A stretch of DNA of 64,000 nt, taken from Siphonodentalium dalli. Lineage: Eukaryota; Mollusca; Scaphopoda; Gadilida; Siphonodentaliidae. The stretch lies in NCBI GenBank assembly GCA_032622095.1, contig CP136065.1, positions 245,645,474-245,709,473 on the forward strand. The letters run 5' to 3'. Of this stretch, positions 1 through 64,000 are shown piece after piece; position 1 is the first letter of the stretch, and the number at the start of each line of letters is the position of its first letter. Under the pieces are notes generated by a model, which had not been told where the DNA came from, did no database searches, and worked only from the letters and a program-made list of their open reading frames with translations. The translations under genes and the position numbers were made by a program.

Positions 1-338
1 CTCTTAAAACTCACCTGTTCAAAATGTGTTATTCGTTATAAGTGCACCATCTGTTTTTTAACTTTTTAAAACAAATTTTAGGCTTATCTGTTATAGTGGA
101 AATTGATATTAACTTAATATTTTAATCAGGTCTTTTAATCTACTGGATATTTTATTGTTAATTGTAGTGCCAATTTTAGTCATCTTTCCGAGTTATCTGC
201 CATATATCGGTGAAGCTTGTATTGCTTTTTATGTGTAAATATGCGTGATGTTATTTTGTTTGTGTAGTATTTGTGTATGTAAATGCGCATGGAAACTGAT
301 TGCTGTAGAATGCGATTCTTAAATGAATATATAATAAT
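1..338. other. Intron, nothing recognised
   Basis: AT-rich intronic sequence of the polycystin-like gene. No exon with matching phase, no RNA gene and no clear repeat seen. Confidence 0.5.
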
Positions 339-396
339 AAATTCACCCTCTGGGGACCTCATTCTGCAAATGTCAGACACACTAAAACCAGACTTG
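339..396. repeat. B element, fragment
   Basis: Right end of a hAT-like B element: half of the core hairpin (AATTCACCCTCTGGGGACC) followed by the terminal CAGACTTG. The left part is missing. Confidence 0.7.
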
Positions 397-414
397 AAAG
401 CAGTCAGTAAAGTA

Positions 415-803
415 CAGTAACGCTCTATTAAGTAATCGACCTCTTAACCACAGCAGAATTATGGGTAACTTTTCAGGATTTAGTCGGAAATATGGCTTGT
501 TGCCATTCATCGGAAAGCTCTCAGCGAGAGCTTTCCGATGAATGGCAACAAGCCATAGAAGCCTTGAAATAGTGTGTTTGTTATTTGCAGAATGAGGTTC
601 CCAGAGGGTGAATTTAGTGATGCTACTCCGCATAGCGGGCTAGCATCACCAAATTCACCCTCTGGGAACCTCATTCTGCTTACACCTCACCGCCGATGAC
701 AGACACACAATTTCAAGGCTTGAAGCCATATTTCCGACTAAATCTTGAAAAGTTACCCATAATTCTGCTGTGGTTAAGAGGTCGATTACTTAGAGCATTA
801 CTG
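415..803. mobile_element. A element (A1), interrupted by a B element
   Basis: Tc1/mariner-like hairpin with TA at both ends (413-414, 804-805), left terminus CAGTAACGCTCTA, right complement AGAGCATTACTG. The arms are near-perfect inverted repeats meeting at AGCTCTCAGCGAGAGCT. The right arm is split by B1. It ends 14 bp from exon i. Confidence 0.9.
558..722. mobile_element. B element (B1) with 8-bp target duplication
   Basis: 165-bp palindrome inserted in A1. The direct repeat AAGCCATA is seen at 550-557 and 723-730, and the A element shows the uninterrupted target elsewhere. Termini are AAGCCTTGAAATAGTGTG and its complement; the core carries GAATGAGGTTCCCAGAGGG in both orientations. The 8-bp duplication points to the hAT superfamily. 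Confidence 0.9.
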
Positions 804-819
804 TAGGGGATGCACTTAC

Positions 820-1013
820 CGTTTGAGTGGTTTACTAACTGGTCCAGCAAGTACTCGCCTTCTGTGTACCGATAATCAACGGCATATAACTTCCACGACC
901 ATACCAATCGTCCAATGCAGAACTGCAAGCATACTCCATTAACAGCGAGACGATTGACCCGGTTCACCACGATGCCACCTGCTTCCTCCGTACATACCTT
1001 CCCAGGTCCACAT
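820..1013 (-). CDS. Exon i: REJ module
   Basis: 194 bp. Acceptor GTTGTTTATAG|A and donor AACG|GTAAGT. The phase-2 entry completes GG|A (Gly) from exon h. CGPGKVCTEEAGGIVVN and LAVNGVCLQFCIGRLVWSW give the paired-Cys REJ motif (C-x-x-x-C ... VN ... L-x-x-x-C-x-x-C ... W-x-W), then KLYAVDYRY. It leaves one base. The next exon lies left of position 1. The end of an A hairpin is only 14 bp beyond the donor. Confidence 0.9.
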
Positions 1014-1318
1014 CTATAAACAACATTCATATACACCATCAGGCCACATAAATTTGTTTATGTGTTGTTTATGTGTTGTTATTGTGTTGTTGATTGTTTA
1101 GCCATTAACGGTAAGGGGATGGCCCGCTAGTAGTCAAACAGACAGAGTACATAGAACCTAGGGACTGTGAATCGGGGATTTTGCATCGATATATCGACAT
1201 CGAATCTCGAATTAAATCAGCTAGTAATTGACAAATATCTACCATTGTGTATTTCGGTGTCTCATAACAAAAAACTTCAAAATTCACTTGATACAATATA
1301 ACAATAATGTTAATCTCC

Positions 1319-1560
1319 TTAACCCTTTGAGTGCCAGGTCCGATTTTTGTATCGACCCATATACCCTGTGCCAATGCATTCTCTTATATATGGGAGTCGA
1401 CCATAGGTCGCCTCACATATATAAGAGAATGCATTGGCCTAACCCAAAAAAATATATATATATTCATTTTTTTATTTTTTTTAGGGCACTCAACAGACCA
1501 TAAATTAGGGCCGATGAGATCGGCCCCTGGCACTAAAAGCCCTGGCACTAAAAGGGTTAA
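1319..1560. mobile_element. C element, long-core subtype
   Basis: TTAA at both ends, termini CCCTTTGAGTGCCAGG and CCTGGCACTAAAAGGG. It contains the shared core hairpin (CCAATGCATTCTCTTATATA twice, inverted around a GTCGACCATAGGTCG loop) and a one-sided GGGCCGATGAGATCGGCCCC palindrome. CCTGGCACTAAAAG is duplicated at its right end. Confidence 0.88.
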
Positions 1561-1754
1561 ACATCCGTTGGAACTTGTGTTTTGTTTTTTTGTAAAATCA
1601 TGACATAGGCAAGTCACTCTCAGTCTTATGGAGGGTTTGGGATATGTTGCATTGAATTTCTATCTGACAAAATGAATGTCAATGGCGAACATGACATAAG
1701 AAGTGACAGTAAGACACTTAAAGACAGTTCAATCAACGTATCGCAAACCCCATG

Positions 1755-1825
1755 GAATGGAAGTGAATTTAGTGATGTTAGCCCACTATGCAGGATAGTG
1801 TCACTATATTCACTATATTGAAAAC
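1755..1825. repeat. B element, degenerate fragment
   Basis: GTGAATTTAGTGATGTTAGC and a partial inverted copy around TATGCAGGATAG resemble the B core; the ends are lost. Confidence 0.45.
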
Positions 1826-3589
1826 CAGCACATTAATATCTCAATTATACTCATATTCCCGTGTTATTACTACTACAGTAATGACCTAAATAATCGACTC
1901 CTTAACCACAGCAGAAATAATGGGTAACTTTTCAGGATTTAGTTGGAAATATGGCTTGTTGCCATTCATTTCCAACTAAATCCTGAAAAATTACCCATAA
2001 TTCTGCTGTGGTTAACTCTTTCAGTGCCAGGGGCCGATCTCATCGTCCCTAATTTACGGTCTGTTATTATTAAAATTGTAAAAAATTGTAAAAAATAATA
2101 ACAAATGATGAAAAATTGTTAGGCCAATACATTCTCTTATATATGCGTGGCGACCTATTAGATGAGCGGTCTTGGCCCCAACGGGGCTTATTTTTCGAGT
2201 TTAATTTTTTTCTTTACACACGGAAAAATTATACATTATATGAAAGTAGAAGATGTAGGCTTCATGTTCCGCCCTGCTGTAAAATGTGAAAGTGGTGCCG
2301 TTGCCATGGAAACAGAATGTAAACAAGGAAGACACAGTTTGATATTAAACCATTTCCGCAAATGGTAGAAACTAATTTAAGCCCATTCTAGGACAGGAAC
2401 AGACGTTGAAGATCATTTATTGATGATTTGTCCACTATAAATATGTTCCAACGATTCCAGTATTAAATAGGATGCACATATAGGTCATACGGGTCTTTAT
2501 TTCCATTTTAGGGTGAAAAATGGTGATTTTTGCAAAAAATGCGATAATTTTGGAATTGGAACATTTATTGAATACTACATTGGTTACAGTAATAATTTAT
2601 GCATTAGTATGATGGCATCATACGTGTACTTAAAATTAATTTGGATAAAACTGCCAAAAAGGCCCAATACCAAGAGAAATACCTGTTACCATGGAAACGA
2701 TATTTAAAAATACAAAAAATGCCGTTATTGGAAAGAAATGAAGACCTATAACCCTTGCGACACAATATAACTTTTTGAAATTTGTTTTTTATGACATGCA
2801 CTTTTAATCCGGACTTCTGTGTTGGGTTATTGATGCGGTTTATTCAGCTGTTGTCATGGAAACGGACCAAATGTCGCCAAATATTGATGTTTTTTTCCCC
2901 ATAGAGCTGACATTTAAAGCATGTAATTTTATGAAGCAAAGCGTATTATGACAACCCGTTATAGATGTCTCAAAACCTTTTTCAAAGATTACTATTTCCC
3001 AATTATCCCAATAGTAGCTAGGATGCACATATAGGATATGAAGGTTTTATTGCCATTTTGGGGTAAAAACTGTTAATTTTTGCAAAAAATGCGATAATTT
3101 TGGAATTGAAACATTTATTAGATACTACATTGGTTACAGTAATAATTTATACATATTATGATGACTTCTTATGTGTGCTTCAATATAGTTTTGATAAAAC
3201 TGCAGAAAAAGCCCAATACCCTGAGAAATACCTATCACCATGGAAACGATATTAAAAAATACACAAAATTTCATTATTGAAAAGAAATGAAGTTCTATAA
3301 CCATTGCGACACAAATTAACTTTTTGAATAATGAATAATGATGTTTTCCCCTATAAACCGGACATTTAAATTGTGAATTTTATAAAGCAAAACATATTGT
3401 AACAACCTGTTATAGGTATCTCAAAATCTTCAACTCATATATATAATACAATAGGGGATAAGAGCACCCCTAAGACGACTTTCCTGCAGGTTTGCCAGAC
3501 AAATTTACCATTATGTGAACGCACCCTGACATGGTAATCATCAGACTCAGAGTCCACGTGTTTTGATCATTTTATTCCCAATATATCAA

Positions 3590-4388
3590 TAGGCAATATA
3601 TCCGGTTAACATATCAATATATGTGGTTAGTTAGTCAATAGACGCAGCCTCTTTGCAATTATATTTGGCTACTTTTGTCAATATTGGAGGTTAGTTAGTC
3701 AATATATGCAGATAATTTGTCAATATATGTGGTTAGTTAAGTCAATATAATTATGCAGCTACTTTGCAAATATATGCAGCTATGTTTCCAATATATGTGG
3801 TTAGTTGGTCAATACTTTGGCCATTAATTTGGTTAGTTAGTCAATATATATAGCAAATTAGTCAATATATGCGGTTAGTTTAATAGTCAATATATGTGGT
3901 TAGTTAGTCATTATATGCAGTTACTTAGTCAATATATGTGTCAGTTATTCATTATATGCAGCTACTTAGTCAATATATGTGGTCAGTTAGTCATTATATG
4001 CAGCTACTTATACAATATATGCAGTTAGTTAGTCATTATATGCAGCTACTTAGTCAATACATGCAGTTAGTTAGTCATTATATGCAGCTACTTAGTCAAT
4101 AAATGTGGTTAGTTAGTCATTATGTGTAGATAATTAGTCAATATATGTGGCTAGTTAGTCATTATATGCAGTTTCTTTGTCAATAAATGTGGTCAGTTAG
4201 TCAATATATACATCTACTTTGTCAAAATGTGCAATTGCATTGACAATATATGCAGCTAATTTATCAATATATATGGTTAGTTGGTCATTATATGCAGCTA
4301 CTTAGTCAATAGGTGTGGTTAGTTAGTCATTACGTGTAGATACTTAGTCAATAAATGCGGTTAGTTAGTCAATATATGCATCTACTTT
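3590..4388. repeat. Left-arm satellite of the fold-back element
   Basis: Degenerate tandem repeats alternating TTAGTTAGTCATTATATGCA and CTACTTAGTCAATATATG, about 28 bp each and in part paired into ~56-bp units. About 800 bp. Confidence 0.85.
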
Positions 4389-5995
4389 GTCTAAGTAGCT
4401 GCATATAATGACAAACTGACCACATATATTGACAAAGTAGCTGCATATAATGACTATCCAACCGCATATATTGACTAAGTAGCAAAATATAATGACTAAC
4501 TGATCACATATATTGACTAAGTAGCTGCATATAATGACTGACTAACACATATTTTGACAAAGGAACTGCATATAATGACTAACTAACCGCATATATTGAC
4601 TAAGTAGCTGCATATAATGACTAACTAACTGCTTACATTGACTAAGTAACTGCATATAATGACTAACTAACTGCATGTATTGACTAAGTAGCTGCATATA
4701 ATGACTAACTGATCGCATATATTGACTAAATAGCTGCATATAATGACTAACTGACCGCATATATTGACAATGTAGATGCATATAATGACTAACTAACCGC
4801 ATATATTAACTAAGTAGCTGCATATAATGACTAACTGATCGCATATATTGACTAATTAGCTGCATATAATGACTAACTGACCGCATATATTGACTAATTA
4901 GCTGCATATAATGACTAACTGACCATATATATTGACTAAGTGGTTGCATATAATGACTAACTAACCGCATATATTGACTAAGTAGCTGCATATAATGACT
5001 AACTAACCGCATATATTGACTAAGTAGCTGCATATAATGACTAACTGATCGCATATATTGACTAAGTAGCTGCATATAATGACTAACTGACCGCATATAT
5101 TGACTAAGTAGCTGCATATAATGACTAATTACCGCATATATTGACAATGTAGATGCATATAATGACTAACTAACCGCATATATTGACTAAGTAGCTGCAT
5201 ATAATGACTAACTGATCGCATATATTGACTAATTAGCTGCATATAATGACTAACTGACCATATATATTGACTAAGTAGCTGCATATAATGACTAACTAAC
5301 CGCATATATTGACTAAGTGGTTACATATAATGACTAACTGACCGCATATATTGACTAAGTAGTTACATGTAATGACTAACTAACCGCATATATTGACTAA
5401 GTAGCTGCATATAATAACTAACTGACCACACATATTGACTAAGTAGTTGCATATAATGACTAACTGACCATATATATTGACTAAGTAGCTGCATATAATG
5501 ACTAACTAACCGCATGTATTGACTACGTAGTTGCATATAATGACTAACTAACCACATATATTGACTAAGCAGCTGCAAACAATGACTAACTAATCATATA
5601 TATATATTGATAAAGTAGCTGGATATATTGTCAATGCAATTTCACATTTTGGCAAAATAGATGTATATATTGACTAACTTACCACATTTGTTGACAAAGA
5701 AACTGCATATAATGACTAACTAACCGAATATAGTGACTAATTTGCTACATATATTGACTAACTAACCAAATTAATGGACAATGTATTGACCAACTAACCA
5801 AATATATTGGAAACGTAGCTGCATATATTTGCAAAGTAGCTGCATATATTGACTTAACTAACCACATATATTGACAAATTAGCTGCATATATTGACTAAC
5901 TAACCTCCAATATTGACAAAGTAGCCAAATATAATTGCAAAGAGGCTGCGTCTATTGACTAACTAACCACATATATTGATATATTAACCCGATAT
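4389..5995. repeat. Right-arm satellite of the fold-back element
   Basis: Same satellite in the opposite orientation (CATATATTGACTAAGTAGCT / GCATATAATGACTAACTGAC), twice as long as the left array and more regular. Its minus-strand reading frames (repeats of SQYMR / SHYMQ) are by-products of the repeat unit, not genes. Confidence 0.88.
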
Positions 5996-6002
5996 ATTGC
6001 CT

Positions 6003-6411
6003 GAGCTTGACATAATGCAGCTATGGCGTACCATATCACCGCATTTGCATAGCAATCATCACTATTATCACACTACATGACCCATTTTAATCATGCAGGT
6101 CTACATTTGACCCAAAGGGGTTCGGATGTGATATATTCCAGGAACTTGTTATGCCGTTATTCTGAGTAAGTACAGGTAATTACTATTTAGGGATGTAGCT
6201 TATAATCATCAACTATTTGCTTTCAAATCAGTTTCATAATTCCCAGACAGCGAATCTTTTAAAATCCTATCATGGCATTTTCCAGATACGTGGTGTTGGT
6301 TTTTAAACATACCCGTAATTTTTCACACAATTTCCAATAATAAAAAGAATTGTGCAAAACACATCACTATTTAGACAATTTTCGTCTAGATCCACAGAAA
6401 CAGCTGAGAAA
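6003..6411. other. Right-arm-only segment of the fold-back element
   Basis: About 410 bp with no partner in the left arm, where GATATATTGCC joins almost directly to TATTGGGAATAAAATGATC. It is an insertion in the right arm or a deletion in the left. No terminal repeats or frame seen. Confidence 0.65.
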
Positions 6412-8104
6412 TTGGGAATAAAATGATCAAAACACGTGGACTCTGAGTCTGATGAGTACCATGTCAGGGTGCGTTCACATAATGGTAAATTTGTCTGGCA
6501 AACCTGCAGGAAAGTCGTCTTAGGGGTGCTCTTATCCCCTATTGTGTTATATATATGAGTTGAAGATTTTGAGATACCTATAACAGGTTGTTACAATATG
6601 TTTTGCTTTATAAAATTCACAATTTAAATGTCCAGTTTATAGGGGAAAAAGTCATTATTCATTACTCAAAAAGTTAATTTGTGTCGCAATGGTTATAGAA
6701 CTTCATTTCTTTCCAATAACGAAATTTTGTGTATTTTTTAATATCGTTTCCATGGTGATAGGTATTTCTCAGGGTATTGGGCTTTTTCTGCAGTTTTATC
6801 AAAACTAGATTGAAGCACACGTAAGAAGCCATCATAATATGTTTAAATTATTACTGTAACCAATGTAGTATCAAATAAATGTTTCAATTCCAAAATTATC
6901 GCATTTTTTGCAAAAATTTACAGTTTTTACCCCAAATTGGCAATAAAACCTTCATATCCTATATGTGCACCCTAGCTACTACTGGGATAATTGGGAAATA
7001 GTAATCTTTGAAAAAGGTTTTGAGACATCTATAACGGGTTGTCATAATACGCTTTGCTTCATAAAATTACATGCTTTAAATGTCAGCTCTATGGGGAAAA
7101 AAACATCAATATTTGGCGACATTTGGTCCGTTTCCATGACAACAGCTGAATAAACCGCATCAATAACCCAACACAGAAGTCCGGATTAAAAGTGCATGTC
7201 ATAAAAAACAAATTTCAAAAAGTTATATTGTGTCGCAAGGGTTATAGGTCTTCATTTCTTTCCAATAACGGCATTTTTTGTATTTTTAAATATCGTTTCC
7301 ATGGTAACAGGTATTTCTCTTGGTATTGGGCCTTTTCGGCAGTTTTATCCAAATTAATTTTAAGTACACGTATGATGCCATCATACTAATGCATAAATTA
7401 TTACTGTAACCAATGTAGTATTCAATAAATGTTCCAATTCCAAAATTATCGCATTTTTTGCAAAAATCACCATTTTTCACCCCAAAATGGCAATAAAGAC
7501 CTGTATGACCTATATGTGCATCCTATTTAATACTGGAATCGTTGGAACATATTTATAGTGGACAAATCATCAATAAATGATCTTCAACGTCTGTTCCTGT
7601 CCTAGAATGGGCTTAAATTAGTTTCTACCATTTGCGGAAATGGTTTAATATCAAACTGTGTCTACATTGTTTACATTCTGTTTCCATGGCAACGGCACCA
7701 CTTTCACATTTTACAACAGGGCGGAACATGAAGCCTACATCTTCTACTTTCATATGATATATAATTTTTCCGTGTGTAAAAGAAAAAATTAAAAAAAAAA
7801 AATTCTGGTCAAGACCGCTCCTCTATATGGTCGACTCGCATATATAAGAGAATGCATTGGCACAGGGTATATGGGTTGATACAAAAATCGGACTTGGCAC
7901 TGAAAGGGTTAAGGAGTCGATTATTAAGGCATTACTGTAGTATGATAGAATCATTTGGTGAGAAGTCTTATACAAACACAACACCTTTATATGCAGTGAA
8001 GTGACAGATAAGTACATACTGTATAGTTTCGCATTTGAACTTTCAATACTCCCAGAGATGCATAAAAAATTACTTTGATTGCTTGTAATTACACAAACTT
8101 TTTT

Positions 8105-8311
8105 GTAAGGCTCTAAGTAATCGACTCCTTAAACACTGCAGAATTATGGGTAACTTTTCAAGATTTCGTCGAAAATATGGCTTGTTGCCATTCATCGGAA
8201 AGCAGGGAGAGCTTTCCGATGAATGGCAACAAGCCATATTTCCAACTAAATCCTGAAAAGTTACCCATAATTCTGCTGTGTTTAAGGAGTCGATTACTTA
8301 GGGCATCACTG
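8105..8311. mobile_element. A element (A3)
   Basis: Complete hairpin except for a worn left end (GTAAGGCTCTAAG). The centre is GGAAAGCAGGGAGAGCTTTCC. Lies 194 bp beyond the donor of exon h. Confidence 0.82.
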
Positions 8312-8505
8312 TATCTAATTTGTATTTCGCTAAAATTTATATTTAGAAAAAACATGATTATCCATTGTGAGATCGTTGAATCCAAATGACGGACCAAAAC
8401 TTATTGATCGAAATTTACAACAACTGACCAAAAGTTCATAATTTTTGTTAACAATCTTACAAATATATACTTTATGTGATATTATCAACCTAATGTGGTT
8501 TTTAC

Positions 8506-8834
8506 CCGAATGAGACTTCAGGAGGTGTTCCATCAACAATCTTCATTTTATGCCAGCCAATTCCTCTCCTCTCTCCTTTGTAAGCAACAACGCCAACTTT
8601 ATAATCATGTCCCGAAATGAAGTTCTGAGCAGGAATTGTGATTTTTCCATTTGATGACCCCGCTGTGTATATCTTGTCGGGATCATTGCTGAAGCAGCCT
8701 CCATTTGGATAAACAACAGAGGGGAAGGAGCTTGATAGGATTGGTGAGCCGGGCATAATCTGCCAGCTTCGTTCATCCGGCAGCACATATGGAACGTCCG
8801 CCTTGTGGCAAAACCAGATGAAATCTGTGAAACC
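8506..8834 (-). CDS. Exon h: REJ module
   Basis: 329 bp. Acceptor GCAATTATTCCAG|GGT and donor TTCGG|GTAAAA. It begins GFTDFIWFCHKADVPYVLP: the W-x-C strand that pairs with the SYDPD motif of exon g. It later has DKIYTAG and KITIPAQNFISGHDYKVGVV, matching the REJ pattern 'l-x-I-p-x-x-x-L-x-x-g-x-x-Y-x-v-x-V'. It leaves two bases (GG), completed by A at the start of exon i to give Gly. Intron 7 before it is 16.9 kb, the longest of the window. Confidence 0.93.
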
Positions 8835-9488
8835 CTGGAATAATTGCATAGAGGCAATCAGTGATTGATCTTGAGTGATTTTGGACTAGCTATATATATA
8901 AGAGGGTTATCATCCCCTATTCCTTGGAATCCGGCTTTGAAAAATACATGGAATGGAGGATCTATATGAGGAATATATTAATTATTTTGCAGAAAAACAT
9001 AGAGTATACCTCCAGTTTTGTTTGAATACCAAAATATCTCATGAGTATCTGGAAAGAAATATAAAATTTTCACGAGTGGCTACAAGCAGCGAGTTAAAAT
9101 TCAATATTTCTTTCAGACACAAATGAGATGTTACAGGTATTCAATAAAAACTGTAGGTATTCTTTTTATTATATGCACATTATTAACCCTTTCAGCGAAA
9201 CCGCAAAAATTTATGCCAAAGAAATCAAACAATTCATAGTGTATAACCATGGAGATCTGATGTCAAAATATATTAAAAGAAAGGAAAAGTCCATAGTGGA
9301 TCTCAGCTGTCACTAATAGCATTTAATAAATTAGAGATTCAGTTTTACGGAAATCACTTTATTCAAATTAATACCAAATTCATAAAATATAACTCATGGT
9401 TAATACTGCAATGGTACATGTATATTAATATAATAAAAATATTGCTACTGTTTGACAAGTTGAGATAATAAATGCAGCATATGTGTTG
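8835..9488. other. Start of intron 7, nothing recognised
   Basis: Unique AT-rich sequence upstream of the exon h acceptor. No exon, RNA gene or clear repeat seen. Confidence 0.45.
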
Positions 9489-9489
9489 T

Positions 9490-9580
9490 ATTATACACAT
9501 GTAATATACACCTGAAATATACACCTTTTATATCCACTTGCAATATACACCTGTAATACATACTTGTAATATACACCTAC
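9490..9580. repeat. AATATACACCTG minisatellite
   Basis: About five degenerate ~19-bp units of the type TAATATACACCTGNAATATA. Confidence 0.7.
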
Positions 9581-9615
9581 CCAATTCACATGGAACATAT
9601 TAATGCAGTCAGGTT

Positions 9616-10014
9616 TTAACCCTTTACCCAACAAACCGGCCAAAACCGGCCAAATAAAGCTTCAACAGCCTAAAATATCTTCGGTCTGTCTCAATAGAAC
9701 CATACAAATATGGATATCATTGGAACCGGCTCCTTGACCAGATTGTGATAGTTACAGTTAGCCCTGTGCCAATGCATTCTCTTATATATGCGAGTCGACC
9801 ATAGGTCGCATCGCATATATAAGAGAATGCATTGGCCTAAAAAAAATCTTTTTTTAACACTTTTTACCATTTTTTCTTACATTCTTTAACAATTTTATAA
9901 GTTTTAATGTGTTAAGCCAATGCATTCTCTTATATATGCGAGGCGACCTATGGTCGACTCGCATATATAAGAGAATGCATTGGCACAGGGCCCTTCTGTT
10001 GGGTAAAGGGTTAA
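9616..10014. mobile_element. D element (D1)
   Basis: TTAA on both sides; termini CCCTTTACCCAACA and TGTTGGGTAAAGGG. Two copies of the shared core hairpin flank a T-rich centre, with a left subterminal CCGGCCAAAACCGGCC block absent from the right. piggyBac-like, non-autonomous. Confidence 0.88.
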
Positions 10015-10180
10015 CCACTATCATACTTATATGGATCCAGGACTATTTTTTTTTTAAATCAAACAGATTATAAAGTAATTGTGTAACTGAAAACAACAAC
10101 ATATTTAATAATAATATAAAAAAAAAATGTCCTCATCGTAAATATTTGTATTCTGAAAAGACTTATCAAATTTTTATATA

Positions 10181-10378
10181 TTAAACCTTTCAGTGCCAAG
10201 TCCGATTTTTGTATCAACCCATATTTCCTTGATCATTTTTCAAATTTATTGATTATAATAATGTGATACATTGATGGAAAGAGCTCCAATGTATCACATT
10301 ATTATAATCAATAAATTCGAAAAATGATCAAGGAAATATGGGTTGATACAAAATCGGACTTGGCACTGAAAGTGTTAA
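10181..10378. mobile_element. C element, short-core subtype
   Basis: TTAA ends, CTTTCAGTGCCAAGTCCG terminus and complement; a near-perfect hairpin whose stem includes TTGATTATAATAATGTGATA and whose apex is GGAAAGAGCTCC. Confidence 0.88.
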
Positions 10379-11238
10379 ATAGCTGTTTCCGAATTTCTAA
10401 CAAATTATATGTATCAGTACTGATAGAGCCTCACTGGATGTCCCTTGTCGAAGCATGACTGGGTATATATAATGTCTAGTCTAGTGATGTGAAATCAGTG
10501 TTCCCAGTCGAGACCACATAACAAGTTCATTCTTGTCTGGATTCTGGCCCACAAAGCCAAATGATGTAAATGACGTCATAGACATGTCACGACGTCTTCG
10601 CTGGTTTTCATTCAGCTAACCCACGAAATTGGTCGAAATGAAACTAATTTGTAGGCCTAAATCGCATAGGAATTCTAAAAGAATGGTGAAGTTGACATTT
10701 CATATTTATCACATTGGTCCATTGCCAATTCCGTGTTTTAAGAATTTCTTTGGATGATCAATTGCTCCGAGAGCGGATATCAATTCGAGAGCAATACATG
10801 ACCGGAAGTCACGTAATTTTTCACCCCTATTTTATGTGCCATGCAGATTGCGTCGAAATTCTGTTTCATGGTATAGTAGAAATTAATGGGGTCATACATT
10901 CCTGAACCTAAAATAGCAACAATGTGCCTGCGGAACTTTGTGGTTGCTATAATATATATTCGAAATGAATACTGCTGTGTTTGTCTGTGAGACCCCCACC
11001 CTCCAAGCCCCACCATATTAATCGTGGCAACTTGAATTGAACCAAGTGTCTGACTTATTGTCTCAACAATATCCAACTGTCGCACCCAGATTTCCAACGA
11101 TTGGGTCAATTACGCATTATGACAAGGAGAACATTCATCAGGATGATGTCACAGAAATGTTCTAATGCAAAATATGCCCTTGTGTGCAATCGAAAATGTT
11201 GCTAGTACTATAAGAGAATGAAAACAGGGCGCATGGGG
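10379..11238. other. Intron 7 segment, nothing recognised
   Basis: About 860 bp of apparently single-copy intron. A 109-codon minus-strand frame (10780-11109) has no recognisable domain or splice support and is not called. Confidence 0.45.
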
Positions 11239-11240
11239 TA

Positions 11241-11492
11241 CAGTAATGCCCCAAATAATCAACTCCTTAACCACAGCGGAATTATGGGTAATTTTTCAGG
11301 ATTTAGTCGGAAATATGGCTTGTTGCCATTCATCGGAAAGCTCTCAGTGAGAGCTTTCCAATGAATGACAACAAGCCATATTTCAGTGAGAGCTTTCCGA
11401 TGAATGGCAACAAGCCATATTTCCGACTAAATCCTGAAAAATTACCCATAATTCTGCTGTGGTTAAGGAGTCGATTATTTAGGGCATTACTG
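11241..11492. mobile_element. A element with triplicated centre
   Basis: TA-flanked. The central block AGTGAGAGCTTTCC...CAACAAGCCATATTT is present twice in the right arm, giving one extra copy. The same arrangement occurs at 37857-38108. Confidence 0.85.
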
Positions 11493-11584
11493 TAAATATT
11501 GTGTGTTGCAAACCAATAAATAGAGGTGGCCCAGTCACAATGGGACTAAGGATACAACCCCCTCCACCCCCCCCCCTCTCGGGG

Positions 11585-11688
11585 AGAGCTTTCCGATGAA
11601 TGGCAACATGCCATATTTCCGACTAAATCCTGAAAAGTTACCCATAATTCTGCTGTGGTTAAGAAGTTGATTACTTAGAGCATTACTG
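11585..11688. repeat. A element, right half only
   Basis: Starts at the hairpin apex (GGGGAGAGCTTTCC) after a C/T-rich tract and runs to the complete end GAGCATTACTG with TA. Confidence 0.8.
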
Positions 11689-12146
11689 TAGCCATTCTAT
11701 GCATGTAGTGGTCAGAAAGGATAAGAGGACTTGCATAATGCAGTTCGAGCATCTTACACGGCCTTTGGTTGGAAAAGACTCAACTTCAGTCATTCTATGT
11801 CTCTGTCTTCAGTCTAGCATTATATTAACCAATTTACTAAGTACTAATGAATGTTACCGTCTCCCACAGCTGCCGTCGGCCCCAGGACGGCGGCTCACAG
11901 AACGGTATATTTAAATTGTCAACCATTAATCTCACCAGGATGTCCCGATTCATCTGAATAACAATTATATTTAGTGATATGAAATGTTTTACAAAGTCAG
12001 AATGATTATAAACGCTAGATGGAAGCTAAAAATGTGAAACAGGGGCTGCATAGTTAAACTTAACAACTTTATGCTGTTACTTTGTATCTATGCCATGCTT
12101 TTCATCTATTATATACGTCTATGTCATTTAATGTATATCATGCTTA

Positions 12147-12531
12147 GGCGACACCAATTTTTAAGTCTGGTTTACGAACACCTCCTACAACTTTTTTTCC
12201 ATTTCATGAAAAAAAATAAAACTTTATACTCCCACAAATTTGTACACGCTGCACGCGTACTGATTTTCATGTGCTGTCGCATCCGGTTCTGCTTATGATA
12301 ATTTACAGATCCATATTTTATTGTATTTCATGACAAGAAATGTCTTGTTTGGTTCAGAATTTCATTCAAAAACATTTTTTCACAATTTTTGTAAAATTTA
12401 TGTAAAATTCCACGATTTACTTCATATAAATTGGGGGGACAATTTTTAATTTTTTTTTCTTTTTTTCCCTCCTGCATCTACTTTTTTTCTCCCCAAATGT
12501 TCGTAAACCAGACTTAAAAATTGGTGTCGCC
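12147..12531. mobile_element. G element (G1), Harbinger-like target
   Basis: 385 bp; TTA at both sides, termini GGCGACACCAATTTTTAAGT extending through CTGGTTTACGAACA and its complement. The interior is T-rich with no frame. The 3-bp TTA duplication suggests PIF/Harbinger. Second copy at 30234-30685. Confidence 0.85.
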
Positions 12532-12645
12532 TTATATTGTAATATTAATTTCTTTATACAGATTCAACTACATGTGGTATATAGTCCACAAATTCTAAAA
12601 AAAATATTCTAAAATCTATGTGAGCTTTGTTAGTATAAATGCACA

Positions 12646-12840
12646 AATCCACAAAACACACTTGTGTGAGCCGACCATTTGTTTATATACAGCACGTAAA
12701 TAGTGAGCGATAAGCAATAAACAATAAGCAAAACACTAACACCGTGGCGATTGTTTAGGAGAATGATTCATGGTGACCCATTCAACACCGAAATCTTGAG
12801 AGGTGAAGATTAATGATAGCTATACTGGTAATTTACCTGT
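12646..12840 (+). repeat. J repeat, copy 1
   Basis: Starts CCACAAAACACACTTGTG and contains GTTTATATACAGCACGTAAA and ACACCGAAATCTTGAG. About 80% like 25076-25255 in the same orientation. Nature unknown. Confidence 0.7.
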
Positions 12841-13172
12841 GTTTTGAATTATATGAGCGTTCTAAAGTTTAAGTAAGTGTTGCATCGGTTGTACCACAAT
12901 TTTTGTGGTACAATTCAGAATATCCGGAATTGTATGACATTACGACGTTAATATATCCATGGGATCAGGACGAGCATATTATATAGGCTCAGGCAAGGTC
13001 AAATTATCAATTCAGATATTCTATATTTAACAGATAAACTGCAAAACGTATTGTTCTTACAATTCACACAAAAAATAAAATAACAAAATACGATGTTGAA
13101 ACTTTTCACCACAATGGGTTGATGCAGATCAATTTGTGCACACATAAATTCACAGGGAATGTGAGCTGAGGT

Positions 13173-13196
13173 GGGGGGGGGGGGGGGGGGGGGGGG
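13173..13196 (+). repeat. Poly-G tract
   Basis: 24 consecutive G after GAGGT. The length is likely unstable and prone to assembly error. Confidence 0.9.
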
Positions 13197-13376
13197 TGAT
13201 AGGAGCAACAATATATTATGCAGTGACTGTATATAGTCTAGGTTCCTTCACCAACCACCTAGTGATATTACGTCGCCCAAGAACAATAAAATGTTCTAGT
13301 TATTATATATAAAGCGAAGAACTTGAAACATGTAGGGCAATATTAATGGAATCTAGTATTCAATACAGCTGGTCTA

Positions 13377-13589
13377 TAGTAATGCCCTAAATAATAGACT
13401 CCTTAACCACAGCAGAATTATGGGTAATTTTTCAGGATTTAGTTGGAAATATGGCTTGTTACCATTCACCGGAAAGCTCTCACTGACAGCTTTCCGGTGA
13501 ATGATAATAAGTCATATTTCCATCTAAATCCTGAAAAATTACCCATAATTCTGATGTGGTTAAGGCGTCAATTATTTAGGGCATTACTG
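13377..13589. mobile_element. A element
   Basis: Complete hairpin between TA flanks; first base mutated (TAGTAATGCC). The second arm is more diverged near the apex (GATAATAAGTC). Confidence 0.85.
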
Positions 13590-13605
13590 TAATCTTATGG
13601 GAATG

Positions 13606-13754
13606 TTAACCCTTTCATGATGGGCACTATGCTGGTTCAGCATTAAAGACTCTGTGCCAGTGCATTCTCTTATGTAAGAGACTCCCACAGGAAGCCTCGC
13701 ATATATAAGAGAATGCATTGGCACAGGGTTTTCGCAAAGTCATGGCAGGGTTAA
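13606..13754. mobile_element. E element
   Basis: TTAA at both ends, termini CCCTTTCATGATGGGC and GTCATGGCAGGG; a single copy of the shared core hairpin with loop CTCCCACAGGAAG. Confidence 0.85.
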
Positions 13755-13888
13755 CAAAGGTGAGCTAATTAACCTGTATGAGCCTTCGCAATAGATTATA
13801 TTACATATTAAATAACATTCTGATACTTAGTGGTACACGGTACCTACACGCTGTTGTTAAAAGTATGATACTTAGATATTTTAGTGAA

Positions 13889-14028
13889 TTAACCCTTTCA
13901 TGATGGGAGCTGGTGCAGCATTAATGATCATGTACCAGTGCATTATCTTATGTATGCAAGTCTCCCATTGGGAGCCTCGCATATATCAGTTAATGCACTG
14001 GCTTACGTTATCAAGGTAAATATTGTCA
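13889..14028. repeat. E element, right end lost
   Basis: TTAACCCTTTCATGATGGGA start, worn core hairpin, then CTTACGTTATCAAGGTAAAT as in longer E copies. The right terminus is missing where K1 begins. Confidence 0.75.
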
Positions 14029-14039
14029 GGCCAAAATAT

Positions 14040-14428
14040 AGAGGGTAATCAATTGGTTCCGATAATTACGTAAAAATAATTCACGAGAGGCGAGAGACAT
14101 CGGTAAGAAATGAGTGTGTTAGCACACGAGTTTCTTACCTAAACGTTTCTCACCTCGAGTGAATTATTTAACCTAATTCTCGGAACTAATTGATAACTCT
14201 ATTTATTACACTTCTGCATCAATTTGGTTCGCCATATATGATTAAAACACACAGAATTAATGCATGAAAGTCCCGATGCGGAGAAAGATTAACCACCGAA
14301 ATTTCAGTCAAGATCAGTAAGCGACGTAACGTCAATGATGTAACGAGAAATGACATAATTCACTAGTGACATTACCATTTTTAATTAATGGTGTTTTCAA
14401 TGGAAATCGCGCATTGGAGTGTAATAAA
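14040..14428. repeat. K element, copy 1
   Basis: A ~170-bp palindrome (AATTACGTAAAAATAATTCA ... with GTAAGAAATGAGTGTG at the apex) is joined to a ~215-bp segment bounded by TATTACACTTCTGC and GGAGTGTAATA. The second copy at 57995-58442 is in the opposite orientation. Confidence 0.75.
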
Positions 14429-14504
14429 TTCTCTTTTATATGCTTGCCGCCCTATGGGAGAATTGCATATATAAGAGAATGCATTGGCACAGGGTTTTCA
14501 TGTG
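14429..14504. repeat. Shared core hairpin, isolated
   Basis: One worn copy of the core shared by C/D/E elements (ATTCTCTTTTATATGC ... GCATATATAAGAGAATGCAT) directly next to K1, with no CCCTTT terminus. Confidence 0.7.
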
Positions 14505-14676
14505 CAAATTTGATCAGTTTGCAAAAGCGAAACTTTATTAGTTGAATTCCTGTGCGTAATGTCCCTCTAAAAGCAAAATCACAAAGCGGGGAAAACTGGA
14601 TTTAAAAAGCATAAATATAAAAAAAATCTCAAAAGATGGTTTAAAAAAGCATGGATGATTGAAGCACATAATTTCA

Positions 14677-14737
14677 GACCCTTACACGAGATCGGAGACC
14701 CTTACACAAGATCGGAGACCCTTACACGAGATCGGAG
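14677..14737 (+). repeat. 22-bp tandem repeat, 3 copies
   Basis: GACCCTTACACGAGATCGGA repeated three times with one substitution. Confidence 0.9.
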
Positions 14738-14852
14738 TAATTACTTCTGTACCTCTCAAAGGATGCTTAGAATATCAGAAATCAAATTGATGTTAAATCA
14801 TGCAAAAACTTTTTGTTTTTATTCGACAAATTGTCGACAATAACAAATTGTT

Positions 14853-15023
14853 TTAACCCTTTCAGTGCCAAGTCCGATTTTTGTATCAACCCATATTTCC
14901 TTGATCATTTTTCAAATTTATTGATTATAATAATGTGATACATTATTATAATCAAAAAATTTGAAAAATGATCAAGGAAATATGGGTTGTTACAAAAAAC
15001 GGACTTGGCACTGAAAGGGTTAA
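14853..15023. mobile_element. C element, short-core subtype
   Basis: TTAA both ends; both arms present, but the apex (TTGATGGAAAGAGCTC) is deleted, leaving ATGTGATACATTATTATAAT at the turn. Confidence 0.88.
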
Positions 15024-15324
15024 TTAGACCAAAGCAAAATAAATGTCTGGTCCGGGTTACAAGTCGTAAAACATTAGTGTCGGTAAATATAAATCCTTGA
15101 AAAAATAATGATCAAGAGTTAATTTTTTTTATTTTGACATACATGGGTTTTTTGTTTTCTGCAAGGTTTAGATGGACTTAATTCTCATATTCTTTGTATC
15201 AATTGAAATAATGACCCCGCTCATTCGTTTTTAGTTCTCCAATAATGGAGGAAAGAACTAAATATATATAAACCTTAGTGGAAAGCCACGCTTGCGGGGG
15301 ACACTCTGTGCAGTGCACTAACGT

Positions 15325-15578
15325 CAAGCCTTGAAATAGGGTGTCTGTCATTTGCAGAATGAGGTTCCCAGAGGGTGAATTTAGTGATGCCACCCCGCAT
15401 AGCAGGCTAGCATCACCAAATTCACCCTCTGGGAACCTCATTTTGCTGAGGTGTAAGCAGAATGAGGTCCCCAGAGGGTGAATTTGGTGATGCTAGCCCG
15501 CTATGCGGGGTAGCATCACTAAATTCACCCTCTGGGGACCTCATTCTGCAAATGACAGACACCCTATTTCAAGGCTTG
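15325..15578. mobile_element. B element (B2), double hairpin
   Basis: Perfect 8-bp duplication ACTAACGT at 15317-15324 and 15579-15586. Termini CAAGCCTTGAAATAGGGTG and complement. Two core hairpins lie in tandem, separated by TGCTGAGGTGTAAGCAG. Confidence 0.93.
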
Positions 15579-15586
15579 ACTAACGT

Positions 15587-16138
15587 TTCTTATATAATGA
15601 ACATTTGGGCAATTTTCTACAAGATCATATTTTGGTTCTGATTGTATTTTGGATGATAATTGCATGAGACTGACCATTAGTTTTGTACAGCACATTAAAA
15701 GATATTTAGCAAAACATTAACCCGTTAAATTCCTTGCTACTACTCTCATAGCAGGGTTGTTTTATATGCCTGGCATATTATCACAATAAACACAATAATT
15801 TGACAGAAAACAACCCATTCTGCGACATTTAATTTTATTTATACTTGTAATTGCTTTATAATAAATTTCAGAAAAATTTCTTGCAAACCGTGGAAAAAAG
15901 ACTTTACAATAGGGCTGATAGAAGTCTATAAGAGGGTATATAGGGAAACCCGAACCACAAACAAAATGTCTTTGTGGATTTAGAGCATACAGTGTTTTGA
16001 TTCAATTGAAATCTTGTGCCCCGGATTCAATTTGAGGTTCAATTCCATGAAAAAGACAAAGTATAGCCTCACAGCAATAATAGTTAAGACTTTACTTCAA
16101 ACTTTGAAATAACAGGCCATGCATGGTCACTGTCAAGT
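15587..16138. other. Intron segment, nothing recognised
   Basis: About 550 bp of AT-rich sequence. It includes a short stretch (15664-15720, TTTTGTACAGCACATTAAAA) faintly like the J repeat. Confidence 0.4.
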
Positions 16139-16485
16139 TTAACCCTTTCAGTGCCAGGGGCCGATCTCATCGGCCCTAATTTACGGTCTCTAAAATCGGC
16201 CCTAAAAAAAAAACTATCACCAAGTATTCATAGTAATAATTTTGATGCCCATGAAAAACGTAAGATTCCCTGGCACTAAGCCTACAAAATATGTCTGTTA
16301 AAGAATATAAGAAAAAATTATTAAAATTGTAAAAAATAATAACAAATGATGAAAAATTGTTAGGCCAATGCATTCTCTTATATATATGCGAGGCGACCTA
16401 TGGTCGACTCGCATATATAAGAGAATGAATTGGCACAGGGTATATGGGTTGATACAAAAATCGGACCTGTCACTGTCAAGTTTAA
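16139..16485. mobile_element. C element, long-core subtype, right end replaced
   Basis: Left TTAA and CCCTTTCAGTGCCAGG intact. The last 13 bases of the right end read GTCACTGTCAAGT, identical to the 13 bases in front of the left TTAA, instead of GGCACTGAAAGGG. A ~60-bp AT-rich extra segment follows the first GGCCCTAA block. Confidence 0.82.
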
Positions 16486-16682
16486 ATCTCCCGAAAATCA
16501 GATTTTCATTTCCCCCGTACTATACGACTCATGTAAAGGTCTGTGTATTGTCAAAATCTTGTAAGAAAACACATTTTTTTCTCAAAAAATATATAAACCT
16601 GTTCCTCGATAGCTTCTCTCTTCCTTCGCTGTCCGGTCTGTAAATGGTGGTCATCATTATTAAATAAATTATTATAATATCT

Positions 16683-17045
16683 CAGGGACCAGCCTAGGGG
16701 GCGACGTGGGCGAAATAGTCGCCCTGTGTGGCCGCAAGTCTCCCTGAACTGACGTCAGGGAGAAGTGGATGTCTCCCTAAAAAAACAAAAAACCAAAAAA
16801 TCCCTGAAAAATTGGTGACTGGATGATCTACTGCTCAGCTTAACACTTCCAGTTTATCCTCACCCATGTAGAAAATCTATTGTGGACAATAATAACAGCT
16901 AAAACAATCAGTTCTAATGAATATTTACTAGTGACAAATAGTCGCACTAACGCTCCACTTCTCCCTGGTAAGCCCTCACTTCTCCTTATTTTTCCAAGAG
17001 GGAGAAGTCACTTCTCCCTATATTTTGACCCTAGGCTGGTCCCTG
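16683..17045. mobile_element. N element, hAT-like
   Basis: 363 bp, termini CAGGGACCAGCCTAGG and complement, flanked by TAATATCT / TAATATCC (8 bp, one mismatch). Internal inverted GTCTCCCTGA/AGGGAGAAGT motifs; no long frame. A terminus of the same family is at 61635. Confidence 0.85.
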
Positions 17046-17239
17046 TAATATCCATCATTAACAACAGAAAGACCATCTCCAATGATTATTATAACCAGGT
17101 TTAGCAACATGCACTTGTAACTTGTGTTACTATGGTATTCTAAGGGGATGCACTTGGTGGGAATCACATGATTTTACAGTGCCAAACCAAAATGTTAATA
17201 TATATTGGCCCGATGTGTAGCAAAATATTAAAGGTAAAC

Positions 17240-17402
17240 AATCTGATTTGATGGTCCAACAACAACAACATTTCTTCAAAAGGTGCTTTAGTTATCAGAT
17301 TCATTTAATTACCAAAAAATAATGCTAACCACTGTCAACTATAGTATAAATTGCCCAAAAAGTGTTATACATCAACATTTTGTTCAATGCAATTTGGTAT
17401 CA
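17240..17402 (+). repeat. F/Q-related fragment
   Basis: CATTTCTTCAAAAGGTGCTT through TGTTCAATGCAATTTGG follows part of the Q arm at 32400-32585 with many substitutions and indels. Confidence 0.6.
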
Positions 17403-17412
17403 AGTATACTGT

Positions 17413-17527
17413 CAGGCCTTAGCAGAATGAGGTTCCCAGAGGGTGAATTTGGTGATGTTAGCCCACTGTGTGGGATAGCATCACTAAATTCACCCTCTGC
17501 AAATGACAGGCTCACTATTTCAATGCT
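17413..17527. repeat. B element, worn
   Basis: Core hairpin around GATGTTAGCCCACTGTGTGG; the right half of the core lost GGGACCTCATT. Termini degenerate (GCCTTAGCAG, CAATGCTTTG). Confidence 0.7.
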
Positions 17528-17747
17528 TTGGAATGAACATGTACGTGTAGGCACAATGGTCACATGACTTCCATTGCCAATGGCAATACACATTACAAGT
17601 TACATGGACATGTGGCTGTACCTCGCTAATATCAACATATCTGTGTTATGTAAATGTTGGATATCATGAATTTTAAATCAGCTGTATATAATAATGAGAT
17701 AGAATACATGAGATGAAACTTATATGTGAATTTTTATCATCACTAAA

Positions 17748-17886
17748 CCTTACGATCATGTTATGTTGTCAGCTCAACCTTACGATCAGGTTATGTTGTC
17801 AGCTCAACCTTACAATCATGTTATGATGTCAGCTCAATCTTACGATCATGTTATGTTGTCAGCTCAACCTTACTAATCATGTTATG
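17748..17886 (+). repeat. 31-bp minisatellite, ~4.5 copies
   Basis: Unit CCTTACGATCATGTTATGTT followed by GTCAGCTCAA, with scattered substitutions. Confidence 0.9.
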
Positions 17887-17922
17887 TGACCATAACCTTA
17901 ATTACTATCATGTTACCACAAG

Positions 17923-17942
17923 AGAGAGAGAGAGAGAGAGAG
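17923..17942 (+). repeat. AG microsatellite
   Basis: About ten AG dinucleotides ending in GGGAGTG. Confidence 0.9.
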
Positions 17943-18189
17943 GGAGTGTCTGTTTATTATGTCATTGATAAAAATTCAGATTAACATCTATAAAATTCCA
18001 AAAGAAAAACCATTTCTTGAAAGAAAATGGGCTTTCTACATGCTAATATCTCAATAAAAAACGTGTTCCATAACAAGTATCCCACTGGGATGTTGCCTGG
18101 GATGATGTCCGTTGCTCAAAATAGTTGACATAAATAAAAGTCTGATATCTGACGTGTTTGCATGGACAAAGACTCAATCAAAAATCATG

Positions 18190-18655
18190 TTAACCCTTTA
18201 CCCAACAAAACGGCCAAAAACGCCCGAATAAAGCTTCAACAGCCTAAAATATCTTCGGTCTGTCTCAATAACACCATACAAATATGGATATCATTGGAAC
18301 CGGTTCATTGACCACATTGTGATGGTTACAGTTATGCCCTGTGCCAATGCATTCTCTTATATATGCGAGTCGACCATAGGTCGCCTCGCATATATAAGAG
18401 AATGCATTGGCCTAAAAATATTCGTTTTTTTAACACTTTTTACCATTTTTTCTTACATTCTTTAACAATTTTATAATTTTTTCTTACATTTTAAAACAAT
18501 TTTTATAATATTTTTCTACATTCTTTGACAATTTTATCATTTTGAATATGTGTTAAGCCAATGCATTCTCTTATATATGCGAGGCAACCTATGGTCGACT
18601 CGCATATATAAGAGAATGCATTGGCACAGGGTTGTTCTGTTGGGTAAAGGGTTAA
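18190..18655. mobile_element. D element (D2), expanded centre
   Basis: TTAA both ends, two core hairpins. The T-rich centre (TTTCTTACATTCTTTAACAA type) is present three times instead of once, making the element ~65 bp longer than D1. Confidence 0.88.
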
Positions 18656-18732
18656 CACATTGAGTGCCGGATCCCATTCAATTACATGCAAAAAGTACGA
18701 GATAACTCGTAGTTGGCACTCAATGTGTTTAT
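18652..18732. repeat. Small palindrome next to D2
   Basis: ACACATTGAGTGCCGG and TTGGCACTCAATGTGT are inverted 45 bp apart and share the TTAA of D2. GAGTGCC resembles the C terminus. Confidence 0.6.
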
Positions 18733-19084
18733 AAACTTATACCATCCGGAAATGAAAAACTTGTCCAACAAGGGGTATTCAACCACATTTTCAAACTAGA
18801 ATTAATTGAGTCTTACCTTGAAAAAGTTGAATGTAAAAACTTATATTGTCATGATTGTTATCCAGGCGTCATGTCATGAGGTAGTCATAACATATCACTA
18901 CTAGTAACAAATCATAGAAAACTGATATCTGTTTAGATCTGTTTAGATATTTAGATACTTGTTCTGTCTCATCATCATTTTCATTTTACATTTTCATTTT
19001 ATATCCAATGATATGGCAGTAGCATTATTATGTTATTGATAAAAGTTGCAATGCCATTTAAGCATAAATTTAATTTGAATTTAT

Positions 19085-19280
19085 GACCACTGACCAGGGG
19101 AGCTCAGAGCCAGAAAGGATGTTTTTTTCCAGGGAGATGGTAGGAAGACGACCAGAAGGTCATGCCACCTCCCAGTAATGTATTATCGCTATTTTTTGTT
19201 GTTACTTTTTCTTTACCATTGTTATGTTGATATTTACGTTACAAATAAATACTTGAACTTGAACTTGAACTTGACCTGTG
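19085..19280 (+). repeat. Possible non-LTR retrotransposon 3' end
   Basis: GACCACTGACCAGGGGAGCT ... AATAAATACTTGAACTTGAA, ending in four CTTGAA-type hexamers. A polyadenylation-like AATAAA followed by a short tandem tail is usual for LINE or SINE 3' ends. No reverse transcriptase frame is nearby. Family unassigned. Confidence 0.4.
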
Positions 19281-19675
19281 TGTGTTTTTTTGTGAGTAAT
19301 CCATATACTAAGTGTTGAGTTGATCTAAGAATGAATACTCTAAAGTTAAACAAAATGTTGACGTATGGACAGACAGACGGACAGGAGACTGATTACATTA
19401 TATGAGTGTTTTTCAACAGGGGTATAACAATTGGCCTAAGATTAAGTTATACAGAAATCACAATAACATGGGAATTCTATAGAAATTATCTGTGAATCAG
19501 TGACTTTTTAAAAGAGGCTAAGTACGATGATGATATATAGGACTTTATGTGTACAATCAACAATAATATTGATATATGCATCATATATTCAATATGTGCT
19601 GATTCAGATATGGGACCAAAAAGAGGTAAAGTGAAATATCAAATAGTCGGTAATCTCAGATCGTTGTCTAGCTCA

Positions 19676-19738
19676 AGATAGGCGGAGTAGGAGGAGCTAG
19701 AGGCGGAGTAGGAGGAGCCAGAGGCAGAGTGGGAGGAT
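19676..19738 (+). repeat. 27-bp tandem repeat
   Basis: AGGCGGAGTAGGAGGAGCTAG repeated 2.3 times. Confidence 0.85.
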
Positions 19739-19799
19739 GATATAATTAACCACAGATAATATCAACATATATTTATTTAGGTATATATTGCACCGGAAA

Positions 19800-20239
19800 C
19801 AAGCCTGAGTTTAGTGTGCCCATCATTTGCAGAATGAGGTCCCCAGAGGGTGAATTTAGTGACGCTATCACGCATAGCTGGCTGGCATCACTAAATTCAA
19901 CCTCTGGGGACCTCATTCTGCTTAGGCCTCATCTTTATTAAAAAATCTATAGAAACTTCTTCCATAGATACTATTTCGTTATTAGCTTAGTTCTCTATAT
20001 ACCCACATTGGCAGACGACACATTGCATAATCAAGGTTCCCAATGGGTGCACTTAACAATATTCACCATTTTGGAACTTCAATCTGAGTCTATGTCTCCC
20101 ATAGCAGATTAAGCCATGTAGAATGAGGTCCCCAGAGGGTGAATTTGGTGATGCTAGCCCACTATGTGGGATAGCATCACTAAATTCACCCTCTCATGAC
20201 CTCATTCTACAAATGACAGGCACACTAAACTCAGACTTG
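19800..20239. mobile_element. B element, long form with two hairpins
   Basis: Termini CAAGCCTGAGTTTAGTGTG and complement. One core hairpin near each end; the ~190-bp interior holds AACTTCTTCCATAGATACTA and CCCAATGGGTG. Flanks ACCGGAAA / ACTAGAAA may be a worn 8-bp duplication. Confidence 0.85.
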
Positions 20240-20424
20240 ACTAGAAAGATGGAGTGAAAGATGGGCTTTAGTTCCGGTAACAACTTGCCTAATAATCATT
20301 TATGAGGGACAAGCTTAGATGAAGAGACGGGTGTATACAGGAGCTCAGAGAGGCAATATGGGACTTTGGAAGGATGCTACACAATCACCAATAATTCTGA
20401 TCATTATACAATTTTATTAGATAA

Positions 20425-20905
20425 TCCTACACTTATTCCATTCAATAAACCCATCCTATAAATTGTGATATTAAATGTTCTTTTAATAACAGGAAATAGT
20501 GCCAGGTGACTTTTGATCGACCTCCGGTTTGTCGTCTGTTTACATTCCGTACGTTACGTCTCAAAATAATATGGCTTCCAATATTTTTCCAACAAACTAT
20601 AATGAATGAAGAATTTGAAAAGTCATTAAAAATACACCATTAAATATGCCAAAGAGTCTTTATTCACCTGGGACTATTTCATTACAAGGGCAAACAAGAC
20701 ATATTTACGTGAAACGTCACTGTGTGCCTCATAGAAGCCGATGTTAGTTTCACATCCCATTTGTTGATTTAAGTGTGTTTTGTGGTGGTTTTTGGATCAT
20801 ATAATAAATAAACTCTACAACTCGTCCCCAGTTTATATTGGAATTTACAAAACCTCGTCCAGTAAATTAGGTCAGGACCTCGCCAAAGACCAGTAAGATG
20901 GTGAG
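20425..20905 (+). repeat. M repeat, copy 1
   Basis: CTACACTTATTCCATTCAAT through CTCGTCCCCAGTTTATATTG and half of an L palindrome. About 85% like 51366-51830 in the same orientation. The unit has GTGAAACGTCAC and AGAAGCCGATGTTAGTTT. No frame or terminal repeats; class unknown. Confidence 0.75.
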
Positions 20906-21019
20906 TGAAAACTCATGTATCAGCTCAGGTCAGGCATCAGCTTAGAGGCTATAGAGGGGCAAAGTGGGATAATATAAAATGAACAGAAACAAAAACCAAT
21001 ATCCAACCAATAATTCCAT

Positions 21020-21906
21020 CATTGCATCATAATACCAATAGCCACATGCCGATGCTGAATAAAGGCTCCCAAAAGAAGACTCTTTCAGCTAGTTGTAAAA
21101 CAAGAGATGGACTGTCGTCCGGTACATACCCCCTAGTGGCATACCGCCTAGCACGAATAACTATAGCACAAAAAAACAAAACAAAACAGTTGAATGTGCC
21201 ATTAAATGTCCTCATAGTGGTGAACATCCATACAAAATTTCATTGAGATCCGAGCATTACTGTTCAAGTTATGACCTGAACAGACATCGGATGGACCAAA
21301 CAGCCAACATGTCCAGATAAACAAACTTTGAATAACTCTAGAATGGAAAAGCCAAACAGAACAATGGAACCCTCTATTGAATGTCCTCACAGTGGTGAAC
21401 ATCCATACCAAATTTCATTGAGATCCCAGCACAACTGTTGAAGTTACAACATGATCAGACACCAGACGGACCAAAAAGCCAACATTTCCAGATAAACAAA
21501 GATGTATAACTCTAGAATGGAAAATCTGAACAAAACGATGGAACCCTCTTTTTAATGTCCTCATAGTAGTGAACATCCATACCAAATTTCATTGAGATCC
21601 CAGCACAACTGTTGAAGTTACGACATGAACAGACACCAGATGTACCAAAAATTCAACATTTCCAGATAAACAAAGATGAATAACTCTAGAATGGAAAATC
21701 CGAACAAAACGATGGAACACTCTATTTAATGTCCTCATAGTAGTGAACATCCATACCTAATTTCATTGAGATTCGATCACTATTGTTCAAGTTATGACAT
21801 GAACAGACATCGGACGGACGTACGGACGGTACGACGCACGGACGGACGCACAGACGGACAGGTGCAAAACAGTATACCCCCCTTTTTTTTTTAAAAGGGG
21901 GTATAA
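21020..21906 (+). mobile_element. Pearl/Helentron-like element (1)
   Basis: Four direct ~165-bp core repeats, each with GTGAACATCCATACCAAATT, then a GACGGACG microsatellite (~21812-21860) and a terminal hairpin TATACCCCCC/GGGGGTATA (21873-21905) before ATAAT. This order is that of bivalve pearl elements, which are considered Helentron-associated. Non-autonomous; minus-strand frames over it come from the repeats. Confidence 0.75.
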
Positions 21907-22300
21907 TAATACACCTATAGAAGTTAATAATACAGCTATATGGTAATATTGCAGCTATAAATGTTAATATTACAGATATATATGTTAATGATACAGCAAT
22001 AGATGTTAATAATACAGCTATAGATGTCAATGCAGCTATATATGTTAACCCTTTCAGTGCCAAGTCCGATTTTTGTATCAACCCATATTTCCTTGATCAT
22101 TTTTCAAATTTATTGATTATAATAATGTGATACATTGATGGAAAGAGCTCTAAGAGCTTTCCATCAATGTATCACATTATTATAATGAATAAATTTGAAA
22201 AATGATCAAGGAAATATGGGTTGATACAAAAATCGGACTTGGCACTGAAAAAGTTAATAATACAGTTATAGATATTAATAATACCACTATATCCATTATT
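21906..22300 (+). repeat. Minisatellite interrupted by a C element
   Basis: Degenerate ~21-bp units TTAATAATACAGCTATAGATG, seven or eight copies left of the C element (22045-22257) and two or three to its right. Insertion at the unit's own TTAA. Confidence 0.85.
22045..22257. mobile_element. C element, short-core subtype
   Basis: Complete: TTAA both ends, apex GGAAAGAGCTCTAAGAGCTTTCC-like palindrome, arms ~98 bp nearly identical. The right terminus has one change (GAAAAAG). Confidence 0.92.
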
Positions 22301-22589
22301 AAATGTCAATAACATGGATAGAAAGAGAGGAGGAAGAAACAATGAATTAAATAAATTACTGCAGTCTTTTCAGCCTGAAAGTAGAGTATTTAATCTGATA
22401 TTTTATTATAATCAGTGAAAAAAAAACCAAAAAAACAGTCATTCCAATCAAAACTCAAACTAAGAATTCCTTAAATTTATTTCAAAGATCTTCAATCAGC
22501 AGAGATATTTCATACTTATAAGACCAAACCAAAAACATTAACACTTCAATTTTTTAGTCTTATCAAAGTTTAAGCATAATATGCACAAC

Positions 22590-22856
22590 CAAGCCTGAGT
22601 TTAGTGTGCCTGACATTTGAATAATGAGGTTCCCAGAGGTTGAATTTAGTGATGCTATCCTGCATAGTGGGCTAGCATCATCAAGTTCACCCTCTGGGGA
22701 CATCATTCTGCTTAGGTCCCATCTTCTCTGGAATGTTTCTTTATTATCAAATTTCTATAGAAACTTCTTCACATAGATTATATTTCTTTTTTAGTTTAGT
22801 TTAGTTTCTCTAGATCCCCAAATTGGCAGATGACACATTGCATACTCAAGGATAAA
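22590..22856. repeat. B element, long form, right end lost
   Basis: CAAGCCTGAGTTTAGTGTGC start, one core hairpin, then the interior up to GACACATTGCATACTCAAGG. Confidence 0.8.
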
Positions 22857-23259
22857 AAAAAGGCTATAACTGGTTAAAATAAATGGACGAGAGCTTTAGT
22901 ATGTGGATATCCCAAGCTCTCCTATGTTCTTGCTAACATCATACCAAAGCACCAAAAAATACGATAATTAACACCTAAGTAGGCTGAGTTACAATGTAAT
23001 ATGTTCATGTGGGATGGACAGGCAGACGGATGGACAGATGGAGCCCATGACTATATGCCCCAAATCTCTTCAGGAGGATGGGAGCATAATAACTCTGGAT
23101 GATGGGCTCGCAACATTCATAGTATAGAAATTATCTGAAAGATTCTTCACTTGGTACCAGCTCTATAAGAAGAGATTTATAACAAAAAAAGAAAGAAATT
23201 TGGTGCCATTTCTAAGAAAAGAAGTTCTATAAAATATATTTCATTTGGTGCCAGTTCTA
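22857..23259. other. Intron segment, nothing recognised
   Basis: About 400 bp. It includes GGACAGGCAGACGGATGGAC (23015-23042), a short pearl-type microsatellite without core repeats. Confidence 0.4.
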
Positions 23260-23524
23260 TTAATCTTTCCATGACTGGAGCTTCTTGAATTTTATGCGAA
23301 AACACTGTGCCACTGCATCCTCTTATATATGTGAGTCTCCCATAGGGAGCCTCGCATATATAAGAGAATGCATTGGCCTAACAATATTTTACCTTGACCT
23401 TGTAAGCCAGTGCATTCTCTTATATATGGGAGGCTCCCTATGGGAGACTCGCATATATAAGAGAATACACTGGCACAGGATCTTTATTGCAGCACCAGCA
23501 CAGATCCCGTCATGAAAAGGTTAA
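23260..23524. mobile_element. E element, long form
   Basis: TTAA both ends. Two core hairpins with CTCCCATAGGGAGCCTC loops flank AACAATATTTTACCTTGACC. Termini TCTTTCCATGACTGGAGC and CCGTCATGAAAAGG. Confidence 0.87.
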
Positions 23525-23617
23525 ATTAAATGTGTTAAATAAGGTGCATGCATGCATTCTCTATAATACAAATATTCTATGAAACTAGATCTAAAACTAG
23601 AAGTGCCATCAGTGCTA

Positions 23618-23830
23618 CAGTAAGGCGCTAAATAATCGACTCCTTAACCACATCAGAATTGTGGGAAATTTTTCAGGATTTAGTCGGAAATACGTTTTGT
23701 TGCCATTCATCAGAAAGCTCTCAATGAGAGCTTTCCGATGAATGGCAACAAGCCATATTTCCAACTAAATCCTGAAAAATTAACCATAATTCTGCTGTAT
23801 TTAAGGAGTCGTTTAGTTAGGGCCTTAATG
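23618..23830. mobile_element. A element between flank repeats
   Basis: Hairpin with worn ends (CAGTAAGGCGC, GGCCTTAATG), TA on both sides. AGTGCCATCAGTGCTA occurs directly on its left and again 15 bp to its right. Confidence 0.82.
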
Positions 23831-23871
23831 TAGATATAAAACTTAAAGTGCCATCAGTGCTATCTCTACAA

Positions 23872-24005
23872 GTGTGCCTGTCATTTGCAGAATGAGGTCC
23901 CCAGAGGGGGGAAATTAGTAGTGATGCTAACACGCACAGAGGGCTAGCATCACCAAATTCACCCTCTGGGGACCTAAATCTGCTTAGGCCTCATCTTCTG
24001 GGAAG
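23872..24005. repeat. B element, left part
   Basis: AGTGTGCCTGTCATTTGCAG start, one core hairpin with an extra AGTA, ends in CTTAGGCCTCATCTTCTGGG. Confidence 0.75.
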
Positions 24006-24182
24006 TATCTCCATAATAATGAGACTTCACATGTCAAACCATTGTTATGTAAACAGATACAGTCCCGATAAATGTTCAAATTTTCAAAAAGATACCAAAG
24101 TTTAATCAAAATTTTACGATAAAATGTCACAGCATTGAAAAAAATTCTGAAAATCATATTCAGACTAAAATATTTGAACTGA

Positions 24183-24345
24183 CAGTAATGCCCTAATTAA
24201 TCGACTCCATAACCACAGCAGAATTATGGGTAATTTTTCAGGATTTAGTCGGAAATATAGCTTGTTGCCATATTTCCAACTAAATCCTGAAAAATTACCC
24301 ATAATTCTGCTGTGGTTATGGAGTCGATTAATTAGGGCATTACTG
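24183..24345. mobile_element. A element, shortened centre
   Basis: Both arms present (CAGTAATGCCCTAATTAATC), but the apex block with GGAAAGCTCTC is deleted; the arms meet at TTGTTGCCATATTTCC. Confidence 0.88.
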
Positions 24346-24450
24346 TACTACACGATTAGTGATATTCGTTGACAAATTTCTGTAACTGTAACACTGTAAC
24401 TGTAACATGGTTTCAACATGTGAAATTTTATTATTGTAGAACTATCAATA

Positions 24451-24541
24451 ATGAATTTAAGAACAAAGTTTATCTATTTCTTCATGTTCATCTTAGTGGT
24501 GGTGTTTTTACAGACTTATATTTTTTGCACATTTACCCACT
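24451..24541 (+). pseudogene. Signal-anchor-like first exon, copy 1
   Basis: ATG at 24451 opens MNLRTKFIYFFMFILVVVFL, a basic N-terminus followed by a hydrophobic helix, then QTYIFCTFTH and a good splice donor T|GTGAGT at 24542. Related frames occur on the same strand at 25426 and 39208, conserved as R-T-K-x-x-x-x-x-x-F-F-L-F. It looks like the first exon of a type II membrane protein such as a Golgi transferase, but no downstream exon was found. Could be a decayed nested gene or part of an unrecognised transposon. Confidence 0.4.
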
Positions 24542-24559
24542 GTGAGTACCTCGGGTCCC

Positions 24560-24959
24560 TTAACCCTTTACCCAACAAAACGGCCAAAACCGGCCAAATA
24601 AAGCTTCAACAGCCTAAAATATCTTCGGTCTGTCTCAATAGAACCATACAAATATGGATATCATTGGAACCGGCTCCTTGACCACATTGTGATAGTTACA
24701 GTTATGCCCTGTGCCAATGCATTCTCTTATATATGCGAGTCGACCATAGGTCGCCTCGCATATATAAGAGAATGCATTGGCCTAAAAAAAATCTTTTTTT
24801 AACACTTTTTACCATTTTTTCTTACATTCTTTAACAATTTTATAATTTTTAATGTGTTAAGCCAATGCATTCTCTTATATATGCGAGGCGACCTATGGTC
24901 GACTCGCATATATAAGAGAATGCATTGGCACAGGGCCCTTCTGTTGGGTAAAGGGTTAA
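24560..24959. mobile_element. D element (D3)
   Basis: Same layout and nearly the same sequence as D1, TTAA at both ends; begins 19 bp after the exon-like donor at 24542. Confidence 0.9.
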
Positions 24960-25075
24960 AAGTCACGGATGGCCTTGGTTGCAGGTTATAATTTAGGAAT
25001 AAAAGTTACAAAATTATGAAAATTTCCTCAAGAATATACTAAAAGTATAGTATAATGATAGAATGAATACGATAT

Positions 25076-25255
25076 TATCCACAAAACACACTTGTGAGAG
25101 CCGAGCATTTGTCTATATACAGCACGTAAAGAGTATGCGATAATTAAAACACTCAACACTGTTGAGATTTGTTTTTGGAGAGTAATTCACTGTGATCCAT
25201 TCCACACCGAAATATTGAGTGGTGATTATTAGCGAGTGCTATACCGGTATGTTGT
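25076..25255 (+). repeat. J repeat, copy 2
   Basis: CCACAAAACACACTTGTGAG to GGTGATTATTAGCGAGTGC, with the same block order as copy 1 and several small indels. Confidence 0.7.
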
Positions 25256-25425
25256 AAACAACATGGTTGCAGTTTTAATCAAAGTTCACTTAGTAGGGTC
25301 TCCCAAGTGTTGAGTGTTTTGCTTATAGCATACTCTTTTGTACTCTACTGTAACATAACATGGCTTTTGTTTACAAACACGATGAACGATCTTGAAAATA
25401 ACATGCTATTTATGTGATATTTATG

Positions 25426-25540
25426 ACTGGTATAAGAACAAAATCTGTCAATATTTTAATATTCTTTCTGTTTATGGTGGTTTTAACAGATGTGACTATT
25501 TCAACAGCAAAATCCATCACGAAGGTCATCCGTATATTTA
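25426..25540 (+). pseudogene. Signal-anchor-like frame, copy 2
   Basis: Frame with MTGIRTKSVNILIFFLFMVV, then LTDVTISTAKSITKVIRIF up to the TTAA of a C element at 25538. Closest to copy 3 (39208). The C element cuts off whatever followed. Confidence 0.38.
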
Positions 25541-25651
25541 ACCCTTTCAGTACCAAGTCCGATTTTTGTATCAACCCATATTTCCTTGATCATTTTTCAA
25601 ATTTATTGATTATAATAATGTGATACATTGATGGAAAGAGCTCTAAGAGGA
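25538..25651. repeat. C element, left half
   Basis: TTAACCCTTTCAGTACCAAG to GATGGAAAGAGCTCTAAGAG; the second arm is gone. It ends 40 bp from the donor of exon g. Confidence 0.85.
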
Positions 25652-25691
25652 CTGTGTACTAAAATAATATCGCTGCATGTTATTTACTCAC

Positions 25692-26065
25692 CTGATCCGC
25701 ATTTGGGTCAATGTCCGGATCGTATGAGAATTTTGCCGCATCCAGCACAATACTTCCTGAATCGGTGCCATACACAGCATAGTCCACTGCTGCTGGCTTC
25801 GCACTTATCGGCGTATGATCGATCTCAAAATAGCCACACACCATCCTGCTAAAGACCTCGCCTGGGCCGAATTTAGACTCGTCCATATCCACACTGTATG
25901 AGAACTTATAACGGCCGTAGTCAAGTTGTCTTTTCTGTATTAGTAAGTCAGCTTTATCGTGTGAGTCGATGTTGGATAGATCGACTTCCCCAATCGAATC
26001 GCACGTGTTTGGGTCAATTTTCCACATCTTCCATTCCTTTTTATTGACAGATGTTACGTTGCAGT
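25692..26065 (-). CDS. Exon g: REJ module
   Basis: 374 bp. Acceptor CATCTATTCACAG|AC and donor GATCAG|GTGAGT. The split codon G|AC gives Asp, so the junction reads TRI-D-CNVTSVNKKEW; an Asp-Cys followed by W-x-I is the pattern at the start of the REJ Ig-like subdomains. NKKEWKMWKIDPNTC and SIVLDAAKFSYDPDIDP follow; the latter is the conserved 'L-D-a-x-x-S-Y-D-P-D' REJ motif. It ends in phase 0 and continues directly in exon h. A truncated C element ends 40 bp beyond the donor. Confidence 0.93.
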
Positions 26066-26087
26066 CTGTGAATAGATGGAGAAAAAA

Positions 26088-26724
26088 TTAACCCTTTCTT
26101 TAGTATATACTCATTGACAAGTAGTTACCATAGGAAATGTTCAAATAATAATGGTCGTTTTTATCTGAACATTCCCTTCAATTGATGGGAATACTTCTGC
26201 ACTTGTGTTATCATTTGGGCTGTCGTCTGCTCAATTTTCCTGACTATCCCTCCAAAAGTACTCAATCCGATCGGACCCTCATAAATTACTATTTTTTGGC
26301 TTCGGGGGTAAAAAATAATTGATTCGAGTCGAGGAACGTACCCACCAACGCTCAGAGTGATCAGATATCAATTTTTGAAGTTTTGTTATTTCTATTGTTT
26401 CTGGCCCAGAAAATGCCGTCAAAAGGATGTTCTCGGTCAACTTTGCATTATTATTATTACCACTTGATTTTAGAGTTATCCATCTTCGTCCATTTGAATA
26501 AGTGTTTCTGTGGCAATTATTATTACAAATCTCGAGAAAATTACAAATTTCAAAAATCAATATCTGATCATTCTGAGCTTTGATGGATGGGTTCAAATCA
26601 AATATTTTTTACCCCTAAAGCCAAAGAAATAGTAATTTAGGGGTGCTTAATCGGATTGAGTACCTTTAATAGACGATTCCATATATACTTTTATAACTGA
26701 ATGGGAGAATCCATTTTTAAATTT
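26088..26724. mobile_element. P element split by an F element
   Basis: TTAACCCTTTCTTTAGTATA start; the part left of 26258 and the part right of 26663 (AGACGATTCCATATATACTT) follow the intact P element at 56649-56917. The right terminus is worn. Confidence 0.72.
26258..26663. mobile_element. F element
   Basis: 406-bp palindrome with termini GTACTCAATCCGAT / ATCGGATTGAGTAC. The arms contain TTGGCTTCGGGGGTAAAAAA and CAGAGTGATCAGATATC; the reading frames over it are palindrome products. It lies inside a P element. Confidence 0.8.
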
Positions 26725-26794
26725 GACAGTGGTATGAAGCCTCTAATTACATCGAGAAATTCTCACTTCAGTTACATTCCATTTTATCTCACAC

Positions 26795-27574
26795 CCAAGT
26801 CTGAGTTTAGTGTGCCTGTCATTTGCAGAATGAGGTCCCCAGAGGGAATTTTTAGTGATGCTATTCTGCATAGCTGGCTAGCATCACCAAATTCACCCTC
26901 TGGGGACCTATTCTGCATGTCCTCTTCTGCAATGTGAGGCATAGACTAAGATTGAAGTTCCCAAATTGTGAATATTGTGATGTACTCCCATTGGGAACCT
27001 CAATTATGCAATGCGTCATCTGCTAATTTGGGATACAGAGAAACTAAACTAAAAACGAAATAGAATCTATGTGAGGAAGTTTCTATAGAAATTTTATAAT
27101 AAAGAAACTTTCCATAGAAGATGAGGGCTAAGCAGAATGAGTTCCCCAGAGGGTGAATTTAGTGACGCTACCCACTAGCATCACTAAATTTACCCTCTGG
27201 GAACCTCATTCTGCTTTGCCCTGGGAAGTATCTATAGCCTCAAATTAACATTGTTTTAGTTACCTTTCTTCCTTCTGTTCAGTTTCTATATCCCATAATT
27301 TGCAGAAGATAAAATGTATAATCGAGGTGACTAATGGGTGAACATCACAAACTTCAACTGGGGTGCTGCAATCTGATCCTAGGACTCCCATAGCAGTTGA
27401 GGCCCCAGAAGGTGAATTTGGTGATGCTAGATTGCCATTCAGGATAGTGTCACTAAATTCACCCTCTGGGGACCTCATCCTGCATGGCTTCATCTGCCAT
27501 TGGAGACATAGACTCAGATTGAAATTCCCAAAATGATGAATATTGTGATGTACACCCATTGGGAACCTTGATTA
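26795..27574. mobile_element. B element, longest form, right end lost
   Basis: CCAAGTCTGAGTTTAGTGTG start; three core hairpins (26830, 27130, 27410) alternate with two copies of the interior that contains CCCATTGGGAACCT. The terminus is missing and the sequence passes straight into half an A element. Confidence 0.78.
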
Positions 27575-27666
27575 TGAATGGCAACAAGCCATATTTCCGA
27601 CTAAATCCTGAAAAGTTACCCATAATTCTGCTGTGGTTATGGAGTCGATTAATTAGGGCATTACTG
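27575..27666. repeat. A element, right half
   Basis: GAATGGCAACAAGCCATATT to GGGCATTACTG, joined directly to the B element; a recombination junction. Confidence 0.82.
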
Positions 27667-27689
27667 TACATGAAACGTAATTTCAGACC

Positions 27690-27880
27690 TTAAGAATCCG
27701 TTGTTACTTTCGCATTCCATTTATTGATTTAAGTATGTTTTATGAAGGTTTAATTTGGATCAAGTAATAAATAGAATCTACAACTCATTGCCAAAAGCTC
27801 GGCTCAGACCTAATTTACTGAACTTGTTTTGTAAATTTCACAATAAGCTGGGTACATGTAGATCCTCTATGTATCACACT
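27690..27880 (+). repeat. M repeat, copy 3 (partial)
   Basis: TCGCATTCCATTTATTGATT, CAAGTAATAAATAGAATCTA and a reduced L palindrome ending TGTAGATCCTCTATG. Confidence 0.65.
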
Positions 27881-27935
27881 GTTAGGGACAACAATTATCA
27901 AACAGCAGTTTTATCAACAATCAATAGATGAACTA

Positions 27936-28137
27936 CAGTATTGGCCTAAATAATTGACTCCTTAATTACAGAAGAATTGTGGGTAACTTTTCAGGATTTA
28001 GTTTGAAATAGGGCTTATTGCCTTGCATTGGAAAGCTCTCACTGAGAGCTTTCCGATGAATGTCAACAAGCCATATTTCCGATTAAATCCTGAAAAGTTA
28101 CCCATAAATCTGCTGTTGATTATTTAGGGCATTACTG
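27936..28137. mobile_element. A element
   Basis: CAGTATTGGCCTAAATAATT start, apex GCTCTCACTGAGAGC; a deletion near the right end removes GGTTAAGGAG. Its TA ends 24 bp from the donor of exon f. Confidence 0.85.
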
Positions 28138-28163
28138 TAATGACAAATATTCATAGTACTAAC

Positions 28164-28635
28164 CTATACGTGTCCCGGACAGTATCTGTATGTTTTTACT
28201 TTTGTGAACTTTGTAGGGTGCATTACAGCTTGCTGTGCATAGACCAACTGGATAATTTGGAAAATTCATCCCAGGTGGGTTACAATCGGCATTGGAAGCT
28301 GTCACGATCTCGGTCAAGGTGGTCGATGAGCCTGCATTGGTGACCGTCACAGTAATTGTGTATGTTCCTGCATGAGGGTAGGTGTGGCTAATAGATTTGG
28401 TCAGACCAATGGACCATGGCTCATTGTACTGCGTTGACCCATCACCCCAAATGATCACCAGTGTCGACGCGCTGCCAAGACTCTCAAGTGATAACGACAA
28501 GGTCACTGTCATTCCATCACGAACCAAATTGCTTATCTGAATGTTGCGGTTGAAATCTATGACTCGAATGTTGACAGACTTCGATACTGATTTAATTGGA
28601 TTAAGCGCCGTCACATCAATACTGAAGTCTCCAAT
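28164..28635 (-). CDS. Exon f: canonical PKD repeat and start of REJ module
   Basis: 472 bp. Acceptor ATTTATTGACAG|ATT and donor ATAG|GTTAGT. Phase 0 in, one base out. Residues 1-30 (IGDFSIDVTALNP) close the repeat begun in exons d-e. Residues ~35-120 form the most typical PKD domain of the window, with IIWGDGSTQYNEPWS as the FGDG turn and HTYPHAGTYTITVTVTNAG as the signature strand. From DCNPPGMNFPNYPVGLC the sequence changes to the Cys/Pro-rich start expected of an REJ module, ending SKNIQILSGTRI. An A hairpin ends about 25 bp past the donor. Confidence 0.93.
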
Positions 28636-28710
28636 CTGTCAATAAATGATACAAAATTATATAACTCGCTAAGTCTTCGCAGTTACAGCACAAGCCTGGA
28701 TATACAGTAT

Positions 28711-28758
28711 AGGGTGATGAGGTCCCAGAGAGTAAATTTAGTGACACTACCCCACACA
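28711..28758. repeat. B core fragment
   Basis: GATGAGGTCCCAGAGAGTAA to ACTACCCCACAC; cut by the Q arm. Confidence 0.5.
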
Positions 28759-28759
28759 C

Positions 28760-29350
28760 AATAGCTTAAAGATGCATAATCCGAATTAACGCTCCTGAAT
28801 TACTATTTCTTTGGCTTCGGGGGTAAACAATATTTTATTCGAGTCGAGGAACCCACCCATCAAAGCCCAGAGTGATCAGATATCGATATATATTTTTGAA
28901 ATTTGTTATTTCTCGAGATGTGTATTTATTTATGGCCCAGAAAAAATTAAACAAACCAAAGGTCTCGGACAAATTTGCAGATGAAGATGGATAACTCTAA
29001 AATCAATTGGTAATACGGTCAATTTTCATTGAACCACATGTTGATAAATAACATGTTTTGGGAAATTTTATACCATAGATAGTTGAAAGTGGTTAGCATT
29101 ATTTTGTTGTAATTAATCGATTATGATAACTAAAGCGTATTTATCCCACAGGGTTAGAGTGAAAGTCTGATAACTAAAGCATATTTTGAAGAAATGTTCT
29201 TGTGTATGTAACTTGAAGATATGGGGACCCTCTGATCAAATTGAGTACTCTTTCCATCAATGTATCACATTATTATAATCAATAAATTTGAAAAATGATC
29301 AAGGAAATATGGGTTGATACAAAAATCGGACTTGGCACTGAAAGGGTTAA
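28760..29350 (-). repeat. Q module, left copy
   Basis: 591 bp, almost identical in reverse to 32249-32840. Outer end AATAGCTTAAAGATGCATAA; the inner 102 bp are half a C element ending in TTAA at 29347. The middle is an F-like element (starting GTACTCAATTTGATC) fused to the C apex. Confidence 0.88.
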
Positions 29351-29688
29351 GTTGTTCACCCTCTGTGAAGCTCATTCTGCACTGAGGCCTCATATACTAG
29401 GAAATATCTATAGTCACAAATTAACATTGTTTTTAGTTACGTTTTCCCTTCTGTTCAGTTGCTATACTCCCCAATTTGCAGACGATATATTGCATAATCG
29501 AGATGAATAATGGGTGAACATCATCACCAACTTCAACTGGGGAACTTCAATCCAGTTGAGGCCTAATCAGAATGAGTCCCCAGAGGCTGACTTTGGTGAT
29601 GCTAGCCCACTGTGAGGGATAGCATCACTAAATTCACCCACTGGGGACCTCATTCTGCAAATGTTAAACACACACTATGTCCAAGCTT
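29351..29688. repeat. B element, long form, left end lost
   Basis: GTTCACCCTCTGTGAAGCTC, interior with CCCCAATTTGCAGACG and AATGGGTGAACATCA, then a full core hairpin and worn end CCAAGCTTG. Confidence 0.78.
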
Positions 29689-29703
29689 GCAACATAACAC
29701 CTA

Positions 29704-29928
29704 CAGTAATGCTCTAATTAATCGACCCCTTAACCACAGCAGAATTATGGGTAACTTTTCAGGATTTAGTCGGAAATATGGCTTGTTGCCATTCATCGGA
29801 AAATCTCAGTGAGAGCTTTGCAATGAATGGCAACAACCCATATTTCCGACTAAATCAGCTGACTAAATCCTGAATAATTACCTATTATTCTGCTGTGATT
29901 AAGGAGTCGATTATCTAGCGCATTACTG
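29704..29928. mobile_element. A element
   Basis: CAGTAATGCTCTAATTAATC start, TA flanks. The right arm has an extra TCAGCTGACTAAA and drifted bases. Confidence 0.85.
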
Positions 29929-30230
29929 TATATTGGGAGATATGAAATCTCCGCTCTATCAACAACAGATGAATAAAAAATAATGTACTGCCTTCAATAA
30001 ACAAGAGCACATCTGATAAATGATAAATAAATGATAAATATAGCTTCGAAAAAGTTTTATTTAAAAAAAAAATCGGCCATTGACCAATTTAGCCACCGAC
30101 AGCGCAAATACTGATAATATTGTTGAAGTAATGATCCAGACACCTGCACACGATGCATGGATTGCTGATTATAATAGTCATTTGAAAATGTTATACATAT
30201 ATCTTCTTGCCTGATTACATATATAATATA
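29929..30230. other. Intron segment, nothing recognised
   Basis: About 300 bp, with a short A-run at 30063 and an AT-rich end; no gene or repeat identified. Confidence 0.4.
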
Positions 30231-30233
30231 TTA

Positions 30234-30685
30234 GACGACACCAATTTTTAAGTCTGGTTTACGAACACCGCCGACAACTTTTTTTCCATTCCATGAAAAC
30301 AATTTTTTTTTTTTTTTTTTAATTAGTGTACTAGTATTAAGCTTGGAGAATAATAGTTCAACATTACTCAGCTAAAAGGTAGAGTTTTTTAATTATATTC
30401 GCATATACCTGGCTAGACAATTTGTGGCTTGGAACAGTATATCACTAATTTCCTATTAATACATGGCTCTATTTTCATATATTTTATGACAAGAAATGTC
30501 TGTTTATTTTAAATTTGAATATTAAAATCACATTTTAAATTCATATTTTATATATAATTATTGTGAAATTCAGGTACAACTCCACAATTTAACCAATATA
30601 CTAGGGTGAGAGAATTTTTTTCCCTACTGCATCTACTTTTTTTCCCCCACATGTTCGTAAACCAGACTTAAAAATTGGTGTCGCC
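30234..30685. mobile_element. G element (G2)
   Basis: 452 bp, TTA at both sides, TIR as in G1 with one change (GACGACACC). The interior differs from G1 in the middle ~200 bp, so the two may be deletion derivatives of a longer parent. Confidence 0.83.
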
Positions 30686-30726
30686 TTATGTATATATTAT
30701 TGTAAATTTGAAATGATCCATTTAAT

Positions 30727-30815
30727 AGAATAAATAAATAATAATAATCAATTCATTTATATAGTGCATTATACAATGAATTTGTTTCAATGCACTTTTT
30801 ATAATCAATATGGAT
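30727..30815. repeat. Dispersed TTATATAGTGC-type repeat
   Basis: AATTCATTTATATAGTGCAT and TTTGTTTCAATGCACTTT: resembles the widespread invertebrate repeat with 'ATTTATATAGCGC ... AGCGCTTTACA'. Assigned from memory of the pattern only. Confidence 0.35.
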
Positions 30816-30849
30816 TATTAATTATTATCTCAGTCACAAGGCACATGAG

Positions 30850-31299
30850 CCTGAGTTTAGTGTGCCTGTCATTTGCAGAATGAGGTCCCCAGAGGGTGAA
30901 TTTAGTGATGCTATCCCACATAGAGGGCTAGCATCACCAAATCTACCCTCTCTGGACCTCATTCTGCATGGCTTCAACTGCTATGGGAGACATAGATTCA
31001 GATTTAAGTTCCCAATTGATGATTATTGTGATGTACACCCATTGGGAACCTCGATTATGCAATGTGTCGTCTGCAAATTTGGGGATATAGAAAAACTAAA
31101 CTAAAAAAGAAATAGAATCTATGTGAAGATATATATAAAAAAAAAGAAACTTTCCCGAGAAGATGAGGCCTAAGCAAAATGAGGTCTCCAAAGGATGAAT
31201 TTAGGGATGCTAGCCCAATATGCGGGATAGCGTCACTAAATCCACCCTCTGGGGAGCTCATTCTGCAAATGACAGCCACACTAAACTCAGGCTTGAGGT
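30850..31299. mobile_element. B element, long form
   Basis: CCTGAGTTTAGTGTGCCTGT to CACACTAAACTCAGGCTTG, a core hairpin at each end, interior with CCCATTGGGAACCTCG. CACATGAG occurs at 30842-30849 and 31300-31307, a likely 8-bp duplication. Confidence 0.85.
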
Positions 31300-31368
31300 C
31301 ACATGAGACGGTTGCAACTCCCATCCTCCCAGCTGCTGAGAATTTGCGTGCATATCAAGTTTAGCATA

Positions 31369-32093
31369 CTGTATACACCCGTCAGTAAGCCTGGGGGCTC
31401 GTGCACGGTTTTGCTCAAAAAGTGGGTACTGGGCTTACTCACGAGGACCCCCATGTGCAAAAATTATTATGTTAGCCTTCAGGTGCCAACCAACCATCAT
31501 GTTTTATACCAATACCATATAGACAGTTCTGTACATTTGGAATAATTTTGAATAAGGTTGTACATTTTGGGATTAATTTGTAAACACAATAGGGTTGTAT
31601 GATGAGTTCACAAGTTAATTTAGTTACACTAATGATTATTAATGAAGCTAATTCTTATAAAAACACAACAGGTCACTCTTCTGCATTATCAAAGGATCCA
31701 ACAAAAACACTAAGTGATTACTCCACATCCCATTGAATTTACTCTGATAGAGGTGTGAACAATAAGTGACACATCCTTTGATTTTATTGATCTGATACCT
31801 CTTTGATTGATCCAACAACTAAGAATAAAATAAGTTGTGTATAGTTCACAACAATATTAACACAAGTGTATACTATTATACATCTTTATTATTTAAGAAA
31901 AACAACTGGAAAAAATAATAAAAGATGTGCTTGAGTTTCTTATCCTATTCTGCAGGACATGATTGTATTCACCTTCCAAATGCTCAGAAATGGGGGTGGG
32001 CTTATCTACGAGGACCACCCCATGTTTTGTTTAGGGTGAAAACCCCAGACTGGGCTTATCTTCGAGGATAGGCTTACTGACGGGTGTATACAG
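31369..32093. mobile_element. R element, TA target
   Basis: 725 bp; termini CTGTATACACCCGTCAGTAA and complement, extending to AAGCC, with TA on each side. Subterminal GGGCTTA-CTCACGAGGACC and GGGCTTATCTACGAGGACC recur in inverted position. No frame. Tc1/mariner-like by target; single copy here. Confidence 0.78.
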
Positions 32094-32248
32094 TACTGAC
32101 CAAATCTATTGACAATACGCACAAGATCTGAACAGTGTATAATTCTAAAGTCGCACTCCGCTTAACGCAAAACCTAGCCGATGTTACAAAACTCAGCATT
32201 CCGCCGGCAAGCGTGAACTCATATCGCTGTGCTGTTGTTGTCTACAAC

Positions 32249-32840
32249 TTAACCCTTTCAGTGCCAAGTCCGATTTTTGTATCAACCCATATTTCCTTGA
32301 TCATTTTTCAAATTTATTGATTATAATAATGTGATACATTGATGGAAAGAGTACTCAATTTGATCAGAGGGTCCCCATATCTTCAAGTTACATACACAAG
32401 AACATTTCTTCAAAATATGCTTTAGTTATCAGACTTTCACTCTAACCCTGTGGGATAAATACGCTTTAGTTATCATAATCGATTAATTACAACAAAATAA
32501 TGCTAACCACTTTCAACTATCTATGGTATAAAATTTCCCAAAACATGTTATTTATCAACATGTGGTTCAATGAAAATTGGCCATATTACCAATTGATTTT
32601 AGAGTTATCCATCTTCATCTGCAAATTTGTCCGAGACCTTTGGTTTGTTTAATTTTTTCTGGGCCATAAATAAATACACATCTCGAGAAATAACAAATTT
32701 CAAAAAATATATATCGATATCTGATCACTCTGGGCTTTGATGGGTGGGTTCCTCGACTCGAATCAAATATTTTTTACCCTCGAAGCCAAAGAAATGGTAA
32801 TTCAGGAGCGTTAATTCGGATTATGCATCTTTAAGCTATT
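32249..32840 (+). repeat. Q module, right copy
   Basis: Mirror image of 28760-29350: TTAA, half C element, F-like element, outer end AAAGATGCATAA complement and GCTATT. The TTAA ends of both copies face each other across 2.9 kb. Confidence 0.88.
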
Positions 32841-32960
32841 GAGCTCCAATTAATACTTTCTATACTGAATACTGATTGACGAGTAGTTCGTTCCTTCAAA
32901 ATATTCAGATAATAAGTTCACCAAACGACCATATAACTGAACATTTCCCTCCAATAAATA

Positions 32961-33089
32961 CAGTAATGCTCTAAATAATCGACTCCTTAACCACAGCAGA
33001 ATTATGGGTAACTTTTCAGGATTTAGTCGGAAATATGGCTTGTTGCCATTCATCGGAAAGCTCTCCCTCGATTATTTAGGGCATTACTG
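32961..33089. mobile_element. A element, right arm mostly deleted
   Basis: Complete left arm to AAAGCTCTC, then directly CCTCGATTATTTAGGGCATT and ACTG; TA flanks. Confidence 0.85.
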
Positions 33090-33194
33090 TAGGACCACTC
33101 CCCCTCTGCGCTTTTATTATTCATTGTCTGCTTATTTTTCCTGAACACCCCCTCCAGATGAATAATAGATCATTCAAGTGTATACTTTTATACT

Positions 33195-33795
33195 GGGTTC
33201 GCGCTGCCACTTGTCAAATTTGCCAATGGCAAAAATAATTAATATTTGGCAAAAAAATATTTTCATTTGGCAAAAGTTTTGGCAAGTCACTTTTTAATTC
33301 CTCAATAAAGTTGAAAAATATCGGTCAATCAATACCATTCATTTTAGGAAACTATTTACTATAGAATGATATTAGTGGTGTTTTATAAGGTTTCGGAAAC
33401 GTTAGCACCTCCATTAAGATTCAGTTAATCTGGTAACATTATTATCAATGGGTGGAGGGATTACCAATATTTAGTGCGGTTGTGGTGTTTACATAGATAA
33501 TCCTTTTGTGATGTTCCCTTCTGATGAAGCAACTCTTCTACCATTGTATTGTTTGGTGATTGGTTTATTGTTGTATGGTAAACCACACTAGAGATGCGAG
33601 TATAATTATATAACTAACTGCTTTCCTATATATCGATATCAAACGTCGTTCATTCCGCGAGTGTCGAAACATAAAACTCAATCAAGATTGCAGAAAATTA
33701 TACTACCAGGGATATTAACATTGGGCAATTTCTAATAGAATTTGGCAAAAATATTTTCATTCGGCAAATTATTTGGCAATTAATGGGAGAAAACA
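33195..33795. repeat. S segment with TTGGCAAA motifs
   Basis: Both ends are rich in TTTGGCAAAAATATTTTCAT in the same orientation (33225-33295 and 33735-33780), around ~430 bp of unique sequence. Probably an insertion in P; class unknown. Confidence 0.5.
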
Positions 33796-33836
33796 ATCAG
33801 TATAGAAAGGGTTAAATCAATTTTAAGTGAACTCAC

Positions 33837-33925
33837 CTGAGTGAATATGTGTTGAAGTGGTTCACTCGTAACGTCTTCTGTGACTGTATATGGGCCCAAG
33901 GTGCTGTCTATCTGATAGTTCATCG
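33837..33925 (-). CDS. Exon e: short PKD exon
   Basis: Only 89 bp, found by its splice sites and phase. Acceptor TGTTAACTTTGCAG|CG and donor ACTCAG|GTGAGT. The split codon C|CG reads Pro; the product is PMNYQIDSTLGPYTV and ends ...EPLQHIFTQ in phase 0. YQIDSTLGPY occupies the turn normally written as W-x-FGDG, and HIFTQ followed by IGDFSIDV from exon f makes the H-x-F-x-x-x-G-x-F-x-V signature of a PKD repeat across the junction, which strongly supports the join. A 32-bp minisatellite lies 30 bp upstream of its acceptor and a P element ends 21 bp past its donor. Confidence 0.88.
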
Positions 33926-33954
33926 CTGCAAAGTTAACATACTATCAGTGAACC

Positions 33955-34737
33955 AAGCTCTCCCAGTCTGACCACGCTCCTCCCACAAGCTCTCCCAGTC
34001 TCACCACGCCCCTCCCACAAGCTCTCCCAGTCTCACCACGTCCCTCTCACAAGCTCTCAAAGTCTCACTACGCCCCTCCCACAAGCTCTCCCAGTCTCAC
34101 CACGTCCCTCTCACAAGCTCTCCCAGTCTCACCACGTCCCTCTTACAAGCTCTCCCAGTCTCACCGCGCTCCTCCCACAAGCTCTCCCAGTCTCACCACG
34201 CCCCTCTCACAAGCTCTCCCAGTCTCACCACGTCCCTCTCACAAGCTCTCCCAGTCTCACCACGCCCCTCCCACAAGCTCTCCCAGTCTCACCACGTCCC
34301 TCTCACAAGCTCTCCCAGTCTCACCGCGCTCCTCCCACAAGCTCTCCCAGTCTCACCGCGCTCCTCCCACAAGCTCTCCCAGTCTCACCACGCTCCTCCC
34401 ACAAGCTCTCCCAGTCTCACCACGCCCCTCCCACAAGCTCTTCCAGTCTCACCACTTCCCTCCCACAAGCTCTCCCAGTCTCACCACGCCCCTCTCACGA
34501 GCTCTCCCAGTCTCACCACTCCCACAAGCTATCCCAGTCTCACCACGCCCCTCCCACAAGCTCTCCCTGTCTCACCGCGCCCCATCCCACAAGCTCTTCC
34601 AGCCTCATCAGGCTCCTCCCACAAGCTCTCCCAGTCTCGCCACGCCCCATCCCACAAGTTCTTCCAGCCTCATCAAGCTCCTCCCACAAGCTCTTCCAGC
34701 CTCATCAGGCTCCTCCCACAAGCTCTCCCATCTCACC
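33955..34737 (+). repeat. 32-bp minisatellite, ~24 copies
   Basis: Unit CACAAGCTCTCCCAGTCTCA followed by CCACGCCCCTCC. C/T-rich on this strand, so G/A-rich in the pre-mRNA; each unit has two or three GGG runs there. It starts 30 bp upstream of the exon e acceptor and fills almost half of intron 4. Confidence 0.93.
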
Positions 34738-34914
34738 TAGACCAAGACCATATAAATTTTTTTATAAAATATTATTCAAGTTATCATATGGACATCAAAC
34801 ATTTCTAACAGGTAGAATGACAAAAAGATATCATTCATTTCTATAATTTCTATACCCCCCCCCCCATAGGGGGTGACAACTGGTGCAAACTTATGGGTTC
34901 TTATCTGTGAAAAC

Positions 34915-35278
34915 CTTGAAATAATGTGTCTGTCATTTGCAGAATGAGGCTAAAATTCACCCTCTGGGAACCTCATTCTACTGAGGTCTCAACAGCTATG
35001 GGAGACCTAGGATCAGATTGAAGTTCCCCAGTTTAAGGTGGTGATGTTCACCCATTAGTCACCTCGATTATGCATTTTATCTTCTGAAAATTAGTGGATG
35101 TAAAAACTGCATGAAAAGAAAGGAAAAAGTAACTGAAAACATTGTTAATTTGAGGCTATAGAATGAGGTTCCCAGAGGGTGAATTTAGTGATGATAACTC
35201 GCTATGCAGGGTAGCGTCAATAAATTCACCCTCTGGGTACCTCATTCTGTAAATGACAGACACACTATTTCAAGGCTT
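34915..35278. mobile_element. B element, long form
   Basis: AAACCTTGAAATAATGTGTC to CACACTATTTCAAGGCTTG. The first core hairpin is reduced (AATGAGGCTAAAATTCACCC), the second is complete. Confidence 0.82.
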
Positions 35279-35315
35279 GTTTGTATGTAACATATTTATT
35301 GTGTCTCCCAATATA

Positions 35316-35528
35316 CAGTAATGCCCTAAATAATCGACTCCTTAACCACAGCAGAATTATGGGTAATTTTTCAGGATTTAGTCGGAAATATGGGTTGTTG
35401 CCATTCATCGGAAAGCTCTCAGTTAGAGCTTTCCGATGAATATCAACAAGCCATATTTCCGACTAAATCCTCAAAAGTTATCCATAATTCTGCTGTGGTA
35501 AAGGAGTCGATTATTTAGGGCATTACTG
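35316..35528. mobile_element. A element
   Basis: Complete, TA flanks, apex GCTCTCAGTTAGAGC, arms ~105 bp. Confidence 0.9.
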
Positions 35529-35689
35529 TAAATGATGATGGGGAGGTAATGAATGAGGAAGTAACCATTGGGATTGGAGCACAAGTTATCCAACTTATTT
35601 ATAAAGCTCCTCTCCTTATATACGTTTGTAGGTAAGGCTTGTTTGTCGTGTAATTATAGATTGTTTTACTCAGAGCGGCATACACTTAC

Positions 35690-35864
35690 GATTCGTTCCA
35701 GCTGGTTGGAAGTTTTGTAAGTCGAAGATGGTTATTTGCAGTCTGGGTACAACGTAATAGTTGCCGTCCGGCCTCGGTGCATCGATCGAGGGGCCATCCA
35801 TAGGATAAATATCCTTGTATTGTGGCTGCACTGTGAAGTCTGTGATGTCATAAAATATCCCGTT
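35690..35864 (-). CDS. Exon d: PKD-like segment
   Basis: 175 bp. Acceptor AATTATTTTTCAG|AAC and donor AATC|GTAAGT. Phase 0 in, one base out. It starts NGIFYDITDFTVQPQYKDI and contains NYYVVPRLQITIFDLQNF, two hydrophobic-alternating stretches like the opening strands of a PKD repeat. An intrarepeat linker (MDGPSIDAPRPDG) is unusually Pro/Asp rich. The fold is completed in exons e and f. No Cys is present. A-family hairpins lie on both sides (35316-35528, 35935-36147). Confidence 0.85.
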
Positions 35865-35934
35865 CTGAAAAATAATTATTGAAGTCAAATAAACACATGC
35901 ACAAGACACAACTAAACCATTTCTACCCTAAATA

Positions 35935-36147
35935 CAGTAATGCCCTAAATAATTGATTCCTTAACCACAGCAGAATTATGGGTAAATTTTCAGGATTTAG
36001 TCAGAAATATGGCTTGTTGCCATTCATCGGAAAGATCTCAGTGAGAGCTTTCCGATGAATGGCAACAAGCCATATTTCCGACTAAATCCTGAAATGTTAC
36101 CCATAATTCTGCTGTGGTTAAGGAGTCAATTATTTAGGGCATTACTC
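35935..36147. mobile_element. A element
   Basis: Complete; apex GATCTCAGTGAGAGC, right terminus one base off (TTACTC). Starts 70 bp upstream of the exon d acceptor. Confidence 0.9.
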
Positions 36148-36274
36148 TAGATTCCAGCTCTCACGCAGTTATACAAGTATACATTGCAACAGTGTTTTAT
36201 TCATTTAGAAGTTTGTTCAGGTAATAAAAGCAGACATCAAAAAAAAAAAAAAAGATATTACAAGAGCAGAATGA

Positions 36275-36391
36275 TTCATATTCATTGCTGGGAAATGTTC
36301 ACATAATAAGTTCAACAAATAACTTATGGGTGCTTGTTGAACTTATTATCTGAACATTTCCAAATGAGTACTTTGTGTAGAAAGTGTTAAA
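36275..36391. repeat. P element, small internal-deletion copy
   Basis: GGAAATGTTCACATAATAAG inverted against CTTGTTGAACTTATTATCTG around TGGGTGC; ends TGTGTAGAAAGTGTTAAAG. Confidence 0.6.
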
Positions 36392-36405
36392 GATGCCTGT
36401 ACTAT

Positions 36406-36965
36406 TTCACCCTTTCAAGACGGGAGCTGCGCTGGTGCAGCATTAAAGATCATGTGCCAGTGCATTCTCGTATATATTCAAGTCTCCCATAAGGACCCTC
36501 GCATATATAAGAGAATGCATTGGCAAAGCGTAACATAATATAATGATTTTAATCCTTTCATGACAGCTGCGCTGGTGCAGCATTAAAGAACCTGTGCCAG
36601 TGCAATCTTGTATATATTCAAGTCGCCGATAGGGACATGAATATATATGAGAATGCATTGGCACAGCGTAACATAATATGATGATTTTAATCCTTTCATG
36701 ACGAGAGCTGTGCCAGTGCATTCTCGTATATATTCAAGTCTCCCATAAGGACCCTCGCATATATAAGAGAATGCATTGGCAAAGCGTAACATAATATGAT
36801 GATTTTAACCCTTTCATGATGACAGCTTCACTGGTGCAGCATTAAAGATCCTGTGACAGTGCATTCTATTATATATGCGAGTCTCTCATTGGGAGCCTCG
36901 CATATATAAGAGAATACACTGGCTTACAAGTTCAAGGTAAATATTGTTAGGCCACCGATCCTCTT
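36406..36965. repeat. Tandemly amplified E elements
   Basis: Four successive units of ~100-140 bp, each starting (A)TCCTTTCATGAC with GCTGGTGCAGCATTAAAG (lost in the third), one core hairpin, and then CGTAACATAATATGATGATT, which leads into the next unit. The last unit continues into the long-form E interior (TCAAGGTAAATATTGTTAGG). Confidence 0.82.
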
Positions 36966-37232
36966 ATATATGCAAGGCGCCCTATGGGGAGGTTAGTGTA
37001 AACAGTATTTAATTCATAAAGTAATTACAAATAATTTACACTATAATAAACCGTTATGGTATGGAAGGGATTCGACAACAAGCTGATAGCTTATATATGC
37101 GAGGTGCCCTATGGGGAGGTTAGACTGTAAACAGTATTTAATTCATATAATTCATAAAGTAATTACAAATAATTTACACTATAATAAACCGTTATGGTAT
37201 GGAAGGGATTCGACAACAAGCTGATAGCTTAT
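36966..37232 (+). repeat. ~120-bp direct duplication
   Basis: CTATGGGGAGGTTAG through GATAGCTTATATATG twice in tandem; the second copy has ATTCATATA extra. The unit includes half an E core. Confidence 0.88.
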
Positions 37233-37414
37233 ATGTGTCATCTCCGGTTACGGTGTGACCGAGCCCACAATGTGAGTGTGATTGATTTAAGTGCGATGTG
37301 TTTCAGACAATTTGAGGTTTACAGTTAGAGTTCATTTATTTTTGTCTCGCATCAACTCATGTAGCGAGCTCGCTCAATAGGTGTGTCAATATTAAGTTTT
37401 ATGGAATAAACAGT

Positions 37415-37814
37415 TTAACCCTTTACCCAACAGAAGGGCCCTGTGCCAATGCATTCTATTATATATGCGAGTCGACCATAGGTCGCCTTGCATATATAAG
37501 AGAACGCATTGGCTTAACACATTAAAAATTATAAAATTGTTAAAGAATGTAAGAAAAAATGGTAAAAAGTGTTAAAAAAAGATTTTTTTTAGGCCAATGC
37601 ATTCTCTTATATATGCGAGGCGACCTATGGTCGACTCGCATATATAAGAGAATGCATTGGCACAGGGCATAACTGTAACCATCACAATGTGGTGAATGAG
37701 CCGGTTCCAATGATATCCATATGTGTATGGTTTTATTGAGACAGACCCAAGATAATTTAGGCTGTTGAAGCTTTATTTGGCCGGTTTTGGCCGGTTTGTT
37801 GGGTAAAGGGTTAA
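37415..37814. mobile_element. D element (D4), reversed
   Basis: Complete, opposite orientation to D1-D3; TTAA both ends. Confidence 0.9.
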
Positions 37815-37856
37815 GTGAGAATAGGAGACAGAGAAATAAAGTTGGTATTAGACATA

Positions 37857-38108
37857 CAGTAATGCCCTAAGTAATCGACTTCTCAACCACAGCAGAATTA
37901 TGGGTAACTTTTCATGATTTAGTCGGAAATATGGCTTGTTGCTATTCATCGGAAAGCTCTCAGTGAGAGCTTTCTGATGAATGGCAACAAGCTATATTTC
38001 AGTGAGAGCTTTCTGATGAATGGCAACAAGCCATATTTCCGACTAAATCCTGAAAAGTTACCCATAATTCTGCTGTGGTTAAGAAGTCGATTACTTAGAG
38101 CATTACTG
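37857..38108. mobile_element. A element with triplicated centre
   Basis: TA flanks; CAGTGAGAGCTTTCTGATGA...ATATTT occurs twice in the right arm, as at 11241-11492. Confidence 0.88.
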
Positions 38109-38212
38109 TATTAACATGAGATCAGTGGGAGAATTAGAGAGACAGATTTTGTAGAGCTGACCAATACCCTCTGAGACGACATCGCACCACGGTAACAGTT
38201 CACAAAGAATTT

Positions 38213-38358
38213 GAACGCGGGAGTGTTTTCTTATGTGATCTGGTTGTAGAACGCGGGAGTGTTTTCTTATATGATCTGGTTGTAGAACGCGGGAGTGTTT
38301 TCTTATGTGATCTGGTTGTAGAACGCGGGAGTATTTTCTTATGTGATCTGGTTGTAGA
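38213..38358 (+). repeat. 36-bp tandem repeat, 4 copies
   Basis: GAACGCGGGAGTGTTTTCTT followed by ATGTGATCTGGTTGTA; nearly identical copies. Confidence 0.93.
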
Positions 38359-38725
38359 CTAGCTCATTTTTGCATATCGTTTGAATTGATTTGGTTATTA
38401 TGCGCGGGCGTGATTTTACTTCTCTGAAAGATCACGATCCGTGGTGGCTTTTGTTATCAGAAATGATTTTTGAAATAAAAGTTAACCCTACTGCCAGAAA
38501 TAAAATTGACAGTACCTTGTAACAGTTGGCATGCAGATACATGGGTATACTTATTCCCGATTCGGTAATCATGTTTTATTGAAAATAAATAGTTATAATA
38601 TCATGCTGATCACACGTGATGTCTGTAAACATGTGTGATTACTTGTGCCGGGGAACTTCACTTCGAACCAGGCATCACCATATATGGAATTAGAGGTGGA
38701 GAAAAAAACAAGAATTAAACTATAT

Positions 38726-38822
38726 AAATCTAATAATTCTGAGCTTTGAAGGATGGATTCCTCGACTCAAATCAGATATTTTTCACCCCCGAAGCCAAAG
38801 AAATAGTAAGGGGTGTTAAAGG
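38726..38822. repeat. F element fragment
   Basis: AATTCTGAGCTTTGAAGGAT to CCCCGAAGCCAAAGAAATAG. Confidence 0.7.
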
Positions 38823-39207
38823 CACGTGCGGCCTTAATTGTCGAAAAGTATTCATATTTGTTCCAAACAACGTAAACAGGAAAACATTAAAACGCATACA
38901 GTTCCGTTCATATATACCATGACCATCGCGTAAACAGCATGTTATCATAAAGACATACTATATTTTACCTAAGCAAGGGCCTGGTTGTGTTACAGAAGAC
39001 AGCACAATGCTACTGGCTAATCACACACAAATGGCATAAACGCTCTTTAATAGTTCCATATCAGGTATTCACCAACAAAGAACGCTCTTTATGTTTACCA
39101 TCATAATATATACAAACACCAGAAAAGTAACTTTTTATGCTTCTGTTTACATAACAATGGTCAACCGTATGACAATAACATACTGTTTATGCGATATTTC
39201 TTATTTG

Positions 39208-39328
39208 TATACGGACAAAGTCTGTCTACATTTTGATGTTCTTTCTGTTTGTGGCGGTTTTTGACGGGTGGAGATATTTTCACAGGATACCCACCGCCAA
39301 GGCCAACCGTGTCTTTAAATTGGAATAA
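39208..39328 (+). pseudogene. Signal-anchor-like frame, copy 3
   Basis: ICIRTKSVYILMFFLFVAVF then DGWRYFHRIPTAKANRVFKL and a stop at 39328. No in-frame ATG is kept in this copy: the aligned upstream ATGCGATATTTC is in another frame. Differences from copy 2 fall often at third codon positions. Confidence 0.38.
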
Positions 39329-39331
39329 TAA

Positions 39332-39455
39332 TTTTGGGGTGTCAAATCAAAAGAAGTAGTAATTTAGGGGTGATAATAGGAAGAAAGTAACTTAGAGGTG
39401 TTAAATCAGAAGAAATAGTAATTTAGGCGTGTTAAATCGGAAGAAGTAGTAACTT
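39332..39455 (+). repeat. ~30-bp tandem repeat, 4 copies, F-derived
   Basis: Units of the type AGTAATTTAGGGGTGTTAAA followed by TCGGAAGAA; the same words end the F element at 26630-26650. Confidence 0.75.
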
Positions 39456-39459
39456 TGAT

Positions 39460-39564
39460 TTTCCCATAGGGAGCCTCGTATATATAAGAGAATACATTGG
39501 CCTAACAATATTTACCTTGACCTTGTAAGACAATGCATTCTCTTATATATGCAAGGCTCCCTAT
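39460..39564. repeat. E element interior
   Basis: Two facing half-cores around CCTAACAATATTTACCTTGA; both CCCTTT ends absent. Confidence 0.75.
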
Positions 39565-42500
39565 GTTTTCCAATGAAATTTAAAACAAATTTATAGCTCC
39601 CATTTAGTGGTCACTACGAAGATCAATATGATGTTTGGTGACAGTCGGATGAGGAATGTGGTATGTAGGTGTACCAAAGGAGTTAGTCATGCAAAGAGTA
39701 AAATCCCAGATGGCTGCCAGTGGCCATGTTTCTAAACAAAATTTGGAAAAATTAGATGACACCCATCTAGTGGTCATACCAAAGATTCATATGAAGTTTA
39801 AAGATGATGGGTGACGGCTGTCGTCTGCAGGGAGTGCCAGGATTAAAATCCAAAGAGTAATATCCAAGTGTTTTACAACGAAATTCAAAAATATGGCTCA
39901 CATCTAGTGGTCACCCGAAAGATCCATATGAAGTTGGTGACGATCGGATGGGTGATGGTGTCTGTACGGTGTGCCAATGGATTTAGTAATGCAAAGAGTA
40001 AAATCCAAGATGCTGACGGCAGCTTTCATAAAAAATTTATCAAATTTGATAGCTCCCATCTAGACTGGTAAACAAGCCTGTAAATGTTCATAACAATTCC
40101 CCAAATAAATGCGGGCTGCAGGGTATGCAGATATATTCAAATTTGAAATCAGTGATGGCCACTGGTGGCCATGTTTTTTCACAAATTTTGGAAATAGAAG
40201 TATGGGTCCCATCTAGAGGTCACCCTGAAGGTCAGTATGAAGTTTGGTGATGATCGGAAGAGGGAGGTGGCCTGTAGGTAAAATCCAAGATGGCTGCCGG
40301 CGGAATGTCAATGTTAACTTCCATGACAAATTTGATGATGATCAGACCAAGAGTACAGCCTGCAGCCCGTGATAATGTATTGAATATTGAAATCCAAGAT
40401 GGCCGATGCAGTCATGTTTTATTGACGAATGATCCCAAAAATGACTCATTCCAATCTACATGTCAATGTTAACAGCCATGACAAATTTCATAATTATCCG
40501 ATCAAAGGTACGACATGTAGCTCGTGCCAAAGGATTTAGTCAAGCAAAGAGTAAATCCAAGATGGCTGCCCGCAGCCATGTTTTATGGCCTAATGACCCC
40601 AAAATGACTCGTTCCCATACAAATGTCAAAGTTAGGTGATGATTGGAAGAGGGAGGTGGCCTGTAGGGTGTGCTGAAGGATTTAGTCATACAAAGAGTAA
40701 AATCCAAGATGGCGGCCAGTGGAATGTCAATGTTAACAACCATGACAAATTTCATGATCATCAGACCAACAAAACGGCCTGTAGCCCATGCTAATGGATT
40801 GAATTATGAAATCCAAGATGGCTGCTGGTGGCCATGTTTTTTCCCGAATGACCACAAAATGACTCGTTCTATGTCAATATCAACAGCCATGACAAATTTA
40901 ATGAAAGTGTCAATGACACTGTAGCTCAACTTGGAAAGGGAATAATTTAATATATTACAGTCAATGGAGCGATTAGGAATGTGGAAAGTTGAATGTCTAA
41001 TACTAGTTTATAGACATGAAGAGAAAAGTAAAATCCAAGATGGCTGCTGGCGGCCATTTTTTCGGCCGAATGACCCCAAAATGAGTCGTTCCCATCTACA
41101 TGTCATCGTTAACATCAATGACAAATTTTATGACGATCAGACTAAAGGTACGACCTGTAGCCCATGCTATAGAATTTAGTCATACAAAGAGTAAAATCCA
41201 AGATGGCTGCTGGCGGCCATGTTTTTTGGCCGATTGACCCCAAAATGACTCGTTCCAATCTACATGTCATTGTTAACATCCATGACAAATTTGATGATGA
41301 TCAGACTAAAGGTACGACCTGTAGCCCATGCTAAAGAATTTAGTCATACAAAGAGTAAAATCCAAGATGGCTGCTGGCGGCCATGTTTTTTGGCCGAATG
41401 ACCCCAAAATGACTCGTTTCCATCTACATATCAACATTAACATCCAGGACAAATTTCATGATGATCAGACGAATCGTACGACCTGTGGCCCGTGCTAATG
41501 GATTAAATTTTGAAATCCAAGATGGCCACTGGCGGCCATGTTTTTTGTCTGAATGACCCCAAAATGACTTGTTCCCATTTACATTCCAATTTCAACAGCC
41601 AAGAAAATTTTTATGATGATCAGACTAAAGGTACGACCTGCAGCCCGTGATAAAGAATTTAGTCATACAAAGAGTAAAATCTAAGATGGCTGCTGGTGGC
41701 CATGTTTTTTGTTGGCCGAATGACCCCAAAATGACTCGTTTCCATCTACATATCAACATTAACATCCAGGACAAATTTCATGATGATCAGACGAATCGTA
41801 CGACCTGTGGCCCGTGCTAATGGATTAAATTTTGAAATCCAAGATGGCTGCTGGCGACCATGTTTTTTGGCCGATTGACCCCAAAATTACTCGTTCCCAT
41901 CTACATGTCATTGTTAACATCCATGACAAATTTTATGATGATCAGACTAAAGGTACGACCTGCAGCCCGTGATAAAGAATTTAGTCATACAAAGAGTAAA
42001 ATCTAAGATGGCTGCTGGTGGCCATGTTTTTTGGCCGAATGACCCCAAAATGACTCGTTCCAATCTACATGTCATTGTTAACATCCATGACAAATTTGAT
42101 GATGATCAGACTAAAGGTACGACCTGTAGCCCATGCTAAAGAATTTAGTCATACAAAGAGTAAAATCCAAGATGGCTGCTGGCGGCCATGTTTTTTGGCC
42201 GAATGACCCCAAAATGACTCGTTTCCATCTACATATCAACATTAACATCCAGGACAAATTTCATGATGATCAGACGAATCGTACGACCTGTGGCCCGTGC
42301 TAATGGATTAAATTTTGAAATCCAAGATGGCCACTGGCGGCCATGTTTTTTGTCTGAATGACCCCAAAATGACTTGTTCCCATTTACATTCCAATTTCAA
42401 CAGCCATGAAAAATTTTATGATGATCAGACTAAAGGTACGACCTGCAGCCCGTGATAAAGAATTTAGTCATACAAAGAGTAAAATCTAAGATGGCTGCTG

Positions 42501-44335
42501 GTGGCCATGTTTTTTGTTGGCCGAATGACCCCAAAATGACTCGTTTCCATCTACATATCAACATTAACATCCAGGACAAATTTCATGATGATCAGACGAA
42601 TCGTACGACCTGTGGCCCGTGCTAATGGATTAAATTTTGAAATCCAAGATGGCTGCTGGCGACCATGTTTTTTGGCCGATTGACCCCAAAATTACTCGTT
42701 CCCATCTACATGTCATTGTTAACATCCATGACAAATTTTATGATGATCAGACTAAAGGTACGACCTGCAGCCCGTGATAAAGAATTTAGTCATACAAAGA
42801 GTAAAATCTAAGATGGCTGCTGGTGGCCATGTTTTTTGGCCGAATGACCCCAAAATTACTCGTTCCCATCTACATGTAAATATTATCATCCATGACAAAT
42901 TTCATAATGATCAGACAATCAGTACGACCTGTGGCCCGTGCTAATGGATTAAATTTTGAAATCCAAGATGGCCGCTGGCGGCCATGTTTTTTGTCCGAAT
43001 GACCCCAAAATGACTCGTTCCCATCTACATTCCAATATCAACAGCCATGACAAATTTTATAATGATCAGACTAAAGGTACGACCTGTAGCCCGTGCTAAA
43101 GGATTTAGTCATACAAAGAGTAAAATCCAAGATGGCTGCTGACGGCCATGTTTTTTGGCCGAATGACCCCAAAATGACTCGTTCCCATCTACATGTCATT
43201 ATTAACATTCTTGACAAATTTTATGATGATCAGACTAAAAGTAGGACCTGTAGCCCGTGCTAAAGGATTTAGTCATGCAAAGAGTAAAATCCAAGACGGC
43301 TGCTGGCGGCCATGTTTTTTGGCCGATTGACCCCAAAATGACTCGTTCCAATCTACATGTCATTGTTAACATCCATGACAAATTTGATGATGATCAGACT
43401 AAAGGTACGACCTGTAGCCCGTGCTAAAGAATTTAGTCATACAAAGAGTAAAATCCAAGATGGCTGCTGGCGGCCATGTTTTTGGGCCGAATGACCCCAA
43501 AATTACTCGTTCCCATCTACATGTCAATATTAACATCCATGACAAATTTCATGACGATCAGACGAACAGTGCGACCTGTGGCCCGTGCTAATGGATTGAA
43601 TTTTGAAAACAAAGATGGCCACTGGCGGCCATGTTTTTTGTCCGAATGACCCCAAAATGACTCGTTCCCATCTACATTCCAATTTCAACAGCCATGATAA
43701 ATTTCATGATTATCAGACTAAAGGTACGACCTGTAGCCCGTGCTAAAGGATTTAGTCATACAAAGAGTAAAATCCAAGATGGCTGCTGGCGGCCATGTTT
43801 TTTGCCCGAATAACCCAAAAATGACTCGTTCCCATCTACATGTCATTGTTAACATCCATGACAAATTTTATGACGATCTGACTAAAGGTACGACCTGTAG
43901 CCCGTGCTAAAGGATTTAGTCATGCAAAGAGTAAAATCGAAGATGACTGCTGGCGGCCATGTTTTTTGGCCGAATGACCTCAAAATTACTCGTTCCCATC
44001 TACATGTCAATATTAACATCCATGACAAATTTCATGACGATCAGACGAACAGTCCGGCCTGTAGCCCGTGCTAATGGATTGAACTTTGAAATCTAAGATG
44101 GCCACTGGCGGCCATGTTTTTTTTCCGTATGACCCCAAAATGAATCATTCCGGTACAAATGTTGATGTCAACAGCTATGACAAATTTCATAATGATCCGA
44201 TCAAAGGTACGACCTGTAGCCTCTATTGTTGACGCGTTACGTACACACGCACACACGCACACACGCACACACGGACGACGGACGACAAAGCCATGGCAAT
44301 AGCTCAAACTTTACAAAGTAAAGTTGAGCTAATAA
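39565..44335 (+). mobile_element. Pearl/Helentron-like element (3), expanded
   Basis: About two dozen direct ~161-bp core repeats. Each has AATCCAAGATGGCTGCTGGC, CCGAATGACCCCAAAATGAC and ATGACAAATTTCATGATGAT in order. Divergence is high at the left and low between ~41000 and ~44000. Five-unit blocks are duplicated at an 805-bp offset. The right end has an ACGC/GGACGAC microsatellite (44238-44288) and a hairpin TAGCTCAAACTTTAC / GTAAAGTTGAGCTA (44300-44331). Non-autonomous. Confidence 0.8.
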
Positions 44336-44765
44336 TGATGTGACCAAAGGTATGACCTGTTGCTCATGCCAAAGAATTTAGTCATGCAAAGAGTAAAATC
44401 CAAGATGGCTGCCAGCGGGCCGAACGACATCAAAATGACTCGCTACCATTTACATGTCAATGTTAACAACCATGATAAATTCATTGACGTTCAGATGAAC
44501 AGTACAGAAGCCTGTAGCCCATGCTAATGGATTGAATTTTGAAATCCAAGATAGCTGCTGGCAGTCATGTGTTTTTTTAGGCAAATTACCCTAAAATGAC
44601 CCTTTCCCATCTGCATGTCAATGTCAACATCTATGATCAATTTCAGAATGATCAGACCAAAGGTACGACCTGTAGCCTGCGTTAATGGAAATTGTTGATG
44701 GACACACATGCCTACACGGACGATGTATATCAACCCATGGCAATAGCTCAAACTTTACAAACCAT
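44336..44765 (+). mobile_element. Pearl-like element (4), 3' part
   Basis: Two more core repeats, then a reduced ACACACATGCCTACACGGAC tract and ATGGCAATAGCTCAAACTTT without the second hairpin arm. Seems a truncated relative fused to element 3. Confidence 0.7.
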
Positions 44766-47700
44766 GTGAACCATGACACATCATCTTTCATCATTACTTA
44801 ATTGTACGTAAAATGGGATTTTCGACCCAGGGTTGAAGATTTTCCCGTTACAATGTATGATGTGCTGGGATGACTCCTCATCTATAATCATTACTTACTT
44901 GTATTTTAAATGGGATTTCCGACCCAGCGTTGACGATATTTCCCGTTATGTGTGATTGCTAGGACGACTCCTCATCTATAATCATTACTTACTTGTATTT
45001 CAAATGGGATTTCCGACCCAGCATTGAAGGTTTCCCCGTTATGATGCATGATGTGCTGGGAAAACTCTTCATCTATAATCGCTACTTACTTGTATTTCAA
45101 ATGTGATTTCCGACCCAGCGTTGAAGATTTTTCCCATTATGATGTATGATGTTCTGGGACGACTCCTCATCTATAATCGCTACTTACTTGTATTTCAAAT
45201 GAGATTTCGGACCCAGCGTTGAAGGTTTTTCCCCGTTATGATGTATGATGTGCTGGGACGACTCCTCATCTATAATCGCTACTTACTTGTATTTCAAATG
45301 GGATTTCCGACCCAGCGTTGATGATTTTTCCCCGTTATGATGTATGATGTTCTGGGACGACTCCTCATCTATAATCGCTACTTACTTGTATTTTAAATGG
45401 GATTTCCGACCCAGTGTTGACGATATTTCCCGTTATAATGTGTGATTGCTAGGACGACTCCTCATCTATAATTATTACTTACTTGTATTTCAAATGGGAT
45501 TTCCGACCCAGCGTTGATGATTTTCCCCGTTATGATGTATGATGTGCTGGGACGACGCCTCATCTATAATCGCTACTTACTTGTATTTCAAATGGGATTT
45601 CCGACCCAGCGTTGAAGGTTTTTCCCCGTTATGATGTATGATGTGCTGGGACGACTCCTCATCTATAATCGCTACTTACTTGTATTTTAAATGGGATTTC
45701 CGACCCAGTGTTGACGATATTTCCCGTTATAATGTGTGATTGCTAGGACGACTCCTCATCTATAATTATTACTTACTTGTATTTCAAATGGGATTTCCGA
45801 CCCAGCGTTGATGATTTTCCCCGTTATGATGTATGATGTGCTGGGACGACTCCTCATCTATAATCGCTACTTACTTGTATTTCAAATGGGATTTCCGACC
45901 CAGCGTTGAAGGTTTTTCCCCGTTATGATGTATGATGTGCTGGGACGACTCCTCATCTATAATTATTACTTACTTGTATTTCAAATGGGATTTCCGACCC
46001 AGCGTTGATGATTTTCCCCGTTATGATGTATGATGTGCTGGGACGACTCCTCATCTATAATCGCTACTTACTTGTATTTTAAATGGGATTTCCGACCCAG
46101 TGTTGACGATATTTCCCGTTATAATGTGTGATTGCTAGGACGACTCCTCATCTATAATTATTACTTACTTGTATTTCAAATGGGATTTCCGACCCAGCGT
46201 TGAAGGTTTTTCCCCGTTATGATGTATGATGTGCTGGGACGACTCCTCATCTATAATTATTACTTACTTGTATTTCAAATGGGATTTCCGACCCAGCGTT
46301 GATGATTTTCCCCGTTATGATGTATGATGTGCTGGGACGACTCCTCATCTATAATCGCTACTTACTTGTATTTTAAATGGGATTTCCGACCCAGTGTTGA
46401 CGATATTTCCCGTTATAATGTGTGATTGCTAGGACGACTCCTCATCTATAATTATTACTTACTTGTATTTCAAATGGGATTTCCGACCCAGCGTTGAAGG
46501 TTTTTCCCCGTTATGATGTATGATGTGCTGGGACAACTCCTCATCTATAATCGCTACTTACTTGTATTTTAAATGGGATTTCCGACCCAGTGTTGACGAT
46601 ATTTCCCGTTATAATGTGTGATTGCTAGGACGACTCCTCATCTATAATTATTACTTACTTGTATTTTAAATGGGATTTCCGACCCAGCGTTGACGATATT
46701 TCCCGTTATAATGTGTGATTGCTAGGACGACTCCTCATCTATAATTATTACTTACTTGTATTTCAAATGGGATTTCCGACCCAGCGTTGACGATATTTCC
46801 CGTTATGTGTGATTGCTAGGACGACTCCTCATCTATAATTATTACTTACTTGTATTTCAAATGGGATTTCCGACCCAGCGTTGACGATATTTCCCGTTAT
46901 GTGTGATTGCTGGGACGACTCCTCATCTATAATTATTACTTACTTGTATTTCAAATGGGATTTCCGACCCAGCGTTGATGATTTTCCCCGTTATGATGTA
47001 TGATGTTCTGGGACGACTCCTCATCTATAATCGCTACTTACTTGTATTTTAAATGTGATTTCCGACCCAGCGTTGAAGGTTTTTCCCCGTTATGATGTAT
47101 GATGTGCTGGGACGACTCCTCATCTATAATCGCTACTTACTTGTATTTCAAATGGGATTTCCGACCCAGTGTTGATGATTTTTCCCCGTTATGATGTATG
47201 ATGTTCTGGGACGACTCCTCATCTATAATCGCTACTTACTTGTATTTTAAATGGGATTTCCGACCCAGTGTTGACGATATTTCCCGTTATAATGTGTGAT
47301 TGATAGGACGACTCCTCATCTATAATTATTACTTACTTGTATTTCAAATGGGATTTCCGACCCAGCGTTGATGATTTTCCCCGTTATGATGTATGATGTG
47401 CTGGGACGACGCCTCATCTATAATCGCTACTTACTTGTATTTCAAATGGGATTTCCGACCCAGCGTTGAAGGTTTTTCCCCGTTATGATGTATGATGTGC
47501 TGGGACGACTCCTCATCTATAATCGCTACTTACTTGTATTTTAAATGGGATTTCCGACCCAGTGTTGACGATATTTCCCGTTATAATGTGTGATTGCTAG
47601 GACGACTCCTCATCTATAATTATTACTTACTTGTATTTCAAATGGGATTTCCGACCCAGCGTTGATGATTTTCCCCGTTATGATGTATGATGTGCTGGGA

Positions 47701-48757
47701 CGACGCCTCATCTATAATCGCTACTTACTTGTATTTCAAATGGGATTTCCGACCCAGCGTTGAAGGTTTTTCCCCGTTATGATGTATGATGTGCTGGGAC
47801 GACTCCTCATCTATAATTATTACTTACTTGTATTTCAAATGGGATTTCCGACCCAGCGTTGATGATTTTCCCCGTTATGATGTATGATGTGCTGGGACGA
47901 CTCCTCATCTATAATCGCTACTTACTTGTATTTTAAATGGGATTTCCGACCCAGTGTTGACGATATTTCCCGTTATAATGTGTGATTGCTAGGACGACTC
48001 CTCATCTATAATTATTACTTACTTGTATTTCAAATGGGATTTCCGACCCAGCGTTGAAGGTTTTTCCCCGTTATGATGTATGATGTGCTGGGACAACTCC
48101 TCATCTATAATCGCTACTTACTTGTATTTTAAATGGGATTTCCGACCCAGTGTTGACGATATTTCCCGTTATAATGTGTGATTGCTAGGAGACGACTCCT
48201 CATCTATAATTATTACTTACTTGTATTTTAAATGGGATTTCCGACCCAGCGTTGACGATATTTCCCGTTATAATGTGTGATTGCTAGGACGACTCCTCAT
48301 CTATAATTATTACTTACTTGTATTTCAAATGGGATTTCCGACCCAGCGTTGACGATATTTCCCGTTATGTGTGATTGCTAGGACGACTCCTCATCTATAA
48401 TTATTACTTACTTGTATTTCAAATGGGATTTCCGACCCAGCGTTGACGATATTTCCCGTTATGTGTGATTGCTGGGACGACTCCTCATCTATAATTATTA
48501 CTTACTTGTATTTCAAATGGGATTTCCGACCCAGCGTTGACGATATTTCCCGTTATGTGTGATTGCTGGGACGACTCCTCATCTATAATTATTACTTACT
48601 TGTATTTTAAATGGGATTTACGACCCAGCGTTGACGATATTTCCCCGTTATGATGTATGATGTGCTGGGACGACTCCTCATCTATAATTATTACTTACTT
48701 GTATTTCAAATGGGATTTCCGACCCAGCGTTGAAGATTATTCCCGTTATGATGTACG
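44766..48757 (-). repeat. Tandem array derived from exon c 3' end and splice donor
   Basis: About 40 units of 90-101 bp. On the minus strand each unit has ~58 bases matching the end of exon c (CGCTGGGTCGGAAATCCCAT, TTGAAATACAA), the donor GTAAGT, ~34 intron bases (TTATAGATGAGGAGTCGTCC) and a short joint (CCAGCACATCA or CTAGCAATCACAC). Two length types alternate. Blocks are re-duplicated, for example 46200-46640 reappears at 47760-48200 (offset 1560). Only the first unit in transcription order (48699-48757) is joined to the rest of the exon; the leftmost unit (44790) is decayed. Confidence 0.92.
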
Positions 48758-48922
48758 ATCCCAGATAGGTTTGCTGAGTGCTGATCACAAAAGACGGGAA
48801 GATGAATGCTTCCTTATGAAACATGCCATTGGGGAGCATCCAGCTGATGTCGGCATCGCCTGCTGCCAAAGTCCCAGTATGCGTGATGGTGGCGTCGTTA
48901 CTGACTGGGAACGTCTGTGGTT
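48699..48922 (-). CDS. Exon c: PKD repeat; 3' end amplified in intron 3
   Basis: 224 bp. Acceptor CTTTGGTTTGCAG|AA and donor ATACAA|GTAAGT. AA completes the split codon (G|AA, Glu), giving EPQTFPVSNDATITHTGTLA; the exon ends in phase 0. DISWMLPNG sits in the WGDG position of a PKD repeat, and TYLGSYIITGIIFNAGSEI aligns with the closing strands of the PKD repeat in exon f (TYPHAGTYTITVTVTNAG). The last ~58 coding bases (48699-48757) and the donor are the rightmost, transcriptionally first unit of the tandem array that fills the next 4 kb of intron. The bases right of 48757 are not found in the array, so the boundary is sharp. Confidence 0.88.
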
Positions 48923-48972
48923 CTGCAAACCAAAGTGTGAAATATTCATCATACAGTACTGTCCTAAATATA

Positions 48973-49129
48973 CAGTACTGCCCTAAATAATCGACTCCTT
49001 AACCACAGTAGAGCTTTCCCATTTGAGAGCTTTCCGATGAATAGCAACAAGCCATATTTCCGACTAAATCCTGAAAAATTACCCATAATTCTGCTGTGGT
49101 TAAGGAGTCGATTATTTAGGGCATTACTG
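48973..49129. mobile_element. A element, left arm truncated
   Basis: CAGTACTGCCCTAAATAATC then CCACAG jumps to TAGAGCTTTCC; right arm complete. A second copy of the end (CAGTACTGTCCTAAATA) lies 19 bp to its left. Confidence 0.85.
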
Positions 49130-49282
49130 TATTACTGTGTCATGATTTTTTTGTTTGACAGAATGCACTGGTCACATATAAATAATCACACACTCTCTAC
49201 ATTCACACAATTAGCACCTGTAAGAATCAGTACAAATCACCATACGGTTTACAGTCACGTTCCGAGGTTCATAACTAGAGGA

Positions 49283-49425
49283 TCTCTAATGAGTCGCAAT
49301 TCTATATGAAATTTATTAACCGAGTGCACTAAATTCGATTCGATCCGAGCTTTAGCGAGGATCGAATCGAATTTAGTGCACGAGGTTAATAAATTTCATA
49401 TAGAATTGCGACGAATTTGAGATCC
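49283..49425. repeat. L palindrome, copy 1
   Basis: AATTCTATATGAAATTTATT and complement; centre CTAAATTCGATTCGATCC / GGATCGAATCGAATTTAG. Shares CTCG-flanked layout with 51745 and 57343. Confidence 0.85.
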
Positions 49426-49429
49426 TTTT

Positions 49430-49753
49430 TATCACATAATCGTATTTTAAAGAGGAAAAATGATATCAAAACGGCAGGGGTTAAAACAATAATACTGATT
49501 TCCTTATCACAACTAAAGAAGAAGTACAGACACCTTCGAGCAAAAATATAGTTCCATTTTAAATGTGTCTTTTCATGTTGACAAAAGTGTTCAACTACCC
49601 TTATCACCCATGCGTTTATCATAGTCGACCCAAATTAACACAACACAATTTTAATATCCCAATTAAATTGTAATTAACACAACAATAACATTGATAAGTT
49701 CATAAACTGTGTCATCCCCGTAGGTGCCCCTGGTGGGAAGTTGAGTCATGACG
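49430..49753. other. Stretch between L palindrome and Crypton remnant
   Basis: About 320 bp, AT-rich; may be the 3' non-coding part of the Crypton element. No frame supported. Confidence 0.35.
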
Positions 49754-51091
49754 TCACTGGCTATTCTCAGAATCGCTGTCAATCACACGAATTCTCCTTC
49801 GTTTTGGTTCAGTTGTACTTTTATCTTGGTTATAGATGTTGACGTTTATGGTTCCTCCGGATATGGCACCTCCAAAAACTGTTATAGATTTGCTGTACAG
49901 CTGTGCATTTAGTTGTTTTGATAGTCCCACCAATTCGGGAACGACCAATGAAGGAGTGGGCGAACTGTTATTTACATCAACAGTCATTTCCTGTGAAGTC
50001 GAAGGTCGACAGGTTGGGAAATCACCGTGTTTCAAACTTTCCTTCGTGGAGATATCGTTGCTCAGAATTTTGGATATGTTACGGTGTTGTTCGTCATTTA
50101 GGTGACTGTAATTATTTATTGATGCCAGGTTTTTGTGTCCAGTGATCTGTATTATTTGAGTTGGAGGAATATTTGATTCACTGAGTTTCTGAACAAGATG
50201 TTTTCGGGCACTGTGATTTGTGAGCCTTTTCTCGGAAGACAGACCAGCTGCTTTTGCCATTCTTTTCATGATCGAGGTGAGTTTATTTACACCCGCTGGC
50301 TGTCGTTTGCACCAAGCTTGCCTTGATATGTATGTGTTGCTATGTAGAATGGGTCGGTAGGTTTACAGTAGTTCTTTGGTCTGAGTTCTGCAAATTTCTT
50401 GTAGACAGAAACAGGGCAACGATCTACATTTGATATTGCCCACATTTTTGGCTTCACTGCCCTTACATCTCTGGGATTTTAATATCGATTCTGGTGATGA
50501 TGTACCGAAACACGAAGACTCCCACAGTTTCTCTATTTCATCATCATTTATTGGGTCAGATTTCCTGGCAAGGTTACCTAGACCTTGACCTTTTAAGCTT
50601 TTCTGTTTAGCCTTTAACACTTCGCGAACTTTCATGAATTCTGTGCTTGTAGCTATTTGAAAACCATAATCACACCGTTTCAACTCTCTGTCAAAACTGG
50701 ACATAAATCCACGTAATGTTGATGGTTCATATTCAGCCCCTCCTTGTTTCCTGACCCCGAGAAAGAACTTGCTTAAAATAAGGCACAGCTGATCTGGCGA
50801 AATTTCATGGATGGGTCTGTCAATATTAATCTGAGGACTATGCATGAACGATTTAAGGAGTTTCATGTCATAATATGTTTTTGAGAGAGTACTTTTATTG
50901 ACCTGGGCGTCTACATAATCTTGAATTTCTGTAGTAGGCACAAATATAAATCTTTCGTCATCAGTGTTTACGTTTTGCGAGTTCACACGTGTCGTCTGAT
51001 TCTGAATGAGTGACAGCCTTTCTTGTTTCAAATTCACCGTGAAGTCAATTCCATCCAACGAAAATGGCCCCGTGTGTTGATTGAATAACAC
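49754..51091 (-). pseudogene. Crypton-type tyrosine recombinase, degenerate
   Basis: Two frames on the minus strand. The upstream frame (51091-50363) carries the N-terminal/core-binding region typical of animal Crypton and KIAA1958/ZMYM-like (DUF3504) proteins: LCLILSKFFLGVRKQGG, EYEPSTLRGFMSSFDRELKR, then MKVREVLKAKQKSLKGQGLG. The downstream frame (50269-49754) has the C-terminal catalytic block: H-S-A-R (His19, Arg22), GHKNLASINNY (His45, nucleophile Tyr54), then a ~110-residue tail ending RRRIRVIDSDSENSQ. Between them RCPVSVYKKFAELRP is readable in another frame, so two frame changes are present (~50440 and ~50320). The block with the first catalytic Arg is missing, only ~25 codons remaining where relatives have about 90. 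Not functional as it stands. Confidence 0.82.
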
Positions 51092-51365
51092 GTTCTATCT
51101 TCCCAACGCCTTCATTGTCTATTTTGACTGACGATCCTACACTGCTACAGCGTACATATTAACATCGGAATTCGGATCACATGTCGACATTTTTATTTTG
51201 TAAACAGAGCAGAAATAGTTCCGGTATTGACATCGATATGATGATATCATTGCGCTAAGCACCGCGCGTGCGTCATCTCACATGGCGATAATACACGTGT
51301 CTTACTCAAAATTATTAAACCGGATATAGTGACTAATTATGTGATAAAACAATTTATTACATGAC

Positions 51366-51744
51366 CCTACCCTTATTCCATTCAATAAACCCATTCAATA
51401 AATTGTGATATTAAACATTCGTTTAATAACAGGAAATAGTGCCAGGTGACCTTTGACTTCCAGTTTATCGTCTGTTTACATTCCGTACGCTACGTCTAAA
51501 AATACTATGGTTTCCAATATTTTTCCAACAAACTATAATGAGTAATGAGTTTGAATAGCTATGTCATTAATAATACGCCATTAAATACGCCAAATATTCT
51601 TTATTTATCTGGGACTATTTCTTTACGCGGGCAAACAATGCATATAGTTGCGTGAAACGTCATCGCATGCCTTATAGAAGCCGATGTTAGTTTCGCGTCC
51701 CATTTGTTGATTTAAGTATGTTTTGTAGAGGTTTTGGATCATGT
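51366..51744 (+). repeat. M repeat, copy 2
   Basis: CCCTTATTCCATTCAATAAA to TGTAATAAATAGAATCTACA. Same order as copy 1, with CATTCCGTACGCTACGTCT and AAACGTCATCGCATGCC. Runs into the L palindrome as in copy 1. Confidence 0.78.
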
Positions 51745-51907
51745 AATAAATAGAATCTACAACTCGTCCCCAGTTTATAGCGGAATTTACAAAACTCGTC
51801 CAGTAAATTAGGTCTGGACCTCGCCAAAGGCTCGGTCCAAACCTAATTTACTGGACTCGTTTTGTAAATTCCGCTATAAACTGGGGACTCATTGTAGATC
51901 CTCTATA
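51745..51907. repeat. L palindrome, copy 3
   Basis: CTACAACTCGTCCCCAGTTT to GGGGACTCATTGTAGATCC; stem GCGGAATTTACAAAACTCGT, centre CTCGCCAAAGGCTCGG. Confidence 0.87.
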
Positions 51908-52019
51908 ACTGAAGCATACACTTCATAAAAAGCAATGAACATGCAAATTGGGTACACTTTAAACTCCAGTTGTTGGGTTTTCCAATCAGCTGTTTTGAAG
52001 CCGGTAAAAAAAAAAAAAT

Positions 52020-52410
52020 TGTGAGAGAGAGTATCTAACTATAAGGTTTGCGATGTATGCTATATTAACGTGAGAGAGAGTATCTAACTATAAGGTTTGC
52101 GATGTATGCTATATTAACGTGAGAGAGAGTATCTAACTATAAGGTTTGCGATGTATGCTATATTAACGTGAGAGAGAGTATCTAACTATAAGGTTTGCGA
52201 TGTATGCTATATTAACGTGAGAGAGAGTATCTAACTATAAGGTTTGCGATGTATGCTATATTAACGTATCAACAGAAGTGACAATACAATGTAACTCGAA
52301 CGCCTTTAGTCGTGTGTGAGTACTGTTCAACTAACTGTCCGTGTGAGAATCGTCTACAGAGTACTGAGTCCGGCTGGTCAGTTAGGCCACACATAAACTG
52401 TTCCACGACA
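52020..52410 (-). repeat. 3' LTR with internal 49-bp expansion
   Basis: 391 bp. Same as the other LTR except for five copies of a 49-bp unit (GTGAGAGAGAGTATCTAACT..., 52021-52265), a CTAA insertion and a few substitutions. Confidence 0.88.
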
Positions 52411-52419
52411 TCCTCCCGG
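52411..52419 (-). other. Polypurine tract candidate
   Basis: CCGGGAGGA immediately before the TG of the 3' LTR on the minus strand; short, but in the expected place. Confidence 0.45.
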
Positions 52420-52670
52420 GGAGGGAGGGGAAAATAAGACAAATTACACTGTATGTGAATTCAAGTCATCAAGCATCAGTTTCCAGAATCTTCCAAGTAG
52501 CAAGTGGGATTATATACACAAAGACCAACAGTGAACTCACGATACATACATGTATGATTACATTTTAGTTCGAACATTTGCGGCAATTGTTGATAGTACC
52601 TAACTACAGAATTCCTGACAACTGAGAATCTCAAAAGTTCTGTTAACATCCGGCGAAAAGTTGTCCTCAA

Positions 52671-53717
52671 TTACACTTTGACCTTGAGATCTCGGTTGTT
52701 GGGTAGCACTTTGTCGTAATGGTCGTATGGCATAAAGTTTGTGCGATCTGTCGATGGAATCGGCTCTATCATTGTCGAGATGTCTGAATCAGGTGGAGCA
52801 TTCAGTTGGAGGCCAACATCAGAATAACTTCTCAGAAACACATGAATAACTGGTGGCATGTGCTCTTCATCCGCAGACTCGGATACAAAGCGTACACTCA
52901 TCTGCAGGTTGGGATCTATTAGCCCTTTACCCAACAGAAGGGCCCTGTGCCAATGCATTCTCTTATATATGTGAGTCGACCATAGGTCGCCTCGCATATA
53001 TAAGAGAATGCATTGGCTTAACACATTAAAAATTAAAAAATTGTTAAAGAATGTAAGAAAAAATGGTAAAAAGTGTTAAAAAAAGATTTTTTTTAGGCCA
53101 ATGCATTCTCTTATATATGCGAGGCGACCTATGGTTGACTCGCATATATAAGAGAATGCATTGGCACAGGGCTAACTGTAACTATCACAATGTGGTCAAG
53201 GAGCCGGTTTCAATGATATCCATATTTGTATGGTTATATTGAGACAGACCGAAGATATTTTAGGCTGTTGAAGCTTTATTTGGCCGGTTTTGGCCGGTTT
53301 GTTGGGTAAAGGGTTAGAGGGGTACAAGAGTAGACTGCATCAGATTCATATTCATAGCTGCTATACTGGTTCGAAATTTCACATGCAGTGTCTCCATCTT
53401 GCTGTGCAATTTCATCAGCTTTTGGCAAATTCCATCACTTGAAAAAAATCTGTGAAGTGCGTGTAGGAATCGATTTGCAACTTTAGATTGGTTAGTGCAC
53501 AGACGATTTCTTTAACTTCTGGTTCTGTTTGAGGTAGGTCATCTATACGGCTTATGACATCGTCTGTAATAAGTTCCAGAATATCAACCTGTCCTTCAAT
53601 TTCTGAGGCGATATGTTGCAGCTCGTTCATGTCGCAATGTAAAGACGACACGTTCTGTTTGATTTCATCTGCGTTCTCCATCAAGTTCTTGATTTCAGAA
53701 AACAGTTTTTGCCACAT
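52671..53717 (-). pseudogene. ORF of the LTR element, split by D5 and a frameshift
   Basis: From ATG at 53717 one reads ~95 residues with a heptad-like, acidic, likely coiled-coil pattern (MWQKLFSEIKNLMENADEIK, HIASEIEGQVDILELITDDV). A one-frame shift near 53425 leads to KADEIAQQDGDTACEISNQY and to CTPL at the D5 insertion (53317). Beyond it, 52918-52671 gives IDPNLQMSVRFVSESADEEH, APPDSDISTMIEPIPSTDRT and a stop after DLKVKV. No Gag zinc knuckle or other known domain. The short open stretch 52671-52915 would also fit the host gene's phase, but its upstream continuation shows that it belongs here. Confidence 0.7.
52919..53317. mobile_element. D element (D5) at a TTAG target
   Basis: Complete D element inside the ORF of the LTR element. 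The duplicated target is TTAG instead of TTAA. Right subterminal CCGGTTTTGGCCGG as in D4. Confidence 0.9.
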
Positions 53718-53759
53718 TCGATGAATAGACTCTATAATCCATGTTGAGGTGTTCTAACT

Positions 53760-53777
53760 ATCCGGTTCGAGGGACCA
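53760..53777 (-). other. tRNA primer-binding site
   Basis: TGGTCCCTCGAACCGGAT on the minus strand, one base after the 5' LTR. Its complement reads like a tRNA 3' end: GGTTCGA T-loop and terminal CCA. Confidence 0.8.
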
Positions 53778-53778
53778 A

Positions 53779-53968
53779 TGTGAGAGAGAGTATCTAACTA
53801 TAAGGTTTGCAATGTATGCTGTATTAACGTATAACCAGAAGTGCCAATACAATGTAACTCGAACGCCTTTGTCCTGTGTGAGTACTGTTCAACTGTCCAT
53901 GCGAGAATCGTCTACAGAGTACTGAGTGCGGCTGGTCAGTTAGGCCACACATAAACTGTTCCACGACA
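53779..53968 (-). repeat. 5' LTR
   Basis: 190 bp, TGTCGTGGAACAG ... CTCTCTCACA, with a single copy of the 49-bp unit. About 90% like the 3' LTR outside the expansion. Confidence 0.87.
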
Positions 53969-54024
53969 TATTTGCTAAATAATTAAAATATATATCTCCT
54001 AGAAGTATCTTGCCCACTGAACCA

Positions 54025-54173
54025 CAGTAATTGGCTAACTAACTGATTCCTTAACCACAGCAGAAATATGGGTAATTTTTCAGGATTTAATCGGAAATAT
54101 GGCCTGTTGCCATTCATCGGAAAGCTCTCAGTGAGTGATGTGGTTAAGGAGTCAATTAATTAGGGCATTACTG
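54025..54173. mobile_element. A element, right arm deleted
   Basis: CAGTAATTGGCTAACTAACT start; after AGCTCTCAGTGAG it jumps to TGATGTGGTTAAGGAGTCAA and ends CATTACTG. Confidence 0.78.
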
Positions 54174-54302
54174 TGTCTTTGACAGAGATATACAGGAAGT
54201 TGATATTTGAAACGAGTCCACTGAAATCCTAATTCTATTTTGGGCTTATTTGCGTTGTGAAATAAATTAACTCTTTTAATTCTTGCAAAAATCATACAGA
54301 TA

Positions 54303-54514
54303 CAGTAATGCTCTAATTAATTGACCTCTTAACCACAGCAGAATTATGGGTAACTTTTCAGGATTAAGTCGGAAATATGGCTTGTTCCCATTCATCGGAA
54401 AGCTCTCGGGAGAGCTTTCCGATGAATGGGAACAAGCCATATTTCCGACTTAATCCTGAAAAGTTACCCATAATTCTTCTGTGGTTAAGGAGTCGATTAC
54501 TTAGGGCATTACTG
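54303..54514. mobile_element. A element
   Basis: Complete, TA flanks, arms matching over ~100 bp including the private change TTGTTCCCATTC on both arms, i.e. the arms have been homogenised. Confidence 0.92.
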
Positions 54515-54589
54515 TATTTCAGGAAATGTCCATTTTTGTTTGCACTGATGCCAGCGCCACTGGTATACGATTACAAGGAATGACTACAG

Positions 54590-54695
54590 GATCATTGGGT
54601 TTTGACTGGCAGAGTAATTAAACAATGATCGTGTAAATCCCTTCCGGATTCACACTTTATTTAATTACTCTGCCGGTTCAAACCCAATGACCCAA
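54590..54695. repeat. Palindrome, ~105 bp
   Basis: TCATTGGGTTTTGACTGGCA and complement TGCCGGTTCAAACCCAATGA around GTGTAAATCCCTTCCGGATT. Single copy here. Confidence 0.8.
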
Positions 54696-54755
54696 ATCGA
54701 TCAGCAAGTCATTTCTTAGGTAGCAATACAAGATTTCCAGCAATTTTGGCCAATC

Positions 54756-54838
54756 TGGGAGGAGCTACTGTACAACCTGGGAGGAGGTACTGTACAACCT
54801 GGGAGGGGGTACTGTACAATCTGGGAGGAGGTACTGTA
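54756..54838 (+). repeat. 22-bp tandem repeat, ~4 copies
   Basis: CTGGGAGGAGGTACTGTACA followed by AC, with small changes. Confidence 0.9.
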
Positions 54839-54891
54839 CTTCCAAATCAATGGTGAGCCATTATCTTTGGCATTGGTCCCATCAAGCATGT

Positions 54892-55352
54892 TTAACCCTT
54901 TCAGTGCCAAGTCCGATTTTTGTATCAACCCATATTTCCTTGATCATTTTTCAAATTTATTGATTGTAATAATGTGATACACTGATGGAATGAGCTCTTA
55001 GAGCATGATCTCATCGGCCCTAAACCTACAAAATAAGTCTGTTAAAGAATATAAGAATAAATTATTAAAATTGTAAAAAATTGTAAAAAAAAAACCAAAA
55101 AAAAAATTGTTAGGCCAATGCATTCTCTTATATATGCGAGGCGACCTATGGTCGACTCGCATATATAAGAGAATGCATTGGCACAGGGTATATGGGTTGA
55201 TACAAAAATCGGAACTGGCACTCAAAGGGTTAAGAGCATGATCTAAGAGCTCTTTCCATCAATGTATTACATTAATATAATCAATAAATTTGAAAAATGA
55301 TCAAGGAAATATGGGTTGATACAAAAATCGGACTTGGCACTGAAAGGGTTAA
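54892..55352. mobile_element. C element with a second C element in its apex
   Basis: Outer: TTAA both ends, short-core subtype. Inner: long-core subtype at ~55012-55232, inserted in the apex. The inner left end (CCCTTTGAGTGCCAGGGGCC) is absent and replaced by TTAGAGCATGATCT, a copy of the sequence right of the inner element (TTAAGAGCATGATCT). Confidence 0.82.
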
Positions 55353-55729
55353 ATTTCAACAGAAAATTTAGGTGTAATCACATGTCTGTACTTTAGCTTC
55401 TTGTCAATTTGTCACTGCCCCTTGGTTTGCACACACAAAACGCTCAATTTTACCCATTTTTTTTTACTCAAATTGACCATTTTCAACCCAAAAACAGACC
55501 ATGGCAGAGCGATTGTCAGTAAATAACCTTCTTCCACCTAATATAGCTATGTTAGAGCTGAAAAATATTGAAATAGAAAAAAAGTTACAGATGACAGAAT
55601 TCAGGGGAGAGAAATCGGGCTCTTTTCCAGTAACCAACTAGAGGTGTGACTGTCCCAATGGGACTACGGATACCCCAGATGTTTCACATGTCAGTAAACA
55701 TTTAGTTAAAATAATAAAATAACAGTTCC
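55353..55729. other. Intron 2 segment, nothing recognised
   Basis: About 375 bp unique sequence with one T-run; its right end has ACTGTCCCAATGGGACTACG, which may already belong to the pearl-like element. Confidence 0.4.
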
Positions 55730-56412
55730 CATTGCAGGTGTACAACCATAACCCTAATCTTAAACCTATTGACCAAAAAATGTAGGAATAAAAGCTTGGA
55801 CAAAATTATGTATGTTGCGAAAAAAATTCTAAGTCGAAAAAGGGGAATAACTCCACACAAAATATGTCGGACAGACGTCATAATCGCAGGTGCACAGGTT
55901 CCCATGGTACTAAATATCAGTGCCAAGATTAAAAAAATGTAGGAATAAAAGCTCGGACAAAATTATGCATGTTGCAAAAAAAGTTTCTAAGTCGAAAAAG
56001 GGGGATAACTCCACCAAAAAATGTCGGACAGACGTCATAATCGCAGGTGCACAAGTTCCCATGGTACTAAATATCTGTGCCACGTTTTTAAAAAATTGAC
56101 CGAAAAATGTAGGAATAAAAGCTCGGACAAAAGTATACATGTTGCGAAAATTTTCTAAGTAAAAAAAGGGGGGATAACTCCAGCAAAAAAAAGTCCGACA
56201 GACGTCATAATCGCAGGTGCACAGGTTCCCATGGTGGTTGATGTCTGTGCCAAGTTTCACGGAAATTGATCAAAAAACGACTGAGAAAAACTCCGGACAA
56301 ATTTGTGTCCACGGACGGACGGACGACGGACGGACGACGGACGACGGACGGACGACGGACGGACAAGCTGACTCCAGTATACCCCCCCTAACTTCGTTGC
56401 GGGGGGTATAAT
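55730..56412 (+). mobile_element. Pearl/Helentron-like element (2)
   Basis: Three ~150-bp core repeats (ATGTAGGAATAAAAGCTCGG, GTCGGACAGACGTCATAATC, GCAGGTGCACAGGTTCCCAT), then GGACGGACGACGG repeats (56312-56365) and a hairpin TATACCCCCC / GGGGGGTATA (56378-56410). Same plan and same terminal hairpin as element 1, but different cores. Confidence 0.77.
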
Positions 56413-56648
56413 AACACAGAGTTGGCCTTCACTGAATACGAAAATCCTGTTGCGTATCCAAGTTTTCCACTTTTTTGAATACATTCCCAGTTTTGTAAAA
56501 TAATTAATCCTTCAAACCAGTAATGACACATTTCACACAGGCTACACTGGCTGTTACCCCCCAATCCCAGATACTTATATTTCTATTTTTCAGACCCCCT
56601 AAAACCTGATAAATCGTGTACTGCTACCTTAAATGAAATGTAAATGAA

Positions 56649-56917
56649 TTAACCCTTTCTATAATATATTCTCATTGACGCTGATTGACGAGTAGTTATC
56701 CCTTAGGTTGTTCAGATAATAAGTTCAACAAACTATCATAGACGTTTGTTGTACTTATTGTCCCAACATTTCCCACCAATGAATAGACTTCCTTCTGCAC
56801 TTTCTATTATCTGTCGTCTGTGTATGTTCCCTAAACATCCCTCTGGATGAATGATAGAACATTCCAATGTATATTTTTATAACTGATGGAAGAATCCATT
56901 TAGTAGAGAAAGGGTTT
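56649..56917. mobile_element. P element, intact
   Basis: TTAACCCTTTCTATAATATA left end and TAGTAGAGAAAGGGTT right end; internal inverted TTCAGATAATAAGTTCAACA / TTGTTGTACTTATTGTCC. The right TTAA is changed to TTTG. Ends 18 bp from the donor of exon b. Confidence 0.78.
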
Positions 56918-56935
56918 GAGGGACTAAGAACTCAC

Positions 56936-57127
56936 CACTTATGATCTTGATATGATTAGTCGGGATAGTAAACTCAGATGCCAAAACGGGATTCACACAC
57001 GAGAACAGCGTGTTAAAATTAACAGTCTCGATCGGTGACGTCAGCGTGGCACTAAGAGTACGGGTCATCGCCACACCACAAGTTGTATATGTCATGTTCC
57101 AGGCATCGTAACCATCTTCCCATCGCC
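56936..57127 (-). CDS. Exon b: PKD-like segment
   Basis: 192 bp. Acceptor GTAAATTTCAG|GG and donor AGTG|GTGAGT. The split codon G|GG from exon a reads Gly, followed by RWEDGYDAWNMTYTTCG. The exon ends after ...HIKIIS plus one base, which completes as Glu in exon c. It completes the third PKD-like repeat: the tyrosine/Cys-rich stretch and IETVNFNTLFSCVNP have the beta-strand pattern, but the canonical H-x-Y motif is missing, so the repeat is divergent. A piggyBac-like P element ends 18 bp beyond its donor. Confidence 0.88.
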
Positions 57128-57342
57128 CTGAAATTTACGTAAAGTGAGGAATTAGTATTTATCACATAATTTGGCCATAAAAGCAGTTTCATAATTATCG
57201 GTAATAGACACGTTTAATATCAGCGCGTGCGATGACGTCACGGCGTTCTTCAAATAACTTGCGATCGCTGTAGTTTATGATTGTTGTTTCGATGAATATT
57301 TCGCGTTGCTTCGGGTTTATTTGATCATGTGATAAAAGGTAT

Positions 57343-57484
57343 CTCACACTCGTCCTATTTTATACGTAATTTATCAACCTCGTCCTCTAAATTCTATTTG
57401 AGCCTCGGTAAACCTCGGCTCAAATCGAATTTAGTGAACTCGGTTGATAAATTCCATATAAAATAGTAACTCGTTTGAGATCCT
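57343..57484. repeat. L palindrome, copy 2
   Basis: ATCTCACACTCGTCCTATTT and complement; centre GAGCCTCGGTAAACCTCGGCTC. Confidence 0.85.
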
Positions 57485-57994
57485 CTATTTATTATATATC
57501 TATCAACGTAATTCGCATGATTGCACGAGTTTCCAGGCGTGTGGTAATTCTCAGAATCGCACTAGTGCAATCTGTCAACGGAACTATTTCATTCATTGTT
57601 GTTAGACTGGTTCTCATCGTTACTATTTTTACTTTTTCAATCAGGACAATAAAGAAACAATAAGCGATCAATCGATGAGATGATTCATTCAAATAGTTTC
57701 ATTTCAATAATATGTTTTTCGAGGCACAGAATTTAATTTCAAATGCATCATTAAAGATGGGTCAAGGTCACTCGCGAATAGTCGAATCTGTCTGATTGTT
57801 GTGTTAACACTAAAATGCTGTTAAAACTCAATTAAATTCACATTTTCAGTACCGGAGATGTACGATTGTGAGTCAACTTACTATGATATGGAGATATGTA
57901 ATAAAAATAGAACTGAATGAGTGTCTATCGCTCCGCCAACAAATCTCATGTAATAATTTCGTCAAAATCCAGACTCTCATGCGGTTCTATCTAT
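57485..57994. other. Intron 1 segment, nothing recognised
   Basis: About 510 bp. Two overlapping short frames lie opposite each other at 57475-57692; neither has domain or splice support. Confidence 0.4.
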
Positions 57995-58442
57995 TTATTA
58001 CACTCCTATGCGCGATTTTCCATTGAAAACACCGTCAATTAAAAATAGTAATGTCACTAGTGAATTATGTCATTTCTCATAATGTTGACGTTACTAATGT
58101 TGCTTACTAATCTAGACTAAATTATCGAAGGTTACTAATGTTGCTTACTAATCTAGACTAAATTATCGAAGGTTGATCTTTCTCCACATCAGGACTTTTA
58201 TGCATTAATTCTGGTGTTTTAATCATTTGTGGCAAACCAAATTGATGCAGAAGTGTAATAAATAGAGTAATCAATTAGTTCCGAGAATTACGTTAAATAA
58301 TTCACTCGAGGCGAGAGATGTTTGGGTAAGAAACTTTCGTGTTGTGTGCACTAATGCACACTCGTTTCTTACCGACGTCTCTCACCTCTCATGACTTATT
58401 TAACGTAATTCTCTGAACGAATTGAATACTCTCTATTTATTC
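57995..58442. repeat. K element, copy 2 (reversed)
   Basis: TATTTATTACACTCCTATGC to GTGTAATAAATAGAG, then the ~170-bp palindrome with GGTAAGAAACTTTCGTG. A 47-bp segment (GTTACTAATGTTGCTTACTA...) is duplicated in tandem at 58089-58172. Confidence 0.78.
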
Positions 58443-58752
58443 CACACCCAATAATTTATTTTTGCAAAATACAGCAAAATAAGATTTAAATAAAAATATT
58501 TGTCTTGTCCTTGGCCGATACAAACCAAATATGTTTACAACATCATTGACAACATTGCATTAAGTTTTATCTCGCGGCACGACATGAGTGTGCAATGTTC
58601 ACAAATTGTGTTCTTAATATATTGAATGCAGAACATAAGTATTCAATATATTATTACATTTGGTCTCCATAAATCACAAGTTTGTTCAATTAACCAAAGC
58701 AATATAATTTAAGTATTCTACAAGCTGCAATCCTCAGAGGGAACTGCCCACG

Positions 58753-58885
58753 GTCACAAATCCAATGTGTAAAGGTCACACAAGGTCCAATGTCTAAAAG
58801 TCACACAAGATCCAATGTCTAAGGGTCACACAAGGTCCAATGTCTAAGGGTCACACAAGGTCCAATGTCTAAAGTTCACACAAAG
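58753..58885 (+). repeat. ~25-bp tandem repeat, 5 copies
   Basis: GGTCACACAAGGTCCAATGT followed by CTAAA/G. Confidence 0.92.
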
Positions 58886-58943
58886 TCAATTTCCCATTTC
58901 CCAGGCCGAAATCTTTGAAATTGAGCATGTGAGAGTGCAGTTT

Positions 58944-59131
58944 TTAACCCTTTGAGTGCCAGGTCGATTTTTGTATCAACCCATAAACCCTGTGCCAATG
59001 CATTCTCTTATATATGCGAGTTTTTTTTTTTACAATTTTACAATTTTAATAATTTATTTTTATATTCTTTAACAGACTTATTTTGTAGGTTTAGGGCCAA
59101 TGAGATCGGCCCCTGGCACTCAAAGGGTTAA
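58944..59131. mobile_element. C element, long-core subtype, core half deleted
   Basis: TTAA both ends; after TCTTATATATGCGAG a T-run joins to the ACAATTTTAATAATTT interior, so one core arm is missing. Confidence 0.85.
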
Positions 59132-59199
59132 TATTTTTTTTTAGATCTGGAGCACACACCAAATGAAGCATTCCATCTCTGTGTCAGCTAACTCTGTGT

Positions 59200-59310
59200 T
59201 TAACCCTTCCATGACTGGAGCTTCCATAAATTTTGCGAAAATCCTGTGCCAATGCATTCTCTTATATATATATTAGTCTCCCATAGGTAGCCTCACATAT
59301 ATAAGAGAAC
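59200..59310. repeat. E element, truncated by T repeat
   Basis: TTAACCCTTCCATGACTGGA start and a core hairpin; stops at ATATAAGAGAA, where CTAGCAGGGTTACCTGGCG begins. Confidence 0.8.
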
Positions 59311-60263
59311 TAGCAGGGTTACCTGGCGTTGCCCAGGTTAAAGTGATGTGAAATCCTATGTATGCTGTTGATATTTGGTGGGAATAGAGAATACTCTTGT
59401 ATTTTCAAATAGCATCACAAAATATGATTCAAACACATGGAATATAAGTAGTGGCTCAACTTGTCGATTGTCATTTTGTTTATCGCGATTAATCCGTCCG
59501 AGAACATTTATTTTTATCAGATTTGCACTCAACTGAAAGATTAAAAGAGCATTAATTAGCGTCAGCAGTATTGTTTACACTGTATTATCAGTGCTGGCCC
59601 GGGAATGTGGTTTTTCTAACTGAGTTCCGGCTATTGTACTGAACGGTACCCACTGTCAGACTGTGTCCATTCGCCATCTTCCGGGTATACCGGTACTCCT
59701 TCGATTCCACACTCAATGCACAACTTTCATATCAAAGACAGCATTCTTTACTTATGTTCACACCGAACTGGCAAATTAAAATACCATATTAGCACCCAGT
59801 AGACAGTAGAACGTTCGATTCTTGACTCTGCACCCCACTACATGCACTTCTGCAACAAAATCAACATTCGTTACCTAAATTCACACTGAACTGACAAATT
59901 AATTTAGCTCCTATTTCCAACAATGCTTTGGTAGAGCGCATGGAAGTTTCGTCCACAATAGCAAAGCAAGGGTTTGCGTGCGACGTCACATGATGTCATT
60001 TCGACAACTTCATAAGAAATAGTGTCTATACTTGAGTGCAAACACTGCATTTGGGGACCATGTTAGATCTCAGGTTTGCTTTGACCAATCGGCATGAAAT
60101 TCTACGACACAGTGCAGGCCGTGTTCCAAATTTGGGCCATATTGGACGTCTGGTTGAAATGTTATAAAAGCACTAAAAGCGTGACCGAGTTATACACACA
60201 CAGATACACCCTCACACACACAGATACACATACAGACGACAGGTTTTATATATATAGACTAGG
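59310..60263 (+). repeat. T repeat, copy 1
   Basis: Begins CTAGCAGGGTTACCTGGCGT and ends ACAGACGACAGGTTTTATAT plus ATATAGA. Contains TACTCCTTCGATTCCACACT, AGATCTCAGGTTTGCTTTGA and CGACGTCACATGATGTCATT. Probably the 3' part of a retroelement or Helitron-like family; class not determined. Confidence 0.65.
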
Positions 60264-61490
60264 GGGTTGCCCGTCAAAATGACGGGTATATAAATGTTCT
60301 TCGTTACTTTCTGGTCACCACGGCCATGAACACATCATTTCTATATATATTAGCAATGGATTGGTCATACTTCTCTTTCACCGGAGGCGCGTGGGAACAC
60401 TTTATTGAACTAAAACTGTATTTTTTACCCCCACCCTACCCCACATATATGCATGCACATTTGGAACGCAACAAAATCAACATGTTATTTTATTACTGGA
60501 TTTACTTACTGAAATAGACTCCATTTGGGAGCGTTTATTCAGCGGCGGAGAGGCCTACGGCCCCCCTTTGCTATATATGAGCCTATGGCTCGGGAACACT
60601 TTTTTCACAGAAAAACTGTAGTTTCTACTACCACCCACATATATGCATGCGCATATGGAATGCAACAAAATCAACTTATAGTTCTGTATTACTATTATAT
60701 ATAGTCCAGTACAACTGAAACAGAGCCTTTATTCAGCAACCGAGTGGACTGCAGCCCCTTTGTGCGCTTCGCGCACATACATTATGATCTTATGAAACAG
60801 GCTCCCTTCGGGAGCTTTTATTCAGCAGCATATATAGACCTACGGTCACAGGCCCTTGCACTGCGGCCCATTTGCCCACTTCGCGCCCATTTTTAGATTC
60901 TATAAAACGTTATTTATCAATTTGCCGTCTTCCGTATATGTACTCCTTCGATTTCACACACAATGCACAACTTTCATAACAAAGACACAATCCATTACTT
61001 ATATTAACACTGAAGTGGCATATTATAAGACCGTTTAGCACAAATTTCCAACGACGGTATAGAACGTTCTAGTATCGACTCTACACCCCATGCACTTCTA
61101 CGGCAAAAGCAACATGCATTAATTATATTCACACTCAAACTGATCTGACAATTAATTTATAGCGCCCATTTTCAACAACGCTTCGGTAGAGCACTTGGAA
61201 ATTCCGTCAATACAATAGCAACGTAAGTTTGGGTTTGTGTACGACGTCACCTGACGTCATTTCGACAAACTCATAAGAAATATTGTCTACTTGGATGCAA
61301 CTACTGCATTTGGAGACCATGCTAGATCTCAGGTTTGCTTTGACCAATCAGCGTGAAATTTTGTGAGTCACCTTTTACGACACAATACAGGCATGGTCCA
61401 AATTTGGTCTACATTGCACGAATGGTTGAAAAGTTATAAGCACGCCAAGATACACACACACACAGACGACGGGTTTTATATATATAGATA
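60264..61490 (+). repeat. T repeat, copy 2
   Basis: Starts CTAGGGGGTTGCCCGTCAAA and ends AGACGACGGGTTTTATATAT plus ATAGA. The right 600 bp match copy 1 at ~75-80%. The left part has its own diverged internal duplication (CACATATATGCATGCACATT / CACATATATGCATGCGCATA). Head-to-tail with copy 1. Confidence 0.65.
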
Positions 61491-61634
61491 CTAACGACTG
61501 TGATCAAGGGATCTAAACCTCTCATGTATAGGGGTCATTGGCTTTCTGTATGTATACTATATATATATATACTAATATATATATATATATATATATATAC
61601 TAACGACTGTGATCAAGGGATCTAAACCTCTCCA

Positions 61635-61664
61635 GGGACCAGCCTAGACCATATTTTCAGGGCG
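61635..61664. repeat. N element terminus
   Basis: CAGGGACCAGCCTAGACCAT, as at the ends of the N element at 16683; no partner terminus nearby. Confidence 0.6.
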
Positions 61665-62337
61665 AAGTGAGTCTACAAAATTTAAATTTATCAGTACTAC
61701 GACAGGAGTCGCTATAGAACAAAAATAGGAGAGATGTAATATGTCAATTAAACTTATGAAACAATGGTTGAAATATGGAGTCTTTATGTTAAATATCATG
61801 ACCCTAATAACTATTAATAATACCCAAACATAATTGTGAGAGGATAGCAGCATTTTATATCGTAATTGTGGGAGAATGACAGGATTTTATTTCATATTTT
61901 TCGAGTTTTTAAAAATGCCAACAATATTTATCAAACCGAAACGAAACGAAATCATGAACACTATTACTGTGCTCTATTAGTAATCCCGTTTGAAATTTTA
62001 ATATGCTTCACAAATGAATTTGTTTTAAAATTTCTTTAACCAAACTCCATAGAGGGAGTGATGAACTGACACATTGTGAGAGCTGTGAGTTGTAATCTTC
62101 AGTAAAATCACAACAACCAGATTAACACTTGAGGCCCGACGATGTTTTCACAGCTGCCAGTAATCAGACTCCGTTGTCAACATGCTTCCAGAATGGAGCA
62201 ATACAGGTGTTAATTGTTTTATAACACCTTGATAGTGGAGTATTGTGTGCAATCACAGTTGACAGTTGTAAATTATCATAAATTATTTGGGGCATTTTGC
62301 CGATTTTCGTCAAGTCAACTTCAGGGCGACTTCAGCC
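61665..62337. other. Inserted segment, nothing recognised
   Basis: About 670 bp of AT-rich sequence between the N terminus and the A half; may be the interior of a larger N-type element. Confidence 0.35.
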
Positions 62338-62444
62338 CGAGAGCTTTCCGATGAATGGCAACATGCCATATTTCCGACTAAATCCTGAAAAGTTACCCAT
62401 AATTCTGCTGTGGTTAAAGGAGTCGATTAATTAGGGCATTACTG
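62338..62444. repeat. A element, right half
   Basis: GAGAGCTTTCCGATGAATGG to GGGCATTACTG and TA; starts at the apex like the copy at 11585. Confidence 0.85.
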
Positions 62445-62516
62445 TATATATACTAACGACTGTGATCAAGGGATCGAAACCTCTCATGTACAGGGGTCAT
62501 TGGCTTTCTATATGTA

Positions 62517-62552
<36 letters not shown>

Positions 62553-62699
62553 TAACGACTGTGATCAAGGGATCTAAACCTCTCATGTCATTGGCTTTCT
62601 ATATGTACACTATTTATATATACTAACGACTGTGATCAAGGGATCGAAACCTCTCATGTCATTGGCTTTCTATATGTACAATGCGGCCGCTATACTAAC

Positions 62700-63234
62700 C
62701 TTCTCTATATTTAGTAACAATTCCATTTCCGTCATCGAGATCGGCATTAATGTGAAGGTCAAGTGATGTCGGTGCTCTGTAGATCACCAGTCGCATCTCT
62801 ACCTCCAGATTAATCGGAATCACCGTAAACGGCGGGCGAAGTTCCCATCTCGGGTTGTCAATCCTTTCCAAAATCTTTACCGTTGTTTCTAAATTTAGAG
62901 AGCTAAGTTCGTTGTAGACTTTTGCCGTGACGTTGAAGATCCCTGTATCTTGGTATGTGTGCATTTGAATGACATTCTCATTAAAATCCACAGTATTTAT
63001 AACACTTTCCCCGTAAACAACTGCCAAACTGTCAGCATAATCAAAATCTATCTTTGCGTCAATCACTGGATCCCCGCCTGTATGATTAAAATAAAACTCG
63101 ACCACAGTTGGTGGGTTGAAGAGCTTTCCTTCAGGAAGTTCAGCATTCGACCAGAAATCAATGTTCTCAATCCGAGAGAAGACCTCAATTGTAAACGTTT
63201 TCTCGTATGATTTGATTGAGTTGGCAACATGCAC
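62700..63234 (-). CDS. Exon a: PKD repeats
   Basis: Largest exon, 535 bp. The acceptor TTCTTGTTACAG lies just right of 63234 and the donor AAG|GTTAGT starts at 62699. It enters in phase 0 and leaves one base of a split Gly codon. The first ~30 residues (VHVANSIKSYEKTFTIEV) look like the last strands of a PKD repeat. Residues ~45-125 form a full PKD-like fold with HTYQDTGIFNVTAKVYN in the place of the family's H-x-Y-x-x-x-G-x-Y-x-V motif; the usual WGDG turn is replaced by DFDYAD. From NPRWELRPPFTVI a third repeat begins and continues in exon b. The preceding exon must end in phase 0 and lies beyond 63234; none could be placed securely. Confidence 0.9.
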
Positions 63235-63255
63235 CTGTAACAAGAAAAATATCCA

Positions 63256-63489
63256 TTACCCCTTTCATGACGGGATGCAGAATTATAAAGATCATGTGCC
63301 GAGTCTACCAAAGGGAGCCTCGCATATATAAGAAACTGCACTGGCTTACAAGGTCAAGGTAAATGTTCTTAAGCCAATGTATTCTCTTATATATGTGAGG
63401 CTCCCTATGGGAGACTTGCATATATGAGAGAATGCATTGGCACAGGGTTCTCACCATATTTCAGGAAGCTCTAGTCATGGAAGGGTTAA
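63256..63489. mobile_element. E element, long form
   Basis: CCCTTTCATGACGGGATGC left end after TTAC, right end GTCATGGAAGGG then TTAA. The first core hairpin has lost one arm, the second is complete. Starts 21 bp upstream of the exon a acceptor. Confidence 0.83.
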
Positions 63490-63649
63490 ACCCTTTGTAT
63501 GCTAAATGGTTTCGATTTGAAGAGTATCACGCATTCAAAATGGCCGAGCTGATCTCAAACGTGAACAGAAACAAGTAGAAAGGTAATAGACTAGGATATG
63601 GTATGATATATTACATAGTATTTCGGCAGCTACTCACTCGCATATGCTA

Positions 63650-63838
63650 CAGTAATGCCCAAAATAATCGACTCCTTACCCACAGCAGAATTATGGGTAA
63701 CTTTTCAGGATTTAGTCGGAAATATGGCTTGTTGCCATTCATCGGAAAGCTCTCACAAGCCATATTTCTGACTAAATCCTGAAAAATTACCCATAATTCT
63801 TCTATGGGTAAGGAGTCAATTATTTAGGGCATTACTGT
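63650..63838. mobile_element. A element, shortened right arm
   Basis: CAGTAATGCCCAAAATAATC start, TA flanks; after AAAGCTCTC it jumps to ACAAGCCATATTTCTG. Both arms share the private change TACCCACAG / ATGGGTA. Confidence 0.87.
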
Positions 63839-63901
63839 ATACTATCTTTCAAACAAGCTGATGTCTCATTTCTGTCCAAACTCACAGTTGTTTGCTCTAA
63901 C

Positions 63902-63989
63902 ATTCTGACCAAAGTTGTTAGTCGAAGGAATCTCCGAGATGTATGGATTGATTTTTCCACGAACCTCTGGCTGGCAACTTTGGTCAGAT
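63902..63989. repeat. Small inverted repeat
   Basis: TTCTGACCAAAGTTGTTAG and GGCAACTTTGGTCAGA, 57 bp apart. A minus-strand frame is open through it but is not PKD-like. Confidence 0.6.
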
Positions 63990-64000
63990 TGTTATAGAAA

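Follow-up and report, generated by a model that had tools for sequence, protein, structure and literature searches.

An intronic minisatellite made of an exon end and its 5' splice site in a polycystin-1-like gene of Siphonodentalium dalli

The locus and its host gene

The window, by which we mean the whole stretch of 64,000 nucleotides that was analysed (C5:245645474-245709473, within a searched genome of 2.23 Gb in nine contigs), carries on its minus strand the exons of a polycystin-1-like gene (Table 1). Exons a to d are open frames, and their splice sites, as read by eye, have the compatible phases 0-1, 1-1, 1-0 and 0-1; a small exon between d and e was probably missed. Exon c is flanked by an intron of 8.0 kb upstream and one of about 12.8 kb downstream, and it is in the latter that an array of repeated splice donors lies.

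Table 1. Features of the locus, in positions of the window
Feature	Position	Strand	Remarks
Exon a	62700..63234	-	phase 0 to 1; PKD match PF00801, E 8.2e-5, 23.0 bits, just under the cut-off of 23.5; boundaries read by eye
Exon b	56936..57127	-	phase 1 to 1; boundaries checked; paralogues exist
Exon c	48699..48922	-	224 nt; PKD-like; phase 1 to 0; boundaries checked; ends CAA|GTAAGT; array derived from its last 58 nt
Predicted hairpin of exon end and intron start	48659..48731	-	donor at the tip; similar pairing along the array
True 5' splice site of exon c, GTAAGT	48693..48698	-	GT at 48698; first of 40 identical donors
Donor-bearing minisatellite	44796..48698	-	units of 94-99 bp; 39 intact extra GTAAGT and one decayed TTAAGT (44801-44796)
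Exon d	35690..35864	-	phase 0 to 1; 3' boundary of the array-bearing 12.8-kb intron; boundaries read by eye
Open frame containing exon e	28159..28638	-	PKD domain, PF00801, E 1.3e-13
Open frame with exon bearing a partial REJ domain	25680..26087	-	PF02010, E 5.6e-5, 22.4 bits against a cut-off of 25

Besides the partial REJ domain of the table, a second REJ piece at 8502-8885 scores 19.9 bits, under the cut-off of 25. Downstream of the window exons and on the same strand there is a REJ match above the cut-off (C5:245628506) and, further on, a match to the PKD channel (C5:245522000, 157 bits). From their strand and order we infer that the PKD, REJ and channel pieces are one gene; it would then have PKD repeats, REJ and PKD channel together, which is the combination of the polycystin-1/REJ family.

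The PKD nature of exon c itself needs a comment, as Pfam run on this exon by itself finds no PKD match. We base the assignment on the paralogues that align with it (see below) and on a profile comparison of its duplicated coding part with the PKD repeat of exon e plus a paralogue, for which hhalign gives a probability of 73 and an E of 3.1e-5 with profiles of 3 versus 2 sequences. The claim of the initial annotation that the coding part resembles another PKD repeat of the same gene is thus backed by profiles, though Pfam alone is silent on it. A PDB search with exon c returned no hits at E up to 10, the structure predicted from its single sequence has a mean pLDDT of 47.6, and an Rfam scan of the window gave no match at the gathering score.

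Anatomy of the array

Split at its donors, the array has 41 donor positions. Exactly TACAAGTAAGT is found at 40 of them, and the last, at 44801, reads TTAAGT, so that the distal-edge unit, D40, has lost its donor. Elsewhere in the window GTAAGT occurs at most once per strand in any 4-kb bin. We agree with the initial annotation that some 40 tandem copies of the end of exon c and its donor stand in a row, namely 40 identical donors counting the true one, which is the first of them, plus the decayed unit. Its figures for the content of a unit (58 coding bases, the GTAAGT donor and 34 intron bases, the first and last being approximate) are also correct, and the alignment of exon c with the units extends over 58 coding bases at the end of the exon and on into the start of the intron. 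TRF calls the repeat at 44781-48759 with a period of 99 (294 and 393 also scored), 40.8 copies and 90% matches. Unit lengths of 94, 97, 98 and 99 bp alternate along a total of 3.9 kb.

The 40 donor-to-donor units comprise 21 distinct sequences, and the 39 core units have a mean pairwise identity of 91%. This distinctness argues against a simple assembly artefact as far as the sequence can tell, the copy number being that of one assembly. The array seems to have grown both by units and by blocks, because an alignment of two hand-delimited blocks (1562 and 1854 nt) has 1561 aligned bases with 44 mismatches, plus one gap of 285 bp and four gaps of 1-4 bases, and because the longest exact repeat within the array reaches 469 bp. 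With its head-to-tail units, tens of bp long and situated between exons c and d, this is an intronic minisatellite. The word "satellite", under which the array was initially described, is right in that the tandem array is real, but it is loose for about 98 bp times 40 at a single place.

Which came first, the exon or the array?

A 30-mer spanning the donor has 36 exact matches in the genome, all 36 at this locus, and none for the reversed control. A query of 198 bases, in a search that skips very common words, has 18 matches, again all at the array. As a positive control for the same tool we used the neighbouring 164-bp repeat of the same intron, which was found on 8 of the 9 contigs (40 scored out of 1056 first-look candidates); the 164-bp array that lies next to the donor array is, then, a dispersed repeat. 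We reject the identity of the donor array as a dispersed satellite or transposon, since within the limits of these searches it was found at one locus only.

Two further polycystin-1-like genes (P1 and P2) lie in tandem on C5, as indicated by channel and REJ matches and by weak exon matches (E 0.004 to 0.04). In one of them there is a candidate for the exon that follows exon b, c' (stretch L009, near 245416800), with PKD-like spacing; c' was chosen by eye, and unrelated frames reached the same alignment score of 30. The candidate in the other is c'' (stretch L012, near 245212100), found with a profile of c and c' at an E of 4e-4 among the frames of nine loci; the score of c' against this same profile carries no evidence, as c' is part of it. 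As read by eye, both paralogous exons have phases 1-0, the exon b before each of them ends in phase 1, and all three exons end 20 residues past the aligned PKD glycine, c' and c'' at a GTGAGT donor. The paralogues are distant, with 24% and 15% identity to exon c, and Pfam PKD hits to c' and c'' are weak (E 0.064 and 0.038). After neither paralogous donor is there an array: the best match to the unit in stretches L009-L014 and L017-L019 is 12 bases long. Other tandem arrays in stretches L009-L014 have different units.

Since the paralogues have the exon without the array, the array occupies a single locus and the coding part aligns with PKD repeats, the exon end is old and the array a later growth in one gene copy. 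Judged by these sequences, the exon end was the source of the array, as the initial annotation had thought most likely, and not a later recruit. That a satellite came first and the exon end was recruited from it is rejected on the array-less paralogues and on the single-locus result of the searches described. Two observations had been named that would have pointed to such a recruitment. One, an array at many unrelated loci, was looked for genome-wide, with one locus as the outcome; the other, an exon end without similarity to the array in related species, was approached with paralogues in place of species, and these do have the corresponding exon, without an array. A tree of the units with exon c as a member had also been suggested. 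We built it by maximum likelihood, but its support is low and it does not decide the origin; the terminal branch of exon c (0.114) is the second-longest after that of D40 (0.254).

Coding potential and types of splice site

If exon c is read on to a later donor position, an in-frame stop intervenes for each of the 40 positions. The register is preserved in 26 of 40 units; in these, codon changes with respect to the exon are of 8 non-synonymous kinds and 1 synonymous kind, and because they are mostly non-synonymous we see no sign of coding constraint in the array. A YAG is present in 38 of 40 units, in a context that is, by eye, pyrimidine-poor.

A recursive splice site is a juxtaposition of AG and GT, an acceptor abutting a donor. 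The context of the array donor is ACAA/GTAAGT, and AGGT does not occur in the 3898 nt of the array, which excludes an array of recursive or of dual-specific (UBC type) splice sites in their usual form.

All 39 core units share an identical donor 9-mer, while 32 of 101 columns vary, for which the chance under random placement of the variable columns is 0.027. The longest invariant run among these units is of 15 columns (chance 0.059). Because the units are not independent, we take the invariance of the donor as only a weak hint of constraint.

A predicted hairpin at the donor

For the 73 nt that surround the exon c donor, the predicted fold has -21.8 kcal/mol, against a mean of -10.9 (sd 2.7) for dinucleotide shuffles, of which 1 in 500 is as low. 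The donor comes to lie at the tip, with a mean unpaired probability of 0.74 versus 0.41 for 200 random 9-mers; five other donors of the host gene have values of 0.21-0.60 (the position used for the REJ exon donor being one base off). Folds at the other junctions, with z of 1.7 for exon a, 1.0 for b, -0.5 for d, 0.1 for e, -0.3 for c' and -1.1 for c'', contain no comparable hairpin. Six units were folded singly: D09, D12, D38 and D39 have z of -2.9 to -4.3, D37 has -1.3 and D40 has 0.9. Against any specialness of the fold, a plain energy this low or lower is also reached by 145 of 2818 random 73-mers drawn from the window outside the array.

In 19 distinct rows of 41, the 23 predicted pairs are kept in 94.3% of 437 cells, compared with 35-48% when the structure is slid, a percentage that uses a structure derived from the same sequences. 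Covariation of pairs is weak: 2 of 23 pairs are changed on both sides, in one row each, and both come from the decayed unit. Since the outer stem is missing in D40, it probably formed together with the array. A near-palindrome centred on the donor may have favoured slippage during amplification.

Possible exchange between the exon end and the array

When exon c is compared with D09, which is among the closest units, differences fall in 4 of the 25 columns upstream of CAACGC, a shared gap counting as one, and in none of the following 65 (Fisher 0.005). These 65 identical columns comprise the final 34 bases of coding sequence, the donor and the start of the intron. The same test of a break gives Fisher values of 0.001 for D07, 1e-5 for D02 and 1.0, that is no break, for D37, the four units having been chosen after viewing the alignment. 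In its intron half the unit of exon c has the AATAAT state, as do D01-D05, while D38-D40 at the distal edge have AATGAT. At the level of sequence, the pattern suggests past exchange of the exon end with inner units, by which coding bases and a real donor would join the concerted evolution of an intronic array.

U1 pairing and the genome background

We scored 42 U1 genes in this genome, all above the cut-off, and one gene read by eye begins with ATACTTACCTGG on its strand, a matching 5' end. The predicted pairing of the array donor with U1 (-7.6 kcal/mol) is the weakest among six host-gene donors compared, the others having -8.3 to -13.9; for the paralogous donors it is -5.5 (c') and -8.1 (c''). 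As a ladder we defined three CAAGTAAGT/AAGTAAGT motifs at gaps of 78-104 bases, searched genome-wide, with the reversed pattern as control. Counted by pattern alone, 203+101 = 304 matches, this locus included, stand against 188+85 = 273 for the reversed pattern. A genome-wide excess of GTAAGT ladders is hereby rejected, and donor-like ladders among the minisatellites of this genome are near background. What is unusual is an array that starts at, and is made from, a real junction of exon and donor.

The most likely explanation

In our opinion the locus is probably the product of a neutral tandem duplication that straddled a donor. A stretch comprising the 3' end of exon c and the 5' splice site would have been duplicated in tandem, and unequal exchange would then have amplified the duplicate to about 40 units. 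For the spliceosome, exon c would extend from its upstream acceptor to the closest donor, the first of the row, and all other copies would be removed with the 12.8-kb intron, leaving a largely silent and self-erasing intronic minisatellite. The coding part would remain intact because all copies are downstream of the first donor and nearly all carry a donor themselves. It is known that for near-equal donors between long flanking introns the upstream donor tends to be preferred: among near-equal pairs overall the upstream one is chosen in 60%, and the upstream preference is seen in the long-long class, according to the available text of PMC9225289. Given that the introns flanking exon c are long (8.0 and 12.8 kb) and the donors are alike, the first donor is expected to win. 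We infer its use, the near-neutrality and the mechanism of amplification. The tolerated accident is the best of the three options that the initial annotation had proposed.

Several observations go against this explanation. The invariant donor 9-mer is, as said, a weak hint of constraint; a strong donor hairpin with its pairs kept in most rows is not what neutrality alone predicts; the preference for the proximal donor is a tendency only; and the paralogous exons are distant, c' having been picked by eye.

The other two options of the initial annotation concern U1. As a splicing decoy, U1 bound along the array would compete with the true donor or form dead-end complexes, and by retention of the intron or mis-splicing of the exon the gene would be kept low or regulated. 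There are indeed 40 identical donors, and for the 39 extra ones the mean probability of being unpaired is predicted as 0.74, versus the 0.41 of random 9-mers. However, known decoys also bear 3' splice sites, for which the pyrimidine-poor YAG of 38 units is what the array has to offer; its donor has weaker pairing with U1 than any of the five other host-gene donors; and neither ladders of this kind nor a GTAAGT-bearing tandem array as such are unusual in this genome. We find the decoy role unsupported and think it unlikely. Still less likely, by about half, is that array-bound U1 suppresses premature polyadenylation in this intron (telescripting). The genome does have U1 genes, one of them read with a matching 5' end, and polyadenylation signals can be suppressed by U1 at an authentic or cryptic donor in their vicinity, as described in the available text of PMC5499120. 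On the other side, AATAAA and ATTAAA are absent from the array and number 6 and 7 in the remaining 8.9 kb of the intron, fewer per kb than in the three neighbouring introns, so these counts give no special need for protection. The range in the fly, about 500 nt in the same source, would moreover leave most of the intron beyond the array out of reach. This option, too, we consider unsupported.

The putative exchange between exon and array allows a further reading, in which the array is a reservoir of spare donors: the last 34 or so coding bases and the donor would be renewed from it, a damaged donor could be replaced, and the exon end would evolve together with non-coding DNA. The breaks seen with D09, D07 and D02 (Fisher 0.005, 0.001 and 1e-5) and the AATAAT state that the unit of exon c shares with D01-D05 rather than with D38-D40 are in its favour, but D37 has no break, the units were picked post hoc, uneven mutation could yield the same pattern, and exchange as a by-product is no proof of benefit; we regard the reservoir as improbable, to much the same degree as the decoy. 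Equally doubtful is a broader version in which the array is both a recombinational reservoir and a device that presents its own donor, with a hairpin-prone junction copying itself, exchange renewing the donor and exon end, and an exposed U1 ladder strengthening or tuning the definition of exon c. The least probable reading of all, in our view very improbable, is that some units are spliced in as exons of 60-63 nt, each adding a copy of the last PKD strand. Such mini-exons are suggested by 17 of 40 units (counted from the listing) that have a YAG and then an open phase-0 stretch of 60 or 63 nt up to the donor. The other 23 units, however, are out of phase, contain stops or have no YAG, most kinds of codon change are non-synonymous, the context of the acceptor is poor in pyrimidines, and from a donor to the next YAG there are, by eye, about 34 nt. 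A coding mini-exon cluster is not supported, as only those 17 units are open, in phase and provided with a YAG, and as non-synonymous changes prevail.

Significance and relation to known systems

The neutral duplication that we prefer suggests a testable general rule: if the copies go out with the intron, as expected, a duplication straddling a donor should be silent for the protein at any copy number. For this reason donor-straddling arrays should also outlast duplications that add coding sequence. The choice among equal splice donors is usually studied with few competing sites. The locus is a natural test of this choice, with 40 identical donors in a row and two array-less paralogues as built-in controls. 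This exon-derived intronic minisatellite, real, well resolved and most likely neutral, has a clear experimental use.

Among the matches listed in our literature search, which covered few subscription papers, none concerned an array grown from a gene's own donor. The VNTR in intron 6 of human TERT (38-bp repeats) is likewise a lineage-restricted intronic tandem array of tens of copies, and it bears on splicing; however, according to the available text of PMC3948165, its distance from exon junctions exceeds 1 kb and it works through RNA pairing, whereas the present array begins at a splice junction and consists of it. That text makes no mention of an origin from an exon-donor boundary. In polyubiquitin UBC, splice sites are repeated with the unit, as they are here, and PMC10809524, in its available part, argues that an expansion does less harm when it can be spliced out, the expansion in UBC being tolerated since extra units can be spliced out. 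The UBC units are coding and bounded by AGGT, used as donor or acceptor (same source), whereas the present copies are intronic, partly broken in frame and devoid of AGGT. Tandem duplications that create introns also copy a splice motif within a gene, but they make a new intron; here the boundary is older, being common to the paralogues, and the duplication has only lengthened the intron.

The decoy exons of retained introns, such as that of OGT, are likewise mostly unused splice sites inside a long intron, the usage in our case being the expected one. They have both 3' and 5' sites and a demonstrated effect on retention, as reported in the available text of PMC12017769, whereas the present array is a putative decoy at most. 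Finally, the donor hairpin of tau exon 10 is, like the predicted one, a stem-loop at a 5' splice site, formed by the end of the exon together with the start of the intron. The tau stem has about seven pairs (PMC6720520, available part), whereas that of exon c is predicted to have 23, with the donor mostly in the tip, and is repeated along the array.

Other repeats and neighbouring genes

The host intron, the 12.8-kb intron with the donor array, carries a second tandem array, and a similar array is found in the corresponding region of P1, a tandem polycystin-1-like paralogue (positions 1-2523 of the fetched stretch L010). The 164-bp repeat of the host-intron array is dispersed, with copies on eight of the nine contigs among the 40 scored of 1056 candidates. 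Elsewhere in the window, the open frames of a 32-bp array are a product of repetition and no evidence for a gene.

One of the two frames before exon c matches a tyrosine recombinase (PF00589; 49754-50362, minus strand, E 1.6e-10), and together they resemble a Crypton-like mobile element.

Three polycystin-1-like genes stand in tandem, all on one strand, at 244.99-245.71 Mb of C5, the contig of the window; additional REJ matches lie elsewhere on C5 (169.2, 171.0 and 213.3 Mb) and on C8.

Coordinates of the features (plain numbers are window positions; C2 to C5 are contigs)
Feature	Position	Strand	Remarks
Second tandem array	41027-44221		periods 164/319/483 bp; host intron, downstream of donor array
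32-bp tandem array	33954-34737		all three plus-strand frames open, 262-302 codons
Two open frames	49754-51094	minus	intron preceding exon c
Channel domains, three tandem polycystin-1-like genes	C5: 244995943, 245291195, 245522000
GTAAGT-bearing minisatellite	C5:232574104-232575433		44-bp units
Further GTAAGT-bearing minisatellites, examples	C4:45624487; C3:83328501; C2:159975229

Among the matches listed, GTAAGT also recurs in unit after unit of other minisatellites of the genome. A tandem row of U1 snRNA genes, spaced about 2.15 kb apart, lies at C1:103842444-103879156.
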